From Methyloligella sp. (GTDB lineage: Bacteria > Pseudomonadota > Alphaproteobacteria > Rhizobiales > HXMU1428-3), in NCBI GenBank assembly GCA_021604645.1, contig BQJJ01000002.1, forward strand, positions 310,001 through 374,000: a stretch of DNA of 64,000 nucleotides, given 5' to 3'. This document shows positions 1 to 64,000 of the stretch, piece by piece (position 1 is the first letter of the stretch; every line of letters begins with the position of its first letter). The notes beneath the pieces were generated by a model. That model saw nothing but the letters and a program-made list of their open reading frames with translations. It was not told the origin of the DNA and searched no databases. The translations under genes and the position numbers were made by a program.

Positions 1-919
1 TGGAAAAGTCGGCCAAGGCGTTTTCACAGGCAGTTCCCAACAAACATTTCGCTCAATCAACCAATATAGACAAACCGAAGAATACGCAGCAGACCAAGCT
101 GCCTTTGTTTATTTAACCCGCACCAAACAATCCGCAAAAGGCATGCTGGAAACATTTGAATATTTCGCAAGTCAGGCAATTGGCAGCTTAAAGTATAGTG
201 ACCCCTATGTACGAAGCCATCCCTTACCTCGGCAACGGATCAACCAGCTACGCCAAAAAGCTGAGCGCAGTCCTTACTTCAATAAAAAAGATAGCCCAGC
301 ACTCATACAAAGACACAATATGGTAAGAGCAAAACTATTCGCCTTCACCACCAATCCTACCTTTGTGTTTAATCGCTATAATACAAAAAACCAGTCCTTG
401 CCGGCTCGCTACGCAAGAGCCATTGCAACGTTTAAAAGCCGTGGTATCAAGGCCTTTTTGCCTAAAATTAATGCCCTGCTCAAACAGCAACCCAATAATC
501 CTTATTTCCATGAGTTAAAAGGACAATTCCTTCTCGAATCTGGCAATGCAAAAGCTGCGATCCCCTCTTTAGAGAAGTCAATTAGTTTAGAGCCAAGAAA
601 CGCCATCATTCGCCTCATGCTGGCTCAGGCAATGTCACAAATCCCAGGCAAATCTTACACAAACAAAATCATAAGCCATCTTAGAAAAGCATTGGTCAGA
701 GAAAAACGCTCACCAATCGGCTATCGCTTACTAGCAACGGCTTACGCAAAAAAGAACAAAATTGCCTACGCCGAACTCGCCTCAGCTCAAGCTTATTTTT
801 ATGAAGGAAAATTAGGTTTGGCCAAAAATCAGGCCAATCGCGCCAAAAGAAAATTAAAAAAAGGCAGCCCTCAGTGGATACAAGCAGATGACATCACGTC
901 ATTTCAACCAAGGCGATAA
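1..919 (+). CDS. M48-family metalloprotease with TPR tail (C-terminal part, 5' truncated)
   Basis: The reading frame is open from the left edge, so the start and the HExxH zinc site lie outside the window. The first residues contain EEYAADQAAF, which matches the ExxAD motif that supplies the third zinc ligand in M48 peptidases (BepA/YfgC, Oma1 type). A helical region with tetratricopeptide character follows (for example NNPYFHELKGQFLLESGNA and AKAAIPSLEKSISLEP), as in BepA, which degrades or assists outer-membrane proteins in the periplasm. It is followed at 1053 by a DsbA-like gene, a pairing common in Rhizobiales and consistent with an envelope quality-control role. Only about 305 residues are present. 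Substrate specificity is unknown. Confidence 0.8.
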   Translation, partial: GKVGQGVFTGSSQQTFRSINQYRQTEEYAADQAAFVYLTRTKQSAKGMLETFEYFASQAIGSLKYSDPYVRSHPLPRQRINQLRQKAERSPYFNKKDSPALIQRHNMVRAKLFAFTTNPTFVFNRYNTKNQSLPARYARAIATFKSRGIKAFLPKINALLKQQPNNPYFHELKGQFLLESGNAKAAIPSLEKSISLEPRNAIIRLMLAQAMSQIPGKSYTNKIISHLRKALVREKRSPIGYRLLATAYAKKNKIAYAELASAQAYFYEGKLGLAKNQANRAKRKLKKGSPQWIQADDITSFQPRR

Positions 920-1052
920 AAACAATTTTGATCAGCAGTCAAATAAATCAAAATGAAATGAACCTTTTCATACATAAAAACGACTGATTAAAAACAGATC
1001 AACTCAAAAAAACAAAATAAATCAAAAGAATAAAGAGAAACCGGAGACAAAT

Positions 1053-1814
1053 ATGAACTTTCTATCATTAAAAAAATTTAGTGCTGCTGCTATTTTGGCA
1101 GGGTTTGCACTAAGCAGCCAATTAACAATGCCAGCATTTGCTAAAACATTTGATGATGCAGACAAAACAGCCATCCAAGGTATCGTTAAAGACTACCTCT
1201 TAAAGAACCCGGAAATCATCCGCGAAGCCTTGATTGAACTGGAACGCCGCACAGCTGAAGCTGAAAAAAACAGACAAAAGAAACTCGTAGCTGAAAATCA
1301 AGCCCTATTAACTGACCCCAAATACGCACATATTGCCGGCAATGAAAAAGGTGACATAACAGTTGTCGAATTTTTTGATTATAACTGCCCATATTGCCGC
1401 CAATCTCTAAAAGACATTGAAAAACTTATGGACGCAGACAAAAACGTGCGTGTTATTTTTAAAGAATATCCAATCCTTGGAAAAGCTTCAACAACCGCCT
1501 CAATCGCAGCCTTAGCTTCTCGTAAGCAAGGCAAATATATGGAATTCCATACAGCTCTTCTATCTGCGAAGGGACGCATTAACGATGAGCAAATCACAAG
1601 CATAGCTAAAACAGTAGGCCTTGATGTTGAGAAACTAAAATCAGATATGAAATCAGCGGATGTTCTGGAAGCCCATAAAAAGAATATGGAAGTCGGACAA
1701 AAGCTAGGCATCAACGGAACTCCAACATTCATCTTCAATGATCAGGTCATTCCACAAGTGCTGCCATTTGAAGCCATGAAACAACTTATTGCGCGCATTA
1801 GAAAAGCCAGCTAA
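1053..1814 (+). CDS. DsbA-family periplasmic thiol-disulfide oxidoreductase
   Basis: This 253-residue protein starts with a clear Sec signal peptide (KK, then a hydrophobic stretch ending in MPAFAKT at about residue 31). A charged helical segment follows (about 40-90), as in the Com1/DsbA-like N-terminal extension. The thioredoxin-like domain has the active site NCPYCR at about residue 112 and the cis-proline loop GINGTPTFIF near residue 220. It probably forms or isomerises disulfides in periplasmic proteins. A GGAGA ribosome site precedes the ATG, and an intrinsic terminator follows directly. The gap to the upstream protease gene is AT-rich and may hold its own promoter. Confidence 0.88.
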   Translation: MNFLSLKKFSAAAILAGFALSSQLTMPAFAKTFDDADKTAIQGIVKDYLLKNPEIIREALIELERRTAEAEKNRQKKLVAENQALLTDPKYAHIAGNEKGDITVVEFFDYNCPYCRQSLKDIEKLMDADKNVRVIFKEYPILGKASTTASIAALASRKQGKYMEFHTALLSAKGRINDEQITSIAKTVGLDVEKLKSDMKSADVLEAHKKNMEVGQKLGINGTPTFIFNDQVIPQVLPFEAMKQLIARIRKAS

Positions 1815-1840
1815 TCAGCAAAACCATATAATTTCTATCA

Positions 1841-1867
1841 AAAGGGCCATATAATATGGCCCTTTTT
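1841..1867 (+). terminator. Intrinsic terminator after the DsbA-like gene
   Basis: A perfect 10-bp stem, AAAGGGCCAT with ATGGCCCTTT, encloses the loop ATAAT and runs into a T tract. It begins 27 nt after the stop codon of the DsbA-like gene. Confidence 0.9.
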
Positions 1868-1970
1868 TATCATTTAAGACATGTGTCGTTTGTAAACTTG
1901 AATAATCTCACTAGACCAACTAAAAGAGAAAAACTAAATTTTATATCGAACCAAAGATTAAGTAAGATGC

Positions 1971-2000
1971 GACGGTTGCTGGTGGGCAACTGAAGGAACA
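1971..2000 (+). repeat. R hairpin repeat, copy 1 (supplies the aroQ ribosome site)
   Basis: The arms are GTTGC and GCAAC around TGGTGG, followed by TGAAGGA. It matches copies at 12937, 28397, 45096, 53052 and 53121. The AAGGA of its tail lies 8 nt before the aroQ ATG and appears to be that gene's Shine-Dalgarno sequence. Confidence 0.75.
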
Positions 2001-2005
2001 CTATT

Positions 2006-2446
2006 ATGTCAAAACCAATTTATGTCCTCAGTGGCCCAAATCTGAATATGCTGGGCCAAAGAGAACCAGAAATTTACGGGTCTCAAACTTTGGATGATAT
2101 TCATAAATCCTTAAGTGAAAGGGGAGCAAAGCACGGCAAAGATGTGAAGTGCTTTCAATCCAATCATGAAGGGCAATTAGTCGATATTATTCAAGAAGCA
2201 GGCAATAAAGCATCTGGTTTAATTATTAATGCTGGCGCTCTAACTCACACATCTGTTGCAATAGCAGATGCGATAAGAGCCATTGACATTCCCGCAATAG
2301 AAGTCCACATGTCTAACGTTTACCAAAGAGAGGAATTTAGGCATCATTCCTATTTATCTCCCGTGGTAATTGGTCTAATTTGTGGGTTTGGATCGCAATC
2401 CTATGAATTGGCGCTTGATGTTCTCGTAACTGACGCGCAAAAATAG
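2006..2446 (+). CDS. aroQ: 3-dehydroquinate dehydratase, type II
   Basis: This enzyme dehydrates 3-dehydroquinate to 3-dehydroshikimate in aromatic amino-acid biosynthesis. Its 146 residues match the usual length of the small dodecameric type II enzyme. Visible signatures are the N-terminal GPNLNMLGQREPEIYG with the active-site Tyr, NHEGQLVD, and INAGALTHTSVAIADAI. A Leu-Ser-Pro segment close to the C-terminal substrate loop is also present. The start has an AAGGA site at the proper distance, contributed by an upstream repeat. It precedes accB-accC in the order usual for Rhizobiales. Confidence 0.95.
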   Translation: MSKPIYVLSGPNLNMLGQREPEIYGSQTLDDIHKSLSERGAKHGKDVKCFQSNHEGQLVDIIQEAGNKASGLIINAGALTHTSVAIADAIRAIDIPAIEVHMSNVYQREEFRHHSYLSPVVIGLICGFGSQSYELALDVLVTDAQK

Positions 2447-2570
2447 GTAAAATATTATACAAAAGCGCGAAATTTAGCTTTTAAAATTAATCATTAATCC
2501 GAGCAATTGGTATAGCACACCCTATAAAATGTGCTAAACATGGGGCTTGATGTAGGTGACACAGTAGACT

Positions 2571-3029
2571 ATGGCAGAGAAGAAAAAATTGAGTCAAAAA
2601 GAAATTATCCGAGAATTGGCGGATCTGTTAGAAGAAACCGGCCTAAGTGAAATTGAAATTGAGCAAAAAGACTTGCGCGTTCGCGTCTGTAAAGCTCAAG
2701 CAACTGTTGCAGCAGTGGCACCCGTTCAACAACAAGTTGCAGCGCCTCCTGTTACCGCACCAATCGCAACACCACCAGCTGGCGGAAAATCATTGGACGG
2801 CGTACTGACATCTCCAATGGTTGGCACAGCTTACAGAGCACCAGAACCAGGCGCCGCCCTATTTGTTGATGTTGGCACCAAGGTAACTCAGGGACAAACC
2901 CTTCTCATTGTTGAAGCTATGAAAACCATGAACCAAATCCCAGCCCATAAAACCGGAACGGTCACTGAAATCATGGTAGAAGACGGATCGCCAGTTGAAT
3001 TTGGCGAACCATTGATGGTTATTGAGTAA
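2571..3029 (+). CDS. accB: Acetyl-CoA carboxylase biotin carboxyl carrier protein
   Basis: It carries biotin between the biotin carboxylase and carboxyltransferase halves of acetyl-CoA carboxylase, which makes malonyl-CoA for fatty-acid synthesis. The protein has 152 residues. A helical N-terminal part is followed by an Ala/Pro/Val linker (about residues 42-72) and a biotinyl domain with EAMKTMN, in which Lys118 is the expected biotinylation site. The accC start lies 17 nt downstream, so the two genes form one transcription unit. The spacing and domain order are normal for the family. Confidence 0.96.
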
Positions 3030-3046
3030 AGGCATCAGCGCAGCAT

Positions 3047-4393
3047 ATGTTCGATAAAATATTAATAGCAAATCGCGGTGAGATTGCGCTTCGCATCCAA
3101 AGAGCCTGTAAAGAGCTTGGCATAGCAACCGTTGCCATTCACTCAACAGCAGATGAAGATGCCATGCATGTACGCCTCGCAGATGAAAGCGTCTGCATAG
3201 GCCCGCCAGCTGCAAACCTCAGCTATTTAAACATTCCTGAAATCATGGCCGCCTGTGAAGTCACTGGCGCCAATGCCGTTCATCCTGGTTATGGTTTTTT
3301 GTCTGAAAATGCCCGTTTTGCAGAGATCTTAGAAGATCATGACATCGCTTTCATCGGCCCAACGGCAGAACATATTCGCCTAATGGGCGATAAAATCACA
3401 GCCAAAGACACAGTCAAAAAACTGGGCATTCCAGTCGTGCCCGGCTCAGATGGCGCTGTTAACTCATTAAATGAAGCAAAGAAAATCGCTAAAGAAATCG
3501 GCTATCCGGTTCTCTTAAAAGCAGCCGCTGGTGGCGGTGGCCGCGGTATGAAAGTGGCTGAAACTGAAAAAGATCTCTCAGTTGCTCTATCAACCGCAAA
3601 AGCAGAGTCAAAAGCTGCCTTTGGCGACGACACCATGTATATGGAAAAGTACCTTGGCAAACCGCGCCACATTGAAGTTCAAGTGATCGGTGATGGCAAA
3701 GGCCATGCTGTTCATCTTGGTGAGCGCGATTGTTCACTGCAGCGCCGGCACCAAAAAGTCTGGGAAGAAGCCCCCTCACCAGCTCTGAACGAAGAAGAGC
3801 GCGAAAAAATCGGCAACATCGTTGCCAAAGCCATCGGCGACCTAGGGTACAGAGGCGCTGGCACAATTGAATTCTTGTATGAAAATGGCGAATTTTATTT
3901 CATTGAAATGAACACACGCCTCCAGGTTGAACACCCCGTGACAGAAATGATCACAGGGCTAGACTTGGTGATTGAACAAATTCGCGTTGCCTCTGGCGCA
4001 CCATTAAGCTTCACGCAAGAAGATATCTCCTTGCGTGGCCACGCGATCGAATGTCGGATTAACGCTGAAAACGCCCGCACATTCATGCCAAGCCCGGGTA
4101 AAATCAACTATTTCCACCCTCCAGGTGGTTTAGGTGTTCGGGTTGATAGCGGCGTTTATCAAGGCTATTCCATCCCACCTTATTATGACAGCCTCATCGG
4201 CAAACTCATCGTTCATGGTAAAACCCGTAATGAATGCATGATGCGTTTGAGAAGAGCTTTAAGTGAATTCGTCATTGATGGCATCGATACAACAATTCCG
4301 CTGTTTGTTGACTTGCTCAATGAACCAGACATCGTCAACGGCGCCTATGACATCCACTGGCTAGAAAAATATCTAGAAAAACCAGTAAAATAA
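3047..4393 (+). CDS. accC: Acetyl-CoA carboxylase, biotin carboxylase subunit
   Basis: This ATP-grasp enzyme carboxylates the biotin on AccB using bicarbonate and ATP. Its 448 residues are the standard length. Visible landmarks are the N-terminal [26 protein letters not shown], the glycine-rich ATP loop [16 protein letters not shown], the [17 protein letters not shown] segment and [16 protein letters not shown]. All residues I would look for are present. It is co-transcribed with accB, and a strong terminator starts six bases after the stop. Confidence 0.97.
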
Positions 4394-4398
4394 ATCCA

Positions 4399-4432
4399 AA
4401 CCACCAAACAGAACCTGTTTGGTGGTTTTTTG
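4399..4432 (+). terminator. Intrinsic terminator of accBC
   Basis: A 13-bp perfect stem, AACCACCAAACAG with CTGTTTGGTGGTT, has the loop AAC and is followed by a T-rich tail. It may also stop the converging dioxygenase transcript. Confidence 0.92.
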
Positions 4433-4450
4433 TTTCATGATTCTAAAAAT

Positions 4451-5155
4451 CTAGAAAAATGATAAAGGTTTGGGCAAACAATCAGACGCAAAATCAACTC
4501 TTAAAGTTCTTCGTAGTGATGTACTTTGAGAAACTAACGACCGATGAAGCGTCAACATTTTAAGTACCAAAACATCACCCCGTTTAGCATTACAAATATG
4601 CGAATTATATTTTTCAGCCGTATCTTTTGCCTCTTCAGATGAAACAAATCCTTCTTTATGACTGCCAGCCGCAAATTCCATAGCACCATTTTGTTCATCA
4701 GTATCATCAAGATGTATTCGAACAAATAGCATAGGTGCCAATACACTTATCGGCGGTTCACAATGCCAAATACCCGCTTTCTTGGTCCAATTTTTATATC
4801 CACCAAAGTCATGCTTTTCTTTTACTGCAATCACACGGTCTTGATGCCAGGGAACTGTCCAATTTGTTTCCTTGGATTTATTAAAATGAACAACCCTGAC
4901 TGGCTTTGTATTTGGCAATATCTTATCGAGAAGCGGTGCTATAGAACCACCACTAAAAAACGCCTCTTTCAAAAATGTTTGCATCTTTATACGAGCTCCA
5001 GCCTTAGCTCCCAGGTCATTCATATGATCCAATCTATTCAGATCACTCTCTGAAAACGCATCTCGAAACCAAACATACCCAAGATTATCAAATTCGCCTT
5101 TTAGTTCTATGAGCTTAACTCCCAGTTCCTCAAAAAATAGATTGAGCGATTTCAA
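4451..5155 (-). CDS. Phytanoyl-CoA dioxygenase-family (PhyH) Fe(II)/2-oxoglutarate oxygenase
   Basis: The 234-residue protein has the jelly-roll oxygenase facial triad. His104 and Asp106 lie in the segment PWHQDR, the distal His204 in LTLHRSL, and an Arg 11-15 residues later (Arg215 or Arg219 in RRTLRVDFA) would bind 2-oxoglutarate. This is the pattern of the PhyH superfamily, whose members hydroxylate varied small molecules, so the substrate is unknown. The start is a TTG codon with a poor ribosome site; no ATG lies before residue 45, so the exact N-terminus is uncertain. It sits on the opposite strand inside an otherwise conserved accC-aat block and looks like an accessory insertion. Confidence 0.72.
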   Translation of the reverse strand: MKSLNLFFEELGVKLIELKGEFDNLGYVWFRDAFSESDLNRLDHMNDLGAKAGARIKMQTFLKEAFFSGGSIAPLLDKILPNTKPVRVVHFNKSKETNWTVPWHQDRVIAVKEKHDFGGYKNWTKKAGIWHCEPPISVLAPMLFVRIHLDDTDEQNGAMEFAAGSHKEGFVSSEEAKDTAEKYNSHICNAKRGDVLVLKMLTLHRSLVSQSTSLRRTLRVDFASDCLPKPLSFF

Positions 5156-5263
5156 TATAATTCACTTTTAAACTGTAGTTTATTTCTTTCTAAATAAATT
5201 AAAAATCAGAATACCAACTCATACAACCTTTTAAAATCCACAAATCAGCGTTATCTTAAGTGT

Positions 5264-5941
5264 ATGAAATCTGACAACACGAACATCCAAATCGACATCA
5301 CTCCTGAGGTTCTTTTAAAAGCTTATTCCTGCGGAATTTTTCCCATGGCAGAAGCTGCAGACGATGACGAGCTTTTTTGGATAGAGCCCAAACATCGCGG
5401 CATTATTCCCTTTGAACATTTTCATGTGCCCAAAAGCCTGGCCAAGGTCATTCGCAAAGAAACCTTCGAAGTAAGAGTTGATACTGATTTTCGAGGCGTA
5501 CTCGACGGGTGTGCCGCACCTCGGCCAGATAGACCAAGCACCTGGATCAATTCTAGAATTCGAGAGCTATACACAGACCTGTTTGAAATGGGGCATTGCC
5601 ATACAATCGAGGTCTATAAGGATGACTTACTTGTAGGCGGTCTTTACGGAGTTGAGCTAAACGCGGCATTTTTCGGTGAAAGCATGTTCTCTTTTGAAAG
5701 CAATGCCAGCAAAGTCGCACTGGTTTACTTAGTGGCCCGTTTAAAGCACGCAGGTTTCACCTTACTGGACACACAATTCGTCACAGATCATTTAGAAAAA
5801 TTTGGTGCGATTGAAGTAACAAGAGATCAATTTCAACGTCGTCTTGAGCGCACACGTGTCCGCCGGCGTTGTAACTTTTTAGGCTTAGATACAGCCACGC
5901 CACCAAGCGGCATTTTGCAACTGGTCAGCCAAACATCATAA
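5264..5941 (+). CDS. aat: Leucyl/phenylalanyl-tRNA--protein transferase
   Basis: It transfers Leu or Phe from aminoacyl-tRNA onto proteins with N-terminal Arg or Lys, marking them for ClpS/ClpAP degradation. The 225-residue sequence shows the family signatures: the N-terminal [57 protein letters not shown] and [16 protein letters not shown]. The length is typical. Its last 109 nt overlap the converging DUF2155 gene, so the aat C-terminal codons are read on both strands. Confidence 0.95.
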
Positions 5942-6318
5942 ACCGGATGCTCAACCGCATGTATGCCCGGGTTTTCAGCAAACACCCAACCAGAAAATAA
6001 TTTTGCTTGGCTACCATCAAGTTTACGTTCTTTCACTTCGATGAAAGATGTCGTCGATGGAGCCTCAGTTGCAGGTGTTGTGTTACAAACCCGCGGTTTT
6101 ATAGTCAGTGCCCCAAATTTTTGTTCACCATCAATTGGAATTTCCAAATGAGAAATACGCGCGGTAACTTTATTCAACGCAGCAAACACAGCAACTTTAT
6201 TCTTGATCTGACGCGCTTCTGCCTCTTGAGCAATCAAAAAAGCGCTAAGGAAAGCAAATCCACCTAAAATCAAGACAATCACTTTAGACAATCTATTTAT
6301 TTGCATTTTAACTTTCAT
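5833..6318 (-). CDS. DUF2155-family exported protein
   Basis: This 161-residue protein has an N-terminal hydrophobic signal segment (about residues 12-33, ending near AEA). The conserved core follows: [27 protein letters not shown] and [19 protein letters not shown], then [10 protein letters not shown]. This matches the alphaproteobacterial DUF2155 family usually found next to aat and the NDUFA12 homologue; its function is not established. The C-terminal tail, rich in Arg and Lys, is encoded antisense to the end of aat. The start ATG is preceded by a GGAA-type site. Confidence 0.85.
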
Positions 6319-6463
6319 ACTTCATTCCAAATCAAAGTTAAGCCATCTGTTGAATTAAATAAGTGAAACATATTGACGGCCAATTTACGGCACTCATCAA
6401 ATAAACCTTTGAAATCAAACTGTCTAGAGTATTCCTAACACCAATAGACGCAAACTTTTCCAT

Positions 6464-6499
6464 TAAAAAATCCCTTAAAGCATTAAAGCTTAAGAGATT
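6464..6499 (-). terminator. Probable terminator of the NDUFA12 homologue
   Basis: Read on the minus strand, an imperfect stem (AATCTCTTAAGC with GCTTTAAGGGATT) is followed by a run of six T. It lies about 65 nt after the stop of the gene at 6564-6968. Confidence 0.6.
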
Positions 6500-6563
6500 A
6501 TTTTAAAGAAAGGATTTTTATTAAATCTGTAAGCTTAAAATCAGCTCTTATTAAACAAGGCAA

Positions 6564-6968
6564 CTAAGCATTACCACTTTCTGGTTTCCAAGCTTCATAC
6601 TCTTGAGAAACAGGTTGTCCCTGATCACGCTCTTCAGCATTTGGCCGATAGCGTAAATCCGTACCGGTATAGTTAGGACGATGATTAGCTTCATATGGTC
6701 GAGCTTGATAGTCGCTATCACTCGGCACAACATCTGTTTTATAGTGCATCCATCCATGCCAGCCTGAAGGTATGAGAGACGCTTCCGCTAACCGATCATA
6801 AACAACCCAGCGGCGCGGTTTGCCAAGCGGCCCAACACCGCGCACTTGCTCATAATATTTGTTGCCAACTTCATCTTCACCAACAAAACGACCATTTTTC
6901 CAAAGTGTAAATCTGTGCCCGATTGTATTACCAGTCCACCAGCCAAAAAGTTCAGAAAAAAGTCCCAT
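6564..6968 (-). CDS. NADH:ubiquinone oxidoreductase subunit NDUFA12 homologue
   Basis: The 134-residue protein matches the NDUFA12/B17.2 accessory subunit of complex I, found in mitochondria and alphaproteobacteria. Conserved pieces are HRFTLWKNGRFVGEDEVGNKYY, here read as HRFTLWKNG and GNKYYE, then RRWVVYDR, ASLIPSGWHGWMHY, and the late segment RPYEANHRPNYTGT. It would sit on the matrix-facing (cytoplasmic) arm of the complex. A clear AGAGG site lies before the ATG. The adjacent DUF2155 gene on the same strand is a common neighbour. Confidence 0.92.
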   Translation of the reverse strand: MGLFSELFGWWTGNTIGHRFTLWKNGRFVGEDEVGNKYYEQVRGVGPLGKPRRWVVYDRLAEASLIPSGWHGWMHYKTDVVPSDSDYQARPYEANHRPNYTGTDLRYRPNAEERDQGQPVSQEYEAWKPESGNA

Positions 6969-8070
6969 AGAAAACCTCTTATATAGAGTAATGCCAATGA
7001 AATAAAAATTGTTAGATCAGCAAACTTTGTTAGATCGAAAGCCTGGTGGGTAAATCACAATAAAAAAACAACGATGTTTCCCCTGTGAAAATTCACTTAA
7101 GACTCGCCCTGCACTATGCCAACTCTTCCATTTAAAGTAAATCCCTCGCCCCCTGCTAAAACCAGTTAAAACTGCGATTAATTGCATCAGCACAGACAGA
7201 GCAATTTTCGAAGAAACAAATAAACTTGTGCATGAAGAGAAAATTCTTAATTCCAATAAAAATGAAAATAATGCGAGAAAACCAACAAACACCATATTTT
7301 GTAGTGTGACACATTCCTTCACACACTCTGAAGTAGAATCAGATAAGGTAATTTGTGACTAAATGAAAAAAATGTGGGCAAAAATCTCTTTTCCTATCCT
7401 AGGAAAAGTGAAATATTTTCTTGTTTTATCTGGGGATTAACACAAAAAAAAACACAAAATTTGCTAATCCAGCCTTTTTCCCAGACCTTTCACCAAGTTT
7501 TCCCCAATTTGCCCACAATTTATCTATATTGTGGGGGTGAAAAATAAAAACACACAACATCTTGACGAAAACGACCCGAGTCACTTAAGTTCAATCTCAA
7601 GTGAGGGGGCATTATAAAACTTAATCAAACACTGAGCTAAATCTGGTGTTGAAAGTTTTCAAAATGGCAAAATGCCAACTCCATAATAAGAAATTTTGAT
7701 AACAAAAACTTAAAGTCAAAAATAAGCGTCATAACTTTAAGCGTCTTAACTTAAAGTCAAGTACGGCAGAACTGCCGATTTTAGTAAAAATGAACTTTTA
7801 AATAACGGGGAAAGCGAAAACCAATCATAAACCTGTTCAATCTTGAGTAACCAAACTTAATGAAAGAACGGAGTGATTTGGCGAGCTTTAATTTTCTCTG
7901 AAGGGGAAGTTGTGTGGAAATGAACCCTTCATATAGAGAACAAATAAAACAATATTTTTAACAATCAGAAATGCACGTACATCGAAATCATCTGTGGCCA
8001 GTTTAACTAAGTTAAGTAAAACGAATAAAGATGAGTGCATTTAAATGAAAAATTTGAGGGACCATTAGAC
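6969..8070 (+). promoter_or_regulatory. Long AT-rich leader upstream of nrdJ with several inverted and direct repeats
   Basis: About 1.1 kb without a convincing gene. Several structures are visible. TTTTCCTA and TAGGAAAA form a 19-bp palindrome at 7389-7407. CCCACAAT and ATTGTGGG face each other across 8 nt at 7512-7535. CGGCAG-AA-CTGCCG lies at 7764-7777. A 13-nt direct repeat AACTTAAAGTCAA occurs at 7707 and 7748, with AAGCGTC repeated at 7724 and 7739 between them. Inference: these are operator and leader structures controlling nrdJ, and possibly the divergent NDUFA12 gene. None matches a regulator site I can name with confidence. Confidence 0.5.
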
Positions 8071-11000
8071 ATGCGGATTACTCGTCGTTTTACAAAAGAC
8101 AATCAATCTCCATATGAATCAATAGAATTTCGCAGTGCAACCAGTGAAATCCGCAACCCGGATGGCTCAACCGTATTTCAACTAAAAGATTTCAAAGTTC
8201 CAGCTCATTGGTCAGCTGTTGCCTGTGATATCATCGCCCAAAAATATTTCAGAAAAGCTGGCATCCCAGCCCATCTAAAACCAGTTGAAGAAAACACTGT
8301 CCCTTCATGGTTATGGCGCCAAATTCCAGATGAAGACGCCCTAAGCAAGCTCCCTGAAGAAGAACGCTTCAGCGGTGAAACCGATGCAACACAAGTTTTC
8401 AATCGCTTAGCCGGCACATGGACATATTGGGGCTGGAAAGGCGGCTACTTCACAACCGAACAAGACGCCCAAAACTTCTATGATGAAATGCGCTACATGC
8501 TCGCTATGCAGATGGCAGCACCAAACAGCCCACAATGGTTTAACACCGGCCTTCACTGGGCTTATGGCATCGATGGTCCTGGACAAGGCCACTTCTATGT
8601 AGACTATAAAACTGGCAAATTAACCAGCTCTGCTTCAGCTTATGAGCACCCACAACCGCACGCTTGTTTCATCCAATCTGTAAAAGATGACCTCGTAAAT
8701 GAAAACGGCATCATGGATTTATGGACCCGTGAAGCACGCCTCTTTAAATATGGCTCAGGAACAGGTTCAAACTTTTCAGACCTTCGCGGCGGTGACGAAC
8801 CTCTCTCAGGCGGCGGCAAATCATCTGGCCTCATGAGCTTCTTGCGCATTGGTGACAGAGCTGCTGGCGCCATTAAATCTGGCGGTACAACAAGACGCGC
8901 TGCCAAAATGGTCGTGATTGATATTGATCACCCAGATATTGAAAAATTCATCAACTGGAAAGTAACTGAAGAGCAAAAAGTTGCAGCTTTAGTGACCGGA
9001 TCAAAAATTTGCAGCAAACATTTAAAAGCGATCTTTAAAGCCTGTGTAAATTGCTCATCAGATGATGATAGCTGTTTTGAGCCAAAGAAAAACCCAGCTC
9101 TAAAACGCGAGATTAAAGCCGCACGCCAATTACAAGTGCCAGATAATTACATCCAGCGCGTCATTCAGTTCGCAAAACAAGGCTTTAAAGAGCTTGAGTT
9201 TGACACCTATGATACAGACTGGGATTCAGAAGCTTATTCAACCGTATCTGGTCAAAACTCAAACAACTCAGTGCGTGTAACAGATAATTTCCTAAAAGCT
9301 GTTGAAGCAGATAGAGACTGGGATCTAAAAGCACGCACAACAGGTGAAACCGTTAAAACCTTAAATGCGGGTGAACTCTGGGATAAAGTTGGCTTTGCGG
9401 CATGGAGCTGTGCAGATCCTGGCATTCAATTCCACACCACAATTAATGACTGGCACACATGCCCAAAATCAGGACCTATTCGCGCATCAAACCCATGTTC
9501 AGAATATATGTTCCTGGATGACACCGCCTGTAACCTGGCCTCACTAAATTTAATGCAATTCCTTACAGGTGAAGAAGGCAGCAAGAAGTTTGATATTGAT
9601 GGCTTCGAGCATGCTGTTCGCCTCTGGACAATGGTTCTTGAAATTTCAGTGACTATGGCTCAGTTCCCGTCAAAAGAAATCGCAACATTGTCATATCGCT
9701 ATAGAACACTAGGTCTTGGCTTTGCCAATATCGGTGGCCTGCTCATGGCCTCTGGTTTAGCATACGACTCAGAAGAAGGCCGTGCCTATTGCGGTGCAAT
9801 CTCGGCTCTCATGACCGGCATGTCCTATGCAACGTCAGCTGAAATGGCCAAAGAACTTGGCGCTTTTGAAGGCTATGAAGATAATTCAAAAGACATGCTA
9901 CGTGTAATGCGCAACCACAGAAGAGCTGCTTACGGCCATGCTGAAGGTTATAAAAACATCTCAGTCAACCCTGTGCCTCTCGATCATAAATCATGCCCGG
10001 ATAATAAACTGGTTGATCATGCTTGTAGAGCCTGGGATAAAGCCCTTGAAGGCGGCCAGGAGCATGGATTTAGAAACGCCCAAGCAACCGTTGTAGCCCC
10101 AACTGGCACCATCGGCTTGGTGATGGATTGCGATACAACAGGCATCGAGCCAGATTTCGCTCTTGTGAAATTCAAAAAGCTAGCTGGTGGTGGCTATTTC
10201 AAAATCATCAACCGCACAGTTCCAAGCGCCCTAAAAGGACTTGGCTATACTGATGAACAGCTTGATGCCATCATTAACTATGCAGTTGGCTACGGCACAT
10301 TGAAAGAAGCCCCTGGTGTCAATCATGAAAGCTTGAAAGAAAAAGGGTTCTCAGAAGACATTATCGAAACCATCGAAGCAAGCCTTGCGGCAACCTTTGA
10401 TATTAAATTCGCATTTAACAAATGGTCATTGGGCGAAGAATTCTGCACCAAAACATTAAACATCCCAGCTGAAAAACTGGATGAGCCAGAATTTAACCTC
10501 CTCTCACACATCGGCTTTACTGCCAAGGAAATTGATGAAGCCAATGAATATTGCTGCGGTACAATGACACTTGAAGGTGCACCGCACCTAAAAGATGAGC
10601 ACTTACCAATTTTCGATTGTGCAAACCCATGTGGTCGCAAGGGAAAGAGATTGCTCTCAGTTGAAAGTCACATCCGCATGATGGCAGCAAGTCAGCCCTT
10701 TATCTCAGGCGCGATTTCAAAAACCATCAACATGGCAAACACGGCAACAGTAGAAGATTGTAAAAAATCGTACATGCTATCATGGCGCCTGGCTCTAAAA
10801 GCCAATGCTCTATACCGCGATGGCTCAAAACTATCTCAACCTCTGAATGCACAAGTCCTCGGCATCGATGATGACGAAGATGAGATGGATGCAGAAATGC
10901 TAACAACATTGCCGCAAGCAGAAAAAGCAGCTGTTGCAGCAGAGAGAATTATCGAGCGCGTTGTAGAAAAAGTAAGCGATCAAATCGATCGTGAAAAACT

Positions 11001-11772
11001 ACCTCATCGCCGCAAAGGCTATACACAAAAAGCCGTGGTCGGTGGCCACAAAGTATATCTAAGAACTGGTGAATATGAAGATGGTCGCTTAGGTGAAATT
11101 TTCATCGATATGCATAAAGAAGGTGCTGCCTTCCGTTCATTGATGAATAACTTCGCCATCGCTATCTCGTTAGGCCTTCAATATGGTGTACCACTGGAAG
11201 AGTTTGTTGAAGCCTTTACATTCACGCGCTTTGAACCAGCTGGATTTGTGCAAGGTAATGACTCAATTAAAAACGCAACGTCAATCCTTGACTACATCTT
11301 CCGCGAACTCGGTGTCTCTTATCTAGCTCGTCATGATCTAGCTCACGTTGACCCAAGTGAAATTGGCGCAGTCTCAACTGCAATGGGCCGCGGCGAAGAT
11401 GAAGACGAAAAAGACACCAGCGCCGAGCGTTTCCTAAGTCGTGGTCTTTTAAGAGGTACATTCAACAAGGCAAAGGTCGTTGAGAAGAAGTCTACCGCCG
11501 AAAAACAACAATCAGGGCTTCAATCCAACACAGTCGCTGAATTGCAGCAAGTCGTTAATTCAGGCTTAAGTGCTGGTGAAACAACTCTCGTTGCAAACGG
11601 AGATCCAGTTGCCTCCACGCAAACCCTTGGTAGCAAAGCTGAGTTGATGGCTGAAGCCAGAGTAAAAGGCTATGAAGGTGAAAACTGCGCTGAATGCGGT
11701 AACTTCACGCTCGTTCGCAACGGCACCTGCCTAAAATGCGACACCTGCGGCTCAACAAGCGGTTGTTCATAA
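8071..11772 (+). CDS. nrdJ: Vitamin B12-dependent (class II) ribonucleoside-diphosphate reductase
   Basis: This adenosylcobalamin-dependent enzyme reduces ribonucleotides to deoxyribonucleotides with or without oxygen. I chose the ATG at 8071, giving [15 protein letters not shown], which matches how the rhizobial proteins begin; an ATG 12 codons earlier is in frame but poorly placed. GAGGG lies 10 nt before this start. The protein has 1233 residues. Landmarks are [11 protein letters not shown] with a substrate-site Cys, [17 protein letters not shown], the catalytic NPCSEYMF followed by CNLASLNL, and [12 protein letters not shown]. The C-terminal Cys-rich tail has CAECGNFT and [14 protein letters not shown], which would shuttle electrons from thioredoxin. 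Confidence 0.95.
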
Positions 11773-11801
11773 AACTAACAGCTTATACTAAAAACGCTAA
11801 T

Positions 11802-11846
11802 CGCCACCCAAAACAAAATTCTGTTTTGGGTGGCGTTAATCTTTTA
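11802..11846 (+). terminator. Probable terminator of nrdJ
   Basis: A perfect 14-bp stem, CGCCACCCAAAACA with TGTTTTGGGTGGCG, encloses AAATTC. The downstream T stretch is short and interrupted (TTAATCTTTT), so termination may be partial. Confidence 0.75.
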
Positions 11847-11878
11847 TGGACATTTCAAACTCAGATAAATAGCGTCCA

Positions 11879-11937
11879 GCGCACAAGATCAGCCTGAACA
11901 GAGCGCTGCGAGTACAAATCAGCTGACCACAAAAAAG
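11879..11937 (+). repeat. M2 module, copy 1 (about 60 nt)
   Basis: It starts GCGCACAAGATCAGCC and ends GCTGACCACAAAAAAG. It aligns along its whole length with 45142-45201 inside the modified Q element. GATCAGC pairs with the later GCTGACC with one mismatch here, and perfectly in the other copy. Confidence 0.65.
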
Positions 11938-11972
11938 TACCGCACCTACATGAGAAACACATACCTTCTAAT

Positions 11973-12090
11973 ACGAAGAAGGAGTGACGCCACTTCGGCG
12001 TCAAGACATGGCAGCACAGTAGCCCGGCGCCTAGCGCCGCCGCCCCTCGGAGGGCCGCAGCTTCGCTGCGGAATAACCCGTGAGAGAGAA
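11973..12090 (+). repeat. Q multi-hairpin element, copy 1
   Basis: About 118 nt without a coding role. Hairpin 1 is TGACGCC with GGCGTCA at 11985-12003. GACATGGCA follows, then a weak hairpin 2. Hairpin 3 is GGCGC-CTA-GCGCC at 12026-12038. CCCCTCGGAG comes next, then hairpin 4, CCGCAGC with GCTGCGG, at 12055-12071, and the closing GTGAGAGA. The same order of fixed blocks and variable stems recurs at 28272, 45050 and 60954. It lies between nrdJ and the gene at 12293; the remaining bases of that gap hold the nrdJ terminator and the M2 module. Confidence 0.75.
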
Positions 12091-12292
12091 AACTGTGAAT
12101 GCTTTTTCCATAGTTTCTCCACAGGCTTTTGATTCGCTCTAGAATCTGTGTAATATTCAGTAATACAAAGCGCGGCACCTTATTAGCCCTTCAAAATTAA
12201 GCACTCAAATGAGACTTGAGATTGGGATGTCTAATGATGAACTTTAAAATTTGAGCTATTAAATCTTAGCTACTAAATCAAAGGGCACAATA

Positions 12293-12904
12293 ATGGCAAT
12301 TGATGAACAATTGCAGTCACTTGTTTATTTCCTGACAGACCATCTTTTTGCAGCAATGGAAGCAGGCGAACGTATTCGCATGGCCACATTCACGCAACCA
12401 GAAAATCTTGGTGAACTTTCAGGTGATGATATCATGCAAGAGATTGAACAATTGCGCCTGTTTATTTCCGATCTATCAGATTGGGAAGAAGAAATGGTCT
12501 CAAAGCTCATTCAAGCCCGCAAATGGAGCAATCATTTACGAGAGCATGATGCTTTTTTCAAACCTTTAATTGACCTTTTTAATAGTGCAACACATCCACT
12601 ATCAGACATAGCCGCTCAAATTAGTGATCATCATGACCGCCATTTTGAAGGGGGTGACCATCCTGATTGGTTCATAAATTCAAGAGAAATTCTCACAGAA
12701 AAATCAGCGCACGGGCAAATCTTAGCCTTAACAACAGGGCCGATGTATCTTGTAGGCGGTCATGTCCGTTTAGGCAATATCACAGAACTTTCTGAAAGTT
12801 ACTTAAGTGCACTTGAGACTAGGTTCCCGCATCTCTGGCTCCCTGCTGAAGACGTATTAATGGACGCCGAAGCTGAAACAGAAAAAAACATCTCTTTTGA
12901 GTAA
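12293..12904 (+). CDS. Conserved hypothetical protein, mostly helical
   Basis: I do not recognise a named family in this 203-residue protein. It is acidic, lacks a signal peptide or membrane segment, and is predicted by eye to be largely alpha-helical in the first two thirds. That part includes a Trp-Glu-Glu-Glu stretch near residue 63 and ARKWSNHLREHDAFF near 74. A Gly-rich turn (TTGPMYLVGGHVRLGN) follows near residues 146-161. Codon use resembles the neighbouring housekeeping genes, and an AAGGGC site precedes the ATG, so I consider it a real gene. It is flanked by repeats on both sides. Confidence 0.7.
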   Translation: MAIDEQLQSLVYFLTDHLFAAMEAGERIRMATFTQPENLGELSGDDIMQEIEQLRLFISDLSDWEEEMVSKLIQARKWSNHLREHDAFFKPLIDLFNSATHPLSDIAAQISDHHDRHFEGGDHPDWFINSREILTEKSAHGQILALTTGPMYLVGGHVRLGNITELSESYLSALETRFPHLWLPAEDVLMDAEAETEKNISFE

Positions 12905-12936
12905 CCACCGTTTTGGTAAACCACCAAAGAAATTTC

Positions 12937-12964
12937 CCGGTTGCTAGTGGGCAACTGAAGGGCA
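12937..12964 (+). repeat. R hairpin repeat, copy 2
   Basis: GTTGC and GCAAC around TAGTGG, then TGAAGGGCA. It lies between two converging genes, so here it cannot serve as a ribosome site. Confidence 0.7.
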
Positions 12965-12972
12965 AAAATGTC

Positions 12973-13749
12973 TTAATCAAAACTAAGTGGCTTTAACTCA
13001 GTACTGTCACAATCTTCTTCAAAGTCTTTCTCTTCGCGCTTTAGTTCAGCAACAAATTCAAGACAAACCTGATCAAGCTGTTCTTCATCAACACCGCGCA
13101 AAACAATCACAGTCCCAACCTTGCCCAATTTAAAATAAGGGTAACTACCAAGACTTATCCCTTCATTTTCGTCATCAAGCTTACCAATTAACGGAGCAAC
13201 AGTGCTTTCTGGATGCCTGATAATAAAGGTACGAGAAAGCAAGCGCCGGCCAGTTCGCAATTTTGGCGTCACATCATCAAGCATCACTTGCATAATTTTT
13301 GGCACACCTGCCATAACAATTACATTCTCAATCATAAAACCAGGGGCGCCTGAAACAGAATTTTTAATCAACTCACCGCCATCAGGAATACGCGCCATCA
13401 ATCGTCGCCCCTCGCTTAACTCTTCGCCTGGGTAGCGCGCCTGCATAATCGCAATAGCTTGCCTATTCTCAAGCAACTCAACACCAACCGCTTTTGCAAC
13501 ACTCTGCGCCGTGATGTCATCATGTGTCGGGCCAATACCACCAGTTGTAAACACATAGTCATAAGAGCTACGCAAAACATTTAGCGCATCAACTATCCGG
13601 TCCTCTTTATCAGAGACAACTCGCACTTCTTCAAGGCGAATACCCACTGCCGTGCAATGGTTCGCTAAATAATTAATATTTTTATCACTTGTACGACCAG
13701 ATAAAATCTCATCGCCAATCACTAGAAGTGCGGCTGTAACATCTTTCAT
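12973..13749 (-). CDS. CinA-like / MoCF-domain molybdopterin-binding protein
   Basis: This 258-residue protein has the MoCF_biosynth fold of CinA and MoaB: LLVIGDEILSGRTSDKN at the N-terminus, FTTGGIGPTHDD near residue 68, and SGAPGFMIENVIVMAGVPKIM near 131-151. It stops before the nicotinamide-nucleotide amidohydrolase domain of full-length CinA. That short form is usual in Rhizobiales and is often called competence/damage-inducible protein A. Family members hydrolyse ADP-ribose-type or damaged nucleotides, but the precise reaction here is unknown. It is divergent from sfsA and converges on the hypothetical gene upstream. Confidence 0.85.
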   Translation of the reverse strand: MKDVTAALLVIGDEILSGRTSDKNINYLANHCTAVGIRLEEVRVVSDKEDRIVDALNVLRSSYDYVFTTGGIGPTHDDITAQSVAKAVGVELLENRQAIAIMQARYPGEELSEGRRLMARIPDGGELIKNSVSGAPGFMIENVIVMAGVPKIMQVMLDDVTPKLRTGRRLLSRTFIIRHPESTVAPLIGKLDDENEGISLGSYPYFKLGKVGTVIVLRGVDEEQLDQVCLEFVAELKREEKDFEEDCDSTELKPLSFD

Positions 13750-13886
13750 AATTTATTCCACTAATCTTTAAGAGGTATTACACTGTTAGAAGCTGATATT
13801 TAATGTATGAATTCAACCTAGGTTACGTCAATATATTCCATTAATTATAGTGTGAACTTAACCCTAAAACTCTCAACGGAACACCC

Positions 13887-14606
13887 ATGAAATTTCCAAA
13901 TCCCTTAATCAAGGGAACTTTAATCAAACGCTATAAAAGGTTCTTAGCAGATGTAACCCTTGAAAATGGCGAAGAAGTTACAGCCCACTGCGCAAACCCT
14001 GGCGCAATGCTTGGTTTAAAAGAGCCCGGTTCAACCGTTTGGTTATCACCAGCCACAAACCCAAAACGAAAACTTAAATATTCATGGGAGCTGATAGAGA
14101 CCAATGATTTTAATAAAAAAACACTGGTCGGTATCAATACAAGCCTACCAAACAAACTAGCTGAAGAGGCCATACAAGACGGCACAATTAAAGAACTACA
14201 GGGCTATGAAACCTTACGCCGTGAAGTAAAATATGGCCAAAACAGCCGCATCGATATCTTACTAGATAACTCAGAATGTGATGAGAAAAAATGCTATGTT
14301 GAAATCAAAAATGTTCACCTTCTGAGAGAAAAAGACTTATGTGAATTCCCAGATAGTGTGACAACACGAGGCGCAAAACATTTAAAAGAGCTTAGTGATA
14401 TGGTAGCTGCTGGTCACCGCGCCGTCATGCTTTACCTGATCCAAAGAGAAGATTGTAACTCATTCAATCTCGCAGCTGATATAGATACGGCCTACAATGA
14501 AGCTTTCCAAAAAGCTATTGATGCAGGCGTTGAAGCCATTGCCTATAAATGCAAACTCACAACAACAGAGATTAATGTCACAAAGCCTGTCGTTTTTAGG
14601 GGCTAA
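13887..14606 (+). CDS. sfsA: SfsA family DNA/RNA-binding nuclease-like protein
   Basis: The 239-residue protein carries the family marks FPNPLIKGTLIKRYKRFLAD, with HCANPGAM near residue 34, REVKYGQNSRIDIL near 111, CYVEIKNVHLL near 136, and FPDSVTTRGAKHL. SfsA was named for sugar-fermentation stimulation in E. coli. Its C-terminal half has a PD-(D/E)xK-like nuclease core (here the ID, VEIKN elements), but a cellular role is not firmly known. In alphaproteobacteria it commonly precedes map, as it does here. Confidence 0.92.
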   Translation: MKFPNPLIKGTLIKRYKRFLADVTLENGEEVTAHCANPGAMLGLKEPGSTVWLSPATNPKRKLKYSWELIETNDFNKKTLVGINTSLPNKLAEEAIQDGTIKELQGYETLRREVKYGQNSRIDILLDNSECDEKKCYVEIKNVHLLREKDLCEFPDSVTTRGAKHLKELSDMVAAGHRAVMLYLIQREDCNSFNLAADIDTAYNEAFQKAIDAGVEAIAYKCKLTTTEINVTKPVVFRG

Positions 14607-14633
14607 ACTCAATGAATAAAGGAGGTTAAATAG

Positions 14634-14774
14634 ATGATCAATTTAGCCGCCTTTTGGCCGAAAGAGCGTGAATTCTACATAAAAAACATTAGCTATAGCT
14701 GTATTCCCTGTGATTTTTCTATGGATGTAGATAATTTTAGCTCCACAGGTGTCACAATGGGGCTAAATTTTTAA
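14634..14774 (+). CDS. Candidate 46-residue small protein
   Basis: A consensus AGGAGG lies 8 nt before an ATG that opens 46 codons and ends in TAA. The product begins MINLAAFWPKEREFY and contains CIPC near residue 23. No family is recognised. It occupies the gap between sfsA and map and could be translated with the sfsA transcript. CAATTTAGCC near its start is nearly the inverse of GGCTAAATTT at its end, so the segment could alternatively be a structured RNA. The strong ribosome site is the main support; conservation is untested. Confidence 0.4.
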   Translation: MINLAAFWPKEREFYIKNISYSCIPCDFSMDVDNFSSTGVTMGLNF

Positions 14775-14917
14775 ATTGGGTTTAGACCCTAGTTAATATT
14801 ATCAATTATAGTATAAATGAACTCAATTAAGCGACGAAAATTGACTTCATAAGTCTCAATTAACATGCCAAAATGAGCAAAAATTAAATCATTGCCTCTC
14901 TAAAACGGAATACCTTA

Positions 14918-15712
14918 ATGAACAGACATCGCCCTATCATCCCAATCCATAAACCTGCAGACTATGAGGGAATGCGCAAAGCTGGCCAACTAGCAGCTGC
15001 AGCATTGGACATGTTAGTTGAGGAAGCAAAACCTGGTATCACAACAGCTCACTTGGATAAGCTGGCTTTTGAGTTCGCAATGGATAACAACGCACTCCCC
15101 GCAACCCTTCATTATCGCGGTTATAAATATTCAATTTGCACATCAATCAATCATGTTGTCTGTCATGGCATGCCAAATAACAAACCTCTTAAAAAGGGAA
15201 GCATCCTAAACATTGATGTCACCCTGATTTTAGATGGCTGGCACGGAGACACAAGCCGAACAATTCCAATCGGAGATATTCCAACTAAAGCCGCCAGACT
15301 AATGGACATCACCTATAACGCTCTTTTTAAGGGCATTGAAGTTGTCCGCCCTGGCGCCACAACAGGCGATATCGGCCACGCCATTCAAGCTTATGGTGAA
15401 AGCGAGCGCTGCTCTATCGTAACAGATTTTTGCGGCCATGGACTTGGCCGACAGTTTCACACACCACCAAACATCTTGCATTACGGAAAACCAGGTGAAG
15501 GTGTAACCTTGGAAGAAGGGATGTTCTTCACCATTGAACCAATGCTTAATTTAGGACGACCAAACGTAAAAGTCCTTGCTGATGGTTGGACCGCTGTTAC
15601 CAAAGACAAATCACTTTCAGCTCAATTTGAACATTCCATCGCTGTGACAAAAGACGGCTATGAAATTTTCACCCTTTCTCCAGGTGGTTGGCAACATCAG
15701 TTTAGAAAGTAA
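14918..15712 (+). CDS. map: Methionine aminopeptidase, type I
   Basis: It removes the initiator Met from nascent proteins using a two-metal centre. The 264-residue sequence has the type Ia pattern, with SINHVVCHGMPN near residue 76, and the metal ligands in NIDVTLILDGWHGDTSRT (two Asp). The later His and Glu lie in CGHGLGRQFH and FTIEPMLNLG, and the last Glu in AQFEHSIAVT. All five metal ligands are therefore visible. radC follows 38 nt downstream, an arrangement common in rhizobia. Confidence 0.96.
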   Translation: MNRHRPIIPIHKPADYEGMRKAGQLAAAALDMLVEEAKPGITTAHLDKLAFEFAMDNNALPATLHYRGYKYSICTSINHVVCHGMPNNKPLKKGSILNIDVTLILDGWHGDTSRTIPIGDIPTKAARLMDITYNALFKGIEVVRPGATTGDIGHAIQAYGESERCSIVTDFCGHGLGRQFHTPPNILHYGKPGEGVTLEEGMFFTIEPMLNLGRPNVKVLADGWTAVTKDKSLSAQFEHSIAVTKDGYEIFTLSPGGWQHQFRK

Positions 15713-15750
15713 GTCATAAAGAGCTAATCATGGGGAAACAAAGTTAAATA

Positions 15751-16449
15751 ATGGGTGAATTTGAAGACAGTCAAAGCGGGCCTCATTACAAGGGACACAG
15801 AACAAGACTGCGCCAGCGTTTCTTAAAAGCGGGCCCAGATGCTATGCCCGATTATGAATTATTAGAAATGATCCTGTTTCGCGCCATTCCAAGACGAGAT
15901 ACCAAACCACTAGCCAAAGAACTCTTACACAAGTTTGGAGATTTCGCTGAAGTTTTAAATGCCCCAGAGGCAAGACTAAAAGAAGTCAAAGGCGTCGGAG
16001 ATGCTGTTGTCACAGAAATTAAACTGATCAAAGCTACATCGCTGCGCCTCATGCAAGCCAACCTCGAGAAAAAAGAAATCATCGGTTCTTGGTCTGCTAT
16101 GGTCCGTTATGTATGCGCCGCAATGGCCCACGAACAACGAGAACAATTCCGTATCATTTTTCTTGATAAACGCAATCAGGTCATAGCTGATGAAATACAA
16201 GCTGAAGGCACTGTTGACCACACACCTGTTTATGTAAGAGAAGTTGTCCGCCGCGCCCTTGAAGTTGGCGCGACCGCTATCATCCTTGCTCACAATCACC
16301 CCTCTGGTGACCCAACGCCTTCAAGAGCTGATATATCAATGACCAAACAAATCATGGAAGCTCTTGATAAAATAGGAATTTTAGTCCACGACCACATCAT
16401 CGTAGGACGAGATGGTCATGCAAGTTTAAAAGAACTACAACTTATTTAG
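15751..16449 (+). CDS. radC: RadC/UPF0758 family JAMM-domain protein
   Basis: The 232-residue protein has an N-terminal helix-hairpin-helix region ([18 protein letters not shown], then [17 protein letters not shown]) and a C-terminal MPN/JAMM domain. The zinc motif is [15 protein letters not shown] near residue 180. The family was once linked to DNA repair, but a role in RecA repair has been disputed and its substrate is unknown. It follows map closely and converges on prfH with only 24 nt between stops. Confidence 0.92.
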
Positions 16450-16473
16450 TAAAACTAATTCCACAAAAAATTT

Positions 16474-17115
16474 TCATTTCTTTATTTCTTTAAATTTCGC
16501 ACCTTTAAAACAACGAACCGGATTGCCCCGCTCTAACGTCTTATGTAGCTGAAAGATTTGTTTGTTTTCATTACTTTGCCTTTGAAGAGACTTGAGGAAA
16601 AACACATCACTCAACCTCTCAATCGCAAGTTTTTTATTACGGTGCTGTGAACGACCATCCCGGCAAACAGCAGAAATCCCAGAAGGTAAATGAGTGACAC
16701 GCACAGCACTATCCGTCGTATTTTGATGTTGCCCTCCAGGACCGCCAGCTCGAAAACTATCAAACTTTAAATCTGAAGGTTTGATTTCAAGTGAAATGAC
16801 ATCCGCATCCTTGAGCAAAAAAACACCAACGAACCAGTTCTGCCGTCTATGGTTTGAGCGAAACGGACTAGGACAAACCCACTTAATGGTGCCTAACCAC
16901 TGCTGAGAAAATTCAGCACTCCCCTCACCTAAAACAGTGATGAGAGCAGAAGAAGAAACCCCATCTTCTGAAGTTTCATCAAAAGCGGTCGAAACTGTCA
17001 AACCACTTTCCCTAGCTTCCGAAAGCATTTCTTTAATAACCAAAGAGACGGCACGCTTGCATTCAGCTGGCCCAGTACCGCTACTGACTAAAAGTTTTAT
17101 ATGTTCAGCTTTCAT
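16474..17115 (-). CDS. prfH: Peptide chain release factor homologue PrfH
   Basis: This 213-residue protein has the GGQ loop ([20 protein letters not shown] near residue 122) needed for peptidyl-tRNA hydrolysis but lacks the codon-recognition domain of RF1/RF2. PrfH has been reported to release peptides from ribosomes broken at the decoding centre of 16S rRNA, after which the partner RtcB ligase reseals the break. The start codon overlaps the end of rtcB by 4 nt, so the two are translationally coupled, which supports that joint role. The C-terminal tail is Lys-rich, as expected for ribosome binding. Confidence 0.93.
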
Positions 17116-18386
17116 AGTCGCCCCCTTCTCTTTCTAGAAGGTTTCCAACTCTTTTTTATTGTTTTTTCAAGCTCTTTATTGGCTTTCTTAAATGTCAAAA
17201 GAGGTTTTAGAGACAATAGGGGCGTAACGAGTTGAGCATCAACCAAATCACTCAATACGGCTTCTGAGTTTTTATAAGCACTAGGAGCTTCCTCAACTAA
17301 AAGCTGCTTATCTTCACAAACAACATGACCACCAAACGACGTGCGCTGTAATTTATTAAGCTCAGATTTATTGCGCCCAACCCGTCCCTTCATTGATTTA
17401 CGGTCATACTTTCGACCAGAGCCATGAGCTAATGAGAATAATGATTGCTCTTTCAAATCAAGATCATCTGTTGGTTTCACCAAATAACTCAACGCATCGC
17501 GCGATCCAGCGATCGGCACAACAGGTAAATCCGCCTTTGCCGCTCCTTTGCGATGAAGAAACTTTTCGCCATACCGCTCAACAAGATTATGAGGGCAATC
17601 AATATGTAGCTTACAATTGCCCTGCAAAGCATGCGCAGCACGCTCCGCAATAATCTGTCGGTTCAATGAAGCCCAGCGGACAGCACCATCATGTAAATTG
17701 AGATAGGTTTCCAGCTCATCACAGTCAGAAATCAACCCTTCAGAAAAAAACTCTTGCACCGTTTGAAAAACAGACATTCCAAATCCACGAGATCCAGAAT
17801 GAACAAACAAAAGTGCCTGTCTTTTATCAATGTTTAACTGATCAAGAACACTCGTTTCAAAGACATTACCAATCGCTTGAACTTCACAAAAGTGATTACC
17901 CCCGCCAATAGTCCCTAAACTATGCAAAAACAAATCATGTTTTTTTGCTAATTCTAGTAAGCCATAACGGTTAAGTCGCGAAGATAGCTCCTCATCAAAA
18001 GGAGGTTGTATATCTCCTTCCTCAAAAAAAGCTCCCTCCAACTGCTTCAGTTTTTGCGCACACTTTTCTAGTTTTAACTTACGCACATCAATATCAAGCG
18101 CGAACAAGCTCATACCACAGCCGATATCATTTCCAATCAAATGCGGATAGACACGGTCAGCTAAAATTGAAACACCAACAGGACCATATTTCCCGGGATG
18201 CAAATCCGGAAATGCAGCAATCTGCTGAACACCTTTTTTACGAGTAAGGTCTGTTAATTGTTCAGTTGCTCCTTCCTCAATCCAGGAGAGAGCCGAATAA
18301 AAATTATATGATAACGCATCACAGCTACTCTCGCTTTCATCAAGAAAGTCAGAAGCGCGCACGCCATTATTAAGAGAAATGCCCAT
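17112..18386 (-). CDS. rtcB: RNA-splicing ligase RtcB, PrfH-associated type
   Basis: RtcB joins a 2',3'-cyclic or 3'-phosphate RNA end to a 5'-OH end using GTP and Mn2+. The 424-residue protein shows [13 protein letters not shown] near residue 60, GNDIGCGMS near 89, [12 protein letters not shown] near 158, VHSGSRGFG near 195, and AHGSGR near 321, whose His is the expected guanylylated residue. The pairing with prfH marks it as the ribosome-repair branch, not the tRNA-splicing branch. Its ribosome site reads AAGGTGATCC, an extended match to the 16S 3' end. It is probably preceded by a structured leader with a short ORF. Confidence 0.93.
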
Positions 18387-18762
18387 AAGGGATCACCTTT
18401 TAAAATCTATAATAGATGGAAGACAACAAAGCTCATCATCTACAAATTAAAAAAATTTGCATGAGGCTTTTAATATCTGGCACTACCGTAAAGACGGCTT
18501 AGCTCAGTTGTGCTGCCCGAGAGAGCAGGTGAAAATTATGGGACATAACCTTACTCCTTTTAAAAGGTGAGAAACGGTTTGGATAATCCAAACTGTGGGC
18601 GGCATAGATATACCCATCTCAAATAGAATTCAAGAAAAAAAGAAATATTTTTTATGAAAGAAAAAACAAGCTAAATTTAGCAACAGGCTTCATGGCTAAA
18701 AAAACAAACTGATGGTACTCACAAAATAAAGAAATTATACAATTATTTCAGTCTATTAAACC
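18387..18762 (-). promoter_or_regulatory. rtcB-prfH leader region with hairpins
   Basis: A 376-nt gap between pssA and rtcB, read here on the minus strand. It contains the hairpin GTTTGG-ATTAT-CCAAAC near 18576-18593, and the palindrome CCTTTTAAAAGG that overlaps the ribosome site of a 15-codon ORF at 18499-18546. Further hairpins are CCGT-CTTT-ACGG and CAAATT-TTTTT-AATTTG. Inference: a 5' leader that could control rtcB-prfH by attenuation or by translation of the short ORF. The remainder towards pssA is AT-rich with nothing recognisable. Confidence 0.4.
18499..18546 (-). CDS. Possible 15-residue leader peptide upstream of rtcB
   Basis: The ORF encodes MSHNFHLLSRAAQLS and ends in TAA. AAAGGAG lies 7 nt before the ATG, which is a strong site, and that site is part of the palindrome CCTTTTAAAAGG. 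The ORF ends about 110 nt before rtcB on the same strand. It may be a sensor of translation state for the ribosome-repair genes. Chance occurrence cannot be excluded because the ORF is so short. Confidence 0.3.
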   Translation of the reverse strand: MSHNFHLLSRAAQLS

Positions 18763-19659
18763 TTAGTGAACAGGACCAACAGGTGTCTCACTTTCGTCTG
18801 GTTCCTCAAGCGTTTCAAATTCACCATTCTCACCATATTTAGCTAAATCCTTACGATAAGCAAAAAAGCCAAAAGGTAAGAGAGCCAAATAACCAAAACA
18901 AATAAAACTCAAAGTGACCCAAGGATAGGTAAATAAAATCGCAGCAAACAAAACACCAACTACAGTGATCGGCATCGCATAACTCATCTGAATGCGATGT
19001 CCAAGCAACTTACCCGAAAATGTCGGCAAATGAGAGACCATCAACCCAGCCATCACAACCATGAAAAACGCTGTGATCTGAGGTAAACTCTTAAACAACT
19101 CAACACTACCTAAATCAAGATAAAGTGGGAGCATCACAAGCATGGCGCCTGCAGGCGCAGGAATACCTTCAAAATAACGAAGCTTCCATTTCGGTTGTGT
19201 TGTATCATTATTAGAAACATTAAAGCGCGCCAGGCGCAGAGCTGCAGAAATCGCAAAGGCAAGCGCTGCAATCCAACCAAGGCTTTTAAACTCAGTTAAC
19301 CCCCAGGTAAAAAGCAAGAGAGCCGGCGCAACACCAAAGTTTACAAAATCAGCCAATGAATCAAGTTCAGCACCAAACTTCGATGAAGCTTTAAGCAAAC
19401 GAGCAACCCGTCCATCCAAGCCATCAAGAAAAGCGGCAAGAACAATCAACCCAATGGCCAACTCAATACGACCATCCATTCCCATGCGAATAGATGTAAG
19501 GCCTGCCGCTAGCCCCATAAGGGTAATCACATTTGGAATAAGAGCGACGAGAGGTACACGCCGCTCAGACCGGCGTGAAAAAAAACGTCGCCGTGGTCTC
19601 GCAGTCTCCTTGACTGGAGGTGCATTCTCTTCATCGCTGCTATTCTTATCCAAAACCAT
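18763..19659 (-). CDS. pssA: CDP-diacylglycerol--serine O-phosphatidyltransferase
   Basis: It makes phosphatidylserine from CDP-diacylglycerol and serine at the inner membrane. I take the start at the ATG at 19659 (MVLDKNSS), preceded by AAGGG; a longer frame would run into psd. After a basic N-terminus (about residues 20-35) the protein is largely hydrophobic with about eight membrane segments. The CDP-alcohol phosphotransferase motif reads DGLDGRVARLLK, then FGAELDSLAD, with the expected spaced Asp residues. It follows psd by 31 nt, so the two steps to phosphatidylethanolamine are co-transcribed. Confidence 0.92.
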   Translation of the reverse strand: MVLDKNSSDEENAPPVKETARPRRRFFSRRSERRVPLVALIPNVITLMGLAAGLTSIRMGMDGRIELAIGLIVLAAFLDGLDGRVARLLKASSKFGAELDSLADFVNFGVAPALLLFTWGLTEFKSLGWIAALAFAISAALRLARFNVSNNDTTQPKWKLRYFEGIPAPAGAMLVMLPLYLDLGSVELFKSLPQITAFFMVVMAGLMVSHLPTFSGKLLGHRIQMSYAMPITVVGVLFAAILFTYPWVTLSFICFGYLALLPFGFFAYRKDLAKYGENGEFETLEEPDESETPVGPVH

Positions 19660-19690
19660 ATGAACCCTTGAATGTTTCCAACAAATAAAT

Positions 19691-20404
19691 TTAGTGCGTC
19701 CGGGCTTCCCGTTCACCTTCATCAGAATTCAAATCAGCAAAAATAGTTTCTCCGCCAATTGCCTTTTGACCAACTGAAACCTGAGCCACTTTGCCTTTTG
19801 GTAAATATACATCAACCCGGCTACCAAAGCGAATAAGACCATAACGCTCACCAACGCCAATGCCTTCACCTTCTTTAACAAAGCAAAGAATGCGGCGCGC
19901 AATCAAGCCAGCTATTTGCACAACGCCAATCTTATTGCCTTGCCTGTCTTCAATAACAACACCATTGCGCTCATTATCTTCGCTCGCTTTATCAAGCACA
20001 GCGTTTACAAATAAACCTGGCGTATAAACAACCTCTTTAATATCACCAGCAACTGGTGAGCGCTGAATATGCACATCAAAGATAGAAAGAAATGTTGAAA
20101 TCCGTATAACAGGATCTTCTCCCAATCCTAGTTCTTTAGGTGGCAAAACTTCATCAACACCTGTGATTTTACCATCAGCCGGCGCAACGATTAAACCTTC
20201 TCGTGTTTGTGTCACACGTTCAGGGTCACGAAAGAAATAATAAACCCACATAGTTATAATCGCAAAGATCCACCCCAAAGGCATCCATAGCCAAAACATT
20301 CCCAATGTAAGGAAGAAAGCAATAATAATAAATTTATGACCATCTCGATGAACAGGGACCAAAACGGTCTCTAAACTATCAATAAAACTATTATGATCTG
20401 ACAC
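19691..20404 (-). CDS. psd: Phosphatidylserine decarboxylase proenzyme (short type)
   Basis: This pyruvoyl enzyme converts phosphatidylserine to phosphatidylethanolamine. The start is GTG with an AGAGG site 6 nt before it. The protein has 237 residues, the short form common in alphaproteobacteria. Two hydrophobic segments occupy about residues 24-58, with YYFFRDPER after them and VAPADGKI near 78. The self-cleavage site is GS within LIRFGSRVDVYLP near residue 192, which yields the pyruvoyl group. Next to pssA, it completes the pathway. Confidence 0.95.
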   Translation of the reverse strand: MSDHNSFIDSLETVLVPVHRDGHKFIIIAFFLTLGMFWLWMPLGWIFAIITMWVYYFFRDPERVTQTREGLIVAPADGKITGVDEVLPPKELGLGEDPVIRISTFLSIFDVHIQRSPVAGDIKEVVYTPGLFVNAVLDKASEDNERNGVVIEDRQGNKIGVVQIAGLIARRILCFVKEGEGIGVGERYGLIRFGSRVDVYLPKGKVAQVSVGQKAIGGETIFADLNSDEGEREARTH

Positions 20405-20470
20405 GTAAAACCTCTTTATAAAAACGGAAGAGAACGAGTATTAAGCTACCCGTTCCTTCAATAAACAAAC

Positions 20471-22342
20471 TTAATGATCTTCAATAACAGGCTCTGTTGA
20501 TGCCTCTTTTAAACGATCTTCTGAACTCTCTCGTTGTTGCTGCCAAAGTCCGGCATAAACACCACCCTTGGCAACCAAATCCTCATGCCGACCACGCTCA
20601 ACGATTACACCCTGATCAAGCACCAAAATCTCATCAGCATGAATAACCGTCGATAAACGGTGTGCAATCACCAACGTCGTGCGCTCACGACTAACTTGAT
20701 CAAGCGCCCCTTGTATCTCTTTTTCTGTATAACTATCAAGAGCACTTGTCGCTTCGTCCAGCATTAAAATGGGCGGCGCCTTTAAAATAGTGCGCGCAAT
20801 TGCAACCCTCTGTTTTTCACCACCCGAAAGTTTCAATCCACGCTCACCTACAAACGTATCATACCCTTCAGGTAGTTGCTTGATAAACCCATCAATTTGA
20901 GCCATCCGAGCGGCCTCAAAAACTTCATTAGAACTGGCATCAGGACGCCCATAGGCAATATTATAATAGAGTGTCTCATTAAATAAAACAGTATCTTGCG
21001 GCACCATTCCAATAGCCGCACGCAAACTTTTTTGAGTAACCTGACTAATATCCTGCCCGTCAATGCGTACCTGACCGCTCGTCACATTATAAAACCTAAA
21101 CAGCGCTCGTGAAATAGTCGATTTTCCAGCACCAGAGGGTCCAACAATCGCAGTCATTTTACCAGCTGGCACTTTAAAAGTAACACCCTTTAAAATCGGT
21201 CGTTTAGGGTCGTAAGCAAAGTGTACATCTTCAAATTCAACTTCTCCAGCTTTGACCTCAAGTGGTTTCGCATTGGGTACATCTACAATTTCAGGAAATT
21301 TTTTCAGTAAAGTGAATAGGTTTTCCAAATCAACCAGAGCTTGACGAATTTCGCGATAAACCATACCCAAAAAATTAAGAGGAATTTGTAATTGAATGAG
21401 CAACGCATTGATCATCACAAAGTCACCCAGAGTGAATTCTTTAGATGCAACACCGTTCGCGGCCATCAACATAGCGATCGTCAACCCAATTGTAAAAATA
21501 GCCGCTTGACCAGCATTTAAAACACCCAATGAAACAAATGTGCGAACAGCGGCCTTTTCGTATCCTGCCATGACTTTATCATAGCGTTTCGTTTCCAGAT
21601 CTTCATTGCCAAAATATTTAATCGTTTCATAATTCAGCAAGCTATCAACAGAACGAGACCCAGCCTCATTATCAGCATTGTTCATATCTCGGCGAATATT
21701 AATGCGCCAATCAGTCGCTTTTTTTGTGAAAAACACATAAGAAACAAGTGTCAGAAAAAGAACCCCAACAAATTCTAAGCCGAACATTGTCGCAAAAATT
21801 ACGAACACCATAACAAGCTCAAGAACCGTTGGGAAAAAGTTTAAAACACCCATACGAATAATAAGCTCAATGGCCGTGCTAGCCCGAGCCACAACCCGGT
21901 TTAATTCTCCGGTACGACGTTCAAGATGAAAACGAAGCGATAGATTATGCAAATGCCTGAACACATCAACAGAGATCGATCGAACCGCATTCTGCCCGAC
22001 TTTAATAAACAACCCATCACGTAATGCATTAAATACAATCATCATGATACGGCCCATGCCATATGAAATGATGAAAAATATAGGCACAAGGGTGAGAACT
22101 ACAATTTCGTTTTTTCCAGAAATTGCATCAAGAGCATTAACAGCTTCCTTATAGGCAAAAGGAACAGAAACTGTAACGAGTTTGGCTGCAAACAAACAAA
22201 GAAATGCAACAATAACACGAAGCCTTAAATCCCACCGGCCTTCAGGCCAAGCAAAAGGTAACAAAGATCGAAACACTGAAATGGGATCAACAAGTTGTTT
22301 TTTCTGATCGGCATCACTGCTAGAATTTTTCATATATCGCAT
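20471..22342 (-). CDS. Atm1-type ABC exporter (fused permease and ATPase)
   Basis: The 623-residue half-transporter has an N-terminal membrane domain with about six segments (residues 40-330) and a C-terminal ATPase. Visible elements are the Walker A GPSGAGKST at 401-409, the signature LSGGEKQR, Walker B ILMLDEATSALD, and the switch His in VIAHRLSTV. The segment SLLNYETIKYFGNE at about 234-247 is typical of the Atm1/HMT1 group, which exports glutathione-linked sulfur or metal compounds in mitochondria and alphaproteobacteria. It lies upstream of psd on the same strand with a 66-nt gap. The exact cargo cannot be told from sequence. Confidence 0.88.
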   Translation of the reverse strand: MRYMKNSSSDADQKKQLVDPISVFRSLLPFAWPEGRWDLRLRVIVAFLCLFAAKLVTVSVPFAYKEAVNALDAISGKNEIVVLTLVPIFFIISYGMGRIMMIVFNALRDGLFIKVGQNAVRSISVDVFRHLHNLSLRFHLERRTGELNRVVARASTAIELIIRMGVLNFFPTVLELVMVFVIFATMFGLEFVGVLFLTLVSYVFFTKKATDWRINIRRDMNNADNEAGSRSVDSLLNYETIKYFGNEDLETKRYDKVMAGYEKAAVRTFVSLGVLNAGQAAIFTIGLTIAMLMAANGVASKEFTLGDFVMINALLIQLQIPLNFLGMVYREIRQALVDLENLFTLLKKFPEIVDVPNAKPLEVKAGEVEFEDVHFAYDPKRPILKGVTFKVPAGKMTAIVGPSGAGKSTISRALFRFYNVTSGQVRIDGQDISQVTQKSLRAAIGMVPQDTVLFNETLYYNIAYGRPDASSNEVFEAARMAQIDGFIKQLPEGYDTFVGERGLKLSGGEKQRVAIARTILKAPPILMLDEATSALDSYTEKEIQGALDQVSRERTTLVIAHRLSTVIHADEILVLDQGVIVERGRHEDLVAKGGVYAGLWQQQRESSEDRLKEASTEPVIEDH

Positions 22343-22395
22343 AAATTAAGCCAAACACCCGATCTAATAAATAATTAGTGCTGTTAAAAATAAGA

Positions 22396-22425
22396 ATGCT
22401 CAGATTCTAAAATGAACCTGAGCAT
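22396..22425 (-). terminator. Probable terminator of the LysM gene
   Basis: The stem is ATGCTCAG with CTGAGCAT, around a 14-nt loop. On the minus strand it is followed by TCTTATTTTT. It lies about 30 nt after the stop of the gene at 22454. Confidence 0.6.
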
Positions 22426-22453
22426 GAAAAGCTTTAATCCTACTATAAGCTGT

Positions 22454-25369
22454 TTAGCTGGATTTAACACGTAATTTTACATTTGGCTTGATAGAAGCCG
22501 GATTTTTAAGAATTTTAGGATTTAGCTTAATCAGCTCTTTATAACGCCGACCATTACCATAAACCTTAGAAGCAATCTTCCAAAGACTATCGCCCCGTTT
22601 CACAACATAATATGAAGGCGTAGCATCAGTCTTTTTCTCAATCGCTTTAGCTTTTTTAGATTTAACCTTTGGCAATGCTAAAGAAGCAACCTGTTTCTTT
22701 TTCACTTTAACGTCAGACTTAGAAGCAACCTCATTTGATCCAGCAGAAATCAAAAGCTTTTGACCCGGATAAATCAAATTCGCACTCTTCAATTTCTTGT
22801 TGAGTTTTAGAATTGTTTTATAAGCATTAGTGCTACCTAATTCACGCTTAGCAATCCGACCAAGGCTATCCCCTGGTTTCACTACGTAATATTTAGGACC
22901 GGCCTTTTTATCGCCTGAAGTCTTATCTTTGCTTAATTGCTCTTTTGAAACGGCTTTAATCTTACCCTTTTCAGAAGATTTATCAGAAGCTGATTTTTTC
23001 TCTTTTTTATCTTTCTTTTTAAGCGACGTCTTCACGTCAACTTTTTTATCAAGAACAGCAACCTTAACTTCTTTGCCTTTTTTAGCAGTAGCAAGTTTCT
23101 TCTCACCAATTTTTCGCACAGGCAAAGGTGTTCTAGCTGCAAGAGCTTTATTACGTTTCAAACGTCTGGCTTCAGTTTTCGTAAGCGTTTTACCGTCCTT
23201 GCCCGCTTGCTTGTCTTTCTTCAGCTTTGTACGAAGAGTAGCTAGCGCTTTGTCACCAAGCTCAATACCAATACCGTCTTTGTCATAACCTTTAGGAGCT
23301 TTGCCTTTTTTCGTTTGTTTAAAAGGCAAAGTCTTACGAGCCATTGCAATTCCGCTTTTACTCATTTGCTGAGCTTGCAAAATGTGAGGTCCTTGAGGAA
23401 TATAAAGTTCTTTCGTGAAAATCCAGTTGCCAGAATTATCAGCAATCACATCGCCCAAATAACGCACACCAACATATAGAGACAATTTGGCTTCTGCCTG
23501 AGAACGCCCAGTAACAACAATTTGCCCCTGTCCTTTTTTGGCATTGATAAATTTATAATCAACATCCTCAACCATTAGATTCTTAATCGCTTCAAAGCGG
23601 ACTTTATCAACACGAGAAACTAGTTCAGTTTCTTTTTGCTTATTGTCTTTACCAGCAACTTCCTTTTTAGGATCTGTAAGCAAATTAATAATGGTTTTCA
23701 TTAAACCGCCGGTTTTAGAAGATTTGTCGTCCTTAGCGGTTTCAGCAACGATGAGCTTACCTGCATCATCATAAATTTTTGCACCTGAATAATCATCTAA
23801 CTGAGAAGAAACATAAACTTTGTTTTCTTGTTTTTTGTTGTCAGCTTCTTTTTTAGACGCGACTTCCTTTTCTTTTTTCAGCTTCGGAGGAGCGACAACT
23901 GCAACTTTTGACTGAGCTTCATTTGGTGTCTTCTTTTTAAGTTCTTTTACGTCTTTCACCTTAGAAGCTGACTTTTTCACAGATGGTGTTTCAGCAACTT
24001 TAATTGAGTTAGCCGGATCATCACCACCAGGCGTCACCCCAGTTGGAACTTCCCATTTCTTAGGAGCAGCTATAGCCCCTTTAACGTTATCACCTAACGA
24101 AGTAACTTTTTCAGATAATTTATTGCCAGCTTTTACAGCCGCTTCCGCAACACTATCAAGACCGCGCTCAATTTTCTCAACAACGCTATATTCAGGAGTT
24201 ACGCCGGTTGGCACAGTCCAAATCGGTTTCGACTTAGCAACGTCTTTATTCTCAACTTTAGATTTAACTTTTGTTGTTGCAGCTTTTTTTGTTACAGCCT
24301 CAGATTTCTTAGCTGGTGTCGCTTTTTTAACAGCACTCTTTTCATCTTGCTTGGCAGCTACTTTCTTAACAGCCTTTTTCTCAGCAAGTTTTAGCTCCGT
24401 TGGTTGATGCTTGTTAACGGCCACAACTACTCTGTCTTTCGAAAGACGTGAATTATCTTTGCCACCACGTGCAACATCATGATCAACGGCAGAAGAATTA
24501 TCATCAGATGTCGTATTAAAACTTAGACGAGTTTCAATTTTACTTTCAATCCGATCTTCTTTCAAAAGCGCACGTTCATCGACAACATCGTTCATCACTT
24601 CTTTTTTAGTCGAAGCAATCGCAATACGTTCTTGCGCCATTTCAATCGGCGCTAACTTATCACGTGTTGTATCATCAGAAATTCGAGCGGTTTCCTTATC
24701 AGTAGAAATTCGCGTCTGATCTTTACCTGAGGCTAAATCTTTTTCTTCAATCTCAGCTTTTTTGTTATCAGCGTCTTTTAATTGTTCTTCTGGAACGAAC
24801 GTATCAGTAGTTACTTTAGTAACAGTGCCGTCTTTACTAACAACACTCAGATGACTTGCAGCATCCAGCTTTGTCTTTTCGGTAACGCTTGTAACCTTGG
24901 AAACATCAGTAGCCTTAGAAACGCTAATAGTGTTAGAGACAATGGCTTTCTTCTCAGAAGTTATCTTATCATCAGCAACCTTTTTAACTTCTTTTGAAGA
25001 AGAAGGTTTCAAAATTTTAGCCTCTGCCAATTTAATGCGCTTGGAAAATTCTTCATTTGCCGCCCGGGCAAGCTCATCAGCTTTGTCTAAAGTCGAGTCG
25101 AGCTTGGCCTTAGCTGTTTGAGCATCCGTCTTTTTAACTTCAGCGACTGCCTTCTTTTTAACCGTTGCAACAGCAACAGTCTTCTTAGAGGTATCAGTTT
25201 TTTCTTGAGATTGATCCCGTGCTATTTTTTCTGCACTGCTCTTATCCGAACTAGTCTGCGCCAGTTGGCGAGCCATTGTATTCTTTTGCCAGGCATTAAC
25301 CACAAACCCCGCCCACAAAAATGTTACAAAAATAGCCAAAACCGTCGATAATAACCGAACGACACTCAT
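22454..25369 (-). CDS. Very Lys/Ala-rich membrane-anchored protein with two LysM domains
   Basis: The 971-residue protein has an N-terminal membrane anchor (about residues 5-26) followed by about 600 residues of low-complexity Lys, Ala, Asp, Thr and Val sequence likely to be extended or coiled. A compact beta-rich segment near 600-700 (KGQGQIVVTGRSQAEAKLSL, then YIPQGPHILQAQQM) resembles a bacterial Ig-like repeat. Two LysM domains close the protein: KYYVVKPGDSLGRIAKREL near 828 and SYYVVKRGDSLWKIASKVYG near 916. LysM binds peptidoglycan, so it probably bridges the inner membrane and the wall. The segments WTVPTGVTPEYS and WEVPTGVTPGGDD repeat within the linker. Confidence 0.8.
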   Translation of the reverse strand: MSVVRLLSTVLAIFVTFLWAGFVVNAWQKNTMARQLAQTSSDKSSAEKIARDQSQEKTDTSKKTVAVATVKKKAVAEVKKTDAQTAKAKLDSTLDKADELARAANEEFSKRIKLAEAKILKPSSSKEVKKVADDKITSEKKAIVSNTISVSKATDVSKVTSVTEKTKLDAASHLSVVSKDGTVTKVTTDTFVPEEQLKDADNKKAEIEEKDLASGKDQTRISTDKETARISDDTTRDKLAPIEMAQERIAIASTKKEVMNDVVDERALLKEDRIESKIETRLSFNTTSDDNSSAVDHDVARGGKDNSRLSKDRVVVAVNKHQPTELKLAEKKAVKKVAAKQDEKSAVKKATPAKKSEAVTKKAATTKVKSKVENKDVAKSKPIWTVPTGVTPEYSVVEKIERGLDSVAEAAVKAGNKLSEKVTSLGDNVKGAIAAPKKWEVPTGVTPGGDDPANSIKVAETPSVKKSASKVKDVKELKKKTPNEAQSKVAVVAPPKLKKEKEVASKKEADNKKQENKVYVSSQLDDYSGAKIYDDAGKLIVAETAKDDKSSKTGGLMKTIINLLTDPKKEVAGKDNKQKETELVSRVDKVRFEAIKNLMVEDVDYKFINAKKGQGQIVVTGRSQAEAKLSLYVGVRYLGDVIADNSGNWIFTKELYIPQGPHILQAQQMSKSGIAMARKTLPFKQTKKGKAPKGYDKDGIGIELGDKALATLRTKLKKDKQAGKDGKTLTKTEARRLKRNKALAARTPLPVRKIGEKKLATAKKGKEVKVAVLDKKVDVKTSLKKKDKKEKKSASDKSSEKGKIKAVSKEQLSKDKTSGDKKAGPKYYVVKPGDSLGRIAKRELGSTNAYKTILKLNKKLKSANLIYPGQKLLISAGSNEVASKSDVKVKKKQVASLALPKVKSKKAKAIEKKTDATPSYYVVKRGDSLWKIASKVYGNGRRYKELIKLNPKILKNPASIKPNVKLRVKSS

Positions 25370-25700
25370 AACTAGTACCTTTCAAACTCAATACTGTGAA
25401 ACATCTTACAAAAAAAGATAGTCACCCTCATTTTAAACAATTTATCAGGGCATTCCAACAACATAAAAACAACACTTGGAACATAAAAATATTCAAGAAA
25501 ATCAAGCCGCTATATAAAAGTGTTGCATCTAGAAGACATATATTGGTGCGACACATATAGTTCAGCAACAGCTTAAAAGCAAGTTTTGGCCCTTTTTCCT
25601 TTGCGGAATTAGCCTTAACAAACAAATATATTTCATCAAACTGTAAGATGAAAAACACATAAAGCAGAAATTCAATCTAAAGGTCATTCTAAGCAAAATC
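25370..25700. other. Divergent intergenic region, LysM gene / LOG gene
   Basis: 331 nt of AT-rich sequence between two genes transcribed away from each other. It should contain both promoters, but I cannot assign -35 and -10 boxes with confidence. A 76-codon frame on the minus strand has no ribosome site or recognisable product, and I do not call it. Confidence 0.4.
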
Positions 25701-26321
25701 ATGACAAAAATGATACAAAAGTCCCAAGAAAACAATCAGAAAGACAATAATTCAATCAAATCAATCTGCGTATTTTGCGGATCTGGTGAGGGCTGCAATC
25801 CTGATTTCAAAAGCGCAAGTCAAACCCTCGGACACCTCTTTGCCCAAAATAATATAGAATTAATCTATGGCGGTGGTGACATGGGCCTAATGGGTACCAT
25901 TGCTAACGCCGTTCAAGAAAAGGGGGGCAAAGTAACCGGCATCATCCCTGAATTTCTACTCAAGTATCAAAATGAAAACTTAAAAACAACAGGACTAATC
26001 GTCACAAAGGACATGCATACCAGAAAAGCTAAAATGTATGAACTGGCTGACGCATTCATAGCATTACCTGGCGGCATCGGAACTTTAGAAGAACTCGTTG
26101 AGACCATGACATGGGCTCAACTCGGCACACACCAAAAACCCATCGCACTTCTCAATACTGCAAATTTTTGGCAACCATTCCTATCTCTCATAGAGCATAT
26201 GAAAAGTGAAAACTTTATCAGAGCGGGTCTTGAAGTAAATTTTCAAGTCATTGAGCAACCAGAACAGATTATCAAAGAACTATTGGTACGTAAAAATGCA
26301 CTCTTAAAAGAGATGCTTTAA
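25701..26321 (+). CDS. LOG-family protein (probable cytokinin-riboside monophosphate phosphoribohydrolase)
   Basis: The 206-residue protein matches the LOG (lonely guy) or lysine-decarboxylase-like family. It has ICVFCGSGEGCNPDF near residue 22, YGGGDMGLMGTIANAV near 53, MHTRKAKMYELADAFIALPG, and the diagnostic PGGIGTLEELVET. Enzymes with GGGxxGxMG and PGGxGTxxE usually remove the ribose phosphate from nucleotide monophosphates. No true lysine decarboxylase activity is expected. It converges on cimA with 3 nt between stops, leaving no room for a terminator. Confidence 0.9.
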   Translation: MTKMIQKSQENNQKDNNSIKSICVFCGSGEGCNPDFKSASQTLGHLFAQNNIELIYGGGDMGLMGTIANAVQEKGGKVTGIIPEFLLKYQNENLKTTGLIVTKDMHTRKAKMYELADAFIALPGGIGTLEELVETMTWAQLGTHQKPIALLNTANFWQPFLSLIEHMKSENFIRAGLEVNFQVIEQPEQIIKELLVRKNALLKEML

Positions 26322-26324
26322 ATC

Positions 26325-27932
26325 TCAGGAAATCACCGCACCGTCACGCAACAATTTATAATTGATCGAATCCACAAGCGCTTCAAATGATGCATCAACA
26401 ATATTAGTTGAGACACCAACTGTATGCCAGCGCTTGCCTTCAGAATCCGCGCTTTCAATGAGAACTCGTGTGATGGCATCCGTACCACCAGTTAAGATCC
26501 GCACCTTATAATCAACCAACTGCAAATCAGTGATAAACGGCTGATAGGGTCCTAAGTCTTTTCGAAGTGCTTGGTCCAGCGCATGCACAGGGCCATTCCC
26601 CTCACCTACGTGAGCATGAGTTTCACCGTTCACTGTCACTTTCACCATAGCTTCAGAAACCGTAATGAGCTCACCGCTAGAATTATAGCGCCGCTCAACC
26701 ATAACCCGAAAACTATCAACTGAGAAAAAGCGCGGCACTTCACCCAAATGCCGGCGAGCAAGAAGTTCAAAAGATGCATCTGCACCTTCATAGACATAAC
26801 CAACACTAGAACGTGCCTTTACATCCTTAAGCAACGCATCCACACGATCGTCATCATGATCAACAAGAATATCCAAGCGCTCAAGTTCAGCTAAAATATT
26901 TGACTTCCCCGCTTGGCCTGAAACCAATAACTTGCGTGAATTACCAACAAGCTCAGGCTCTACATGCTCATAAGTCGAGGGGTCCTTCTTCACCGCTGAA
27001 ACATGGATCCCCCCCTTATGAGCAAAAGCAGAACTACCCACATACGGTTGAGAATGATCAGGTGCACGGTTCAGCACTTCATCCAGCAATCGAGAAGCGT
27101 GTGTAATCGTGCGCAATTGCTGGGCTGTAATCCCTGTCTCATAACGATTAGCAAAATCAGGTTTCAACAAAAGCGTTGGGATAATAGATGTCAGGTTCGC
27201 ATTGCCACAGCGCTCTCCCAATCCATTCAATGTTCCTTGCACTTGGCGAGCTCCGGCTTGAATGGCAGCCAAAGAATTGGCAACTGCATTGCCCGTATCA
27301 TTATGAGCGTGAATGCCAATATGATCCCCAGGGATCTCATTGGTAATCGTGCCTACAATATCCAAAACCTCATGAGGCAAAGTGCCCCCATTCGTGTCGC
27401 ATAAAACAATCCAGCGCGCGCCAGCTTCATAGGCTGTCTTCACACAAGCAAGGGCATATTCAGGATTTGATTTGTAGCCATCAAAAAAATGCTCGCAATC
27501 AATCAAAGCTTCCCGGCCACTGTCACTAACAGCCTTTACACTCTCCGTAATCGTCGTAAGGTTTTCTTCATTCGTCACGCCAAGAGCGACGCGCACATGA
27601 TAATCCCATGATTTCGCGACCAGGCAAATCGCATCAACTTTCGCGTCAAGAATGGCATTGAAACCTGCATCATTAGAAATCGAGCGACCAACACGTTTGG
27701 TCATTCCAAAGGCTGTGTTTTTAGCTGATTTAAAATCACGAGCCGTTTCAAAGTAACCGCTATCAGTCGGATTCGCGCCAGGGTAACCACCCTCAATATA
27801 ATCGAGCCCCAAACCATCCAAGGCTTCAGCGATTAAAATCTTATCTTCAAGAGAAAATTCAACACCCTGAGTTTGAGCACCATCCCGCAAGGTAGTATCA
27901 AACAAATAAATTCTCTCACGCGTTTCAGCCAC
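26325..27932 (-). CDS. cimA: (R)-citramalate synthase, CimA family
   Basis: The family condenses pyruvate and acetyl-CoA to citramalate, an alternative start for isoleucine synthesis. The frame lacks an early ATG; GTG at 27932 gives MAETRERIYLFDTTLRDG, which fits the family start, and AGGG lies 8 nt before it. A TTG slightly upstream is an alternative. The TIM barrel shows DTTLRDGAQTQGVEFS, YIEGGYPGANP, CDTNGGTLPHEV and GIHAHNDTGNAVANS. A C-terminal LeuA-type regulatory domain follows (about 420-535). At about 535 residues it has the typical length. 2-isopropylmalate synthase is less likely given the sequence GGYPGANPTD. Confidence 0.9.
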   Translation of the reverse strand: MAETRERIYLFDTTLRDGAQTQGVEFSLEDKILIAEALDGLGLDYIEGGYPGANPTDSGYFETARDFKSAKNTAFGMTKRVGRSISNDAGFNAILDAKVDAICLVAKSWDYHVRVALGVTNEENLTTITESVKAVSDSGREALIDCEHFFDGYKSNPEYALACVKTAYEAGARWIVLCDTNGGTLPHEVLDIVGTITNEIPGDHIGIHAHNDTGNAVANSLAAIQAGARQVQGTLNGLGERCGNANLTSIIPTLLLKPDFANRYETGITAQQLRTITHASRLLDEVLNRAPDHSQPYVGSSAFAHKGGIHVSAVKKDPSTYEHVEPELVGNSRKLLVSGQAGKSNILAELERLDILVDHDDDRVDALLKDVKARSSVGYVYEGADASFELLARRHLGEVPRFFSVDSFRVMVERRYNSSGELITVSEAMVKVTVNGETHAHVGEGNGPVHALDQALRKDLGPYQPFITDLQLVDYKVRILTGGTDAITRVLIESADSEGKRWHTVGVSTNIVDASFEALVDSINYKLLRDGAVIS

Positions 27933-28271
27933 AGCCAAATCCCTAACCCTCAATAACTATAACAGCCAAGAGCATTGCTCTTGCATTTTCTTTTAGCGGT
28001 CCTTTGTCCCAAAAACCGGATCCACTTTTTGGCGGAGCGCTATTGCCATATCCATAAGGAGCTAAAAGCCCCAATGCAAGTCCTTCCTGCGAAATGTATG
28101 GAAAACAGGTTAATACAGAGAAAATCTCGATATTTAGTATTGACTGAAAAAATCTCTTTACAGTTCTTAGAAAGAATTAGCTGAAACGATGGGATAGTTC
28201 GTTCAAAAAACAAACAACCTTAAACATGAGGAATGAGTGATGAACTCTTCAAGCAATAGAAAAAACTAGCT

Positions 28272-28390
28272 ACACGATGAAGGAGCATTGCCTTCTTCAG
28301 GCAATGGGACATGGCAGCGCCAGCTGACCGGTGCCTAGTACCGCCTCTCGGAGTGCCCGCCGCTTCAGCGGCGGAATAGCACGTGAGAGA
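28272..28390 (+). repeat. Q multi-hairpin element, copy 2
   Basis: The order of parts is as in the copy at 11973: GATGAAGGAG; hairpin 1, ATTGCC with GGCAAT; GACATGGCA; hairpin 2, CAGC-GCCA-GCTG; hairpin 3, GGTGC-CTA-GTACC with one G-T pair; TCTCGGAG; hairpin 4, CCGCCGC with GCGGCGG; and GTGAGAGA. Arm sequences differ from other copies, but pairing is kept. Confidence 0.75.
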
Positions 28391-28396
28391 AAAAAT

Positions 28397-28426
28397 GCGG
28401 TTGCTGGTGGGCAACCCTGAAGCACA
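28397..28426 (+). repeat. R hairpin repeat, copy 3
   Basis: GGTTGC and GCAACC around TGGTGG, then CTGAAGCACA. It abuts the 3' side of the Q element at 28272-28390. An outer TGC/GCA pair extends the stem. Confidence 0.7.
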
Positions 28427-28443
28427 AAAAAGCCTCTTCTCTC

Positions 28444-29838
28444 TTAGCTCTTCACTTCCCAGTCAGTAAAGCCATCCCCGTCCATAAGAACAATATTCTT
28501 AGAAACCAATTCATCACGTAGTCGATCAGCCTCGGCCCAGTCTTTATTCTCACGCGCCTCTAAACGTGCCGCGATCAAAGCTTCAATTTCTTTCTCATCA
28601 ACATCAAGTTTGGGCGCACGAAGCTCAGCCCACTCCTCAACCGAATGAGATAATAATCCCATTAAGTTCGCAGAGGCTTTCAGGGCAGTTGGATTATCTT
28701 TTAATTGATGCAAAATTGAAATCGCTTTGGGTGTATTCAAATCATCAGCAAGGGCTGACAATAATCCGTCATCAAGAAGCTCAGATGAAATCTCATCCTC
28801 ACTTGCTTCACCTTCAGGTAAAACACCATACCAACCATCAAGCGTTTTCTGTGCAGCTGATAAATTAGCTTCAGTCCAGTTAATCGGTTGACGATAATGG
28901 GTCATCAACATAGCTAAACGAGCAACTTCCCCAGGCCATTTTTCAAGAACTTCATTCACGGTGATGAAATTGCCAAGACTCTTCGACATCTTCTCACCTT
29001 CAACCTGCAAATAGCCATTGTGCATCCAAATGTTGGCCATCTTGTCAGTTTCATGAGCGCAGCAACTTTGTGCAATTTCATTTTCATGATGAGGAAATAC
29101 CAAATCAATCCCGCCACCATGAATGTCAAACACTTCTCCAAGATGCGCCTTTGCCATAGCCGAACACTCAATATGCCAGCCAGGACGACCACGGCCATTT
29201 TTAGAAGCACCCTCACCCTGCCAAGGGCTATCCCACCCAGGCTCTTCATCAAGTGAAGGTTTCCAAAGCACAAAGTCCATCGGATCTTTTTTATAAGGCG
29301 CGACCTCAACACGGGCCCCCGCTTGCATTTCGTCAACAGAGCGGTTTGAAAGTTCACCATACCCCTTCATAGCCGGCACATGGAAAAGCACATGACCTGA
29401 AGCTTCATAGGCAAAGCCTTTTTCAATCAAAATCGTAATTAGAGCCTGCATTTCAGAAATATGTTCAGTAGCACGAGGCTGCACATCTGGTCTGTAGCAG
29501 TTCAGAGCCGTCATATCTTCTTGAAATTGCTTGTTGGTCCGCTCTGTTAATTCGCGAATATCAATACCTTCTTCAGCAGCTCGGGCATTAATCTTGTCAT
29601 CAACATCCGTAATATTCCGAACATAAGTCACATGATCCTCCCCATAAACATGGCGAAGAAGACGGTTCAAAACATCAAAGACAATGACAGGACGGGCATT
29701 CCCAATGTGCGCATAATCATAAACAGTCGGACCACAAACATAGAGCCCAACAACAGGTTTACCATCATTAGATGATGTATGTAGGGGTTCTAAAACTTGT
29801 TTTTGTTTAGATAGCGTATTGTAAAGCGTTATGGTCAC
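28444..29838 (-). CDS. cysS: Cysteinyl-tRNA synthetase
   Basis: It charges tRNA-Cys. The 464-residue class I synthetase starts at GTG with GGAG 7 nt before. The HIGH-type motif is YDYAHIGNARP near residue 39. Zinc ligands are visible in YVCGPTVYD, WHIECSAMA and FPHHENEIAQS, and the KMSKS motif is GEKMSKSLGNF near 273. The C-terminal anticodon-binding part is complete. Neighbours give no special context; a Q and an R repeat lie just after its stop. Confidence 0.97.
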   Translation of the reverse strand: MTITLYNTLSKQKQVLEPLHTSSNDGKPVVGLYVCGPTVYDYAHIGNARPVIVFDVLNRLLRHVYGEDHVTYVRNITDVDDKINARAAEEGIDIRELTERTNKQFQEDMTALNCYRPDVQPRATEHISEMQALITILIEKGFAYEASGHVLFHVPAMKGYGELSNRSVDEMQAGARVEVAPYKKDPMDFVLWKPSLDEEPGWDSPWQGEGASKNGRGRPGWHIECSAMAKAHLGEVFDIHGGGIDLVFPHHENEIAQSCCAHETDKMANIWMHNGYLQVEGEKMSKSLGNFITVNEVLEKWPGEVARLAMLMTHYRQPINWTEANLSAAQKTLDGWYGVLPEGEASEDEISSELLDDGLLSALADDLNTPKAISILHQLKDNPTALKASANLMGLLSHSVEEWAELRAPKLDVDEKEIEALIAARLEARENKDWAEADRLRDELVSKNIVLMDGDGFTDWEVKS

Positions 29839-30007
29839 ACCAGAACTCCGTTTTAAAAATATAATTAGATTGCGAATATAGAAATACCCAATAGAGAAAT
29901 ATCAAAATATTGAGAAGCCAAATAGCTCAAAAGCCAAACCTCACCTCAATGAGACGTTTGACTATATAACAAAGTTCAAAAGAAGTGGGAGAATAAAATG
30001 AAACTAA

Positions 30008-30580
30008 TTAAAAAGCTTTCAAAGAGGCAATAAGCAGTGCTTTCGCATCCAATACCCGTTGCATTTCCCCTGTCGCACGGCCAATCATCAGTGAACCCTG
30101 CATAGATGATAAAACCCAACCAGAAAGCACTCTGGAGTCAGCTTCAGGGTTAACCAGAGAAGCCTCCTGTAATTTCTTCATTATTGATAAAATCCAAGCC
30201 AATTGATCAGCAAAAAAACCATCAACTTCTCCTTGGACCGCCTCAGGCAAAACAGGATATTCCCCTGCCAATGAACCACAAAGACAAATTTTGTGCGGTT
30301 CTTCTTCAAAGATCAAATAAGCATGAAAATAATCATCCAAAAGCCCCCAATAATCTGCGCCACGCGAAGCCTCAGATTGCTTGATCACATCTTGAACCTC
30401 AGCCCGATACCGATGAACAACAGCTTTGGCCAAATCGCCCTTTGAGGGGAAATAATAGTGAATACTCGCCTTACGAATACCCACTTCATCCGAAATATCC
30501 TGATAGCTGATGGCACTATAGCCCCGAGATTGCAATAATCCCATAGCGCTATCAAGTATGCGGTCCTGTGTTCCACTCAT
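30008..30580 (-). CDS. TetR-family transcriptional regulator
   Basis: The 190-residue protein has the TetR helix-turn-helix at the N-terminus (YSAISYQDISDEVGIRKASI, then HYYFPSKGDLAKAVV, residues about 21-55). A C-terminal ligand domain of the type seen in YfiR/AcrR-like regulators includes KICLCGSLAGEYPVLPEAV near 107. The ligand and targets are unknown. The gap to the divergent DUF2865 gene is long and could include its operator, but I found no convincing palindrome there. Confidence 0.88.
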   Translation of the reverse strand: MSGTQDRILDSAMGLLQSRGYSAISYQDISDEVGIRKASIHYYFPSKGDLAKAVVHRYRAEVQDVIKQSEASRGADYWGLLDDYFHAYLIFEEEPHKICLCGSLAGEYPVLPEAVQGEVDGFFADQLAWILSIMKKLQEASLVNPEADSRVLSGWVLSSMQGSLMIGRATGEMQRVLDAKALLIASLKAF

Positions 30581-31002
30581 AGAAAAAATAAAGCCTTTAG
30601 TTCATTAAAAACAAGAGATAAGAAAATACCTCACCGCTTATTTATAATTGATAAGTCCAACATTCATTGATCAGGGTCAAGAGAAGAGCCCTATTTTTAT
30701 AGATAGCCCTCATCTAAAATATAGTGAAAACACATGAAAAAACCTTAATTAGCCTGCATTTTTGCTGTAAAATAAATATATGCCAATTCAGTTAAACATG
30801 TCAGTAAAACATGGGCCAAACCAGTTAAGTTAATTCAAATTTCATTAATACAATCAAATATGAATTAATATTTGCTAATTTAGGTGAACAAAGCAAGTCT
30901 ATCAAAGTTGAATATATGAACCATTTTAGTGGTTAAAAACACAAAAAAATCAATAATAAACCAACGATAGCACATTAAAGAAATAATATTCGGGATCATC
31001 AA
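30581..31002. other. Intergenic region between tetR-type gene and DUF2865 gene
   Basis: 422 nt, strongly AT-rich, between two divergent genes. It should contain both promoters. I see no clear operator, hairpin or small ORF with a ribosome site. Confidence 0.4.
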
Positions 31003-32052
31003 ATGGCAAGAGCGAGCTCTTCAGGAAAATCAACCCCCTTAAGAATTATAAAATTCTTTAGTCTAGCTGCCATTTTTATTTGCATATTCCTTTATTTACC
31101 TGCCCTTGCACAACAACGCAGCCCAGATCATCAAAGATATTGCCTAAAGCTAGAGGGACAACTCGCTAAAACCTACCAAAAAGATCAGGGCGTCGGTGTT
31201 AATCGAGCAAAGCTTAAATTAAACATTCGCAATGTCGAACGAACCTATCATCGCTTAAATTATGATGCTGACAGACGAAACTGCTATTCTCAATTCCTTT
31301 TCTCAAAAGAATTACGAAGAACCCCTCGCTGTATTCGCATTCATAAAAAAATCATAAGAGCAAAACGGCAATTAAGAACCCTAAACAGACAATTAGAAAA
31401 CCTTCTTCACAGAGGCAGCAACAAACAAGAAATCAGATCGGATCTCATACGAGCGTTAGCGAGAAATAAATGCGGGCGCCAATATGAGAGAGAAGACAGA
31501 AAACGCAATTCCTTCAGCAACTGGTTCGATGATGGTTTCTTCGGTGGCAGCACAAGAGAGCCTGACTATAACCCACAAGATCGTTTCAGGTTCACCACCC
31601 ACCGTACCCTTTGCGTCCGTTTGTGTGATGGCTACTATTTCCCAATGAGCTTTGCCACAACAACCAATCGCTTCAGCACAGATGAACTAACTTGCCAATC
31701 TAAATGTGCAGCACCTGCCAAACTATTCACTTACCCTAACCCTGGTGGCAACCCTCAGCAAATGTATTCAATCAATGGTGTCCCGTATGGAGACCTGAAA
31801 AATGCCTGGAAGTTTAAAAAGGAATTTGTAAGAGGCTGCTCTTGCAAAGCGGCAGAATACGACCCAGTCCTGTTAGAAGCAAAACCAGAAACTGCAAAAG
31901 AAGAAAACACACCCTCAGAAACGGACAAAACCTCAAAAGACGAGGCGCCTAAAAAAGAACAGGCAAAAAAATCAGAGGATCAATCCGCTTCCAAAAGCGA
32001 AAACCCATCAGTACTAAAAAAGACAGTGACACTGCAAAAAGCTGAAAAATAA
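31003..32052 (+). CDS. DUF2865-family exported protein
   Basis: The 349-residue protein has an N-terminal signal segment (about residues 15-37, ending PALAQQ). A basic helical region follows, with spaced Cys residues (YCLKLEGQLA, NCYSQF, RCIRIHKK, KCGRQYERE). The DUF2865 core comes next (TLCVRLCDGYYFPMSFATT near residue 199, then CQSKCAAPAKLFTYPNPGG and FVRGCSCKAAEYDP). The last 50 residues are a Lys/Glu/Ser-rich tail without fold. DUF2865 proteins are found in Rhizobiales; many paired Cys suggest a disulfide-rich periplasmic protein. Function unknown. Confidence 0.82.
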   Translation: MARASSSGKSTPLRIIKFFSLAAIFICIFLYLPALAQQRSPDHQRYCLKLEGQLAKTYQKDQGVGVNRAKLKLNIRNVERTYHRLNYDADRRNCYSQFLFSKELRRTPRCIRIHKKIIRAKRQLRTLNRQLENLLHRGSNKQEIRSDLIRALARNKCGRQYEREDRKRNSFSNWFDDGFFGGSTREPDYNPQDRFRFTTHRTLCVRLCDGYYFPMSFATTTNRFSTDELTCQSKCAAPAKLFTYPNPGGNPQQMYSINGVPYGDLKNAWKFKKEFVRGCSCKAAEYDPVLLEAKPETAKEENTPSETDKTSKDEAPKKEQAKKSEDQSASKSENPSVLKKTVTLQKAEK

Positions 32053-32229
32053 CAAGAAATAAGGCTGCATATTTAAATTTCACGCAGGGAAACAACCAGC
32101 TGAAATATAACAACCTAATGACATTCAAAGAAATTTTAAGGCGATGTGGATTACCACACTATTGTCAACATATCGTCACGGCCTCTCTTTATGTTGCTCA
32201 TAGTTCATGAGTACTTGGAGGGCAATATC

Positions 32230-32823
32230 ATGTTTAGTTTAGTAAAACGTCCGATAGAAATAGACGACCTCACTGAGGTCCGTTACCTACATAGTTCTGC
32301 ATTTAGAATGTGCGGCGCAGAACATCATACAGAAGAAGAAATCAACGCATATTTATCAAGAATAAATTCAGTCGAATATATTAGAGAATGCACAAATTGT
32401 AACCTTGTCGGGTTGTGGCACAATCACATTCTCATCGGCACAGCAGGGTGGTGTCCATCAACGGATAATCGTTCAACAGCGCGAATGCGAAAAATCTATA
32501 TCCATAGTTTCTATGTTGGCCTGGGGTTAGGCCGGATGATGGTAGAACACGCTGAAAACAGAGCAAGTGACGCAGGGTTTGACGAATATAGCGTAAGAAC
32601 AAATTTAAGTGCTGCTGCATTCTTTGAAAGCATTGGCTATGCAACAAGTTCTCATGGAGCCCTAAACACACCCATCGGGCCAGATATTCCAATCACCTAT
32701 ATGCGGAAATCAAAAACAAAACAAATCCCATCAAACAATAACTTGCAGCAACAACCTATAAACCCTGCCGTTCCTGAAAATATCGCTATCTATCAACAAC
32801 AAGATATTAAAGTGACGGGTTAA
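32230..32823 (+). CDS. GNAT-family N-acetyltransferase
   Basis: I chose the ATG at 32230, which has a GGAGGG site 8 nt before it; a GTG 28 codons earlier is less likely. The roughly 197-residue protein has the GNAT fold with IGTAGWCPS and the acetyl-CoA loop FYVGLGLGRMMVEHAE (Q/RxxGxG/A type). SAAAFFESIGYATSS follows in the fourth conserved block. The N-terminal part carries several Cys and His residues. The substrate is unknown. The last 35 residues are Gln/Asn-rich and probably unstructured. Confidence 0.82.
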   Translation: MFSLVKRPIEIDDLTEVRYLHSSAFRMCGAEHHTEEEINAYLSRINSVEYIRECTNCNLVGLWHNHILIGTAGWCPSTDNRSTARMRKIYIHSFYVGLGLGRMMVEHAENRASDAGFDEYSVRTNLSAAAFFESIGYATSSHGALNTPIGPDIPITYMRKSKTKQIPSNNNLQQQPINPAVPENIAIYQQQDIKVTG

Positions 32824-32852
32824 AAATAGTTTGAATAGTACAAGAAAACAAA

Positions 32853-32880
32853 AAAAGAGAGGTCAGTGACCTCTCTTTTT
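32853..32880. terminator. Bidirectional terminator between the GNAT gene and gltX
   Basis: AAAGAGAGGTCA and TGACCTCTCTTT form a 12-bp inverted repeat flanked by A and T runs, so it can act on both converging transcripts. Confidence 0.85.
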
Positions 32881-32895
32881 ATTCATTTTACAATA

Positions 32896-34233
32896 TTAGA
32901 CAACTTCACCCTTCAAGCGTCCAGCTGCACGATCAGGCCCAATCAAAGGCAGCAAAGCTTTTAACTCAGGTCCATGCGGTTGCCCTGTCAAACTTAAACG
33001 TAACGGTTGAAACAAAGCTTTCCCTTTAGCGCCGGTTGCCTCTTTAACCGCTTTTGTAAACGTCCCCCAGCTAGTCTCATCATAAGGCCCTTCAGGCAAA
33101 ACACTCAAAGCTTTAGCGCAAAATTCAGCGTCTTCAATAACCGGATCAATCGGCCCGTTTACAACCTTCCACCAAAGCTTAACATCTTCAAATTTTTCTA
33201 TATTGCCCCGCACAGCATCCCAAAACGCTTCAGCACCCTCAATTCCCAATTCAGCAAGACGTGTTTGAACAACTGAAAATTCCGTCTCATGCAAAAGCTT
33301 AGCATTAATAAGCTCAAGCTCAGCCACATCAAACTTAGCTGGCGAACGGCTTAATTTTTCAAATGCAAATTCCTTGAAAATCGTCTCAGTTGTTTGGTGC
33401 GGTACAATTGGGTTTGATGAACCAATACTCGCCGCATGGCTCACAACAGCCATTGCTTCAATCCCGTCTTCACGGAATGAAGAAATCGATAGGCTTCCCA
33501 AACGTTTTGAAAGCCCTTCTCCCTCTTTACCAACCAACAAATTATGATGCGCAAACACAGGCGCTTGTGCACCCAGCGCTTCAAAAATCTGAATTTGTGC
33601 CCCCGTATTCGCCACATGGTCTTCACCGCGAATAACATGGCTCACCTTAAACTCAATATCATCAATCACACTCGGCAATGTGTAAAGATAGCTCCCATCT
33701 TCACGAATAAGAATGGGGTCAGAAAGCGACGATGCTTCAATGGATTGTTCACCGCGCACAAGGTCAGTCCAAACAACAGAACGATCTTCAAGCTTAAAGC
33801 GCCAATGCGGCTTGCGCCCCTCAGCTTCCAATTCAGCCCGTTCCTCGTCAGTCATGTCTAATGCAGCCCGGTCATAAACAGGCGGAAGCCCACGAGACAT
33901 CTGCCGCTTACGTTTGCGGTCAAGTTCATCAGCTGTCTCATAACACGGATAAAGTCGGCCTTCTGCCTTTAAATTCTCAACAACCGCATCATATTTATCA
34001 AACCGTGTTGATTGCCGCGCTTCAAAATCCCACGTCAAACCTAGCCAGGTGAGATCAGCCTTAATGCCATCCACATACTCTTCTTTAGAGCGCTCCAAAT
34101 CCGTATCATCAATCCGCAGCATAAACTGGCCGCCTTCTGCACGAGCATAAAGCCAGTTGATCAATGCAGGACGTAAATTACCAATATGGATTTTCCCCGT
34201 CGGGCTTGGCGCAAAGCGCGTAATCACAGTCAT
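32896..34233 (-). CDS. gltX: Glutamyl-tRNA synthetase
   Basis: The 445-residue class I synthetase has RFAPSPTGKIHIGNLRPAL with the HIGH-type motif, LRIDDTDLERSKEEY, VIRGEDHVANTGAQIQIFEALG, and the KMSKS-type GLSKRLGSLS. Alphaproteobacteria often have two GltX paralogues, one of which also charges tRNA-Gln for the amidotransferase route; which type this is cannot be decided from the window. Length and motif spacing are normal. It is followed upstream by nadE on the same strand with about 100 nt between. Confidence 0.94.
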   Translation of the reverse strand: MTVITRFAPSPTGKIHIGNLRPALINWLYARAEGGQFMLRIDDTDLERSKEEYVDGIKADLTWLGLTWDFEARQSTRFDKYDAVVENLKAEGRLYPCYETADELDRKRKRQMSRGLPPVYDRAALDMTDEERAELEAEGRKPHWRFKLEDRSVVWTDLVRGEQSIEASSLSDPILIREDGSYLYTLPSVIDDIEFKVSHVIRGEDHVANTGAQIQIFEALGAQAPVFAHHNLLVGKEGEGLSKRLGSLSISSFREDGIEAMAVVSHAASIGSSNPIVPHQTTETIFKEFAFEKLSRSPAKFDVAELELINAKLLHETEFSVVQTRLAELGIEGAEAFWDAVRGNIEKFEDVKLWWKVVNGPIDPVIEDAEFCAKALSVLPEGPYDETSWGTFTKAVKEATGAKGKALFQPLRLSLTGQPHGPELKALLPLIGPDRAAGRLKGEVV

Positions 34234-34337
34234 TTTAATCTCTATTCTTTCAAACTAAAGTAAGGTCAGAACCTTTTAAGTTATAGGGTCTACACCAATC
34301 AACTTGCCATTGCCTCAATAATAAAGAGCGCCCAATT

Positions 34338-36008
34338 CTATTGATCTCTATATTTATTAGTAATCGGGTATCGCCGCCCGCGCCCAAAATTCTTAGATGA
34401 TATTTTAACACCCGGTGCCGCCTGCCGGCGTTTATATTCAGCCAAGTAAACCAAATGCTCAATGCGCTTCACTTCACTCAACTCATAGCCACCTTGCAAG
34501 GCAATCTGAGAAACTGGCAGCTCTTTCTCAATTAAACACTCCAGAATATCATCAAGTTCGTCATAGGGCGGCAAACTATCCTGATCCGTCTGATTTTCAC
34601 GCAATTCAGCTGTAGGCGCCTTTGTAATGATATTTTCAGGAATAACAACACCACTTGGCCCCAAACATCCTTCTGGCAAGACCTCATTTCGCAGTGCTGA
34701 AAGTTTATAAACTTTTGTTTTATAGAGATCTTTTATCGGGTTAAAGCCACCATTCATATCCCCATACAAAGTCGCATAACCAACAGAAACTTCTGATTTA
34801 TTGCCCGTAGTCACCAGCATGTCACCGGTTTTGTTAGAAAGCGCCATCAAAACAACACCGCGCAAGCGAGATTGAATGTTTTCTTCAGTCACCCCACCAA
34901 TACCATCAGGCATCGCAGGTGAAATCACACCGCTAACAGCTTCAACAGCATCTGCAATTGGTAACGTTTCGTAAGCAACGCCCAAATTCTTCGCGCACTC
35001 AGCTGCATCATCAAAACTATCTTGCGCTGTATAATGATAGGGAAGCATCACACAATGCACGCGGTCAGCCCCAAGAGCATCAACAGCCATCGCCGCACAT
35101 AGCGCACTATCAATGCCACCAGAGAGCCCCAGCACAACCCCTTTAAAGCCGTTCTTATTTACATAATCGCGCAAGCCAACCACACAAGCTGTATAAGCAG
35201 AAACATCACCTTCATCAATCGGATGAATATCTCCCTTGACCACGCGCCAACTCTCACCAGTACGCTCAAATTCTACCAAGCCAATATGCTCTTGAAACCT
35301 TGGAAACTGAGCTCCCAATGAACAATCCCCATTGAGAACCAAACTGTCTCCATCAAAGACAAGCTCATCCTGGCCACCAACCTGGTTCACGTAAATCAGA
35401 GGAAGCTTCGTCTCCGTAACCCGAGCAACCGCAATGTTCATTCGAATATCATGCTTATCAAGACGATAAGGCGAACCATGAAGTGAAACCAGAATTTCAG
35501 CCCCTGTTTCTTCTAGACATTCAGGAACTTCACTGGTCCAAATATCTTCACAGATAGGGACACCTAAACGCACCCCCTTAAAATTGATCGGCCCCGGCAA
35601 AGGCCCCGCCTCGAAAACGCGCTTTTCGTCAAACACACCATAATTCGGCAAATCAACTTTATAGCGAGTGGTAGAAATCTCACCATCTTCAAGCAAAAGC
35701 ACCGCGTTATAAAGAGAGCTACTCTCTCCCTTTTCTTCCAGCCATGGTGCGCCAACTAAAATTGCAGGTCCCTCAGAAGTCACTTTCGCAAGGTCTAACG
35801 CGGCTTGTTTCACAGCCTCTTGAAAAGAAGGTCTAAGCACTAAATCTTCAGGTGGATAGCCTGTGATGAAAAGCTCAGGCAAAACCAACATATCTGCCCC
35901 AAGCTCTTTGGCTTTGGCATGCGCATCTCTTGCAAGGGCCACATTCCCCGGCAAATCACCCATAACAGGGTTTACTTGCCCCAATGCAAATTTTAAACGG
36001 TCAGTCAT
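34338..36008 (-). CDS. nadE: Glutamine-dependent NAD+ synthetase
   Basis: It amidates nicotinate adenine dinucleotide to NAD+ using glutamine. The 556 residues comprise an N-terminal nitrilase-type glutaminase domain with the Glu (VLPELFITGYPPEDL), Lys (YKVDLPNYGVFDEKRVF) and Cys (GVPICEDIW) of the triad. The C-terminal synthetase domain has the P-loop VLGLSGGIDSAL near residue 289 and KSEVSVGYATLYGDMNGGFN. Both active sites look intact, so it should not need a separate ammonia source. Confidence 0.95.
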   Translation of the reverse strand: MTDRLKFALGQVNPVMGDLPGNVALARDAHAKAKELGADMLVLPELFITGYPPEDLVLRPSFQEAVKQAALDLAKVTSEGPAILVGAPWLEEKGESSSLYNAVLLLEDGEISTTRYKVDLPNYGVFDEKRVFEAGPLPGPINFKGVRLGVPICEDIWTSEVPECLEETGAEILVSLHGSPYRLDKHDIRMNIAVARVTETKLPLIYVNQVGGQDELVFDGDSLVLNGDCSLGAQFPRFQEHIGLVEFERTGESWRVVKGDIHPIDEGDVSAYTACVVGLRDYVNKNGFKGVVLGLSGGIDSALCAAMAVDALGADRVHCVMLPYHYTAQDSFDDAAECAKNLGVAYETLPIADAVEAVSGVISPAMPDGIGGVTEENIQSRLRGVVLMALSNKTGDMLVTTGNKSEVSVGYATLYGDMNGGFNPIKDLYKTKVYKLSALRNEVLPEGCLGPSGVVIPENIITKAPTAELRENQTDQDSLPPYDELDDILECLIEKELPVSQIALQGGYELSEVKRIEHLVYLAEYKRRQAAPGVKISSKNFGRGRRYPITNKYRDQ

Positions 36009-36098
36009 TTTTGCCCCGTCTCAATATTCTTTATCCGGTATCTTAAATAGGTGTTATCTAAAAAAGTTTATATAGCAAACTCTTAATCCAGACAAAAA

Positions 36099-36149
36099 AA
36101 AACCGCGCACTCAAAAGGAATGAAATTCTCTAAATTCGTGCGCGGTTTT
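36099..36149 (-). terminator. Terminator of the DAHP synthase gene
   Basis: AAAACCGCGCAC and GTGCGCGGTTTT form a perfect 12-bp stem with a long 27-nt loop. On the minus strand it continues into a T run. It begins about 10 nt after the stop codon of the gene at 36161. Confidence 0.8.
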
Positions 36150-36160
36150 ATTATTTTAAT

Positions 36161-37567
36161 TTAAGCTGTTTTTGCTTCAGAAACACGGTTACCGTGACGG
36201 TCTTTCTTCATGCGTTCTGCAATAAGGAAAGCAAGCTCCAAAGCCTGATCAGCATTAAGACGTGGATCACAATGAGTATGATAACGTGCTGATAAATCAG
36301 CTTCTTTCACTGTTTTCGCCCCGCCAATACATTCGGTTACATTCTTGCCAGTCATTTCAACATGAACGCCGCCCGCATGCACCCGCTCAGCTTGGCAAAT
36401 ATCAAAGAAGCTTTCAACTTCACTTAACACCAAATCAAACGGGCGTGTTTTATATCCAGTAGACGCTTTAATCGTATTGCCATGCATCGGATCACAAGAC
36501 CAAACAACCTTGCGGCCTTCTTCTTGCACCTTACGCACCAAGCGCGGCAAATGCTCTTGCACATCATCAGCACCAAAGCGGCAAATCAATGTCAAACGAC
36601 CTGCTTCATCTTCAGGGTTCAACGTGTCAATCAAACGCATCAAATCATCATCAGAAATAGAAGGACCACATTTCAAACCAATTGGGTTTTTAATGCCGCG
36701 CATAAACTCAACATGAGCATGGTCAACCTGGCGAGTTCTATCTCCTATCCAGATAAAGTGACCAGACGTGGCATATGTCTCACCTGACGTTGAATCAACC
36801 CGAGCAAAAGCTTCCTCATAACCAAGCAACAAAGCTTCATGGCTAGTAAAAAAGTTAGTCGCTGTAAGTTGGCGTGTATTGTCAGAATTAATCCCGCACG
36901 CCTTCATGAAATCCAGTGTCTCAGTAATCCGAGTTGCAATTTCACCAAATCGTTCAGCTGCAGGGCTATTTTCCAAAAAGCCTAAAGTCCATCTGTGCAC
37001 ATGTTCAAGGTTCGCATAACCACCCTGCGCAAATGCACGCAAAAGATTTAGCGTTGCTGCAGACTGGCGATAAGCTTTCAGCTGACGGCGCGGATCAGGA
37101 ATACGATCCTCCTCAGTGAAGTCGATACCATTAATAATGTCACCGCGATAAGACGGCAGTTCAACACCATCTTTAGATTCCATCGGCGCTGAGCGAGGTT
37201 TCGCAAATTGTCCGGCAATTCTACCAACTTTCACAACAGGCACAGAACCAGCATAAGTTAAAACCACAGCCATTTGCAGCATAACTCTAAAAAAGTCGCG
37301 AATATTGTCTCCATGGTGCTCACTAAAGCTTTCAGCGCAATCTCCACCTTGCAGCAAAAAGCCTTCACCTGCAGCAACACGTCCTAAACGTGCCTTAAGG
37401 TCACGAGCTTCACCTGCAAAAACCAAAGGAGGAAATGAACCAAGAGTTTGCTCAACTTCTTTAAGCTCATCCATATTTGGATAATCAGGCACTTGCACAA
37501 TAGGCTTAGACCGCCAGCTATTTGGGCTCCATTTTTGGCCCCGGTTCTGGCTTGAAGACTCTGCCAT
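36161..37567 (-). CDS. 3-deoxy-7-phosphoheptulonate synthase, class II
   Basis: It condenses phosphoenolpyruvate and erythrose-4-phosphate, the first step of the shikimate pathway; aroQ at 2006 catalyses the third. The start chosen is the ATG at 37567 with GGGAG 11 nt upstream; a GTG 4 codons earlier overlaps that site. The protein has about 468 residues and the plant/mycobacterial class II signatures [42 protein letters not shown], and [14 protein letters not shown]. No class I feedback domain is present. Confidence 0.94.
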
Positions 37568-37797
37568 AACAATAAACACTCCCTATCAAAAAGGTAAAAA
37601 AGTAATAGTCAAAATAAAGTCAAAAGACATATAACATATCCACTATGAGCAAAGATCTATAAAGAAACAGCCATAGGAATACGATTTGATAATTTTAAGG
37701 GAAACCCCTCATTAAAGAAAGGGGTTATAGGCCATTTGGCAGCAATTTACCAATCCAAAATAAGAAAAAAGCCTTTTTTTGAGATGAGGCCCTAAGC

Positions 37798-38553
37798 CTA
37801 TAAAGCAGCCATCATCCCACCATCAACCGTAATCCCAGATCCGGTCATATATGAGGCATCATCAGAAGCTAAAAATAAAGCAGCTTTCGCAATCTCTTCT
37901 GGTTCCCCAAAACGCCCCATTGGCGTACGCGCTAAAATTTGCTCTTTCACAAACGGGTTGCGCACAAAACGGCTCGTCAAATTCGTTGCAACAAACCCAG
38001 GGCAAAGATAATTCACTCTGATGGCATAAGGCGCATACTCAACAGCAAGCCCGCGAGAAAGCGACGCCATCGCCGCTTTAGTCGCCGAATAAGCACTCAT
38101 CTGCCGCGTTGAACGCGTCCCCATAACAGATGCCAGATTAACAATCGCTGCATTCTCTGAAGCACGAAGCAAATCCAGGCCATCACGTGCAAAACGAGCA
38201 CCACCGACCAGGTTAACCTGTAAAACCAGGTTCCATTCCTCATCAGTCATATGGCGCAAATCAGTGCGCACATTCATGCCAGCATTATTAACGATAATAT
38301 CCAGCTTACCTGAATGATCCGTAATTTGTTGAATGGCATCCTTAACAGAAGGTCCATCAGTTACATCTGCAATAACTTCAAGAGCTTGACCACCTGAATT
38401 TTTAATTTGCCCTGCAACATCTTGAGCTTTTTCAGGGTCTATATCAATCACATAGACAAAGGCACCTTCAGAGGCAAACTCGCGGGCAATCGACGCCCCA
38501 ATGCCAGATCCAGCACCAGTAACCAACGCATAACGATCATTAAAACGGTTCAT
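37798..38553 (-). CDS. Short-chain dehydrogenase/reductase (SDR)
   Basis: This is a classical SDR of about 251 residues with the NAD(P) motif TGAGSGIGASIA, NNAGMN, the catalytic Ser (SVM in NLASVMGTRST), YSATK with Tyr and Lys, and the C-terminal GSGITVDGG. Asp residues after the second strand (VIDIDPEKA) suggest NAD(H) preference. The substrate is not evident. I preferred the ATG at 38553 because GAGAGTG precedes it; the ATG at 38565 has no site. It lies downstream of rpiA and gor on the same strand. Confidence 0.88.
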   Translation of the reverse strand: MNRFNDRYALVTGAGSGIGASIAREFASEGAFVYVIDIDPEKAQDVAGQIKNSGGQALEVIADVTDGPSVKDAIQQITDHSGKLDIIVNNAGMNVRTDLRHMTDEEWNLVLQVNLVGGARFARDGLDLLRASENAAIVNLASVMGTRSTRQMSAYSATKAAMASLSRGLAVEYAPYAIRVNYLCPGFVATNLTSRFVRNPFVKEQILARTPMGRFGEPEEIAKAALFLASDDASYMTGSGITVDGGMMAAL

Positions 38554-38714
38554 AATCACTCTCATATATAGATAAATTTTCAGGCTGTTTTACGCCCAAA
38601 GGACTAAATAGGCCAGCTTTTTTCAAAGCCAGCCTACAAGTACATCTTAAAGATGGAATAGATTTTCACTCGTTTGGTTAATAAAACCCAAGTAAGAGAT
38701 AAAAATCAAAGACC

Positions 38715-40091
38715 TTAAGGCCGAGAATATGACTTCTCTTTCATAGTCACCAACTCTTCAGCAGCAGATGGGTGCAAAGCAACCGTCGCATCAAAATCAG
38801 CCTTCGTCGCACCCATTTTCAAGGCAATACCCAGCGCTTGCGTCATTTCACCAGAGTCTGGCCCTAAAATGTGCACACCAAGCACCTTCTGACTGGCCTG
38901 ATCGACAATAATTTTCATCAAGGTCCGCTCAACCCGGCTGGAAATCGTATTCCGCATTGGATTAAATTGACTTTTATAAACATCAATCGCTCCAACCTGC
39001 TCAAGCGCTTGTTCCTCAGTTAAACCAACAGTACCAACTTCTGGCTGTGAAAACACAGCCGTCGGAATTTGACTATGGTCAACTTTGGTTGGGTTATCAT
39101 TGAAAACCGTCTCAACAAAAGCAGCACCTTCTCGAATGGCAATCGGAGTTAAGTTAACCCGATCCGTCACATCACCTACTGCATAGATAGAAGGGCAAGA
39201 GCTTTGAGAAAATTCATCAACTTCAATTTTACCATTGCGCCCTAATGTTACACCAGCCGTTTCAAGTCCAAGCCCTTCAGTTAACGGCACACGCCCTGTT
39301 GCAAACATAACTAGACCGGTCTCAAGTGAAGACCCATCTTCAAAATGAAGACGCAAACCATCATTCGTTTTTTCAATTTTTTTAGGTGAAGCATTTAAGC
39401 GCACATCAACACCGCGCGTCTCCATCGCTTCTGTCAATCCAGCCCGTACATCTTCATCAAAGCCGCGTAGCACCGAAGGTCCTCGATAAGCAAGAGTTGT
39501 CTTAGAGCCAAGCCCATTAAATATAGAAGCAAACTCAACAGCAATATACCCACCGCCAATCACAGTTACATGTGATGGCAAAGCCTCTAAATCAAAGGCT
39601 TCATTAGAAGTGATACCAAACTCAGCTCCTTCAATTTCAGGTTTAAAAGGAGTGCCACCAACAGCAATAAGAATGGTTTTGGCAGTGATAGTGCGCCCTT
39701 CATTCACAAGCTTGACTTCATTGGGTCCAGTGACAACAGCTCTGTCTTCAAAGGCTGTGACACCAGCTTTGCCTAAGTTTGTCAGGTAAATCTGGCTAAG
39801 TCGGCTAATCTCAGCGTCTTTAGCAGCTCGCAGCTTCGTCCAATCAAAACCTGAAGGTTCCACATCCCAGCCAAAGCCTCGTGCATCTTCAAATTCTCCG
39901 TGAAACCGAGAGGCATAAACAAACAGCTTCTTCGGCACACAGCCACGGATGACACAAGTCCCGCCATAGCGATATTCTTCAGCAACAGCCACCTTGGCAC
40001 CGCCTTGCGAAGCCAATCGTGCAGCGCGAACACCGCCAGAACCACCGCCAATTACAAATAAATCATAGTCAAAGGATTGCTCAGTCGTCAT
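38715..40091 (-). CDS. gor: Glutathione-disulfide reductase
   Basis: It reduces oxidised glutathione with NADPH. The 458-residue flavoprotein has the FAD motif FVIGGGSGGVRAARLA, the redox pair in GGTCVIRGCVPKKLF, the NADPH motif VIGGGYIAVEFASIFNGLG with following Arg, and the FAD motif IYAVGDVTDRVNLTPIAI. The C-terminal catalytic His is in LHPSAAEE. The RGCVPKK form distinguishes it from lipoamide dehydrogenase. It follows rpiA by about 38 nt, in the order usual for Rhizobiales. Confidence 0.94.
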   Translation of the reverse strand: MTTEQSFDYDLFVIGGGSGGVRAARLASQGGAKVAVAEEYRYGGTCVIRGCVPKKLFVYASRFHGEFEDARGFGWDVEPSGFDWTKLRAAKDAEISRLSQIYLTNLGKAGVTAFEDRAVVTGPNEVKLVNEGRTITAKTILIAVGGTPFKPEIEGAEFGITSNEAFDLEALPSHVTVIGGGYIAVEFASIFNGLGSKTTLAYRGPSVLRGFDEDVRAGLTEAMETRGVDVRLNASPKKIEKTNDGLRLHFEDGSSLETGLVMFATGRVPLTEGLGLETAGVTLGRNGKIEVDEFSQSSCPSIYAVGDVTDRVNLTPIAIREGAAFVETVFNDNPTKVDHSQIPTAVFSQPEVGTVGLTEEQALEQVGAIDVYKSQFNPMRNTISSRVERTLMKIIVDQASQKVLGVHILGPDSGEMTQALGIALKMGATKADFDATVALHPSAAEELVTMKEKSYSRP

Positions 40092-40129
40092 CTAGTATCT
40101 TTCCTTTTAAGCACCTCTTACACATCTTA

Positions 40130-40852
40130 TTAAACAATCTCATCTTCATCTTCAAACGGTGCTTCATAAACGGTCACACCATCAGCACCGCCAACAATCG
40201 CTCGTTCAGCTATGCCAAGAAACAAACCAGATTCAATAACACCAGGAATTAATGAGAGACAATCAGCCAATTCTTCCGGGTCAGGAATAACATCAAAATG
40301 ACAATCAAGAATATAATGACCACCATCCGTTTTAAAGAACTCACCTTCAGGTGTCTCTCTAACTTGCAAGTCTTGCTTAAGGTCAAGTTCGGCACAAAGA
40401 ACAGAAATCATTTCAAAGGTCGAACGCAGCCCAAAACCATCAACTTCAACCGGCAATGGAAAGGCACCAAGTTGATCAACAACTTTACTTTCATCGGCGA
40501 TAATAATTAATCGCTCAGAAGCCATCGCGACAATTTTTTCACGTAAATGAGCACCGCCACCACCTTTAATAAGGCGCAGCTCCTGATCAAGCTCATCAGC
40601 TCCATCAACAGTCACATCAAGAAACGGCTCTTCATCGAGCGTTGCCAATTGAATGCCTAAATTCGCTGCCTGTATTTCACTCGCTCTGGACGTTGGAACA
40701 CAGACCACATCAAGTCCGTCTTTCACCCGTTCACCAAGCAAATCAATAAAAATAGCAGCGGTTGAACCAGTACCCAAGCCCACCTTCATACCATCTTCAA
40801 TAAGTTCAAGCGCCGCTTTTGCAGCATTTAATTTATAATCGTCAGAAGCCAT
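40130..40852 (-). CDS. rpiA: Ribose-5-phosphate isomerase A
   Basis: It interconverts ribose-5-phosphate and ribulose-5-phosphate. The start at 40852 (MASDDYKL) has a GGAG site 7 nt upstream and fits the family; the longer frame begins with unrelated residues. The 240-residue protein shows VGLGTGSTAAIFID, VPTSRAS, VDGADELDQELRLIKGGGGAHLREK, and the Lys/Glu region typical of RpiA. It probably starts an operon with gor. Confidence 0.95.
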   Translation of the reverse strand: MASDDYKLNAAKAALELIEDGMKVGLGTGSTAAIFIDLLGERVKDGLDVVCVPTSRASEIQAANLGIQLATLDEEPFLDVTVDGADELDQELRLIKGGGGAHLREKIVAMASERLIIIADESKVVDQLGAFPLPVEVDGFGLRSTFEMISVLCAELDLKQDLQVRETPEGEFFKTDGGHYILDCHFDVIPDPEELADCLSLIPGVIESGLFLGIAERAIVGGADGVTVYEAPFEDEDEIV

Positions 40853-41034
40853 ACCACATCTCCAAATAAAAGCTCGGCCACACAATACTCCACCAGAAAG
40901 TGCATTTACGCTGCACAATGTCACTTGTTCGCACGCATTGCCAGTAATAATTTAAGCCGTAACTAAAGAATTACAACCAAAACGAAAGTCCTGATATAAA
41001 GGGTTAATCACAAAAGAAATTTTAAGGCCTGAGA

Positions 41035-44000
41035 TTAGCCATAAGCCCTGTAATGATGACCAATACCAACGCCAACACGCCGTATCAAATCATAACTTTC
41101 AACCATAGGGTCAATCAAACGGTCATTTAACTCCTCAAAATCAGAACCTTCATCAACCATATAACTCGCCTCTTCAGCAATGTCATAGTCAGCCTGTTCA
41201 GGTTTCGCTCGAGGATAAGCTTCTCTAAGCGGCGTCAATGCATCATCAATACGCAGAGATAAAACCATTCTCATAATATCCTTGTGCGTCAAATCATTGC
41301 GCGCTGCCAAAATTGGCAACCGCCCTCCGAGTAAATAAATATGCATGATCAAAGCAATTCGAAGCGCATGGAGCATATCGCTCTCAATCACTTCATCTCG
41401 CTCATGACCATCCGCTTGCCCCTGCCACTCATCAAGTCCCAGCTCCTTAAACAAATCATGTAAATAAATATCATCCTCACGCAAGTAAGTCGCCAAATGC
41501 ATAAAGCGATCATGGCGCTCATCACCGCGCAACAGTCCAGCCAATAATAAGCATGGCACCTTTAATGGCGTTTCCATGTTTTCAATCGGCCGCGTCACCC
41601 AAAAGGCATCATTAAAAATAGAGGCATAAGCCACCAGAGTTTTTACACTGGAAAGCTGCCGCGCTCTGGCTATCATACCAATAAGACTGCGCGCTCTGGC
41701 TGAATTTTGATAGATATTTGCAAATTGTTCTTTGTCATAGAGCAAGGCCGAGCCAAATCCACTAATAACATTCGCCAAAAAGCCAAATTGCTGAAGCACA
41801 CCATTATGAGGAATAGCCCGCATTTTAGCAGCTGCAACGCGATTATCTTGCCGACCATCAAACTGACGCTTCGTTTTACGAGACCCGGTCTTAAACAAAA
41901 GATTAGTCTCCAAAGCCCCAAGGCTAGATTGATAGTTTTTATTCTCAAACAATTTCGTTTGATATGTTTTCACATGCTCAAACAGATCCTCGTTGAAATC
42001 AGGGTTGTCATAAAGCACATCAGAAAACTCTCCGCCTTCAATATGATGCGACCGAACAAATTCTAAAAGAGTTGCCTTAGCTAAGGTCTCTGAACCAAAA
42101 AACACATACCCATCACCGCCCTGAAAACTGATTTCATGATGCAATCGCAACTCTTTTTCATTATAGGCATTGCGCACATACGGAGTAAGCACATAATCAA
42201 ACCTATCTTTAAGAGAAGAAGGATGAGCCCCCCGCCCCATAGATTCGCCGTGAGTGTTAAAAATCAAAACTTCTATGTGCCCTAAATTGGCATTATTTAA
42301 AATGGACGCAATCCGCCGTTGCAATTTCTCAATAGCTAATGTCGCCGGAATCTGCCCCATAAAGCGTCCTGCATCAGAAAACCCTGTTTGTATCGAAATC
42401 CGCCCACGTTTTAAAACATAGTCTCGATAAGATTTTAGTTTCAATAACGCCTTGATGATCTCAGCGCCGCGCTCCATAGCACGCTCTGTTTCAAAGAGAG
42501 GAGATATATCAACTCGTTCCTCAATGCCAAAAAGTTTTGCGAAATAAAGTGCCGATAAAACCGTGAGAGAATGCTCACACTCAGCAATCAAAAGTCTAAT
42601 CGGTGCATCACCATCAATATATTTCAAAATCTGAGAAATAACGATAAATTGCCGAACAGCCGTTGATCGCTCTAACGCAAGACATTTAAAATTAACGGTT
42701 TCAGTGTCATCATTTAAAATCATCCCATCTAATTTAGAAAGACTAACCAAACTCGACACATCAACAGAACCACCCCCAAGTGGCTTTCGAATTGCATTGT
42801 GTAATTGCATCGCATTAATACGAATATGAATATGAGACGTCGTTAAACCCGAACTCATTAGCTCTGTTTTTAACTCCGTTAACACAAACAATGATGCATC
42901 AGTTGAACACGCCCCAATAGCGCTGCAAACAGAATCAAGAAGAGGCTTTAAAGAAGATCGAAGCGGTCTGTCTTTTTTAGAAATTCCTACTGTTTTACTC
43001 ACGCCACTAAAAATTCCAGATGTTAGCGTAGAGCCATCTTCACCCACATCACCTGTCAAAAAATTAGCAGCTTTACTAATATCAGCAGGCGTCGGCTCAT
43101 CAACTGAAAATAAAATCAAAGAGCCGTCTAACGCATCAATTTCACTGCGGATCATTTTGTATGCCGCTTGCAAAAAGGAGGCTGACTGCTTTTCATCTTC
43201 TTGAAGTTTATAAAGGCTTGTCTCAATTGAAGTGGAATGCTGCTGTAGTTGATCGCGCTTTTCTTTCAAACGGAAACAAAGACTATCATACCAGCGAATG
43301 TCTGTTCGACCATCAAGGTCATAACCAACCCAGCTATTTAGGTTAACCACACAAGGAAGCAACTCAGTCCATTGCTCTGGATAAAGTCTCTTGGCTTCCT
43401 CTAAGATAATCTTGTGAAATTCACGCCGCGCAAGACCTGCATTTTTTAACGCCACTTGAGCCTGGTTTTGCTCTGACATTAAATCCAAATCAACATCAGG
43501 TCGATGCTCTAATTTATTCAACCTCTCTTTGAAATCAGCCTCAAGGGCCAATTCTGGTTTCTCAATCAACTCGATCAAAAACTCTCTCATAGCTTGTGGC
43601 ATTGAAAAAGTCGGATGGGCAGTAAATACAACACCTTTGCGAGGACGCTCAAATTCAGCTTTAAACTCATCGAATGAAATAAGCTTACCATCCACATGAG
43701 CCACTTCATGAACATAGCCGCGAAAACGGATCAAATCACTTCCCGCATCATCAATATTTTTCTCACCAATATAAGAACGCATATTCTGCGCGCGGCTCAT
43801 TAACGCTCTGTCGGATAAAATCTTAATCATCGATGAGAAGTCATCAAGAGAAAGGCGCCCCGCTTCAAGTTCTCTCGAAAGCTCAAACGCCAGCTGTTTC
43901 ACCGGGTTAAATTGCGGTTCATTCGCAATCCGCTTCCAATACTTATCAAGCCTCCCCCCAAGGTCCGTTAAGAGGTCTTTATATTGCCCCTCTAAATCAG

Positions 44001-44124
44001 AGTGCCCATTTTCAAACTTAGCTGACTGTGGAGGAGCCATTCCTTCATCTCCATTTGAAGTCTTTGAATGAGATCCTGTAATATTCAGTCCAGTGTTCAC
44101 TTCTCGCGCTCCGTTCTTTAGCAT
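41035..44124 (-). CDS. Divergent phosphoenolpyruvate carboxylase-like protein
   Basis: The 1029-residue protein aligns by eye with PEP carboxylase at FTAHPT (His170), SWVGYDLDGR near 265-273 (enzymes have GGDRDGNP), TGFSDAGRFMG at 580-590 (enzymes have GYSDSxKDxG), and NTHGESMGRGAHP at 624-635 (enzymes have FHGRGGTVGRGG). His170, His625 and Arg631 are kept. The enzyme Lys is replaced by Arg587, the Arg after the second His by Glu627, and the Arg of GDRDG by Leu. It may have altered or no carboxylase activity. The extra length lies partly in an N-terminal extension of about 40 residues. It is divergent from gph. Confidence 0.65.
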   Translation of the reverse strand: MLKNGAREVNTGLNITGSHSKTSNGDEGMAPPQSAKFENGHSDLEGQYKDLLTDLGGRLDKYWKRIANEPQFNPVKQLAFELSRELEAGRLSLDDFSSMIKILSDRALMSRAQNMRSYIGEKNIDDAGSDLIRFRGYVHEVAHVDGKLISFDEFKAEFERPRKGVVFTAHPTFSMPQAMREFLIELIEKPELALEADFKERLNKLEHRPDVDLDLMSEQNQAQVALKNAGLARREFHKIILEEAKRLYPEQWTELLPCVVNLNSWVGYDLDGRTDIRWYDSLCFRLKEKRDQLQQHSTSIETSLYKLQEDEKQSASFLQAAYKMIRSEIDALDGSLILFSVDEPTPADISKAANFLTGDVGEDGSTLTSGIFSGVSKTVGISKKDRPLRSSLKPLLDSVCSAIGACSTDASLFVLTELKTELMSSGLTTSHIHIRINAMQLHNAIRKPLGGGSVDVSSLVSLSKLDGMILNDDTETVNFKCLALERSTAVRQFIVISQILKYIDGDAPIRLLIAECEHSLTVLSALYFAKLFGIEERVDISPLFETERAMERGAEIIKALLKLKSYRDYVLKRGRISIQTGFSDAGRFMGQIPATLAIEKLQRRIASILNNANLGHIEVLIFNTHGESMGRGAHPSSLKDRFDYVLTPYVRNAYNEKELRLHHEISFQGGDGYVFFGSETLAKATLLEFVRSHHIEGGEFSDVLYDNPDFNEDLFEHVKTYQTKLFENKNYQSSLGALETNLLFKTGSRKTKRQFDGRQDNRVAAAKMRAIPHNGVLQQFGFLANVISGFGSALLYDKEQFANIYQNSARARSLIGMIARARQLSSVKTLVAYASIFNDAFWVTRPIENMETPLKVPCLLLAGLLRGDERHDRFMHLATYLREDDIYLHDLFKELGLDEWQGQADGHERDEVIESDMLHALRIALIMHIYLLGGRLPILAARNDLTHKDIMRMVLSLRIDDALTPLREAYPRAKPEQADYDIAEEASYMVDEGSDFEELNDRLIDPMVESYDLIRRVGVGIGHHYRAYG

Positions 44125-44336
44125 TCTCTACTGAATGCATTCCTTAAAACAAGACGAATTTCTCTTGAAAAAAAAGCAACCTTGCTCTATCCCACAATCA
44201 TCCAAACCTATGAGAGATACAATGTCGCATATTGCCGCTTGAAGGCTCAAACCTCTAAATAACTGATAATCTGAGCTTATAAACAAAGCTTCTGAAGAGC
44301 CCCAACAAGATAATAGCTATTACATAGAGAACCCTA

Positions 44337-45011
44337 ATGACCTCAACAAAACTGACAATTTGCTTTGACCTGGATGGCACCTTGGTAAACTCAGCCCCAG
44401 ACCTGTTTTCAGCTCTTGATCATGCGCTTCAGTCAAAAGGTTACGACAAAAGCTCACAATCAGAGATCCGCCCCATAATTGGCCAGGGCGCAAAAGCAAT
44501 GATCAAACGCGCATTAAATCTTAAAAACATACAAGTCAACGATACAGAAATAGACGAACTCTGGCATATTCTAATAGACCATTACACCATCCACAACGCA
44601 GATCAGACACATCCATTCGAAGGAACAGTTAAAGCTCTAGAAAAACTGCAAAGTGAAGGACATATTCTGGCAGTTTGCACAAACAAAACGATAGATCTAA
44701 CTCTTCCACTGCTTGAAAAGCTTGATTTAACAAAACACTTTCAAGCCATAACGGGTGCCAACAGTTTTCCTTTTAAAAAACCAGATGCACGTCATCTTTT
44801 TGAAACAATCAAACAAGCTGGTGGCAATGCAGAAGCTGCCGTAATGATTGGTGACAGTAAAACAGACATCCAAACAGCTACAAATGCAAGTATACCCTCA
44901 ATTGGTGTCACATGGGGATATACAGACATACCAATGCCAGAACTAAACCCAACCCATCTCATCAATCATTTCGATGAACTCACGGGTGTGATCGAAAAAA
45001 TTGCCAGCTAG
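44337..45011 (+). CDS. gph: Phosphoglycolate phosphatase-like HAD hydrolase
   Basis: The 224-residue protein has all HAD motifs: FDLDGTLVNSAPD near residue 9, VCTNKT near 117, the Lys in FPFKKPDARHLF, and MIGDSKTDIQTA near 169. The helical cap and the PDLFSALDHAL context match Gph, which dephosphorylates 2-phosphoglycolate formed during DNA repair or by RuBisCO. Other HAD phosphatases of the same subclass cannot be ruled out. A Q element follows its stop codon. Confidence 0.88.
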   Translation: MTSTKLTICFDLDGTLVNSAPDLFSALDHALQSKGYDKSSQSEIRPIIGQGAKAMIKRALNLKNIQVNDTEIDELWHILIDHYTIHNADQTHPFEGTVKALEKLQSEGHILAVCTNKTIDLTLPLLEKLDLTKHFQAITGANSFPFKKPDARHLFETIKQAGGNAEAAVMIGDSKTDIQTATNASIPSIGVTWGYTDIPMPELNPTHLINHFDELTGVIEKIAS

Positions 45012-45095
45012 TGCATATCGCTATTATTTAGGTCTATAAATCTCTTACTACACGAAAAAGTAGTGGCACCACTTCGGCATCAGGACATGGCAACA

Positions 45096-45127
45096 GTGCT
45101 GTTGCTTGTGGGCAATCTGAAGCACAG
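45096..45127 (+). repeat. R hairpin repeat, copy 4
   Basis: GTGC, then GTTGC-TTGTGG-GCAAT, CTGAA and GCAC: an inner stem plus an outer GTGC/GCAC stem with an asymmetric CTGAA bulge. It lies within hairpin 2 of the Q element. Confidence 0.7.
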
Positions 45128-45141
45128 ATAAAAGTTGCCCG

Positions 45142-45201
45142 GCGCACAAGATCAGCCCGAACGGAGCCTAACGAGTACGGATAAGCTGATCGCATAAAAA
45201 G
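45142..45201 (+). repeat. M2 module, copy 2, inside hairpin 3 of Q
   Basis: The segment aligns with 11879-11937. GATCAGC pairs perfectly with GCTGATC. The flanking GGCGC and GCGCC are the two arms of the host hairpin, whose loop is CTA in unmodified copies. Confidence 0.65.
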
Positions 45202-45223
45202 CGCCGCCCCTAAGAAGGCAGAC

Positions 45224-45340
45224 AGTGCGGATGCATAGTGGGCATCTGAAGCACAACTAAAGAGTGCGGATGCGTAGTGGGCATCTGAAGCACAACTAAA
45301 GAGTGCGGATGCGTAGTGGGCATCTGAAGCACAACAAAAA
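45224..45340 (+). repeat. Three tandem 39-bp R units
   Basis: Units start at 45224, 45263 and 45302 and are nearly identical. Each has GTGC, GGATGC, GTAGTG (or ATAGTG), GGCATC, TGAA, GCAC and an A-rich tail ending CTAAAG or similar. The inner arms are GATGC/GCATC where other R copies have GTTGC/GCAAC. Confidence 0.85.
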
Positions 45341-45364
45341 AGCCGTGAGAGATAACAGACCACA

Positions 45365-46273
45365 CTAACGCAATCGCGAATGATCAACCAAAGCATAACT
45401 CAAAATTTTGTAAGCCAATTTAGCTGCTAAAAAATCACAAGCATGCAATCCAGGGCGCGGAGCTAACTCAACCACATCCCCGCCAACAATCGTACCCACA
45501 TCAGCGGCTGCTCTTAAAATATCTAACGCCTGATACCAATCCAAACCGCCCGGCTCCGGCGTACCTGTCGCCGGCATAAGGCTGCTATCAAAACAATCCA
45601 GATCAAATGTCACATAAATATTCTTGTCCTTTAAAGGTTCAACAATATCTTCAATCCGCGTGTTTTTAGCTTCACTTGCCCAATGCAGAGTAATTCTGTC
45701 TCTGTTGGCCTCAAGAAATGGGATTTCCTCCTGTGAGATATTTCGCAAACCAACCCCAACTAACGAAACTGATTTATAATCCAACACCCGACGCATAGCG
45801 GCCGCGTGAGAAAAATGTTGCCCCTCATACCCATCGCGCAAATCAGCATGGGCATCAAATTGCAACACAACCAAATCATCGTAAACGTCTACAAACGGAC
45901 GAATTGCACCAGCCGTTAAACTATGTTCACCACCAATGACGAGAGGAAACTTCCCCTCATTCATGACTTCACGAACCATTAAAGCAATTTGCTTCAACGC
46001 CGCTTCTAAAGATCCTGCAATCGGCTGAGGTTGCAGGGTTGCAACTTCATAATCTGAAATAATTTCAGCCCAGTATTCTTCATCAAAAAGCTCAACCTCT
46101 TTACTTGCAGCCAAAATAGCTTCTGGCCCCAAAGCTGTCCCGCCTTGAAAAGAAACCGATTGCTCTAATCCAAAAGGAATAACAACAGCTTTCGCCAAAT
46201 GAGGTTTATTAGAACCAGGACGAACAGGATCAAGAAAAGCCAAATCCGCCGGCATATATTTAAATTGCCGCAT
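45365..46273 (-). CDS. speB: Agmatinase/ureohydrolase family enzyme
   Basis: The 302-residue manganese enzyme has GGEHSLTAGAIRP near residue 116, LQFDAHADLRDGYEG near 137, and FDLDCFDSSLMPATGTPEPGG near 223, here seen as DLDCFD and TGTPEPGG. These give all metal ligands of the arginase fold. The family member is probably agmatinase (agmatine to putrescine plus urea), although guanidinobutyrase or related activities are possible. GGAGGG lies 5 nt before the ATG. It follows the PLP decarboxylase by 22 nt, forming a polyamine-linked group. Confidence 0.85.
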   Translation of the reverse strand: MRQFKYMPADLAFLDPVRPGSNKPHLAKAVVIPFGLEQSVSFQGGTALGPEAILAASKEVELFDEEYWAEIISDYEVATLQPQPIAGSLEAALKQIALMVREVMNEGKFPLVIGGEHSLTAGAIRPFVDVYDDLVVLQFDAHADLRDGYEGQHFSHAAAMRRVLDYKSVSLVGVGLRNISQEEIPFLEANRDRITLHWASEAKNTRIEDIVEPLKDKNIYVTFDLDCFDSSLMPATGTPEPGGLDWYQALDILRAAADVGTIVGGDVVELAPRPGLHACDFLAAKLAYKILSYALVDHSRLR

Positions 46274-46295
46274 CGATACCCTCCAAAAAACGATA

Positions 46296-47507
46296 TTAAG
46301 ATATGAATTTAATTATATTATTGCTCTCTGTAGCGGGAACAAAGTTTGAAGCCATCACATCATCTTCAAGAAAAATCTCTTCATAACATCCAAATCCATT
46401 AAATCCAGAAGCCATCACACCACCATAGGCCCCTGTTTTATGAATTTCGAGATAATCACCTTCTTGAACATTTGCCGGTAAGAAAAACGGCCCCTTCATA
46501 TGATCCGCAGCATCGCATGTTGGTCCCCAGAGTTGAAAACCCGTTAACTCACTCGTCACACTTCTTTTCTTGTCATGCCCACTAGTGTCATGCGCAATCA
46601 AACGCACAGGAAAAACCCAGTCACAATTGGCAGCATCATATAAAACGCCATAGCCACCATCATTAATAAAAAGCTCATTGTCCCGGCGCGCATCTACCCG
46701 AACAATCAAGCTCTCTGCCTCAGCAACAAGTGCCCGGCCAGGTTCAGCAAAAACCTCTCCGCCTTGCACCATCGGCAAAGCCTCTAAAGATTGTTCGATG
46801 TTCAACATATAAGATGAAAGATCAGCAGGGTCCCCCTCTTTATAAAAAATAGGAAAACCTCCCCCCACATTTAGCAATTCCGCCATCACTCCAGCTCGGC
46901 GAACCAAATCACCAGCATAACGAATAGCCTCACCATAACGCTCAGCATGCATGGCCTGGCTACCCACATGAAACGTCACCCCAAGCCGCTCGGCTTTTTG
47001 CCGAACTAGTTGCAATAATTCAATAGCTTGCAAGCCCTCAGCGCCGTACTTCTTACCTAAAGGCAATACAGAACCACTATCATCACAGTGCAAGCGAACA
47101 AAAATAGTTAAATCCTTAGCCTGCTCGGTGACAGTAAGAATTTTTTCAAGTTCATCAACATGATCAATAGAAAAACAGCGCACCCCATAATCATAATAAG
47201 CTGAGCGAATGTGAGCTCGCGACTTCACCGGGTTCATATAAAAAAGATTTGCGCCCTGCACTCCATGATAAATCAGATCAACTTCCGTAAGGCTCGCCAC
47301 GTCAAAATTTCGCACACCATTTTGGGCAATGAGTTGAATAACATCAGGCGTCATATTTGCTTTAACAGCATAAATCAGTTGGCCAGAAAAATGAGATTGA
47401 AACCACGACACCGCGCGCTCGATTGCAGAGCTACGAAAACAACGAACCGGGTCAATAGGACGACGTTGCTTTAAATATTGTTCCGCTGAAAAATAAGTGG
47501 GACGCAT
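46296..47507 (-). CDS. Ornithine/lysine/diamino-acid decarboxylase, PLP fold type III
   Basis: The 403-residue enzyme has the PLP Lys in YAVKANMTPD near residue 49, HVGSQAMHAERY near 180, the phosphate-binding GGGFP near 214, EPGRALVAEAES near 255, and GPTCDAADHM near 329, whose Cys completes the second active site in the dimer. This is the eukaryotic-type ornithine decarboxylase family, which yields putrescine or cadaverine. Its ATG overlaps the tusA stop as TGATG, so the two are coupled. Confidence 0.88.
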   Translation of the reverse strand: MRPTYFSAEQYLKQRRPIDPVRCFRSSAIERAVSWFQSHFSGQLIYAVKANMTPDVIQLIAQNGVRNFDVASLTEVDLIYHGVQGANLFYMNPVKSRAHIRSAYYDYGVRCFSIDHVDELEKILTVTEQAKDLTIFVRLHCDDSGSVLPLGKKYGAEGLQAIELLQLVRQKAERLGVTFHVGSQAMHAERYGEAIRYAGDLVRRAGVMAELLNVGGGFPIFYKEGDPADLSSYMLNIEQSLEALPMVQGGEVFAEPGRALVAEAESLIVRVDARRDNELFINDGGYGVLYDAANCDWVFPVRLIAHDTSGHDKKRSVTSELTGFQLWGPTCDAADHMKGPFFLPANVQEGDYLEIHKTGAYGGVMASGFNGFGCYEEIFLEDDVMASNFVPATESNNIIKFIS

Positions 47508-47737
47508 CAGCTAGACACTTTCTTCAAAACATGGACACAAACATCACCGTTCTGCACCTGTTCAAGCAATTCAAGACCGTCTTGCTCAGCCAAACACTGA
47601 AAATCAGCAACTGCGCCGGGGTCTGTTGTGGTCACTTCAAGCACCATTCCGCTCTCAACTGAGCGCAAAGCTTTTTGAGTTTTCAAAACCGGCAAAGGGC
47701 ATAATAGCCCACTCATGTCTAATTTGGTTGTATCCAT
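47507..47737 (-). CDS. TusA-family sulfur carrier protein
   Basis: The 76-residue protein has the family motif LLCPLPVLKTQKAL near residue 11, with the Cys that carries persulfide sulfur, and the later TTDPGAVADFQCLAEQDG. In E. coli TusA relays sulfur to tRNA thiolation and molybdenum cofactor synthesis. Here it is the first gene of a unit with a PLP decarboxylase and an agmatinase-like gene, an association whose meaning is unclear. Confidence 0.9.
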   Translation of the reverse strand: MDTTKLDMSGLLCPLPVLKTQKALRSVESGMVLEVTTTDPGAVADFQCLAEQDGLELLEQVQNGDVCVHVLKKVSS

Positions 47738-47865
47738 AAAACCATCTCTTAAAAGAAGAGGATATTGCTCTCAAAGCTGAAAAAAAATCAAGAAAATTCT
47801 TCAGTACAATTTTAAAAACAACCAGGCCATTCTAGCTGAAAAAAAATGATCTAAAAAACAGAAAG

Positions 47866-47903
47866 AAAAAACCCTCATTGATTTTTCAATCAACAAGGGT
47901 TTC
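47866..47903 (-). terminator. Terminator of the cytochrome c'-like gene
   Basis: On the minus strand AACCCTTGTTGATT pairs with AATCAATGAGGGTT with a small internal mismatch, and a T run follows. It starts about 30 nt after the stop at 47933. Confidence 0.8.
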
Positions 47904-47932
47904 TTCAAACTGATTACTTATAAAATGACGAA

Positions 47933-48304
47933 TTATTTCGTGGCGCAAGCTTTATGCCCTGTAACCAGGTCACCATAAGCAGCTTTAAAGGCACCGGGGC
48001 CAGCTTTTGCAGCAGCTGCACCTTTAACACTTGCTTTTTTCAACAGGGCCGCGCAATCAATTAAATTTTTAGCCGCCTTAGAAGCCTCATTCGTTTGAAA
48101 GTCTACAACAGCTTTTTGAATGTTCTTCATTTCTTTAAGCGCTTTGGCTGGGTTATAGGGAACTTTCCCACTTGCCATCTGGCCAGAAATCTTCATAGAT
48201 TTGTTAACCTGCTCTAGAAAAGCGCTTTGCGCTCCAGCAGCTTGTGCTGTTGCAACTCCACCAAATAGTGCCATAACAGCAAAAATTACGGTTAGCTTCT
48301 TCAT
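47933..48304 (-). CDS. Small exported cytochrome c'-like protein lacking the haem motif
   Basis: The start at 48304 has AGGAG 6 nt upstream and opens a signal peptide (MKKLTVIFAVMALFGGVATA, cleaved near residue 22-24). The mature helical part of about 100 residues resembles cytochrome c': QVNKSMKISGQMASGKVPYN near residue 32, and GPGAFKAAYGDLVTGHKAC near 102. Cytochrome c' normally ends with CxxCH; here the matching positions read His117-Lys-Ala-Cys120-Ala121, so one haem-binding Cys and the axial His are gone. Cys84 and Cys120 are the only Cys in the mature chain. Fold assignment is by eye. Confidence 0.7.
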   Translation of the reverse strand: MKKLTVIFAVMALFGGVATAQAAGAQSAFLEQVNKSMKISGQMASGKVPYNPAKALKEMKNIQKAVVDFQTNEASKAAKNLIDCAALLKKASVKGAAAAKAGPGAFKAAYGDLVTGHKACATK

Positions 48305-48904
48305 CACGCTCTCCTTTATGCACTTTGCACCATTGTAATAAATATTCATCAGTAAACTACCAACTCTCAATTCTTCAAAATGCTTATAGCACCTTTTAAA
48401 ACCAACAACATCAAAGACTTTAATCAAAGCTGCCAAAAACAATCTAAAAGTTGCATTTATAAAAGTTACGACTGTTTAGCAAAAAAATACAGTGATTATA
48501 TCAGTTCAACGTCCAACGTTTTTTGGTCCATACCATAAATATAAGCATCAAATTTAATCTCGCAACGTTATAACAACAATAGAAGCCCCTCGCTGAACCA
48601 AACCTGAACGACTTATTCAGCTAAACCATTAAAATACACAGGTAGAAATTAACTCAAACTACAACTTTTGATTGTATTTATGAATAAGCTGAACTCCCTC
48701 TTTCATCTGAACCCAACGACATCTGAACAGAGGCATCAGTGAAGTTTATGCATCTGCATAGATATAAGACGGTAAGTGCTCCACACACTTGCCGTCTTAA
48801 TGCTTTTTTACTCACATTTTATTTTCTTCAGATCATTAACTGAATTGAAACCATCCCTAGTCATACTACCTATGGTAGCAAATAAAATTAAGAGCAACCT
48901 AATA
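48305..48904 (+). other. Long intergenic region with a possible small-RNA gene
   Basis: 600 nt between the divergent cytochrome c'-like and DUF1045 genes. A strong plus-strand hairpin with a T tail at 48766-48811 has no gene before it. Upstream of it CTGAAC recurs several times (about 48590-48730), with GCTGAA/TTCAGC and CCTCT/AGAGG pairing. This suggests an independent RNA or a DUF1045 leader. Confidence 0.4.
48766..48811 (+). terminator. Intrinsic terminator without an upstream gene
   Basis: AAGACGGTAAGTG and CACTTGCCGTCTT form a 13-bp stem with one G-T pair and a 7-nt loop. AATG and six T follow. No plus-strand CDS precedes it for kilobases, so it should end a noncoding transcript or act as an attenuator for the DUF1045 gene. 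Confidence 0.75.
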
Positions 48905-49645
48905 ATGACACAAAATAAAGAGCGTTATTTTATAGCCTACGCACCCTCTCCCAAATCTGAGATCTGGGCGTTAGGCTCCGCATGGCTAGCGTTTAATGCT
49001 GCTACAAATAAAATACCGGAAAAGTCATTTACTTTAGGCCTTCCCCCTGAAATTCATCAAAAAACCGTACTTCCTGCACGAAAAACAGGGTTTAACGCCA
49101 TTTTAGTAGCTCCCTTTAATCTAAGAGTTGGAGTTTCTCAAGAAAACCTCTGTGAAAAACTCACAAACTTTAGTGAATCACTCAGCCCCTTTCGCACATG
49201 CCTAATGAAGGTAAAAGCGACAGGAAATAAAATTGGGATCGAACCACTCAGTCTAGACAATAACATCCAGGATTTGGCAAACATAACCGTGAGACATTTT
49301 AATCATTTTAGAGATATCCCCCCCGAGAAACCCATCAATCCCAAACTAAAAGAAGTCCTCACAGAGAGACAAATAGATAATTTAACCAAATGGGGTTACC
49401 CCTATTATTTCGAAGATTTCAAATTCATCATGCCCTTAACCGGCGCGGTCCCCTTACCAATGATTGAATTATTGACTAAAAACCTTCAAAACATCTTTTC
49501 AAAACAATTAAGCCAGGGCTTAAACATAGACAGCCTAACTCTTTTTAAGCAGGAAAATCACTCCAAACCGGCTAGAATGATTAGACGCTTTCCGCTTCTA
49601 AAAGACGAAGTTGAAAAGAGCATACAGAAAATAGTTTCAATATAA
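48905..49645 (+). CDS. DUF1045-family protein
   Basis: The frame is open from 48776, but the family start (YFIAYAPSPKSEIWALGSAWL) follows the ATG at 48905, which I choose; the upstream part would be read through the terminator hairpin. The 246-residue protein has the two-histidine-phosphoesterase-like outline of DUF1045: TGFNAILVAPFNLR near residue 67, where the usual first His is an Asn (family form FHATLKAPF), and WGYPYYFEDFKFIMPLTGA near 160. DUF1045 proteins are often tied to phosphonate use, but no phn genes are visible here. Confidence 0.75.
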   Translation: MTQNKERYFIAYAPSPKSEIWALGSAWLAFNAATNKIPEKSFTLGLPPEIHQKTVLPARKTGFNAILVAPFNLRVGVSQENLCEKLTNFSESLSPFRTCLMKVKATGNKIGIEPLSLDNNIQDLANITVRHFNHFRDIPPEKPINPKLKEVLTERQIDNLTKWGYPYYFEDFKFIMPLTGAVPLPMIELLTKNLQNIFSKQLSQGLNIDSLTLFKQENHSKPARMIRRFPLLKDEVEKSIQKIVSI

Positions 49646-49920
49646 TATTTAAGCCGCCAAAGTCCTTCGAATGAGTTTAAGAGGTATTCTTGCCCCTTTT
49701 TGAGCGGCCCTTCTCCCCTCCCCTCAGTGCAAAACTAGCAAGGGAGATACAGCTCACCTTTCCTAAACACTCTTATATTTGAGCAACACTTCTAACAGAA
49801 GCATAATCTCCTCCCATTGATTTTCTCAAATTTTCACCTTAGATGTACCCCATAATAAACTTGCAAAAGCAGTTACATTTAAAGCTAGAAGCTCTCCATT
49901 CAAAAGATTGCCCTTAGATC

Positions 49921-50316
49921 ATGACAACTAATACAAATTTCAAAGCAGATGCACATAATAACATTCAGCACATTTTCATAAAAGATTTAGAGCTGATGGC
50001 CGTAATCGGTGTGTATGATCATGAAAAAAACAACCGCCAACGCGTTGTTGCGAACATAGATATAACTGTGCAGGAAAATCCCAATGCAGCAGATGAAATT
50101 AATGAAGTTGTTTGCTATCATAAGGTGGTGAAAAAAATTCAATCAATCTGTAAAGATGGCCATGTCCATTTATTGGAAACATTAGCAGAGACCATTGCTG
50201 AGAGCTGTTTGGAAGACAATCGAATTTTAGCCATTCGTGTCAAATTAGAAAAACCAGAAGCCCTGCGAGAAGCAGCAAGCGTTGGAGTTGAAATAGAACG
50301 ACTACAAACTTCTTAG
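49921..50316 (+). CDS. folB: Dihydroneopterin aldolase
   Basis: It cleaves 7,8-dihydroneopterin in folate biosynthesis. The 131-residue protein shows IFIKDLELMAVIGVYDHEK near residue 18, VVCYHKVVKKI near 63 and HLLETLAETIAESCL near 83, ending in VRVKLEKPEALREAASVGVE, here with the usual Lys-Pro pair. The length is normal with an N-terminal extension of about 15 residues. It is followed at 34 nt by uvrC. Confidence 0.9.
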   Translation: MTTNTNFKADAHNNIQHIFIKDLELMAVIGVYDHEKNNRQRVVANIDITVQENPNAADEINEVVCYHKVVKKIQSICKDGHVHLLETLAETIAESCLEDNRILAIRVKLEKPEALREAASVGVEIERLQTS

Positions 50317-50349
50317 GCTCAGGAACTCATTCAATAGAGAACCCATAAA

Positions 50350-52287
50350 TTGGCGGAACAAAGCAAAATTGAAAGCACTGATAACGATGAGCCCAAAAGC
50401 GGGACGCAAGTTATCAAAGCTTATCTAAAAAACCTAAGCACATCCTCCGGTGTCTATCGTATGTTAGATAAAAACGGCACCATTCTCTATGTCGGCAAAG
50501 CCAATAACCTTAAAAATCGCGTCACCAGCTACACCAGATTAAAAGGACAATCCAATCGCATCGCAAGAATGATCCGTGCCACAACAGAAATGGAATTCAT
50601 TCTAACAGACACTGAATCAGAAGCTCTCCTGCTCGAAGCAACCCTGATTAAAAAAATGAAACCAAGATATAATGTCTTGCTTCGCGATGACAAATCCTTC
50701 CCCTCAATTCTCATCCGCACAGATCATGAAGCTCCTCAACTCGTGAAACATCGGGGTGCCAGAAAACAAAAAGGCGAATATTTCGGCCCCTTTGCTTCCG
50801 CTGGCTCCGTGAACCGCACACTCAACACACTCCAACAACTCTTTCTCTTAAGAGATTGCACAGACAGCCAATATGAAAGCCGCACCCGTCCTTGCCTTCA
50901 ATATCAAATCAAACGTTGCTCAGCCCCCTGTACAGGAAAAATATCAACTGAAGAGTACAAATCACTTGTAAGCGACGCCAAAGATTTCTTGCGCGGCAAA
51001 AGCAGTCACATTCAAAAAAACTTGCAAGTAAAAATGCAGAACGCCAGTAAAGCCCTAAAATTTGAAGAAGCTGCCTTTTTCAGAGATCGCATTAGCGCTC
51101 TCACACAAGTCCAAAGCCATCAGTCCATTCTACCCACCGGTTTTGAGGAAGGGGATGTGTTTGCCATCCACACAGAAGGTGGCAGTGCTTGTATTCAAGT
51201 CTTTTTCATTCGTACGGGACAAAACTGGGGCAACCATGCCTATTATCCAAGAATAGACAAAAGCCACTCAACATCTGAAATTTTAGAAAGTTTCATCGCT
51301 CAGTTTTATGATAACAAACCAGTTCCAAAATTAATCCTGACCTCAGAAACAATAGAAAATGAAACTCTCTTAAGCGAAGCCCTCTCAACCAAAGCCGAGC
51401 GGAATATAAAAGTCATCTCACCCAAGCGGGGCTCAAAAGCCGAGTTAATGAGCCATGCCCATAAAAACGCAAAAGAAGCATTAGCCAGAAAACTCGCTGA
51501 AGGCTCCGCTCAAAGTAGACACCTCGAAGCTCTGAAAAACTTATTCACCCTTGAAGAGCGGCCAAGACGAATTGAAGTCTATGACAACAGTCACATTCAA
51601 GGCTCAAGTCCAATCGGCGCCATGATTGTCTCTGGCCCCGAAGGCTTGATCAAAAATCAATATAGAAAATTCAATTTCAAACCAGAAGAAATCAGCGGCG
51701 GTGATGATTTTGAGATGATGCGCATCATGCTCCGCAGACGGTTAAAAGCACTTGTAAAAGATCATGGCACAAAGAAATATAACAACGAAGACAAAACAGA
51801 CACTTCCAAAGACCAAACAGCCCCGCCAGATGAAATTCCACACTGGCCAGATATTCTCTTAATCGATGGCGGCAAAGGGCAACTTTCTGCCGTAATGGAA
51901 ATCATCAAAGAATTAGACTTGAATGATATTAAGATCGTTGCCATTTCAAAAGGGCCGGATAGAAATGCAGGGCGTGAACAATTTCATATCAAGGATCAAC
52001 CTTCATTCACAATGGAATTGAAAGACCCAACCCTTTATTATTTGCAAAGACTACGTGATGAAGCCCACCGATTTGCCATCGGCACACATAGAACAAGACG
52101 AAAAAAACAAATGGGAACAAACCCACTTGATGAAATCCCAGGTATTGGCCCTGGCCGGAAAAAGGCCCTACTCTCTCATTTTGGCTCAGCAAAAGCTGTT
52201 AGTCGAGCTGGGCTAAAAGATTTAAAAGCCGTTGACGGCATAAGTGCACAAATGGCTGAAACAATTTACGATCATTTTCATGAATAA
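50350..52287 (+). CDS. uvrC: Excinuclease ABC subunit C
   Basis: It makes both incisions in nucleotide excision repair with UvrAB. The likely start is TTG at 50350; no ATG lies before the nuclease domain. The 645-residue protein has a GIY-YIG domain (SSGVYRMLDKNGTILYVGKA near residue 34), a Cys cluster around CLQYQIKRCSAPC near 178, a UVR helix (LKFEEAAFFRDRI near 236), the RNase H-like nuclease (EVYDNSHIQGSSPIG near 412 and LLIDGGKGQL near 509), and a helix-hairpin-helix tail (IPGIGPGRKKALL). All domains are present. Confidence 0.96.
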   Translation: MAEQSKIESTDNDEPKSGTQVIKAYLKNLSTSSGVYRMLDKNGTILYVGKANNLKNRVTSYTRLKGQSNRIARMIRATTEMEFILTDTESEALLLEATLIKKMKPRYNVLLRDDKSFPSILIRTDHEAPQLVKHRGARKQKGEYFGPFASAGSVNRTLNTLQQLFLLRDCTDSQYESRTRPCLQYQIKRCSAPCTGKISTEEYKSLVSDAKDFLRGKSSHIQKNLQVKMQNASKALKFEEAAFFRDRISALTQVQSHQSILPTGFEEGDVFAIHTEGGSACIQVFFIRTGQNWGNHAYYPRIDKSHSTSEILESFIAQFYDNKPVPKLILTSETIENETLLSEALSTKAERNIKVISPKRGSKAELMSHAHKNAKEALARKLAEGSAQSRHLEALKNLFTLEERPRRIEVYDNSHIQGSSPIGAMIVSGPEGLIKNQYRKFNFKPEEISGGDDFEMMRIMLRRRLKALVKDHGTKKYNNEDKTDTSKDQTAPPDEIPHWPDILLIDGGKGQLSAVMEIIKELDLNDIKIVAISKGPDRNAGREQFHIKDQPSFTMELKDPTLYYLQRLRDEAHRFAIGTHRTRRKKQMGTNPLDEIPGIGPGRKKALLSHFGSAKAVSRAGLKDLKAVDGISAQMAETIYDHFHE

Positions 52288-52422
52288 TTAAGATAAATTC
52301 CATGCATAAATGAAGACAAAACCACTGTATAAGAGCATTTTAAGTCACGAAATTAACCCTGTACCAAAGGGACGCACTATCAAACCATTGACTGATCAGG
52401 CCCCGCATGGTTTTTAAGGATT

Positions 52423-53049
52423 ATGGAACACTCATTGCAAAACAATAAAGACAAAAGAAACAAAAGGGTTTGGAATTTACCAAACATCCTAACCTACGGC
52501 CGGATTGTTGCAGTCCCGGCCTTTGTTGCCTGTTTTTACTTCACGGGAGATGTCCCAAGAGCCATCGCTCTTGGCCTGTTTATCGCTGCCAGCGTAACTG
52601 ATTTTCTAGATGGTTACTTAGCCAGAGCCTGGTCACAACAATCAAAGCTTGGCCAAATGCTAGACCCGATTGCAGATAAGTTATTAGTCGGCGCGGCTCT
52701 CATCATGCTTGTCTATGACAGAACAATCTACGATCTATCCGTCGTTGCAGCTGTCATCATCCTAAGTCGAGAAATTCTGGTATCCGGTTTAAGAGAGTTT
52801 CTAGGTCAATTATCAGTCAGCGTTCCTGTCACACAAATTGCAAAATTCAAAACAGCCGCTCAACTATGTGCATTAGGTTTCTTAATCATGGCACCACTTG
52901 TTGGCAATATGTTCGGCCAGGATGGCTCAATCATTTTAGTCTTGGGAGATAGCTTACTATGGTGCGCCGCCATTTTAACAATCTATACAGGCTTTGATTA
53001 TTTACGTGTTGGTATAAAATACCTCATTGAAGAAGACATGAAAGATTAA
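52423..53049 (+). CDS. pgsA: CDP-diacylglycerol--glycerol-3-phosphate 3-phosphatidyltransferase
   Basis: It makes phosphatidylglycerophosphate, the precursor of phosphatidylglycerol and cardiolipin. The 208-residue membrane protein starts WNLPNILTYGRIVAVPAF and has the CDP-alcohol motif DFLDGYLARAWSQQSKLGQ with the following MLDPIADK, giving the spaced Asp ligands. About five membrane segments are visible. The order uvrC-pgsA-moaD-moaE is widespread in Rhizobiales. Confidence 0.95.
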   Translation: MEHSLQNNKDKRNKRVWNLPNILTYGRIVAVPAFVACFYFTGDVPRAIALGLFIAASVTDFLDGYLARAWSQQSKLGQMLDPIADKLLVGAALIMLVYDRTIYDLSVVAAVIILSREILVSGLREFLGQLSVSVPVTQIAKFKTAAQLCALGFLIMAPLVGNMFGQDGSIILVLGDSLLWCAAILTIYTGFDYLRVGIKYLIEEDMKD

Positions 53050-53051
53050 AC

Positions 53052-53085
53052 GACGGTTGCTTGTGGGCAACTTGAAGGAGCATCT
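53052..53085 (+). repeat. R hairpin repeat, copy 5
   Basis: GACGGTTGC, TTGTGG, GCAAC, then TTGAAGGAGCATCT. It starts 3 nt after the pgsA stop codon and is complete and unbroken. Confidence 0.75.
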
Positions 53086-53092
53086 AAAAAGA

Positions 53093-53200
53093 GACGGTTG
53101 CTATTTACGGATGCTTTGTGCCGGTTGCTAGTGGGCAACTGAAGGCACATTAAAAAGAGCATCTGAAAACACACTAAAGAAAGCAACCTGAAGGAGTATC
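53093..53200 (+). repeat. Three R repeats nested inside one another
   Basis: The outer copy is split: GACGGTTGCT at 53093-53102, and AGCAACC plus TGAAGGAG from 53182. Within it lies a second split copy: CGGATGCTTTGTG at 53108-53120, and GCATC plus TGAAAACACA from 53159. Within that lies an intact copy at 53121-53150 (CCGGTTGC, TAGTGG, GCAAC, TGAAGGCACA). Each inner copy sits at the loop of the copy around it. The outer copy's AAGGAG is the nearest ribosome-site candidate for moaD, at 12 nt. Confidence 0.75.
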
Positions 53201-53208
53201 TAAATAGA

Positions 53209-53460
53209 ATGAAAATTTTATATTTTGCGTGGGTCCGAGAAAAAATTGGGAAATCACAAGAAGACCTTGATGTTCCAAATTCTGTAAACACCGTCGCTGA
53301 TTTAATTACATGGCTAGAGTCCAAAGGACCTGAATATCAAGCTGCCTTTGAAAATAAAGAAACCATTAACTCAGCCATTAATCAAACGCACGTTGACCAT
53401 CAAACACCGCTTAACAACGCCAGTGAAATTGCCTTTTTCCCACCTGTAACAGGCGGCTAA
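53209..53460 (+). CDS. moaD: Molybdopterin synthase small subunit
   Basis: The 83-residue ubiquitin-like protein begins MKILYFAWVREKIGKSQEDL and ends in VTGG, whose terminal Gly becomes the thiocarboxylate that donates sulfur to precursor Z. Its partner MoaE is 13 nt downstream. The gap to pgsA is filled with R repeats, one of which may supply its ribosome site. Confidence 0.93.
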   Translation: MKILYFAWVREKIGKSQEDLDVPNSVNTVADLITWLESKGPEYQAAFENKETINSAINQTHVDHQTPLNNASEIAFFPPVTGG

Positions 53461-53473
53461 AGGAGCATAAAAA

Positions 53474-53965
53474 ATGACCATCCGCATCCAAACAGAAGAT
53501 TTCGATATAACAAAAGAAATCAACGCGCTAAAAGAAGATCGCAGCAAACAGGGCAAACAAGATGTCGGTGCCATTGTCACGTTCACAGGTACAGTCAGAG
53601 ACATGGCCAAAAAAGATAAGGCCAGCAAAACGCCGATCAGCTCAATGAGCCTCGAGCACTACCCAGGCATGACGGAAAAAGAACTCAGCGATATCTCTGA
53701 GGAAGCCAATAAAAGATGGCCACTCTTAGGTACAACCATCATTCACCGTATCGGAGATCTAAGCCCGGGTGATAATATAGTTCTCGTCATCACCCTCTCT
53801 TCTCATAGACACGCCGCATTCGAAGCAGCTGATTTCCTTATGGACTTCCTAAAAAGCAAAGCCCCTTTCTGGAAAAAAGAACAACCTCTCGAAGGTGACG
53901 CCAATTGGGTCGACGCCCGCGACAGCGACAAGCAGGCACTTTCTCGTTGGGAAAAACAAAACTAA
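53474..53965 (+). CDS. moaE: Molybdopterin synthase catalytic subunit
   Basis: It inserts two sulfur atoms into precursor Z to form molybdopterin, with MoaD as sulfur donor. The 163-residue protein shows GAIVTFTGTVRD near residue 32, LEHYPGMTEKEL near 59, HRIGDLSPGDNIVLV, and SSHRHAAFEAADFLMDFLKS with the following APFWKKE whose Lys lies in the active site. GAG-type site in AAAGGAGC before the ATG. The pair is in the usual order. Confidence 0.94.
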   Translation: MTIRIQTEDFDITKEINALKEDRSKQGKQDVGAIVTFTGTVRDMAKKDKASKTPISSMSLEHYPGMTEKELSDISEEANKRWPLLGTTIIHRIGDLSPGDNIVLVITLSSHRHAAFEAADFLMDFLKSKAPFWKKEQPLEGDANWVDARDSDKQALSRWEKQN

Positions 53966-54121
53966 GCTTGCTGAGTAAGAAATGATAATATTGCAAATTT
54001 TGCAGTTACAATCATCAGCATTCAACCTTAAACTTCATATTGTCCTGTTTTTATCAATCCATAAACACTGCTAGCATAAAAAAATACCCAGATAAAACGT
54101 GACATATGAAAGGAAAGACAT

Positions 54122-55513
54122 ATGAAACGACGCGATTTCCTCATCACCGCAGGCGCTTCATTCTTTGCTGGCGGCGTATCGAGCCTGGGCCTAAGCGCTA
54201 TTGGCGCCCCAATATCCTCAACAACCAATCTAAAACTCCAACACACAAATTTTTTGTTCAGAGAGCAACCAACTAATAAGCTGGTCAGTCTTTCACAAAA
54301 TGCTCCACCACCTGTCATATACGGCCTTCAAGACCAACCAATGAAACTAAACGTGATCAATGGTCTAGATGAATATACCGCTATGCATTGGCATGGCCTT
54401 CGAATACCCAATAAGATGGATGGCGTCCCTTACCTCACTCAACTCCCCATCGCAGGCGGTGAAACATTCAATTACGAATTCACCCCGCCAGATGCAGGCA
54501 CATATTGGTATCATCCCCACTGCATGACAATGACACAAATGGTAAGCGGGCTCACAGGCGTCATGGTCATAAAGGAAAAAATCGAGTGTGGATTTAATAG
54601 CGAAGAAATCATCAACTTAAGAGATTTCCGGCTGAATAATTCGGATCAACTAAAACAGCCCTACACATTAAGAGGCGCTGCCCGCGCCGGTACATTCGGC
54701 AATGTAATGACAGCCAATTGGCTCAAATCCCCTGTCTACAATCACCAAGCCGGCAGCCTGGTTCGCTTACGCTTAGCCAACACAGACACAACCCGCATTT
54801 ACTCACTTTACTTAACAAGCACTGAAGGGCAAATCATAGCCTGGGATGGGCACCCCACTGAGCATCAAATCTTGATGCCAACTGAAAAACAACCTCTACT
54901 CTTAGGGCCAGGACAAAGAGTAGACATCGCTTGTAAAATGCCTCCTCTTGAAGGGCAAACAATAAACATCATCGCAAAAGTCAGAGCCAACAAAAAGCTC
55001 ATGGCAAGCTTGCTCTCAATTGGCCAAGATCAAAAACGAAGTTTAAAAGAGCTCAAACCTCTACCTAAAAACCCTGTCACCGAACCTGACCTAAAAAACG
55101 CAAAAACCCACGAAATTATTTTTGGCTGGTCACCAGAGGGAACAGAGCCAAACAATGGTTTTTGCGGGTCATTAGGAAAAACATTCTGGTCTATTAATCG
55201 CACCCCCTGGCCCGGTGACAACAGTGAAAACACCAGCCCCGTAGCCACACTAAAACTTGGCAACAGTTACCTCTTAAGATTGCGCAATTCATCACCCAAT
55301 CTACACCCCATCCACCTTCATGGGCTAGTCTTCAAACCACTCCGTTCAAACAAACGAAAAGTCCTGCCCAACTGGACGGACACCTTCTTGCTTTTAAAAA
55401 ATGAAGTGGTCGACATCGCCCTCGTTGCAGACAACCCCGGTGACTGGGCCTTCCACTGCCACGTCATCGAACACCAGAAAACAGGGTTATCAGGGTATAT
55501 ACGGGTTGTCTAA
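54122..55513 (+). CDS. Multicopper oxidase with Tat signal
   Basis: The N-terminus MKRRDFLITAGASFFAGG is a twin-arginine signal, so the protein folds before export. The 463-residue chain has all four copper-binding segments: MHWHGLRIP near residue 90, YWYHPHCM near 132, LHPIHLHG near 398 and HCHVIEHQKTGL near 442. In the last, the position of the usual axial Met of the type 1 copper is Leu, which in other oxidases goes with a higher redox potential. No Met-rich copper-resistance insert is evident. AAAGGAAAG precedes the ATG. The substrate is unknown. Confidence 0.9.
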   Translation: MKRRDFLITAGASFFAGGVSSLGLSAIGAPISSTTNLKLQHTNFLFREQPTNKLVSLSQNAPPPVIYGLQDQPMKLNVINGLDEYTAMHWHGLRIPNKMDGVPYLTQLPIAGGETFNYEFTPPDAGTYWYHPHCMTMTQMVSGLTGVMVIKEKIECGFNSEEIINLRDFRLNNSDQLKQPYTLRGAARAGTFGNVMTANWLKSPVYNHQAGSLVRLRLANTDTTRIYSLYLTSTEGQIIAWDGHPTEHQILMPTEKQPLLLGPGQRVDIACKMPPLEGQTINIIAKVRANKKLMASLLSIGQDQKRSLKELKPLPKNPVTEPDLKNAKTHEIIFGWSPEGTEPNNGFCGSLGKTFWSINRTPWPGDNSENTSPVATLKLGNSYLLRLRNSSPNLHPIHLHGLVFKPLRSNKRKVLPNWTDTFLLLKNEVVDIALVADNPGDWAFHCHVIEHQKTGLSGYIRVV

Positions 55514-55555
55514 AAGCGTGAGAGCTCTCATTTTCGCGATCAATCTTCACACCAC

Positions 55556-55572
55556 CGTGAAAAGCATTCACG
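55556..55572 (+). terminator. Possible terminator hairpin after the multicopper oxidase gene
   Basis: CGTGAA and TTCACG enclose AAGCA. A second small inverted repeat, AAAATC-AC-GATTTT, follows immediately. The T run is short, so the assignment is weak. Confidence 0.4.
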
Positions 55573-55705
55573 AAAATCACGATTTTCCACAACGACTATC
55601 AAACAACTTCACCTGCGCGTGAGGTGCTCTTTTATTCTCATAAACGATAGATCATATTCAGCATCAACAAATGATTATGCATCAAATGAATATTGGAGAT
55701 TTATT

Positions 55706-55846
55706 ATGAAAAACTTTTACCCACTATCAGTCGTTTTCTTACTCGCAGTCACTTTAATCAGCAGCGCTCTTGCAGCTACATCTCAAGACAGAGTAAGTGA
55801 TGATCTATCCCATTATAGTTCCGTCCAACAATCCATTTTACTATAA
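55706..55846 (+). CDS. Small secreted peptide, 46 residues
   Basis: The ATG at 55706 has GGAGA at a good distance. The product is MKNFYPLSVVFLLAVTLISS followed by ALAATSQDRVSDD: a signal peptide with an ALA cleavage site near residue 24, leaving a mature peptide of about 22 residues that is polar. No family is recognised. It lies between the multicopper oxidase and the monooxygenase operon on the same strand. Strong ribosome site and clean signal peptide suggest a real gene. Confidence 0.55.
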   Translation: MKNFYPLSVVFLLAVTLISSALAATSQDRVSDDLSHYSSVQQSILL

Positions 55847-55864
55847 TAGTGAGTGATCTATTCC

Positions 55865-55906
55865 TTGACAAAAGCTACCTTACATAATAGTTATCATGAT
55901 AACTAT
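55865..55906 (+). promoter_or_regulatory. Promoter and 20-bp palindromic operator of the monooxygenase-MarR operon
   Basis: TTGACA at 55865-55870 is a consensus -35 box. At 55887-55906, ATAGTTATCA followed by TGATAACTAT is a perfect 20-bp palindrome that would cover the -10 region. MarR-family dimers bind palindromes of this size, and a MarR gene is the second gene of the operon. Autoregulation is therefore the likely arrangement. Confidence 0.7.
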
Positions 55907-55921
55907 TTAAGGGAAATACAT

Positions 55922-56215
55922 ATGCCAAAGTCTTTATTCATCTTTGCAGAAATAAAACCAAAATCAGAACATTTTGAAGAAGCAAAAAAAGCCATCGTCA
56001 GCATTCTCACCCAAACACGTGCAGAAGAGGGATGTCGTTCATTTAATTTATTCAATTCACCAGATCAAAGCACGCTCTATTTATTTGAAGAATGGGATGA
56101 TCAAACCGCCCTCGATAAGCATTATACACAACCTTACACCGCTGAAGTTTTCAAAGCTTATGAAGATTGGTTAGCCGAGCCACCACGCATACTGCCATTA
56201 GATAGTGTGAGATAA
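55922..56215 (+). CDS. Antibiotic biosynthesis monooxygenase (ABM) domain protein
   Basis: The 97-residue protein starts at the ATG at 55922 with AAGGGA upstream. It has the ferredoxin-like ABM fold: SLFIFAEIKPKSEHFEEAKK, EEGCRSFNLFNSPDQS, and LYLFEEWDDQTALDKHYTQP. Small ABM proteins include quinone or autoinducer-modifying monooxygenases (YgiN type) and haem-degrading enzymes. Its position under a MarR operator suggests response to a quinone-like or phenolic compound, but that is inference. Confidence 0.85.
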   Translation: MPKSLFIFAEIKPKSEHFEEAKKAIVSILTQTRAEEGCRSFNLFNSPDQSTLYLFEEWDDQTALDKHYTQPYTAEVFKAYEDWLAEPPRILPLDSVR

Positions 56216-56219
56216 CATC

Positions 56220-56660
56220 ATGTTCTTTCTCAAGGAACTACCCACGGATTCTATGGTTGAAGAGTATGTCTCAAAAACAGGTGTAGGTAACAGTGGAACA
56301 ATAAGCGAAGCCTTATCCATGATGCGTGAAGCCAGCCAACTAATTCGCCTTGTAGACGCTTACTTCAGCTCTCATAATCTTTCACAATTGAAATTCCTCA
56401 TTCTTGTCGTGATAGATCGTGAACCAGATATTGAAAGTCTACGTCAAAGTGAAATCAATCGACGCCTAGATGTTTCCAAACCAGTACTAAACAGATCTGT
56501 AAGCTCATTACTAGAAACAGGATTGCTAAAACGAATAGAAGATAAAGAAGATTATCGAGCACACAAGTTGGCACTAACAGAAAAAGGAAAAAGCACACTC
56601 AAAATGATTATGCCTGAATATTTCAAAGTTATTTCCAAGTTTATGAATAAACAGATATGA
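56220..56660 (+). CDS. MarR-family transcriptional regulator
   Basis: The 146-residue protein has the MarR winged helix: LKFLILVVIDREPDIESL, RQSEINRRLDVSKPVLNRSV near residue 79, and a wing around KRIEDKEDYRAHKLALTEKG. It starts 4 nt after the ABM gene and overlaps the next gene by 4 nt. It probably binds the perfect palindrome at 55887-55906 and represses its own operon until a ligand is present. Confidence 0.88.
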   Translation: MFFLKELPTDSMVEEYVSKTGVGNSGTISEALSMMREASQLIRLVDAYFSSHNLSQLKFLILVVIDREPDIESLRQSEINRRLDVSKPVLNRSVSSLLETGLLKRIEDKEDYRAHKLALTEKGKSTLKMIMPEYFKVISKFMNKQI

Positions 56661-56872
56661 AAAAATTTTTAACCATTTTTTTTACTTGGCTATCAGTCTA
56701 CTTAATAGTCACAGGGGCATTACTCAGCTTTAGATGGTCTGGAATAGAGGTTTTCTTACCACTTCAAACCTTAATTCTAACAGCCATTCTAGTACCAACA
56801 ATGATATTCATTCTAGGACCATTTGCAGAGAGAATTGCGGAGTACTTATCAGAAAAACGTCATATCAAATAG
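56657..56872 (+). CDS. Small two-segment membrane protein
   Basis: The 71-residue protein has two hydrophobic segments (about residues 4-24 and 33-54), then a polar tail (RIAEYLSEKRH). Its outline resembles DUF2798-type proteins, but I am not sure of the family. The ATG overlaps the marR stop (ATGA), so it is translationally coupled to the regulator. Co-regulation with the ABM gene suggests a role in the same stress response. Confidence 0.65.
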   Translation: MKKFLTIFFTWLSVYLIVTGALLSFRWSGIEVFLPLQTLILTAILVPTMIFILGPFAERIAEYLSEKRHIK

Positions 56873-56906
56873 TCACAACTTATATTGAATGTGTTCTTTT
56901 CAATTA

Positions 56907-57779
56907 TTAACTACGCACCAGGTCCATATAATCATCAAGTAAATTCTTGCTGATCTCACCTGGTGTAAAGCGATAATCACCAATCTCGGAAACTGGCGTC
57001 ACTTCAGCAGCAGAGCCTGTGATAAAACATTCAGAAAAATCAGCCATTTCTTCAGGTTTAATCTGTCGTTCGATCACTTCAATGCCTCGTTTCCGAGCTA
57101 AGTCCATTACCGTACGCCGGGTAATGCCATCCAGAAACACATCAGCTGTTGGCGTATGCAACACACCGTCTTTGATAAAGAACACATTCGCACCCGTGGC
57201 CTCAGCAACAAGTCCGCGCCAGTCAAGCATCAATGCATCAGCATAACCTTCTTTTTCGGCTCTGTGTTTCTCAACAGTACAAATCATATAAAGACCAGCA
57301 GCCTTCGCCCGAGAAGGCGCCGTACGTGGGTCCGGGCGGCAGTAATCAGCCATCCGCAAACGAATGCCCTTCATCCGCTCCGCCGGGTCAAAATATGAGC
57401 CCCACTCCCAGGCTGCAATGGCCAAGTTAATCTTATTTTTTTGCGCAGCAACGCCCATCTGCTCAGAACCACGCCAAGCAATTGGGCGCATATACCCTTC
57501 AGTAAGATTTTGGATCTTCATAACCTTCTTACAGGCAGCATCGATTTCAGCAACCGAGTAAGGAATTTCAAAATCAAGAATTTCAGCAGATTTCCGTAAA
57601 CGTTCACTATGCTCAGTGAGTTTAAAAATTTTACCACTATATATGCGCTGTCCTTCAAAGACAGAACTGCCATAATGCAAACCATGACTAAGCACATGAA
57701 TTTTAGCGTCAGCCCATGGGACCATCTCTCCATTAAACCAAATGTGACCTTCCAATTGATCAAACGCTAAATCTGCCAT
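56907..57779 (-). CDS. ilvE: Branched-chain amino-acid aminotransferase
   Basis: This PLP enzyme makes Leu, Ile and Val from their 2-oxo acids. The 290-residue fold type IV protein shows HIWFNGEMVPWADAKIHVLSH near residue 13, here with HVLSHGLHYGSSVFEG, MRPIAWRGSEQMG near 116, the PLP Lys in SRAKAAGLYM near 159, EATGANVFF near 192, and GITRRTVMDLA near 219. AAGGA precedes the ATG. It is divergent from a MarR gene, an order common in Rhizobiales. Confidence 0.94.
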   Translation of the reverse strand: MADLAFDQLEGHIWFNGEMVPWADAKIHVLSHGLHYGSSVFEGQRIYSGKIFKLTEHSERLRKSAEILDFEIPYSVAEIDAACKKVMKIQNLTEGYMRPIAWRGSEQMGVAAQKNKINLAIAAWEWGSYFDPAERMKGIRLRMADYCRPDPRTAPSRAKAAGLYMICTVEKHRAEKEGYADALMLDWRGLVAEATGANVFFIKDGVLHTPTADVFLDGITRRTVMDLARKRGIEVIERQIKPEEMADFSECFITGSAAEVTPVSEIGDYRFTPGEISKNLLDDYMDLVRS

Positions 57780-57951
57780 CTGTCAGTTCCTTAAATTTTA
57801 AGAGACGCTCAAATTATCTAAAATTTGAAGTCTTTTATGAAATTAAATTTCAATGAAAGCAAAAACAATTACACGAAACACTTGCAAGATTTATCAATAT
57901 GAGCAAAATATGTCAACATCACTGACATAAATTCAAATTGATAAATTAGAA

Positions 57952-58530
57952 ATGCTACTGAAGATGCCTTCAAAACACACAACAATAAGTGATCAAGCTA
58001 GAGAAAAGAGCAATGATGAAACAGCTGAACCTAATCATACTATCAGCTTAAGAGAAGAAAATATGCTCACTTTAATCGAGCTATTCTTCTTTGCTTATCG
58101 CGACTTTACAGAAGAAGGCGACGAAATTCTGGACACCTTTGGCTTTGGCCGTGCTCATCACCGGGTTATCCACTTCGTTCATCATTATCCAGGTCAGCGC
58201 GTCGCAGACCTGTTAGGCATTTTAAAAATTACCAAACAAAGTCTGGCTCGCGTTTTAAAGCAATTGGTCGAACAAGATTTTATTTGCCAAAAAGAAGGAA
58301 GCAAAGACCGAAGAGAAAGATTGCTCTACACCACAGAAAAAGGTAACAAACTCGCCGAACAATTAGCAGACCCACAAATTGAACGCTTTGAAAAAACCAT
58401 GGGTAATTTTTCAAAAACCGAACAACAAACAATTGAAAAATTTCTGTTTACCCTCATTCGTAAACACAATCGACAAGATGTAATTTCCCTAATGGCACAA
58501 AATGGCCATTTTCCAGCAGGAAAACCTTAA
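57952..58530 (+). CDS. MarR-family regulator (PetP-like position)
   Basis: The 192-residue protein has a MarR winged helix: FGFGRAHHRVIHFVHHYPGQ near residue 64, RVADLLGILKITKQSLARVL near 83, and a wing at KEGSKDRRERLLYTT. An N-terminal polar extension of about 35 residues is unlike most MarR proteins. It is followed by an OmpR-type response regulator, as in the petP-petR pair of Rhodobacter. The start is uncertain; a second ATG lies 4 codons downstream. Confidence 0.85.
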   Translation: MLLKMPSKHTTISDQAREKSNDETAEPNHTISLREENMLTLIELFFFAYRDFTEEGDEILDTFGFGRAHHRVIHFVHHYPGQRVADLLGILKITKQSLARVLKQLVEQDFICQKEGSKDRRERLLYTTEKGNKLAEQLADPQIERFEKTMGNFSKTEQQTIEKFLFTLIRKHNRQDVISLMAQNGHFPAGKP

Positions 58531-58649
58531 ACTGTAAAAACATAAAAGAGCTGACAACAGATTAAATTACGTCCAATATCTCAACCATCTAAGCCAATAT
58601 TTTAATATGAAAGTCTCGAATATTAAATGAAAGAGAGTGAGTAAGCCAA

Positions 58650-59336
58650 ATGCATAGCTTAACAGAAGACACCCCTCACATTCTTCTCGTTGATGATGAC
58701 GAACGCATCAGAGAGCTTCTATGTCGATATCTACGCAAAGAAAATATGCGGGTAACCACTGCTCATGATGCAGCCGCAGCCCGGCATAATCTCGAAGGCT
58801 TACATTTTGACCTTCTTATTCTTGATGTCATGATGCCTGGCGAATCTGGTCTCGAATTAGCACGTGACCTTAAATCAAAAATAGAAGTTCCTATTATTAT
58901 GCTCACAGCAAAGGCTGAGGCAGAAAACCGCATTGAAGGTTTGGAAATAGGCGTCGATGATTATATGCCCAAACCATTTGAACCTCGCGAGCTCATGTTG
59001 CGCATTCAAAATATATTGAAACGACGCGCACAAAAGGTAACGCAAAAAGAAATACACATGGGGCAATATACCTTTCACATTGAAAGAGGTGAGTTACAAA
59101 GAGACAATACCTCGATCAAACTAACAGAACGCGAAAGAGATTTAATGCGGCTTTTTGCCAACAGAGCTGGCACACCAATCCCCCGTCACGAATTGGCAAG
59201 TGAAGAAGCCGGCGGCAATGAACGTGCAGTTGATGTACAAATTAACCGCCTTCGGCGTAAGATAGAAACAGACCCAGCTAATCCGGTTTATTTACAAACT
59301 GTCCGTGGTAAAGGCTACATTCTACATACCGACTAA
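58650..59336 (+). CDS. OmpR-family response regulator (PetR-like position)
   Basis: The 228-residue protein has a receiver domain with acidic pair (LLVDDDERIRELL), phospho-acceptor Asp in LLILDVMMPGESG near residue 59, Thr in MLTAKAE and Lys in DDYMPKPFEPRE. A winged-helix OmpR DNA-binding domain follows, with LTERERDLMRLFANRAGTPI and RRKIETDPANPVYLQTVRGK, then GYIL. It precedes a membrane histidine kinase by 41 nt, a matched two-component pair. Confidence 0.93.
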   Translation: MHSLTEDTPHILLVDDDERIRELLCRYLRKENMRVTTAHDAAAARHNLEGLHFDLLILDVMMPGESGLELARDLKSKIEVPIIMLTAKAEAENRIEGLEIGVDDYMPKPFEPRELMLRIQNILKRRAQKVTQKEIHMGQYTFHIERGELQRDNTSIKLTERERDLMRLFANRAGTPIPRHELASEEAGGNERAVDVQINRLRRKIETDPANPVYLQTVRGKGYILHTD

Positions 59337-59377
59337 ACAAAACCGTTTTAAACAAGCCCACTCGAGAGGTTAAATTT

Positions 59378-60838
59378 GTGGCAATAAAAGATGAGCATGA
59401 TGAAAATCTCCAAGATGAGATCAAACAAGAAAACGACCTAAGCTCACTCATGAGCCAAAGCTGGTTCGTGCAAAAATGCAAAGCACTCATCACTAAAATT
59501 AAAGCCAGCAAATTAAACAGATGGAGCCTCTCTCCCTGGCTTCCAAAAGGCCTGTACGCCCGTACCATTCTCATTATCGCTATGCCTCTGATACTCTTAC
59601 AAACAATTCTTCTATTTGTCTTTATGGAGCGTCACTGGGATAACATCACCCGCAGGCTTTCAGCAGCCACAGCAAGAGACGTCGCCGCGATTATCGAAAT
59701 CTACAATCGCTATCCGCAGGATAAAGACCATCAAAAATTAATCGATATCGCTAGAAATAAAATGAGCCTCTCTTTTCAGGTGCTCCCTAAAAGTAAACTC
59801 CCCAAAAAAACCGCACGCCCCTTTTATTCCATTTTAGATAGACGCCTCACCAAAGAATTAAGACACCGTATTAATCGCCCGATTTGGGTGGACACTGTAG
59901 GGCAATCAAAATTCGTAGAAATCAGAGTGGCACTTGAAAAATCAACTCTAAAATTCCTTGCCTATAGAAACCATACTTACGCATCAAATTCTCATATCTT
60001 CGTTCTATGGATGATCGGCTCTTCAACGGTTCTCTTAGGCATTGCTCTTCTTTTCCTGCGCAATCAAATCAGACCAATTTTAAAACTATCCGAAGCCGCA
60101 GAAAGCTTTGGTAAAGGTCGCCCCTTACCTGAAAACTTTAGCCCAAGAGGCGCTAAAGAAGTTCGCCAGGCCTCACTCGCATTTATAGAAATGAGAGATC
60201 GTATTAATCGCCACGTCGAGCAAAGAACAACCATTCTAGCTGGCGTTAGTCATGACCTGCGAACCATACTGACCAGAATGAAATTACAACTGGCCTTTTT
60301 GGATGATGAAGAAGAAATCCAAGCTTTGCAAAAAGATGTCGACGAGATGCAATCCATGCTCGAAGATTACATGGCATTTGCAAAAGGAGACAGTTCAGAA
60401 GAAACCAAGCTCACCGATGTCGGCGAAATCTTAACCGAGATACACACCCACGCAAAATTATCAAAAGAAGATATCAATCTACGCGTCTTGCCTAAATCCA
60501 TCATGCTCCCCTTGCGTCGCAACAGTTTTAAAAGAGCCATCAACAACCTCGTCACCAACGCGATGCGCTATGCAGATACAGTAAATATAAACGCCTCGAA
60601 GGGACGCAAATGGCTGATCATCACGATCGATGATAATGGGCCAGGTATCCCAAAGGAAAAACGAGAAGAAGTATTTAACGCCTTTTTACGCTTGGACGAT
60701 TCAAGAAATCAAAATGAAGGCAATACAGGTCTCGGCCTCTCAATAGCAAGAGACATCATTAGAAGTCACGGCGGGGATATCAGACTAGAAGAAAGCGCCC
60801 TCGGTGGTCTGCGAGCAAAAGTGCGCGTCCCAATTTAG
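59378..60838 (+). CDS. Membrane sensor histidine kinase (EnvZ type)
   Basis: The start is GTG at 59378 with AGAGG 8 nt before. The 486-residue protein has a cytoplasmic N-terminal extension of about 60 residues, two membrane segments (about 66-88 and 206-226) around a periplasmic sensor, then a HAMP linker. The phosphorylated His is in AGVSHDLRTILTRMKLQLA near residue 290. The ATPase shows NNLVTNAMRYAD, IDDNGPGIP and GNTGLGLSIARDI. It pairs with the response regulator just upstream. The signal is unknown. Confidence 0.92.
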   Translation: MAIKDEHDENLQDEIKQENDLSSLMSQSWFVQKCKALITKIKASKLNRWSLSPWLPKGLYARTILIIAMPLILLQTILLFVFMERHWDNITRRLSAATARDVAAIIEIYNRYPQDKDHQKLIDIARNKMSLSFQVLPKSKLPKKTARPFYSILDRRLTKELRHRINRPIWVDTVGQSKFVEIRVALEKSTLKFLAYRNHTYASNSHIFVLWMIGSSTVLLGIALLFLRNQIRPILKLSEAAESFGKGRPLPENFSPRGAKEVRQASLAFIEMRDRINRHVEQRTTILAGVSHDLRTILTRMKLQLAFLDDEEEIQALQKDVDEMQSMLEDYMAFAKGDSSEETKLTDVGEILTEIHTHAKLSKEDINLRVLPKSIMLPLRRNSFKRAINNLVTNAMRYADTVNINASKGRKWLIITIDDNGPGIPKEKREEVFNAFLRLDDSRNQNEGNTGLGLSIARDIIRSHGGDIRLEESALGGLRAKVRVPI

Positions 60839-60953
60839 AAACAAAAGCTTATAAATTAACAAGTACGTTTAGTGTTAATTTAAGTATGAACTAGTAAAAA
60901 ATTGGATAAAACAATAAGTCAAAGGGCATGCTAAAAAACCTTAAGATTTATCT

Positions 60954-61070
60954 TACCGAAGAAGGTAGTGCTCTTCTTAGAGCACGCACATGACGCCTCT
61001 GGCGTCCGGCACCTAGTGCCGCCCCTCGGAGGCTCAAACGCGATAGCGTTTGAAATAGCCGTGAGAGAAA
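60954..61070 (+). repeat. Q multi-hairpin element, copy 4
   Basis: Order of parts: CCGAAGAAGG; hairpin 1, GTGCTCT-TCTT-AGAGCAC; CACATG; hairpin 2, GACGCC-TCT-GGCGTC; hairpin 3, GGCAC-CTA-GTGCC; CCCCTCGGAG; hairpin 4, CAAACGC with GCGTTTG; then GAAATAGCCGTGAGAGA. All four stems pair perfectly although their sequences differ from the other copies. It lies between the converging kinase and proC genes. Confidence 0.8.
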
Positions 61071-61081
61071 ACAAGCCCGCC

Positions 61082-61960
61082 CTAGCCACTCAGCTCTTTC
61101 GAACGTTTCGCAGCCGCTTCAATTGCGGCATCAATCAGAGGAGCAAGTCCCTCATCATTCATCAACACCTCAAGCGCAGCAGCAGTAGTCCCACCTTTAG
61201 AGGTCACATTCTCACGCAATTGAGAGGGGGGTATATCAAATAAACCCATCATAGACCCAGCGCCATCAATGGTCGCTTTTGAAAGTGTCATAGCCAACTC
61301 TGGTGACAAACCTTGACGTTCTCCAGCTTTCGCCAAACATTCAGCCAACCAAAAAATGTAAGCTGGACCAGAACCTGAGACAGCCGTCACAGCATCCATT
61401 TGGCTCTCATTATCAAGCCAGGCAACAGTCCCCGTACCTGAGACAAGGTCATTAATTTGAGATCGTTGTTTCGGTGTTACAAATTCATTCGCAATCAAAG
61501 CTGTCATGCCGTTCTGCACCATGACAGGTGTATTCGGCATGGCGCGCACAATAGCGGTTCCCTCAGGCAAATGTTTTGCTATGTCGCTGAGGGTTCTTCC
61601 TGCAGCAATAGAATAAACCAAAGTCTCTGATGAAATGCGTGAAGCTAAATCTTTTAGCACCTCATCCATAATTTGCGGCTTTACACCAACCATCACTAAC
61701 TGAGGAGGTGTCGGCAATTCCTGGCGCGCCTTGGGAACAACATCATATTTTGCCAAGAGATCTAAAACATCATCAGGAGAGCCTGGGTCTTCAACATAAA
61801 GTGTTTCAGGATCTAACCCTTCAAGGCTTTCTTTCGGTTCAAGCCAAGCGCTTAAAATAGCGCCTGCCATCTTCCCGGCACCAACAACAAGGACTGGTGA
61901 GAAAGAAGCTGAAAAAGGTGAAGAATTATCTGTCAAACCATCATCCAAAATCGACATCAT
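61082..61960 (-). CDS. proC: Pyrroline-5-carboxylate reductase
   Basis: It makes proline with NAD(P)H. The 292-residue protein has the Rossmann motif LVVGAGKMAGAILSAWL near residue 24, VGVKPQIMDEVL near 91, AIVRAMPNTPVMVQNGMTAL near 134, and the C-terminal signature region SGSGPAYIFWLAECL, then LRENVTSKGGTTAAALEVL. It lies 3 nt after the YbjN-like gene, so the two are co-transcribed. An N-terminal extension of about 20 residues is not conserved. Confidence 0.94.
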   Translation of the reverse strand: MMSILDDGLTDNSSPFSASFSPVLVVGAGKMAGAILSAWLEPKESLEGLDPETLYVEDPGSPDDVLDLLAKYDVVPKARQELPTPPQLVMVGVKPQIMDEVLKDLASRISSETLVYSIAAGRTLSDIAKHLPEGTAIVRAMPNTPVMVQNGMTALIANEFVTPKQRSQINDLVSGTGTVAWLDNESQMDAVTAVSGSGPAYIFWLAECLAKAGERQGLSPELAMTLSKATIDGAGSMMGLFDIPPSQLRENVTSKGGTTAAALEVLMNDEGLAPLIDAAIEAAAKRSKELSG

Positions 61961-61963
61961 ATA

Positions 61964-62461
61964 TTATGCATGACCTTTTGTGGCAAACATGGTTGATGCC
62001 AAAGCTTCAGGCGCAGACTTGCCAGCCCAAACCACATATTGAAACGCCTGATAATAGCTCTCACTAGCTTCCAATCCAGATGCAATCAAAGCCTCACATT
62101 GCTCAACCGTCAATTCAGCTTTATTCAACATTAATCCATGACGGAAAAGAAGAAGTCCATCTTGCGGCCAAATATCAAAATGACCAAGCCAAAGCTGCTC
62201 ATTAACAAGCGCGATTAAGCGATACACTTCAGCAATACGCGCCTCAGGGACACGCATTTCAAAAGCGCAGGCTAAATGCAAAGCTTCTAAATCATCTCTC
62301 CAGTTCAACGAAACATGATAATCAACCCATGACCCTTCAACATTAAGCGTCAGCTCATCATCAGTTGTGCGCTCAAAAGGCCAATCATGAATAGCGGCTA
62401 ACTTCTCAACCATATCTACCGGGTTATTTGTGCGATCAAAACTTGGTTCAATTGAAGCCAT
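61964..62461 (-). CDS. YbjN-domain protein
   Basis: The start at 62461 (MASIEPSFD) has AAAGGA at the right distance; the frame extends 8 codons further without a site. The roughly 165-residue protein shows the YbjN type III secretion chaperone-like fold: WPFERTTDDELTLNVEGSW, LEALHLACAFEMRVPEARIA, and EVYRLIALVNEQLWLGHFDI, then LLFRHGLML. In alphaproteobacteria it usually precedes proC. Its function is not established. Confidence 0.85.
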   Translation of the reverse strand: MASIEPSFDRTNNPVDMVEKLAAIHDWPFERTTDDELTLNVEGSWVDYHVSLNWRDDLEALHLACAFEMRVPEARIAEVYRLIALVNEQLWLGHFDIWPQDGLLLFRHGLMLNKAELTVEQCEALIASGLEASESYYQAFQYVVWAGKSAPEALASTMFATKGHA

Positions 62462-62859
62462 AAAATTTCCTTTAATTGCCGGCAAAGAGAGGGGCTTTAT
62501 ATTACGCCTCTTATTTTTACCATTTCATATGGAAATCATCTCTTATGAACAATCCCAAATGAAACGGAGCAAACTTAAACCAGCGGTTCTGAGTGCTTAA
62601 CTCGCTTCTGGGATTTAGCTAATCAATCCTTCCCCTGAGTCGCAAGGGCGAGAGTACTCTGTCCACGTTAAATACACTGAAATTACACAGACAGAATGCG
62701 GCATGACCATGTCATTGATTTTCTTACTGTTAATAAGCCTCTGTTTCCACAGGCAGAGCAGTTGACAAAAACAGCAAATCACCAATTTGAAATCTGATTT
62801 AACAGACTGAGGTAAAATACTACAAATCAAAGAAAAAACTGAACACCGTCTGATTCTAC
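62462..62859. other. Intergenic region upstream of the YbjN-like gene
   Basis: 398 nt between the YbjN-like gene and a small membrane protein gene, both on the minus strand. A 71-codon minus-strand frame (62615-62830) has no ribosome site and an unfamiliar Cys-rich product, so I do not call it. Base composition in the middle (about 62620-62760) is less AT-rich than its surroundings, which may mark a remnant of something transferred. Confidence 0.35.
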
Positions 62860-63102
62860 CTAAAAAAGTCCGCGAATATCAGCCGCAAAATACATAATTA
62901 AAATACCAGCAATGAAATAAACAACATCACCAAGCAAACCGTACTTAAATCGATAAGATAATGGCGGATAAAAGGCATGTTCTAAGCTTTTATGAATGCG
63001 AATGGATTTATAGGTCGTATAGGAGAAACTACAGATCATTTGAATGATCTTTAAACCTAAAAACAACACGACAAACATCACAACATTACTAACCAAATCC
63101 AT
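62860..63102 (-). CDS. Small membrane protein, 80 residues
   Basis: GAGGG lies 6 nt before the ATG. The protein has a hydrophobic N-terminal segment (about residues 4-27), a polar stretch with many Tyr, Lys and His (TTYKSIRIHKSLEHAFYPP), and a second hydrophobic segment (about 55-74). No family is recognised. It stands alone, divergent from trmFO. Confidence 0.65.
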   Translation of the reverse strand: MDLVSNVVMFVVLFLGLKIIQMICSFSYTTYKSIRIHKSLEHAFYPPLSYRFKYGLLGDVVYFIAGILIMYFAADIRGLF

Positions 63103-63265
63103 CGGAAACCCTCATACTAAACGCATTAAACGACTTTTAAAGCCTTCTTCCTTTTAAAAGAGGCATATCTCTCAAATAAGGCCAAACCCAAAAAAGCTTA
63201 AATTTACGCAATTGCAAAGCAATTTCTCACTTGTATATTAACGCCCTACCTGCTACCTCGCTGAA

Positions 63266-64000
63266 ATGACAAAAATAGACCCAATACACATCATAGGCGG
63301 TGGCCTCGCAGGCTCTGAAGCCGCCTGGCAAGCTGCAAACGCTGGCGTTCCCGTAATTCTCCATGAAATGCGCCCGAACGTCAAAACAGACGCGCACCAA
63401 GGTGAAGGCCTGGCTGAACTAGTATGTTCAAACTCCTTCCGCTCTGATGATGCTGAAAACAACGCCGTTGGCCTTCTACATGAAGAAATGCGCCAACTAA
63501 ATTCCATCATCATGGCCAGCGGAGATAAACACAAACTCCCAGCTGGTGGCGCGCTTGCCGTCGACAGAGATCATTTCTCAGATGAAGTCACCAAAGCTCT
63601 AGAAACGCATGATCTCATCACCATTGAGCGCAGCGAAGTGGCAACCATCCCCCCAGCGGAATGGGATAATGTCATCATCGCAACAGGCCCCCTCACATCT
63701 GAGAACCTTAGCAAAGCCATAATGGAGTTAAGCGGCGCAGATAGCCTGGCCTTCTTTGATGCCATCGCCCCCATCATCCATAAAGATACCATCAACTTTG
63801 ATAAAGTCTGGATGCAATCGCGCTATGATAAAGTCGGCCCTGGCGGCACTGGAGCTGACTACATCAACTGCGCAATGGATGAGCAAGAATATAACATCTT
63901 CATAGACGCACTTTTAGAAGGCGAAAAAACAGACTTCAAAGAATGGGAAACAAACACCCCCTACTTTGATGGCTGCCTTCCTATTGAAGTCATGGCTGAA
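63266..64000 (+). CDS. trmFO: tRNA (uracil-5-)-methyltransferase TrmFO (N-terminal part, 3' truncated)
   Basis: It forms 5-methyluridine at position 54 of tRNA using methylenetetrahydrofolate and FAD. The frame runs off the right edge after 245 codons. It starts [20 protein letters not shown] with the FAD-binding loop, and continues with [30 protein letters not shown], and [15 protein letters not shown]. The later [20 protein letters not shown] carries a Cys in the substrate region. Nothing unusual is visible in the part present. Confidence 0.95.

Follow-up and report, generated by a model that had tools for sequence, protein, structure and literature searches.

A REP-like hairpin repeat nested in its own loops and oriented with replication in Methyloligella

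The spread of small palindromic repeats without a transposase is an open question, and the CGTC-tagged REPs are a published example of it. In the available excerpts of their description (PMC3733652, BMC Genomics 2013), these are small, mostly alphaproteobacterial palindromes, apparently devoid of a dedicated transposase, with (i) stems of 8–9 bp starting with AT pairs, (ii) loops of 4–5 bp, (iii) CCA tails and (iv) a mostly head-to-head dimeric arrangement. The tandem REP arrays of Pseudomonas fluorescens SBW25, as excerpted from PMC3116915, run forward around 2 Mb and in reverse around 4 Mb, a hint that their orientation is tied to the side of the chromosome. Transposition in the IS200/IS605 family (IS608) acts on hairpins and on the lagging-strand template (PMC6006769, excerpt). 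Palindromes inserted in palindromes are described from the organelle genomes of Volvox (PMC2670323, excerpt), and among the GC clusters of yeast mitochondria GC42 shows merger and presence/absence variation (PMC4478555, excerpt). For bacteria, and leaving aside the arrays of PMC3116915, the matches listed from the open-licence literature contain neither self-nesting in loops nor a polarity of such repeats with respect to replication.

The window analysed here, a whole stretch of 64,000 nucleotides from Methyloligella sp. (contig BQJJ01000002.1, positions 310,001 to 374,000, forward strand), carries a short hairpin repeat, R. Its loops are empty in one genome and filled in another, its link with replication is strict, and no Y1 transposase gene is visible in most of the genomes rich in it, which makes its spread a testable question about single-stranded DNA at the replication fork.

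The nested array between pgsA and moaD

On the + strand, the stop of pgsA (52423–53049) at 53049 and the start of moaD (53209–53460) at 53209 enclose a gap that, read directly, is filled by a solitary R and a nested array. Both gene names come from the initial annotation; pgsA is matched in each of 41 genomes (41 of 41), in part by weaker paralogues. The solitary unit (53052–53092, + strand) reads GAC, GGTTGC(TTGTGG)GCAAC, TTGAA and a tail, GGAGCATCTAAAAAGA; its hairpin including TGAA occupies 53055–53076, just 5' of the array.

Within the array (53093–53200, + strand), an intact innermost R occupies the loop of a second, which in turn occupies that of a third R. The outermost host has the arms GGTTGC (53096–53101) and GCAACC (53183–53188), the latter followed by TGAA at 53189–53192, so that 3' arm and TGAA together take up 53183–53192. 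The middle host, counted as the pair GGATGC/GCATC, has its arms at 53109–53114 and 53159–53163 and its TGAA at 53164–53167 (3' arm with TGAA, 53159–53167). Both hosts are split within the loop and each retains its TGAA. The inner R is complete (53123–53143) and has an additional lower stem, GTGCC (53118–53122) with GGCAC (53144–53148); the whole, 53118–53148, consists of this lower stem enclosing the hairpin GGTTGCTAGTGGGCAAC, with TGAA as a bulge. The A-rich tail of the inner unit (ATTAAAAAGA, 53149–53158) resembles the tails of many other copies. All these parts are on the + strand and, apart from the tail, which is read from sequence, they are supported by sequence and folding alike.

As RNA, the 108-nt array folds at −37.0 kcal/mol against −21.7 for shuffled sequences (z −5.05; 0 of 200 shuffles as good), and as DNA it also exceeds shuffles on the + strand (z −4.2) and the − strand (z −3.1). 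Taken by itself, the solitary R has no folding advantage over shuffled sequences (z −0.35), and the case for it is therefore its repetition. The three-level nesting described in the initial annotation is confirmed by direct reading and folding; its further statements, that the splits fall at the loop and leave arms and TGAA intact and that another whole copy stands just upstream at 53052, hold for the middle and outer hosts and for the hairpin at 53055–53076, respectively. The string GAAGGAG at the 3' arm of the outermost R ends 12 nt 5' of the moaD ATG.

By pattern search, other R hairpins of the window lie at 1974–1990, 12939–12955 and 28399–28415 (the last with orthologue arms CGATGC/GCATC in congener G002), and a diverged one with two mismatches lies at 45100–45116, all on the + strand. 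In total the window holds five exact R hairpins, all on the + strand, and 11 matches at up to three mismatches, against 5.2 by chance. A known RNA family was considered and rejected, the window having no Rfam match above the gathering score.

Structure, distribution and orientation of the R family

A strict R pattern matches 140 times in the 3.57 Mb genome of the window (G000), and the reversed-pattern control not once. Of the seven congeners, G002 has 150 matches, G003 121, G006 111 and G007 43, and the other three have 6, 1 and 0; 33 further genomes of the same order have 0–2 each, with 0 or 1 per genome in the control. Exact R is found, among the matches listed, in the Hyphomicrobiales MAGs OFTM288, OFTM213 and HXMU1428-3 and in a MAG named Rhodomicrobium sp. 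DHS20C08; these matches may not include the records of the window itself. R is a REP-like, high-copy family whose presence varies between congeners, as the initial annotation's idea of a mobile unit leads one to expect; within the genomes searched, and as far as that search reaches, it is a repeat of one genus-level group of Hyphomicrobiales.

The main sample for structure and nesting comprises 424 copies, taken from 2.88 Mb of DNA. In the stem, 337 of these have T-A at the W position and 87 have A-T; the G of TGC forms a G-C pair in 385 and gives way to T-A in 34. Since the search rule imposed the hairpin pairs and not the lower stem, the lower stem is a fair test of structure: its positions 2–4 are paired in 325, 307 and 321 of the 424 copies, against 184, 168 and 166 with shuffled partners. 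The commonest flank pairs among 113 copies are GCGC/GCGC (15), CGAC/GGAG (11) and GTGC/GCAC (10). The R unit, about 38–45 nt long, consists of a lower stem of about 4 bp in several subtypes, a hairpin GGWTGC-(TnGTGG)-GCAWCC, the bulged TGAA and an A-rich tail; on the complementary strand, TTCA stands at the 5' foot of the hairpin. Copies are extragenic except for 11 of 105 sampled, which fall inside a mechanical ORF call of at least 100 aa.

The CGAC subtype ends in GAAGGAG or GAAGGAA (window 1974–2010 and 53189–53209; G000:C3 near 298142), and four sampled copies of it stand 11–16 nt 5' of a same-strand mechanical gene start. From this placement shortly before gene starts, R of the CGAC subtype may be a source of ribosome-binding sites.

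Polarity was measured by the codon-3 skew per gene strand, averaged over the two strands so that gene orientation cancels; genes were mechanical ORFs of at least 100 aa, and tiles on contigs C5–C20 were picked where R was already known. Copies were scorable where the tile skew reached at least 0.05, that is 145 (GC) and 157 (TA) of the 192 copies in tiles. For 135 of the 145 (135:10), the R strand that carries TGAA is the one with negative GC skew, and for 146 of the 157 (146:11) it is the one with negative TA skew. For G000 alone the ratios are 89:4 (GC) and 100:5 (TA); the part contributed by G002, 46:6, stems from a single contig of uniform skew sign and therefore counts as a single domain. 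Both signs occur in G000, where C3, C4, C5, C12 and C20 are positive and ten other sampled contigs negative, and R flips accordingly. The one-sided orientation per contig is visible in the 100 listed of the 140 strict copies. Raw tile skew in G000 gives 54:22 for GC and 106:4 for TA, the GC figure being weaker because the raw GC skew of several contigs is flat or positive, although their TA skew is clear. Among the control words, CTTCAG (692:744) and GCTGGTGG (48:48) are unbiased, and GGGNAGGG has the opposite bias (18:40, P 0.005).

By the usual convention, the leading strand is the one richer in G and T. This convention puts R on the lagging-sense strand, and the lagging-strand template then carries its complement, 5'-TTCA-hairpin. 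The orientation of R follows replication, a property that the initial annotation had not noticed.

Gene context was counted for 83 lagging-sense copies in gaps of at least 40 bp. Gaps of the types co/co, co/anti, anti/co and anti/anti hold 40, 19, 4 and 20 copies, against 23.0, 10.7, 22.4 and 26.9 expected from length (chi-square 35.9, P 8e-8); R avoids divergent gaps (4 against 22.4 expected) and is placed 3' of genes on its own strand.

In C1, C6, C7, C9 and C15 of G000 the raw GC skew is about zero or positive and the TA and codon-3 skews are negative, an unusual uncoupling. A second repeat, Q, of ∼150 nt with several hairpins (ACGAAGAAGGAG...GGACATG...CCTCGGAGG...ATAGCCGTGAGAGA), occurs in the window at 61006–61074 and ∼28360–28390 and in many places of G000 and G002, has no Rfam match in the window, occasionally contains R within its hairpins, and is oriented to replication in the way R is (50:2 and 52:2).

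Self-nesting and the occupancy of loops

R stands between paired R arms of the same orientation in 33 of 424 copies, against 8.4 with permuted downstream flanks (sd 2.7, maximum 18 in 200 permutations), and inside an inverted R host in 0 of the 424. The pattern behind this count is looser and admits some chance hairpins; loci L001–L040, L121–L129 and L225–L227 are omitted, identical contexts are dropped, and 75 MAG loci, chosen for exact R among the matches listed, are included. By eye, about six of the 33 cases are doubtful (G0C2 175768, G0C4 91613, L219 3147, L234, L238 17719 and L186). Under the strictest rule, an unselected contiguous sample has 3 of 105 copies nested, against 0.26 under uniform intergenic insertion (P 0.0025). 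Other rules give 8 of 113 against 2.0 permuted, and 14 and 26 of 283 against 2.8 and 8.8; the 283-copy set includes a few loci picked by nested-query similarity or by pgsA (L002–L008 less two, L012–L017), and its counts therefore lean towards nesting. A scan of split positions in this set, which served for reading boundaries, has a modest excess (48 of 283 against 27–42 in ten permutations; inside the loop, 39 against 22–37). Concordance of A/T between host arms reaches P 0.04 with only 16 usable cases. The ends of the nested unit vary from case to case, and no consistent target duplication is apparent. Nesting is general but affects a minority of copies, 391 of the 424 (>90%) not being scored within an R loop.

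Loops of other hairpins also receive R: Q repeats at G000:C1:132319 and G002:C1:137877, and RIME-like palindromes at G000:C2:109644 and 287765. The hairpin AAGTGGATACnGGTTTT, an R host here, resembles the RIME-type palindromes of rhizobia. Stems enclosing R are little commoner than permuted flanks provide: among 113 copies, helices of at least 7 bp number 9 against 5.7, and of at least 9 bp 2 against 0.25. Duplex energy and longest helix around R give a weak excess or none, the largest being 3.5% against 0.4% at −20 kcal/mol with short flanks. A general preference for hairpin loops was accordingly rejected and retained as a minority effect only; the enclosing-stem excess being small, loops are favoured by R, not required. 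The loop preference put forward in the initial annotation thus survives for R loops and those of other hairpins, and falls short as a rule for the family, given the 391 copies outside R loops and an enclosing-stem excess barely above the permuted value.

Among relatives, the empty, singly occupied and doubly occupied states that the initial annotation proposed to compare are all seen. The pgsA–moaD gap is 3–5 nt in G001, G003, G004 and G007, and filled in G000, G002 and G006. The loop of the solitary R at 53055 is empty in G000; in G002 it carries another R, and the host arms change from GTTGC/GCAAC to GTTAC/GTAAC. At G000:C2:175764 the loop of a solitary R, TTGTG|GGCATC, is empty; its counterpart in G002 has a two-level insert of ∼70 nt with GTG on both sides, followed by further R copies. 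The stem-loop at G000:C2:332388 has an empty 6-nt loop, which in G002 (L114) is filled by an R-carrying RIME-like palindrome. At G000:C2:102785 both genomes have an occupied host loop, but the R subtype in it differs between them, and some nested copies are common to both, for example G000:C4 near 251410 and L240 of G002. As to target duplications, one of the few filled loops inspected has GTG on both sides, and others lack it. A tally of orthologous sites by R number alone takes in loose chance matches and is given no weight.

Change of R sites on the genus time scale is real, but any one of these differences may have run either way: an empty site may be the product of a deletion, and at one filled site the GTG...GTG would permit loss by slippage. 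Insertion is read here from the comparison of genomes.

In some orthologous copies both arms are exchanged together (GGTTGC/GCAAC against GGATGC/GCATC or similar), as at G000:C2:338399 and 379861 and between G000:C3:178862 and L175, a pattern that suggests conversion between copies or strand-switch correction.

Routes of movement and relation to known repeats

The initial annotation invoked a Y1/HUH transposase (RAYT), and genes of this kind were looked for. G000 has two Y1 genes (PF01797) and is the only one of the eight genomes of the genus with a match; there is none in the seven congeners (7 of 7), four of which carry 43–150 strict R copies. Both genes match NF047646, the REP-associated tyrosine transposase, both are flanked by AATTACGGTGACAGT and its complement, a palindrome distinct from R, and both lie within a 100-kb stretch that has no R by the rule used. 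With no Y1 match in the congeners, and a palindrome of their own and R-free surroundings in G000, the RAYTs were rejected as mobiliser of R: a gene of the proposed type does exist, and it is not associated with the repeat. The reverse transcriptase profile PF00078 has no match in G000, G001, G002, G003, G005 and G007 and one each in G006 and G004 (2 of 8 genomes); a reverse-transcribed element was rejected on its absence from G000 and R-rich G002. An IS91-type Y2 enzyme (PF04986) was rejected likewise, with a fragmentary match of 31 profile positions in G000 and none in the seven congeners. The evidence speaks against a resident RAYT and against a reverse transcriptase as the enzyme of R.

On the RAYT stretch itself, L041 (G000:C1) has at 11339–17262 two RAYT genes and the cut-off 5' end of a third, each near AATTACGGTGACAGT; genes and palindrome are a separate small REP-like system in G000. 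The first 100 kb of contig 1 (G000:C1:1–100000), which have no R by the rule used and also carry these genes, may be a recently acquired island.

We consider it probable, though far from assured, that R is a short REP-like non-coding mobile hairpin that enters the single-stranded lagging-strand template, loops included. Copies would enter this single-stranded DNA at the fork, where the entry would fix their orientation, and hairpin loops, which would stay single-stranded, would be good targets. Entry into the lagging-strand template would cover the polarity, the loop targets and the same-orientation nesting together. Because insertion in a loop leaves the host hairpin foldable, arrays can grow without loss of older copies; this agrees with the initial annotation, host arms staying paired around inserted R, and gives a repeat a way to accumulate without breaking what it has already laid down. 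Candidate routes would be a nuclease or transposase that has escaped recognition, or the incorporation of single-stranded fragments, protected by their hairpins, during lagging-strand synthesis of the host, so that the route is possibly transposase-free. Short-patch double illegitimate recombination is a possible model, a phrase that does not appear among the matches listed from the open-licence literature. A bolder and rather doubtful version holds that R needs no transposase at all: host lagging-strand synthesis would paste hairpin-protected single strands into template loops, the fork would be the mobiliser, self-nesting would be the natural outcome and the Q repeat would represent another family that spreads in this way.

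The main rival is selection for orientation, by which R would insert without polarity and the other orientation would be lost, R having a directional role as a fork-orienting signal, a transcript 3'-end or a translation element. The polarity could thus be selected rather than derived from insertion, and the preference for sites 3' of co-oriented genes, the avoidance of divergent gaps and the equal polarity of the unrelated Q repeat (50:2 and 52:2) all point that way. Even so, we judge it unlikely: polarity is not simply that of the gene strand, 24 of 105 copies lying between two opposite-strand genes, and R is never inverted in R loops (0 of 424), although a directional signal could explain this too. 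Less likely again is local template switching with slippage between near-identical arms, which would make nested arrays without insertion from elsewhere. The two-sided arm changes from GGTTGC/GCAAC to GGATGC/GCATC and the swapped inner types in orthologues fit it; local slippage nevertheless leaves the more than 100 dispersed copies and the filling of an unrelated stem-loop unexplained, the fills in a congener are complete units of a different subtype, lower stem and tail included, and the predicted excess of orphan 3' halves of R is not borne out, with 41 3' against 119 5' halves (0 and 23 in the reversed-sequence control). Least likely, and very improbable, is a MITE-like R carried as a passenger by a DDE or other IS-encoded transposase: dispersal and presence/absence variation would be expected of it, but the few clean pairs lack the signature of terminal repeats with a fixed target duplication and, to our knowledge, MITE-like elements usually have no replication polarity, which counts against this reading.

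The classical REP/RAYT route, in which R would be cut out and pasted in single-stranded form by a Y1 HUH transposase whose gene is lost or too diverged in the relatives, is improbable to much the same degree as template switching. A Y1 enzyme specific for single strands would be expected to produce both the polarity and the preference for hairpins, lagging-strand targeting is described for IS200/IS605 members (Quentin et al., PMC6006769, excerpt), and G000 does have its two NF047646 genes. Against this, G002, G003, G006 and G007 lack PF01797 despite 150, 121, 111 and 43 R copies and completeness of 99, 78, 96 and 94%, the RAYTs of G000 have their own palindrome and lie on a contig whose first 100 kb are free of R, and the common R forms have no GT[AG]G foot.

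Lagging-strand entry remains the reading we prefer. R can be set beside several described repeats. The CGTC-tagged REPs may share with R the lack of a transposase, which for R is based on searches for Y1 (seven congeners), reverse transcriptase (G000, G002) and Y2. In sequence the two differ: R has a GGWTGC stem, a TGAA bulge, an A-rich tail and uniform orientation; its stem begins GG/CC by the search rule, so that the AT first and second pairs of the CGTC REPs are unmatched; and the CGTC string itself occurs only in the minority CGAC subtype (CGAC/GGAG, 11 of 113, and a few more with other tails). The short palindromic repeats of Volvox and the GC clusters of yeast are, like R, selfish hairpins; they differ in being organellar, and the excerpts of PMC2670323 and PMC4478555 give no link with replication direction and no loop rule. 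The RIME-type palindrome is longer, has another sequence and is only a host here. IS200/IS605 elements need a Y1 transposase, which was not found in the R-rich congeners; their ends, like REPs and R, are hairpins tied to single-stranded DNA. With REP, BIME and REPIN elements R shares short imperfect palindromes in more than 100 copies, extragenic placement and unpaired bases at one foot of the hairpin. REPs with a RAYT differ in their GT[AG]G foot and in a cognate RAYT, none being flanked by R. Unlike REPINs and BIMEs, R does not form inverted pairs; it forms head-to-tail arrays with a polarity of 135:10 and an inverted nested count of 0 in 424. Genome-wide replication polarity and nesting in its own loops also separate R from REPs.
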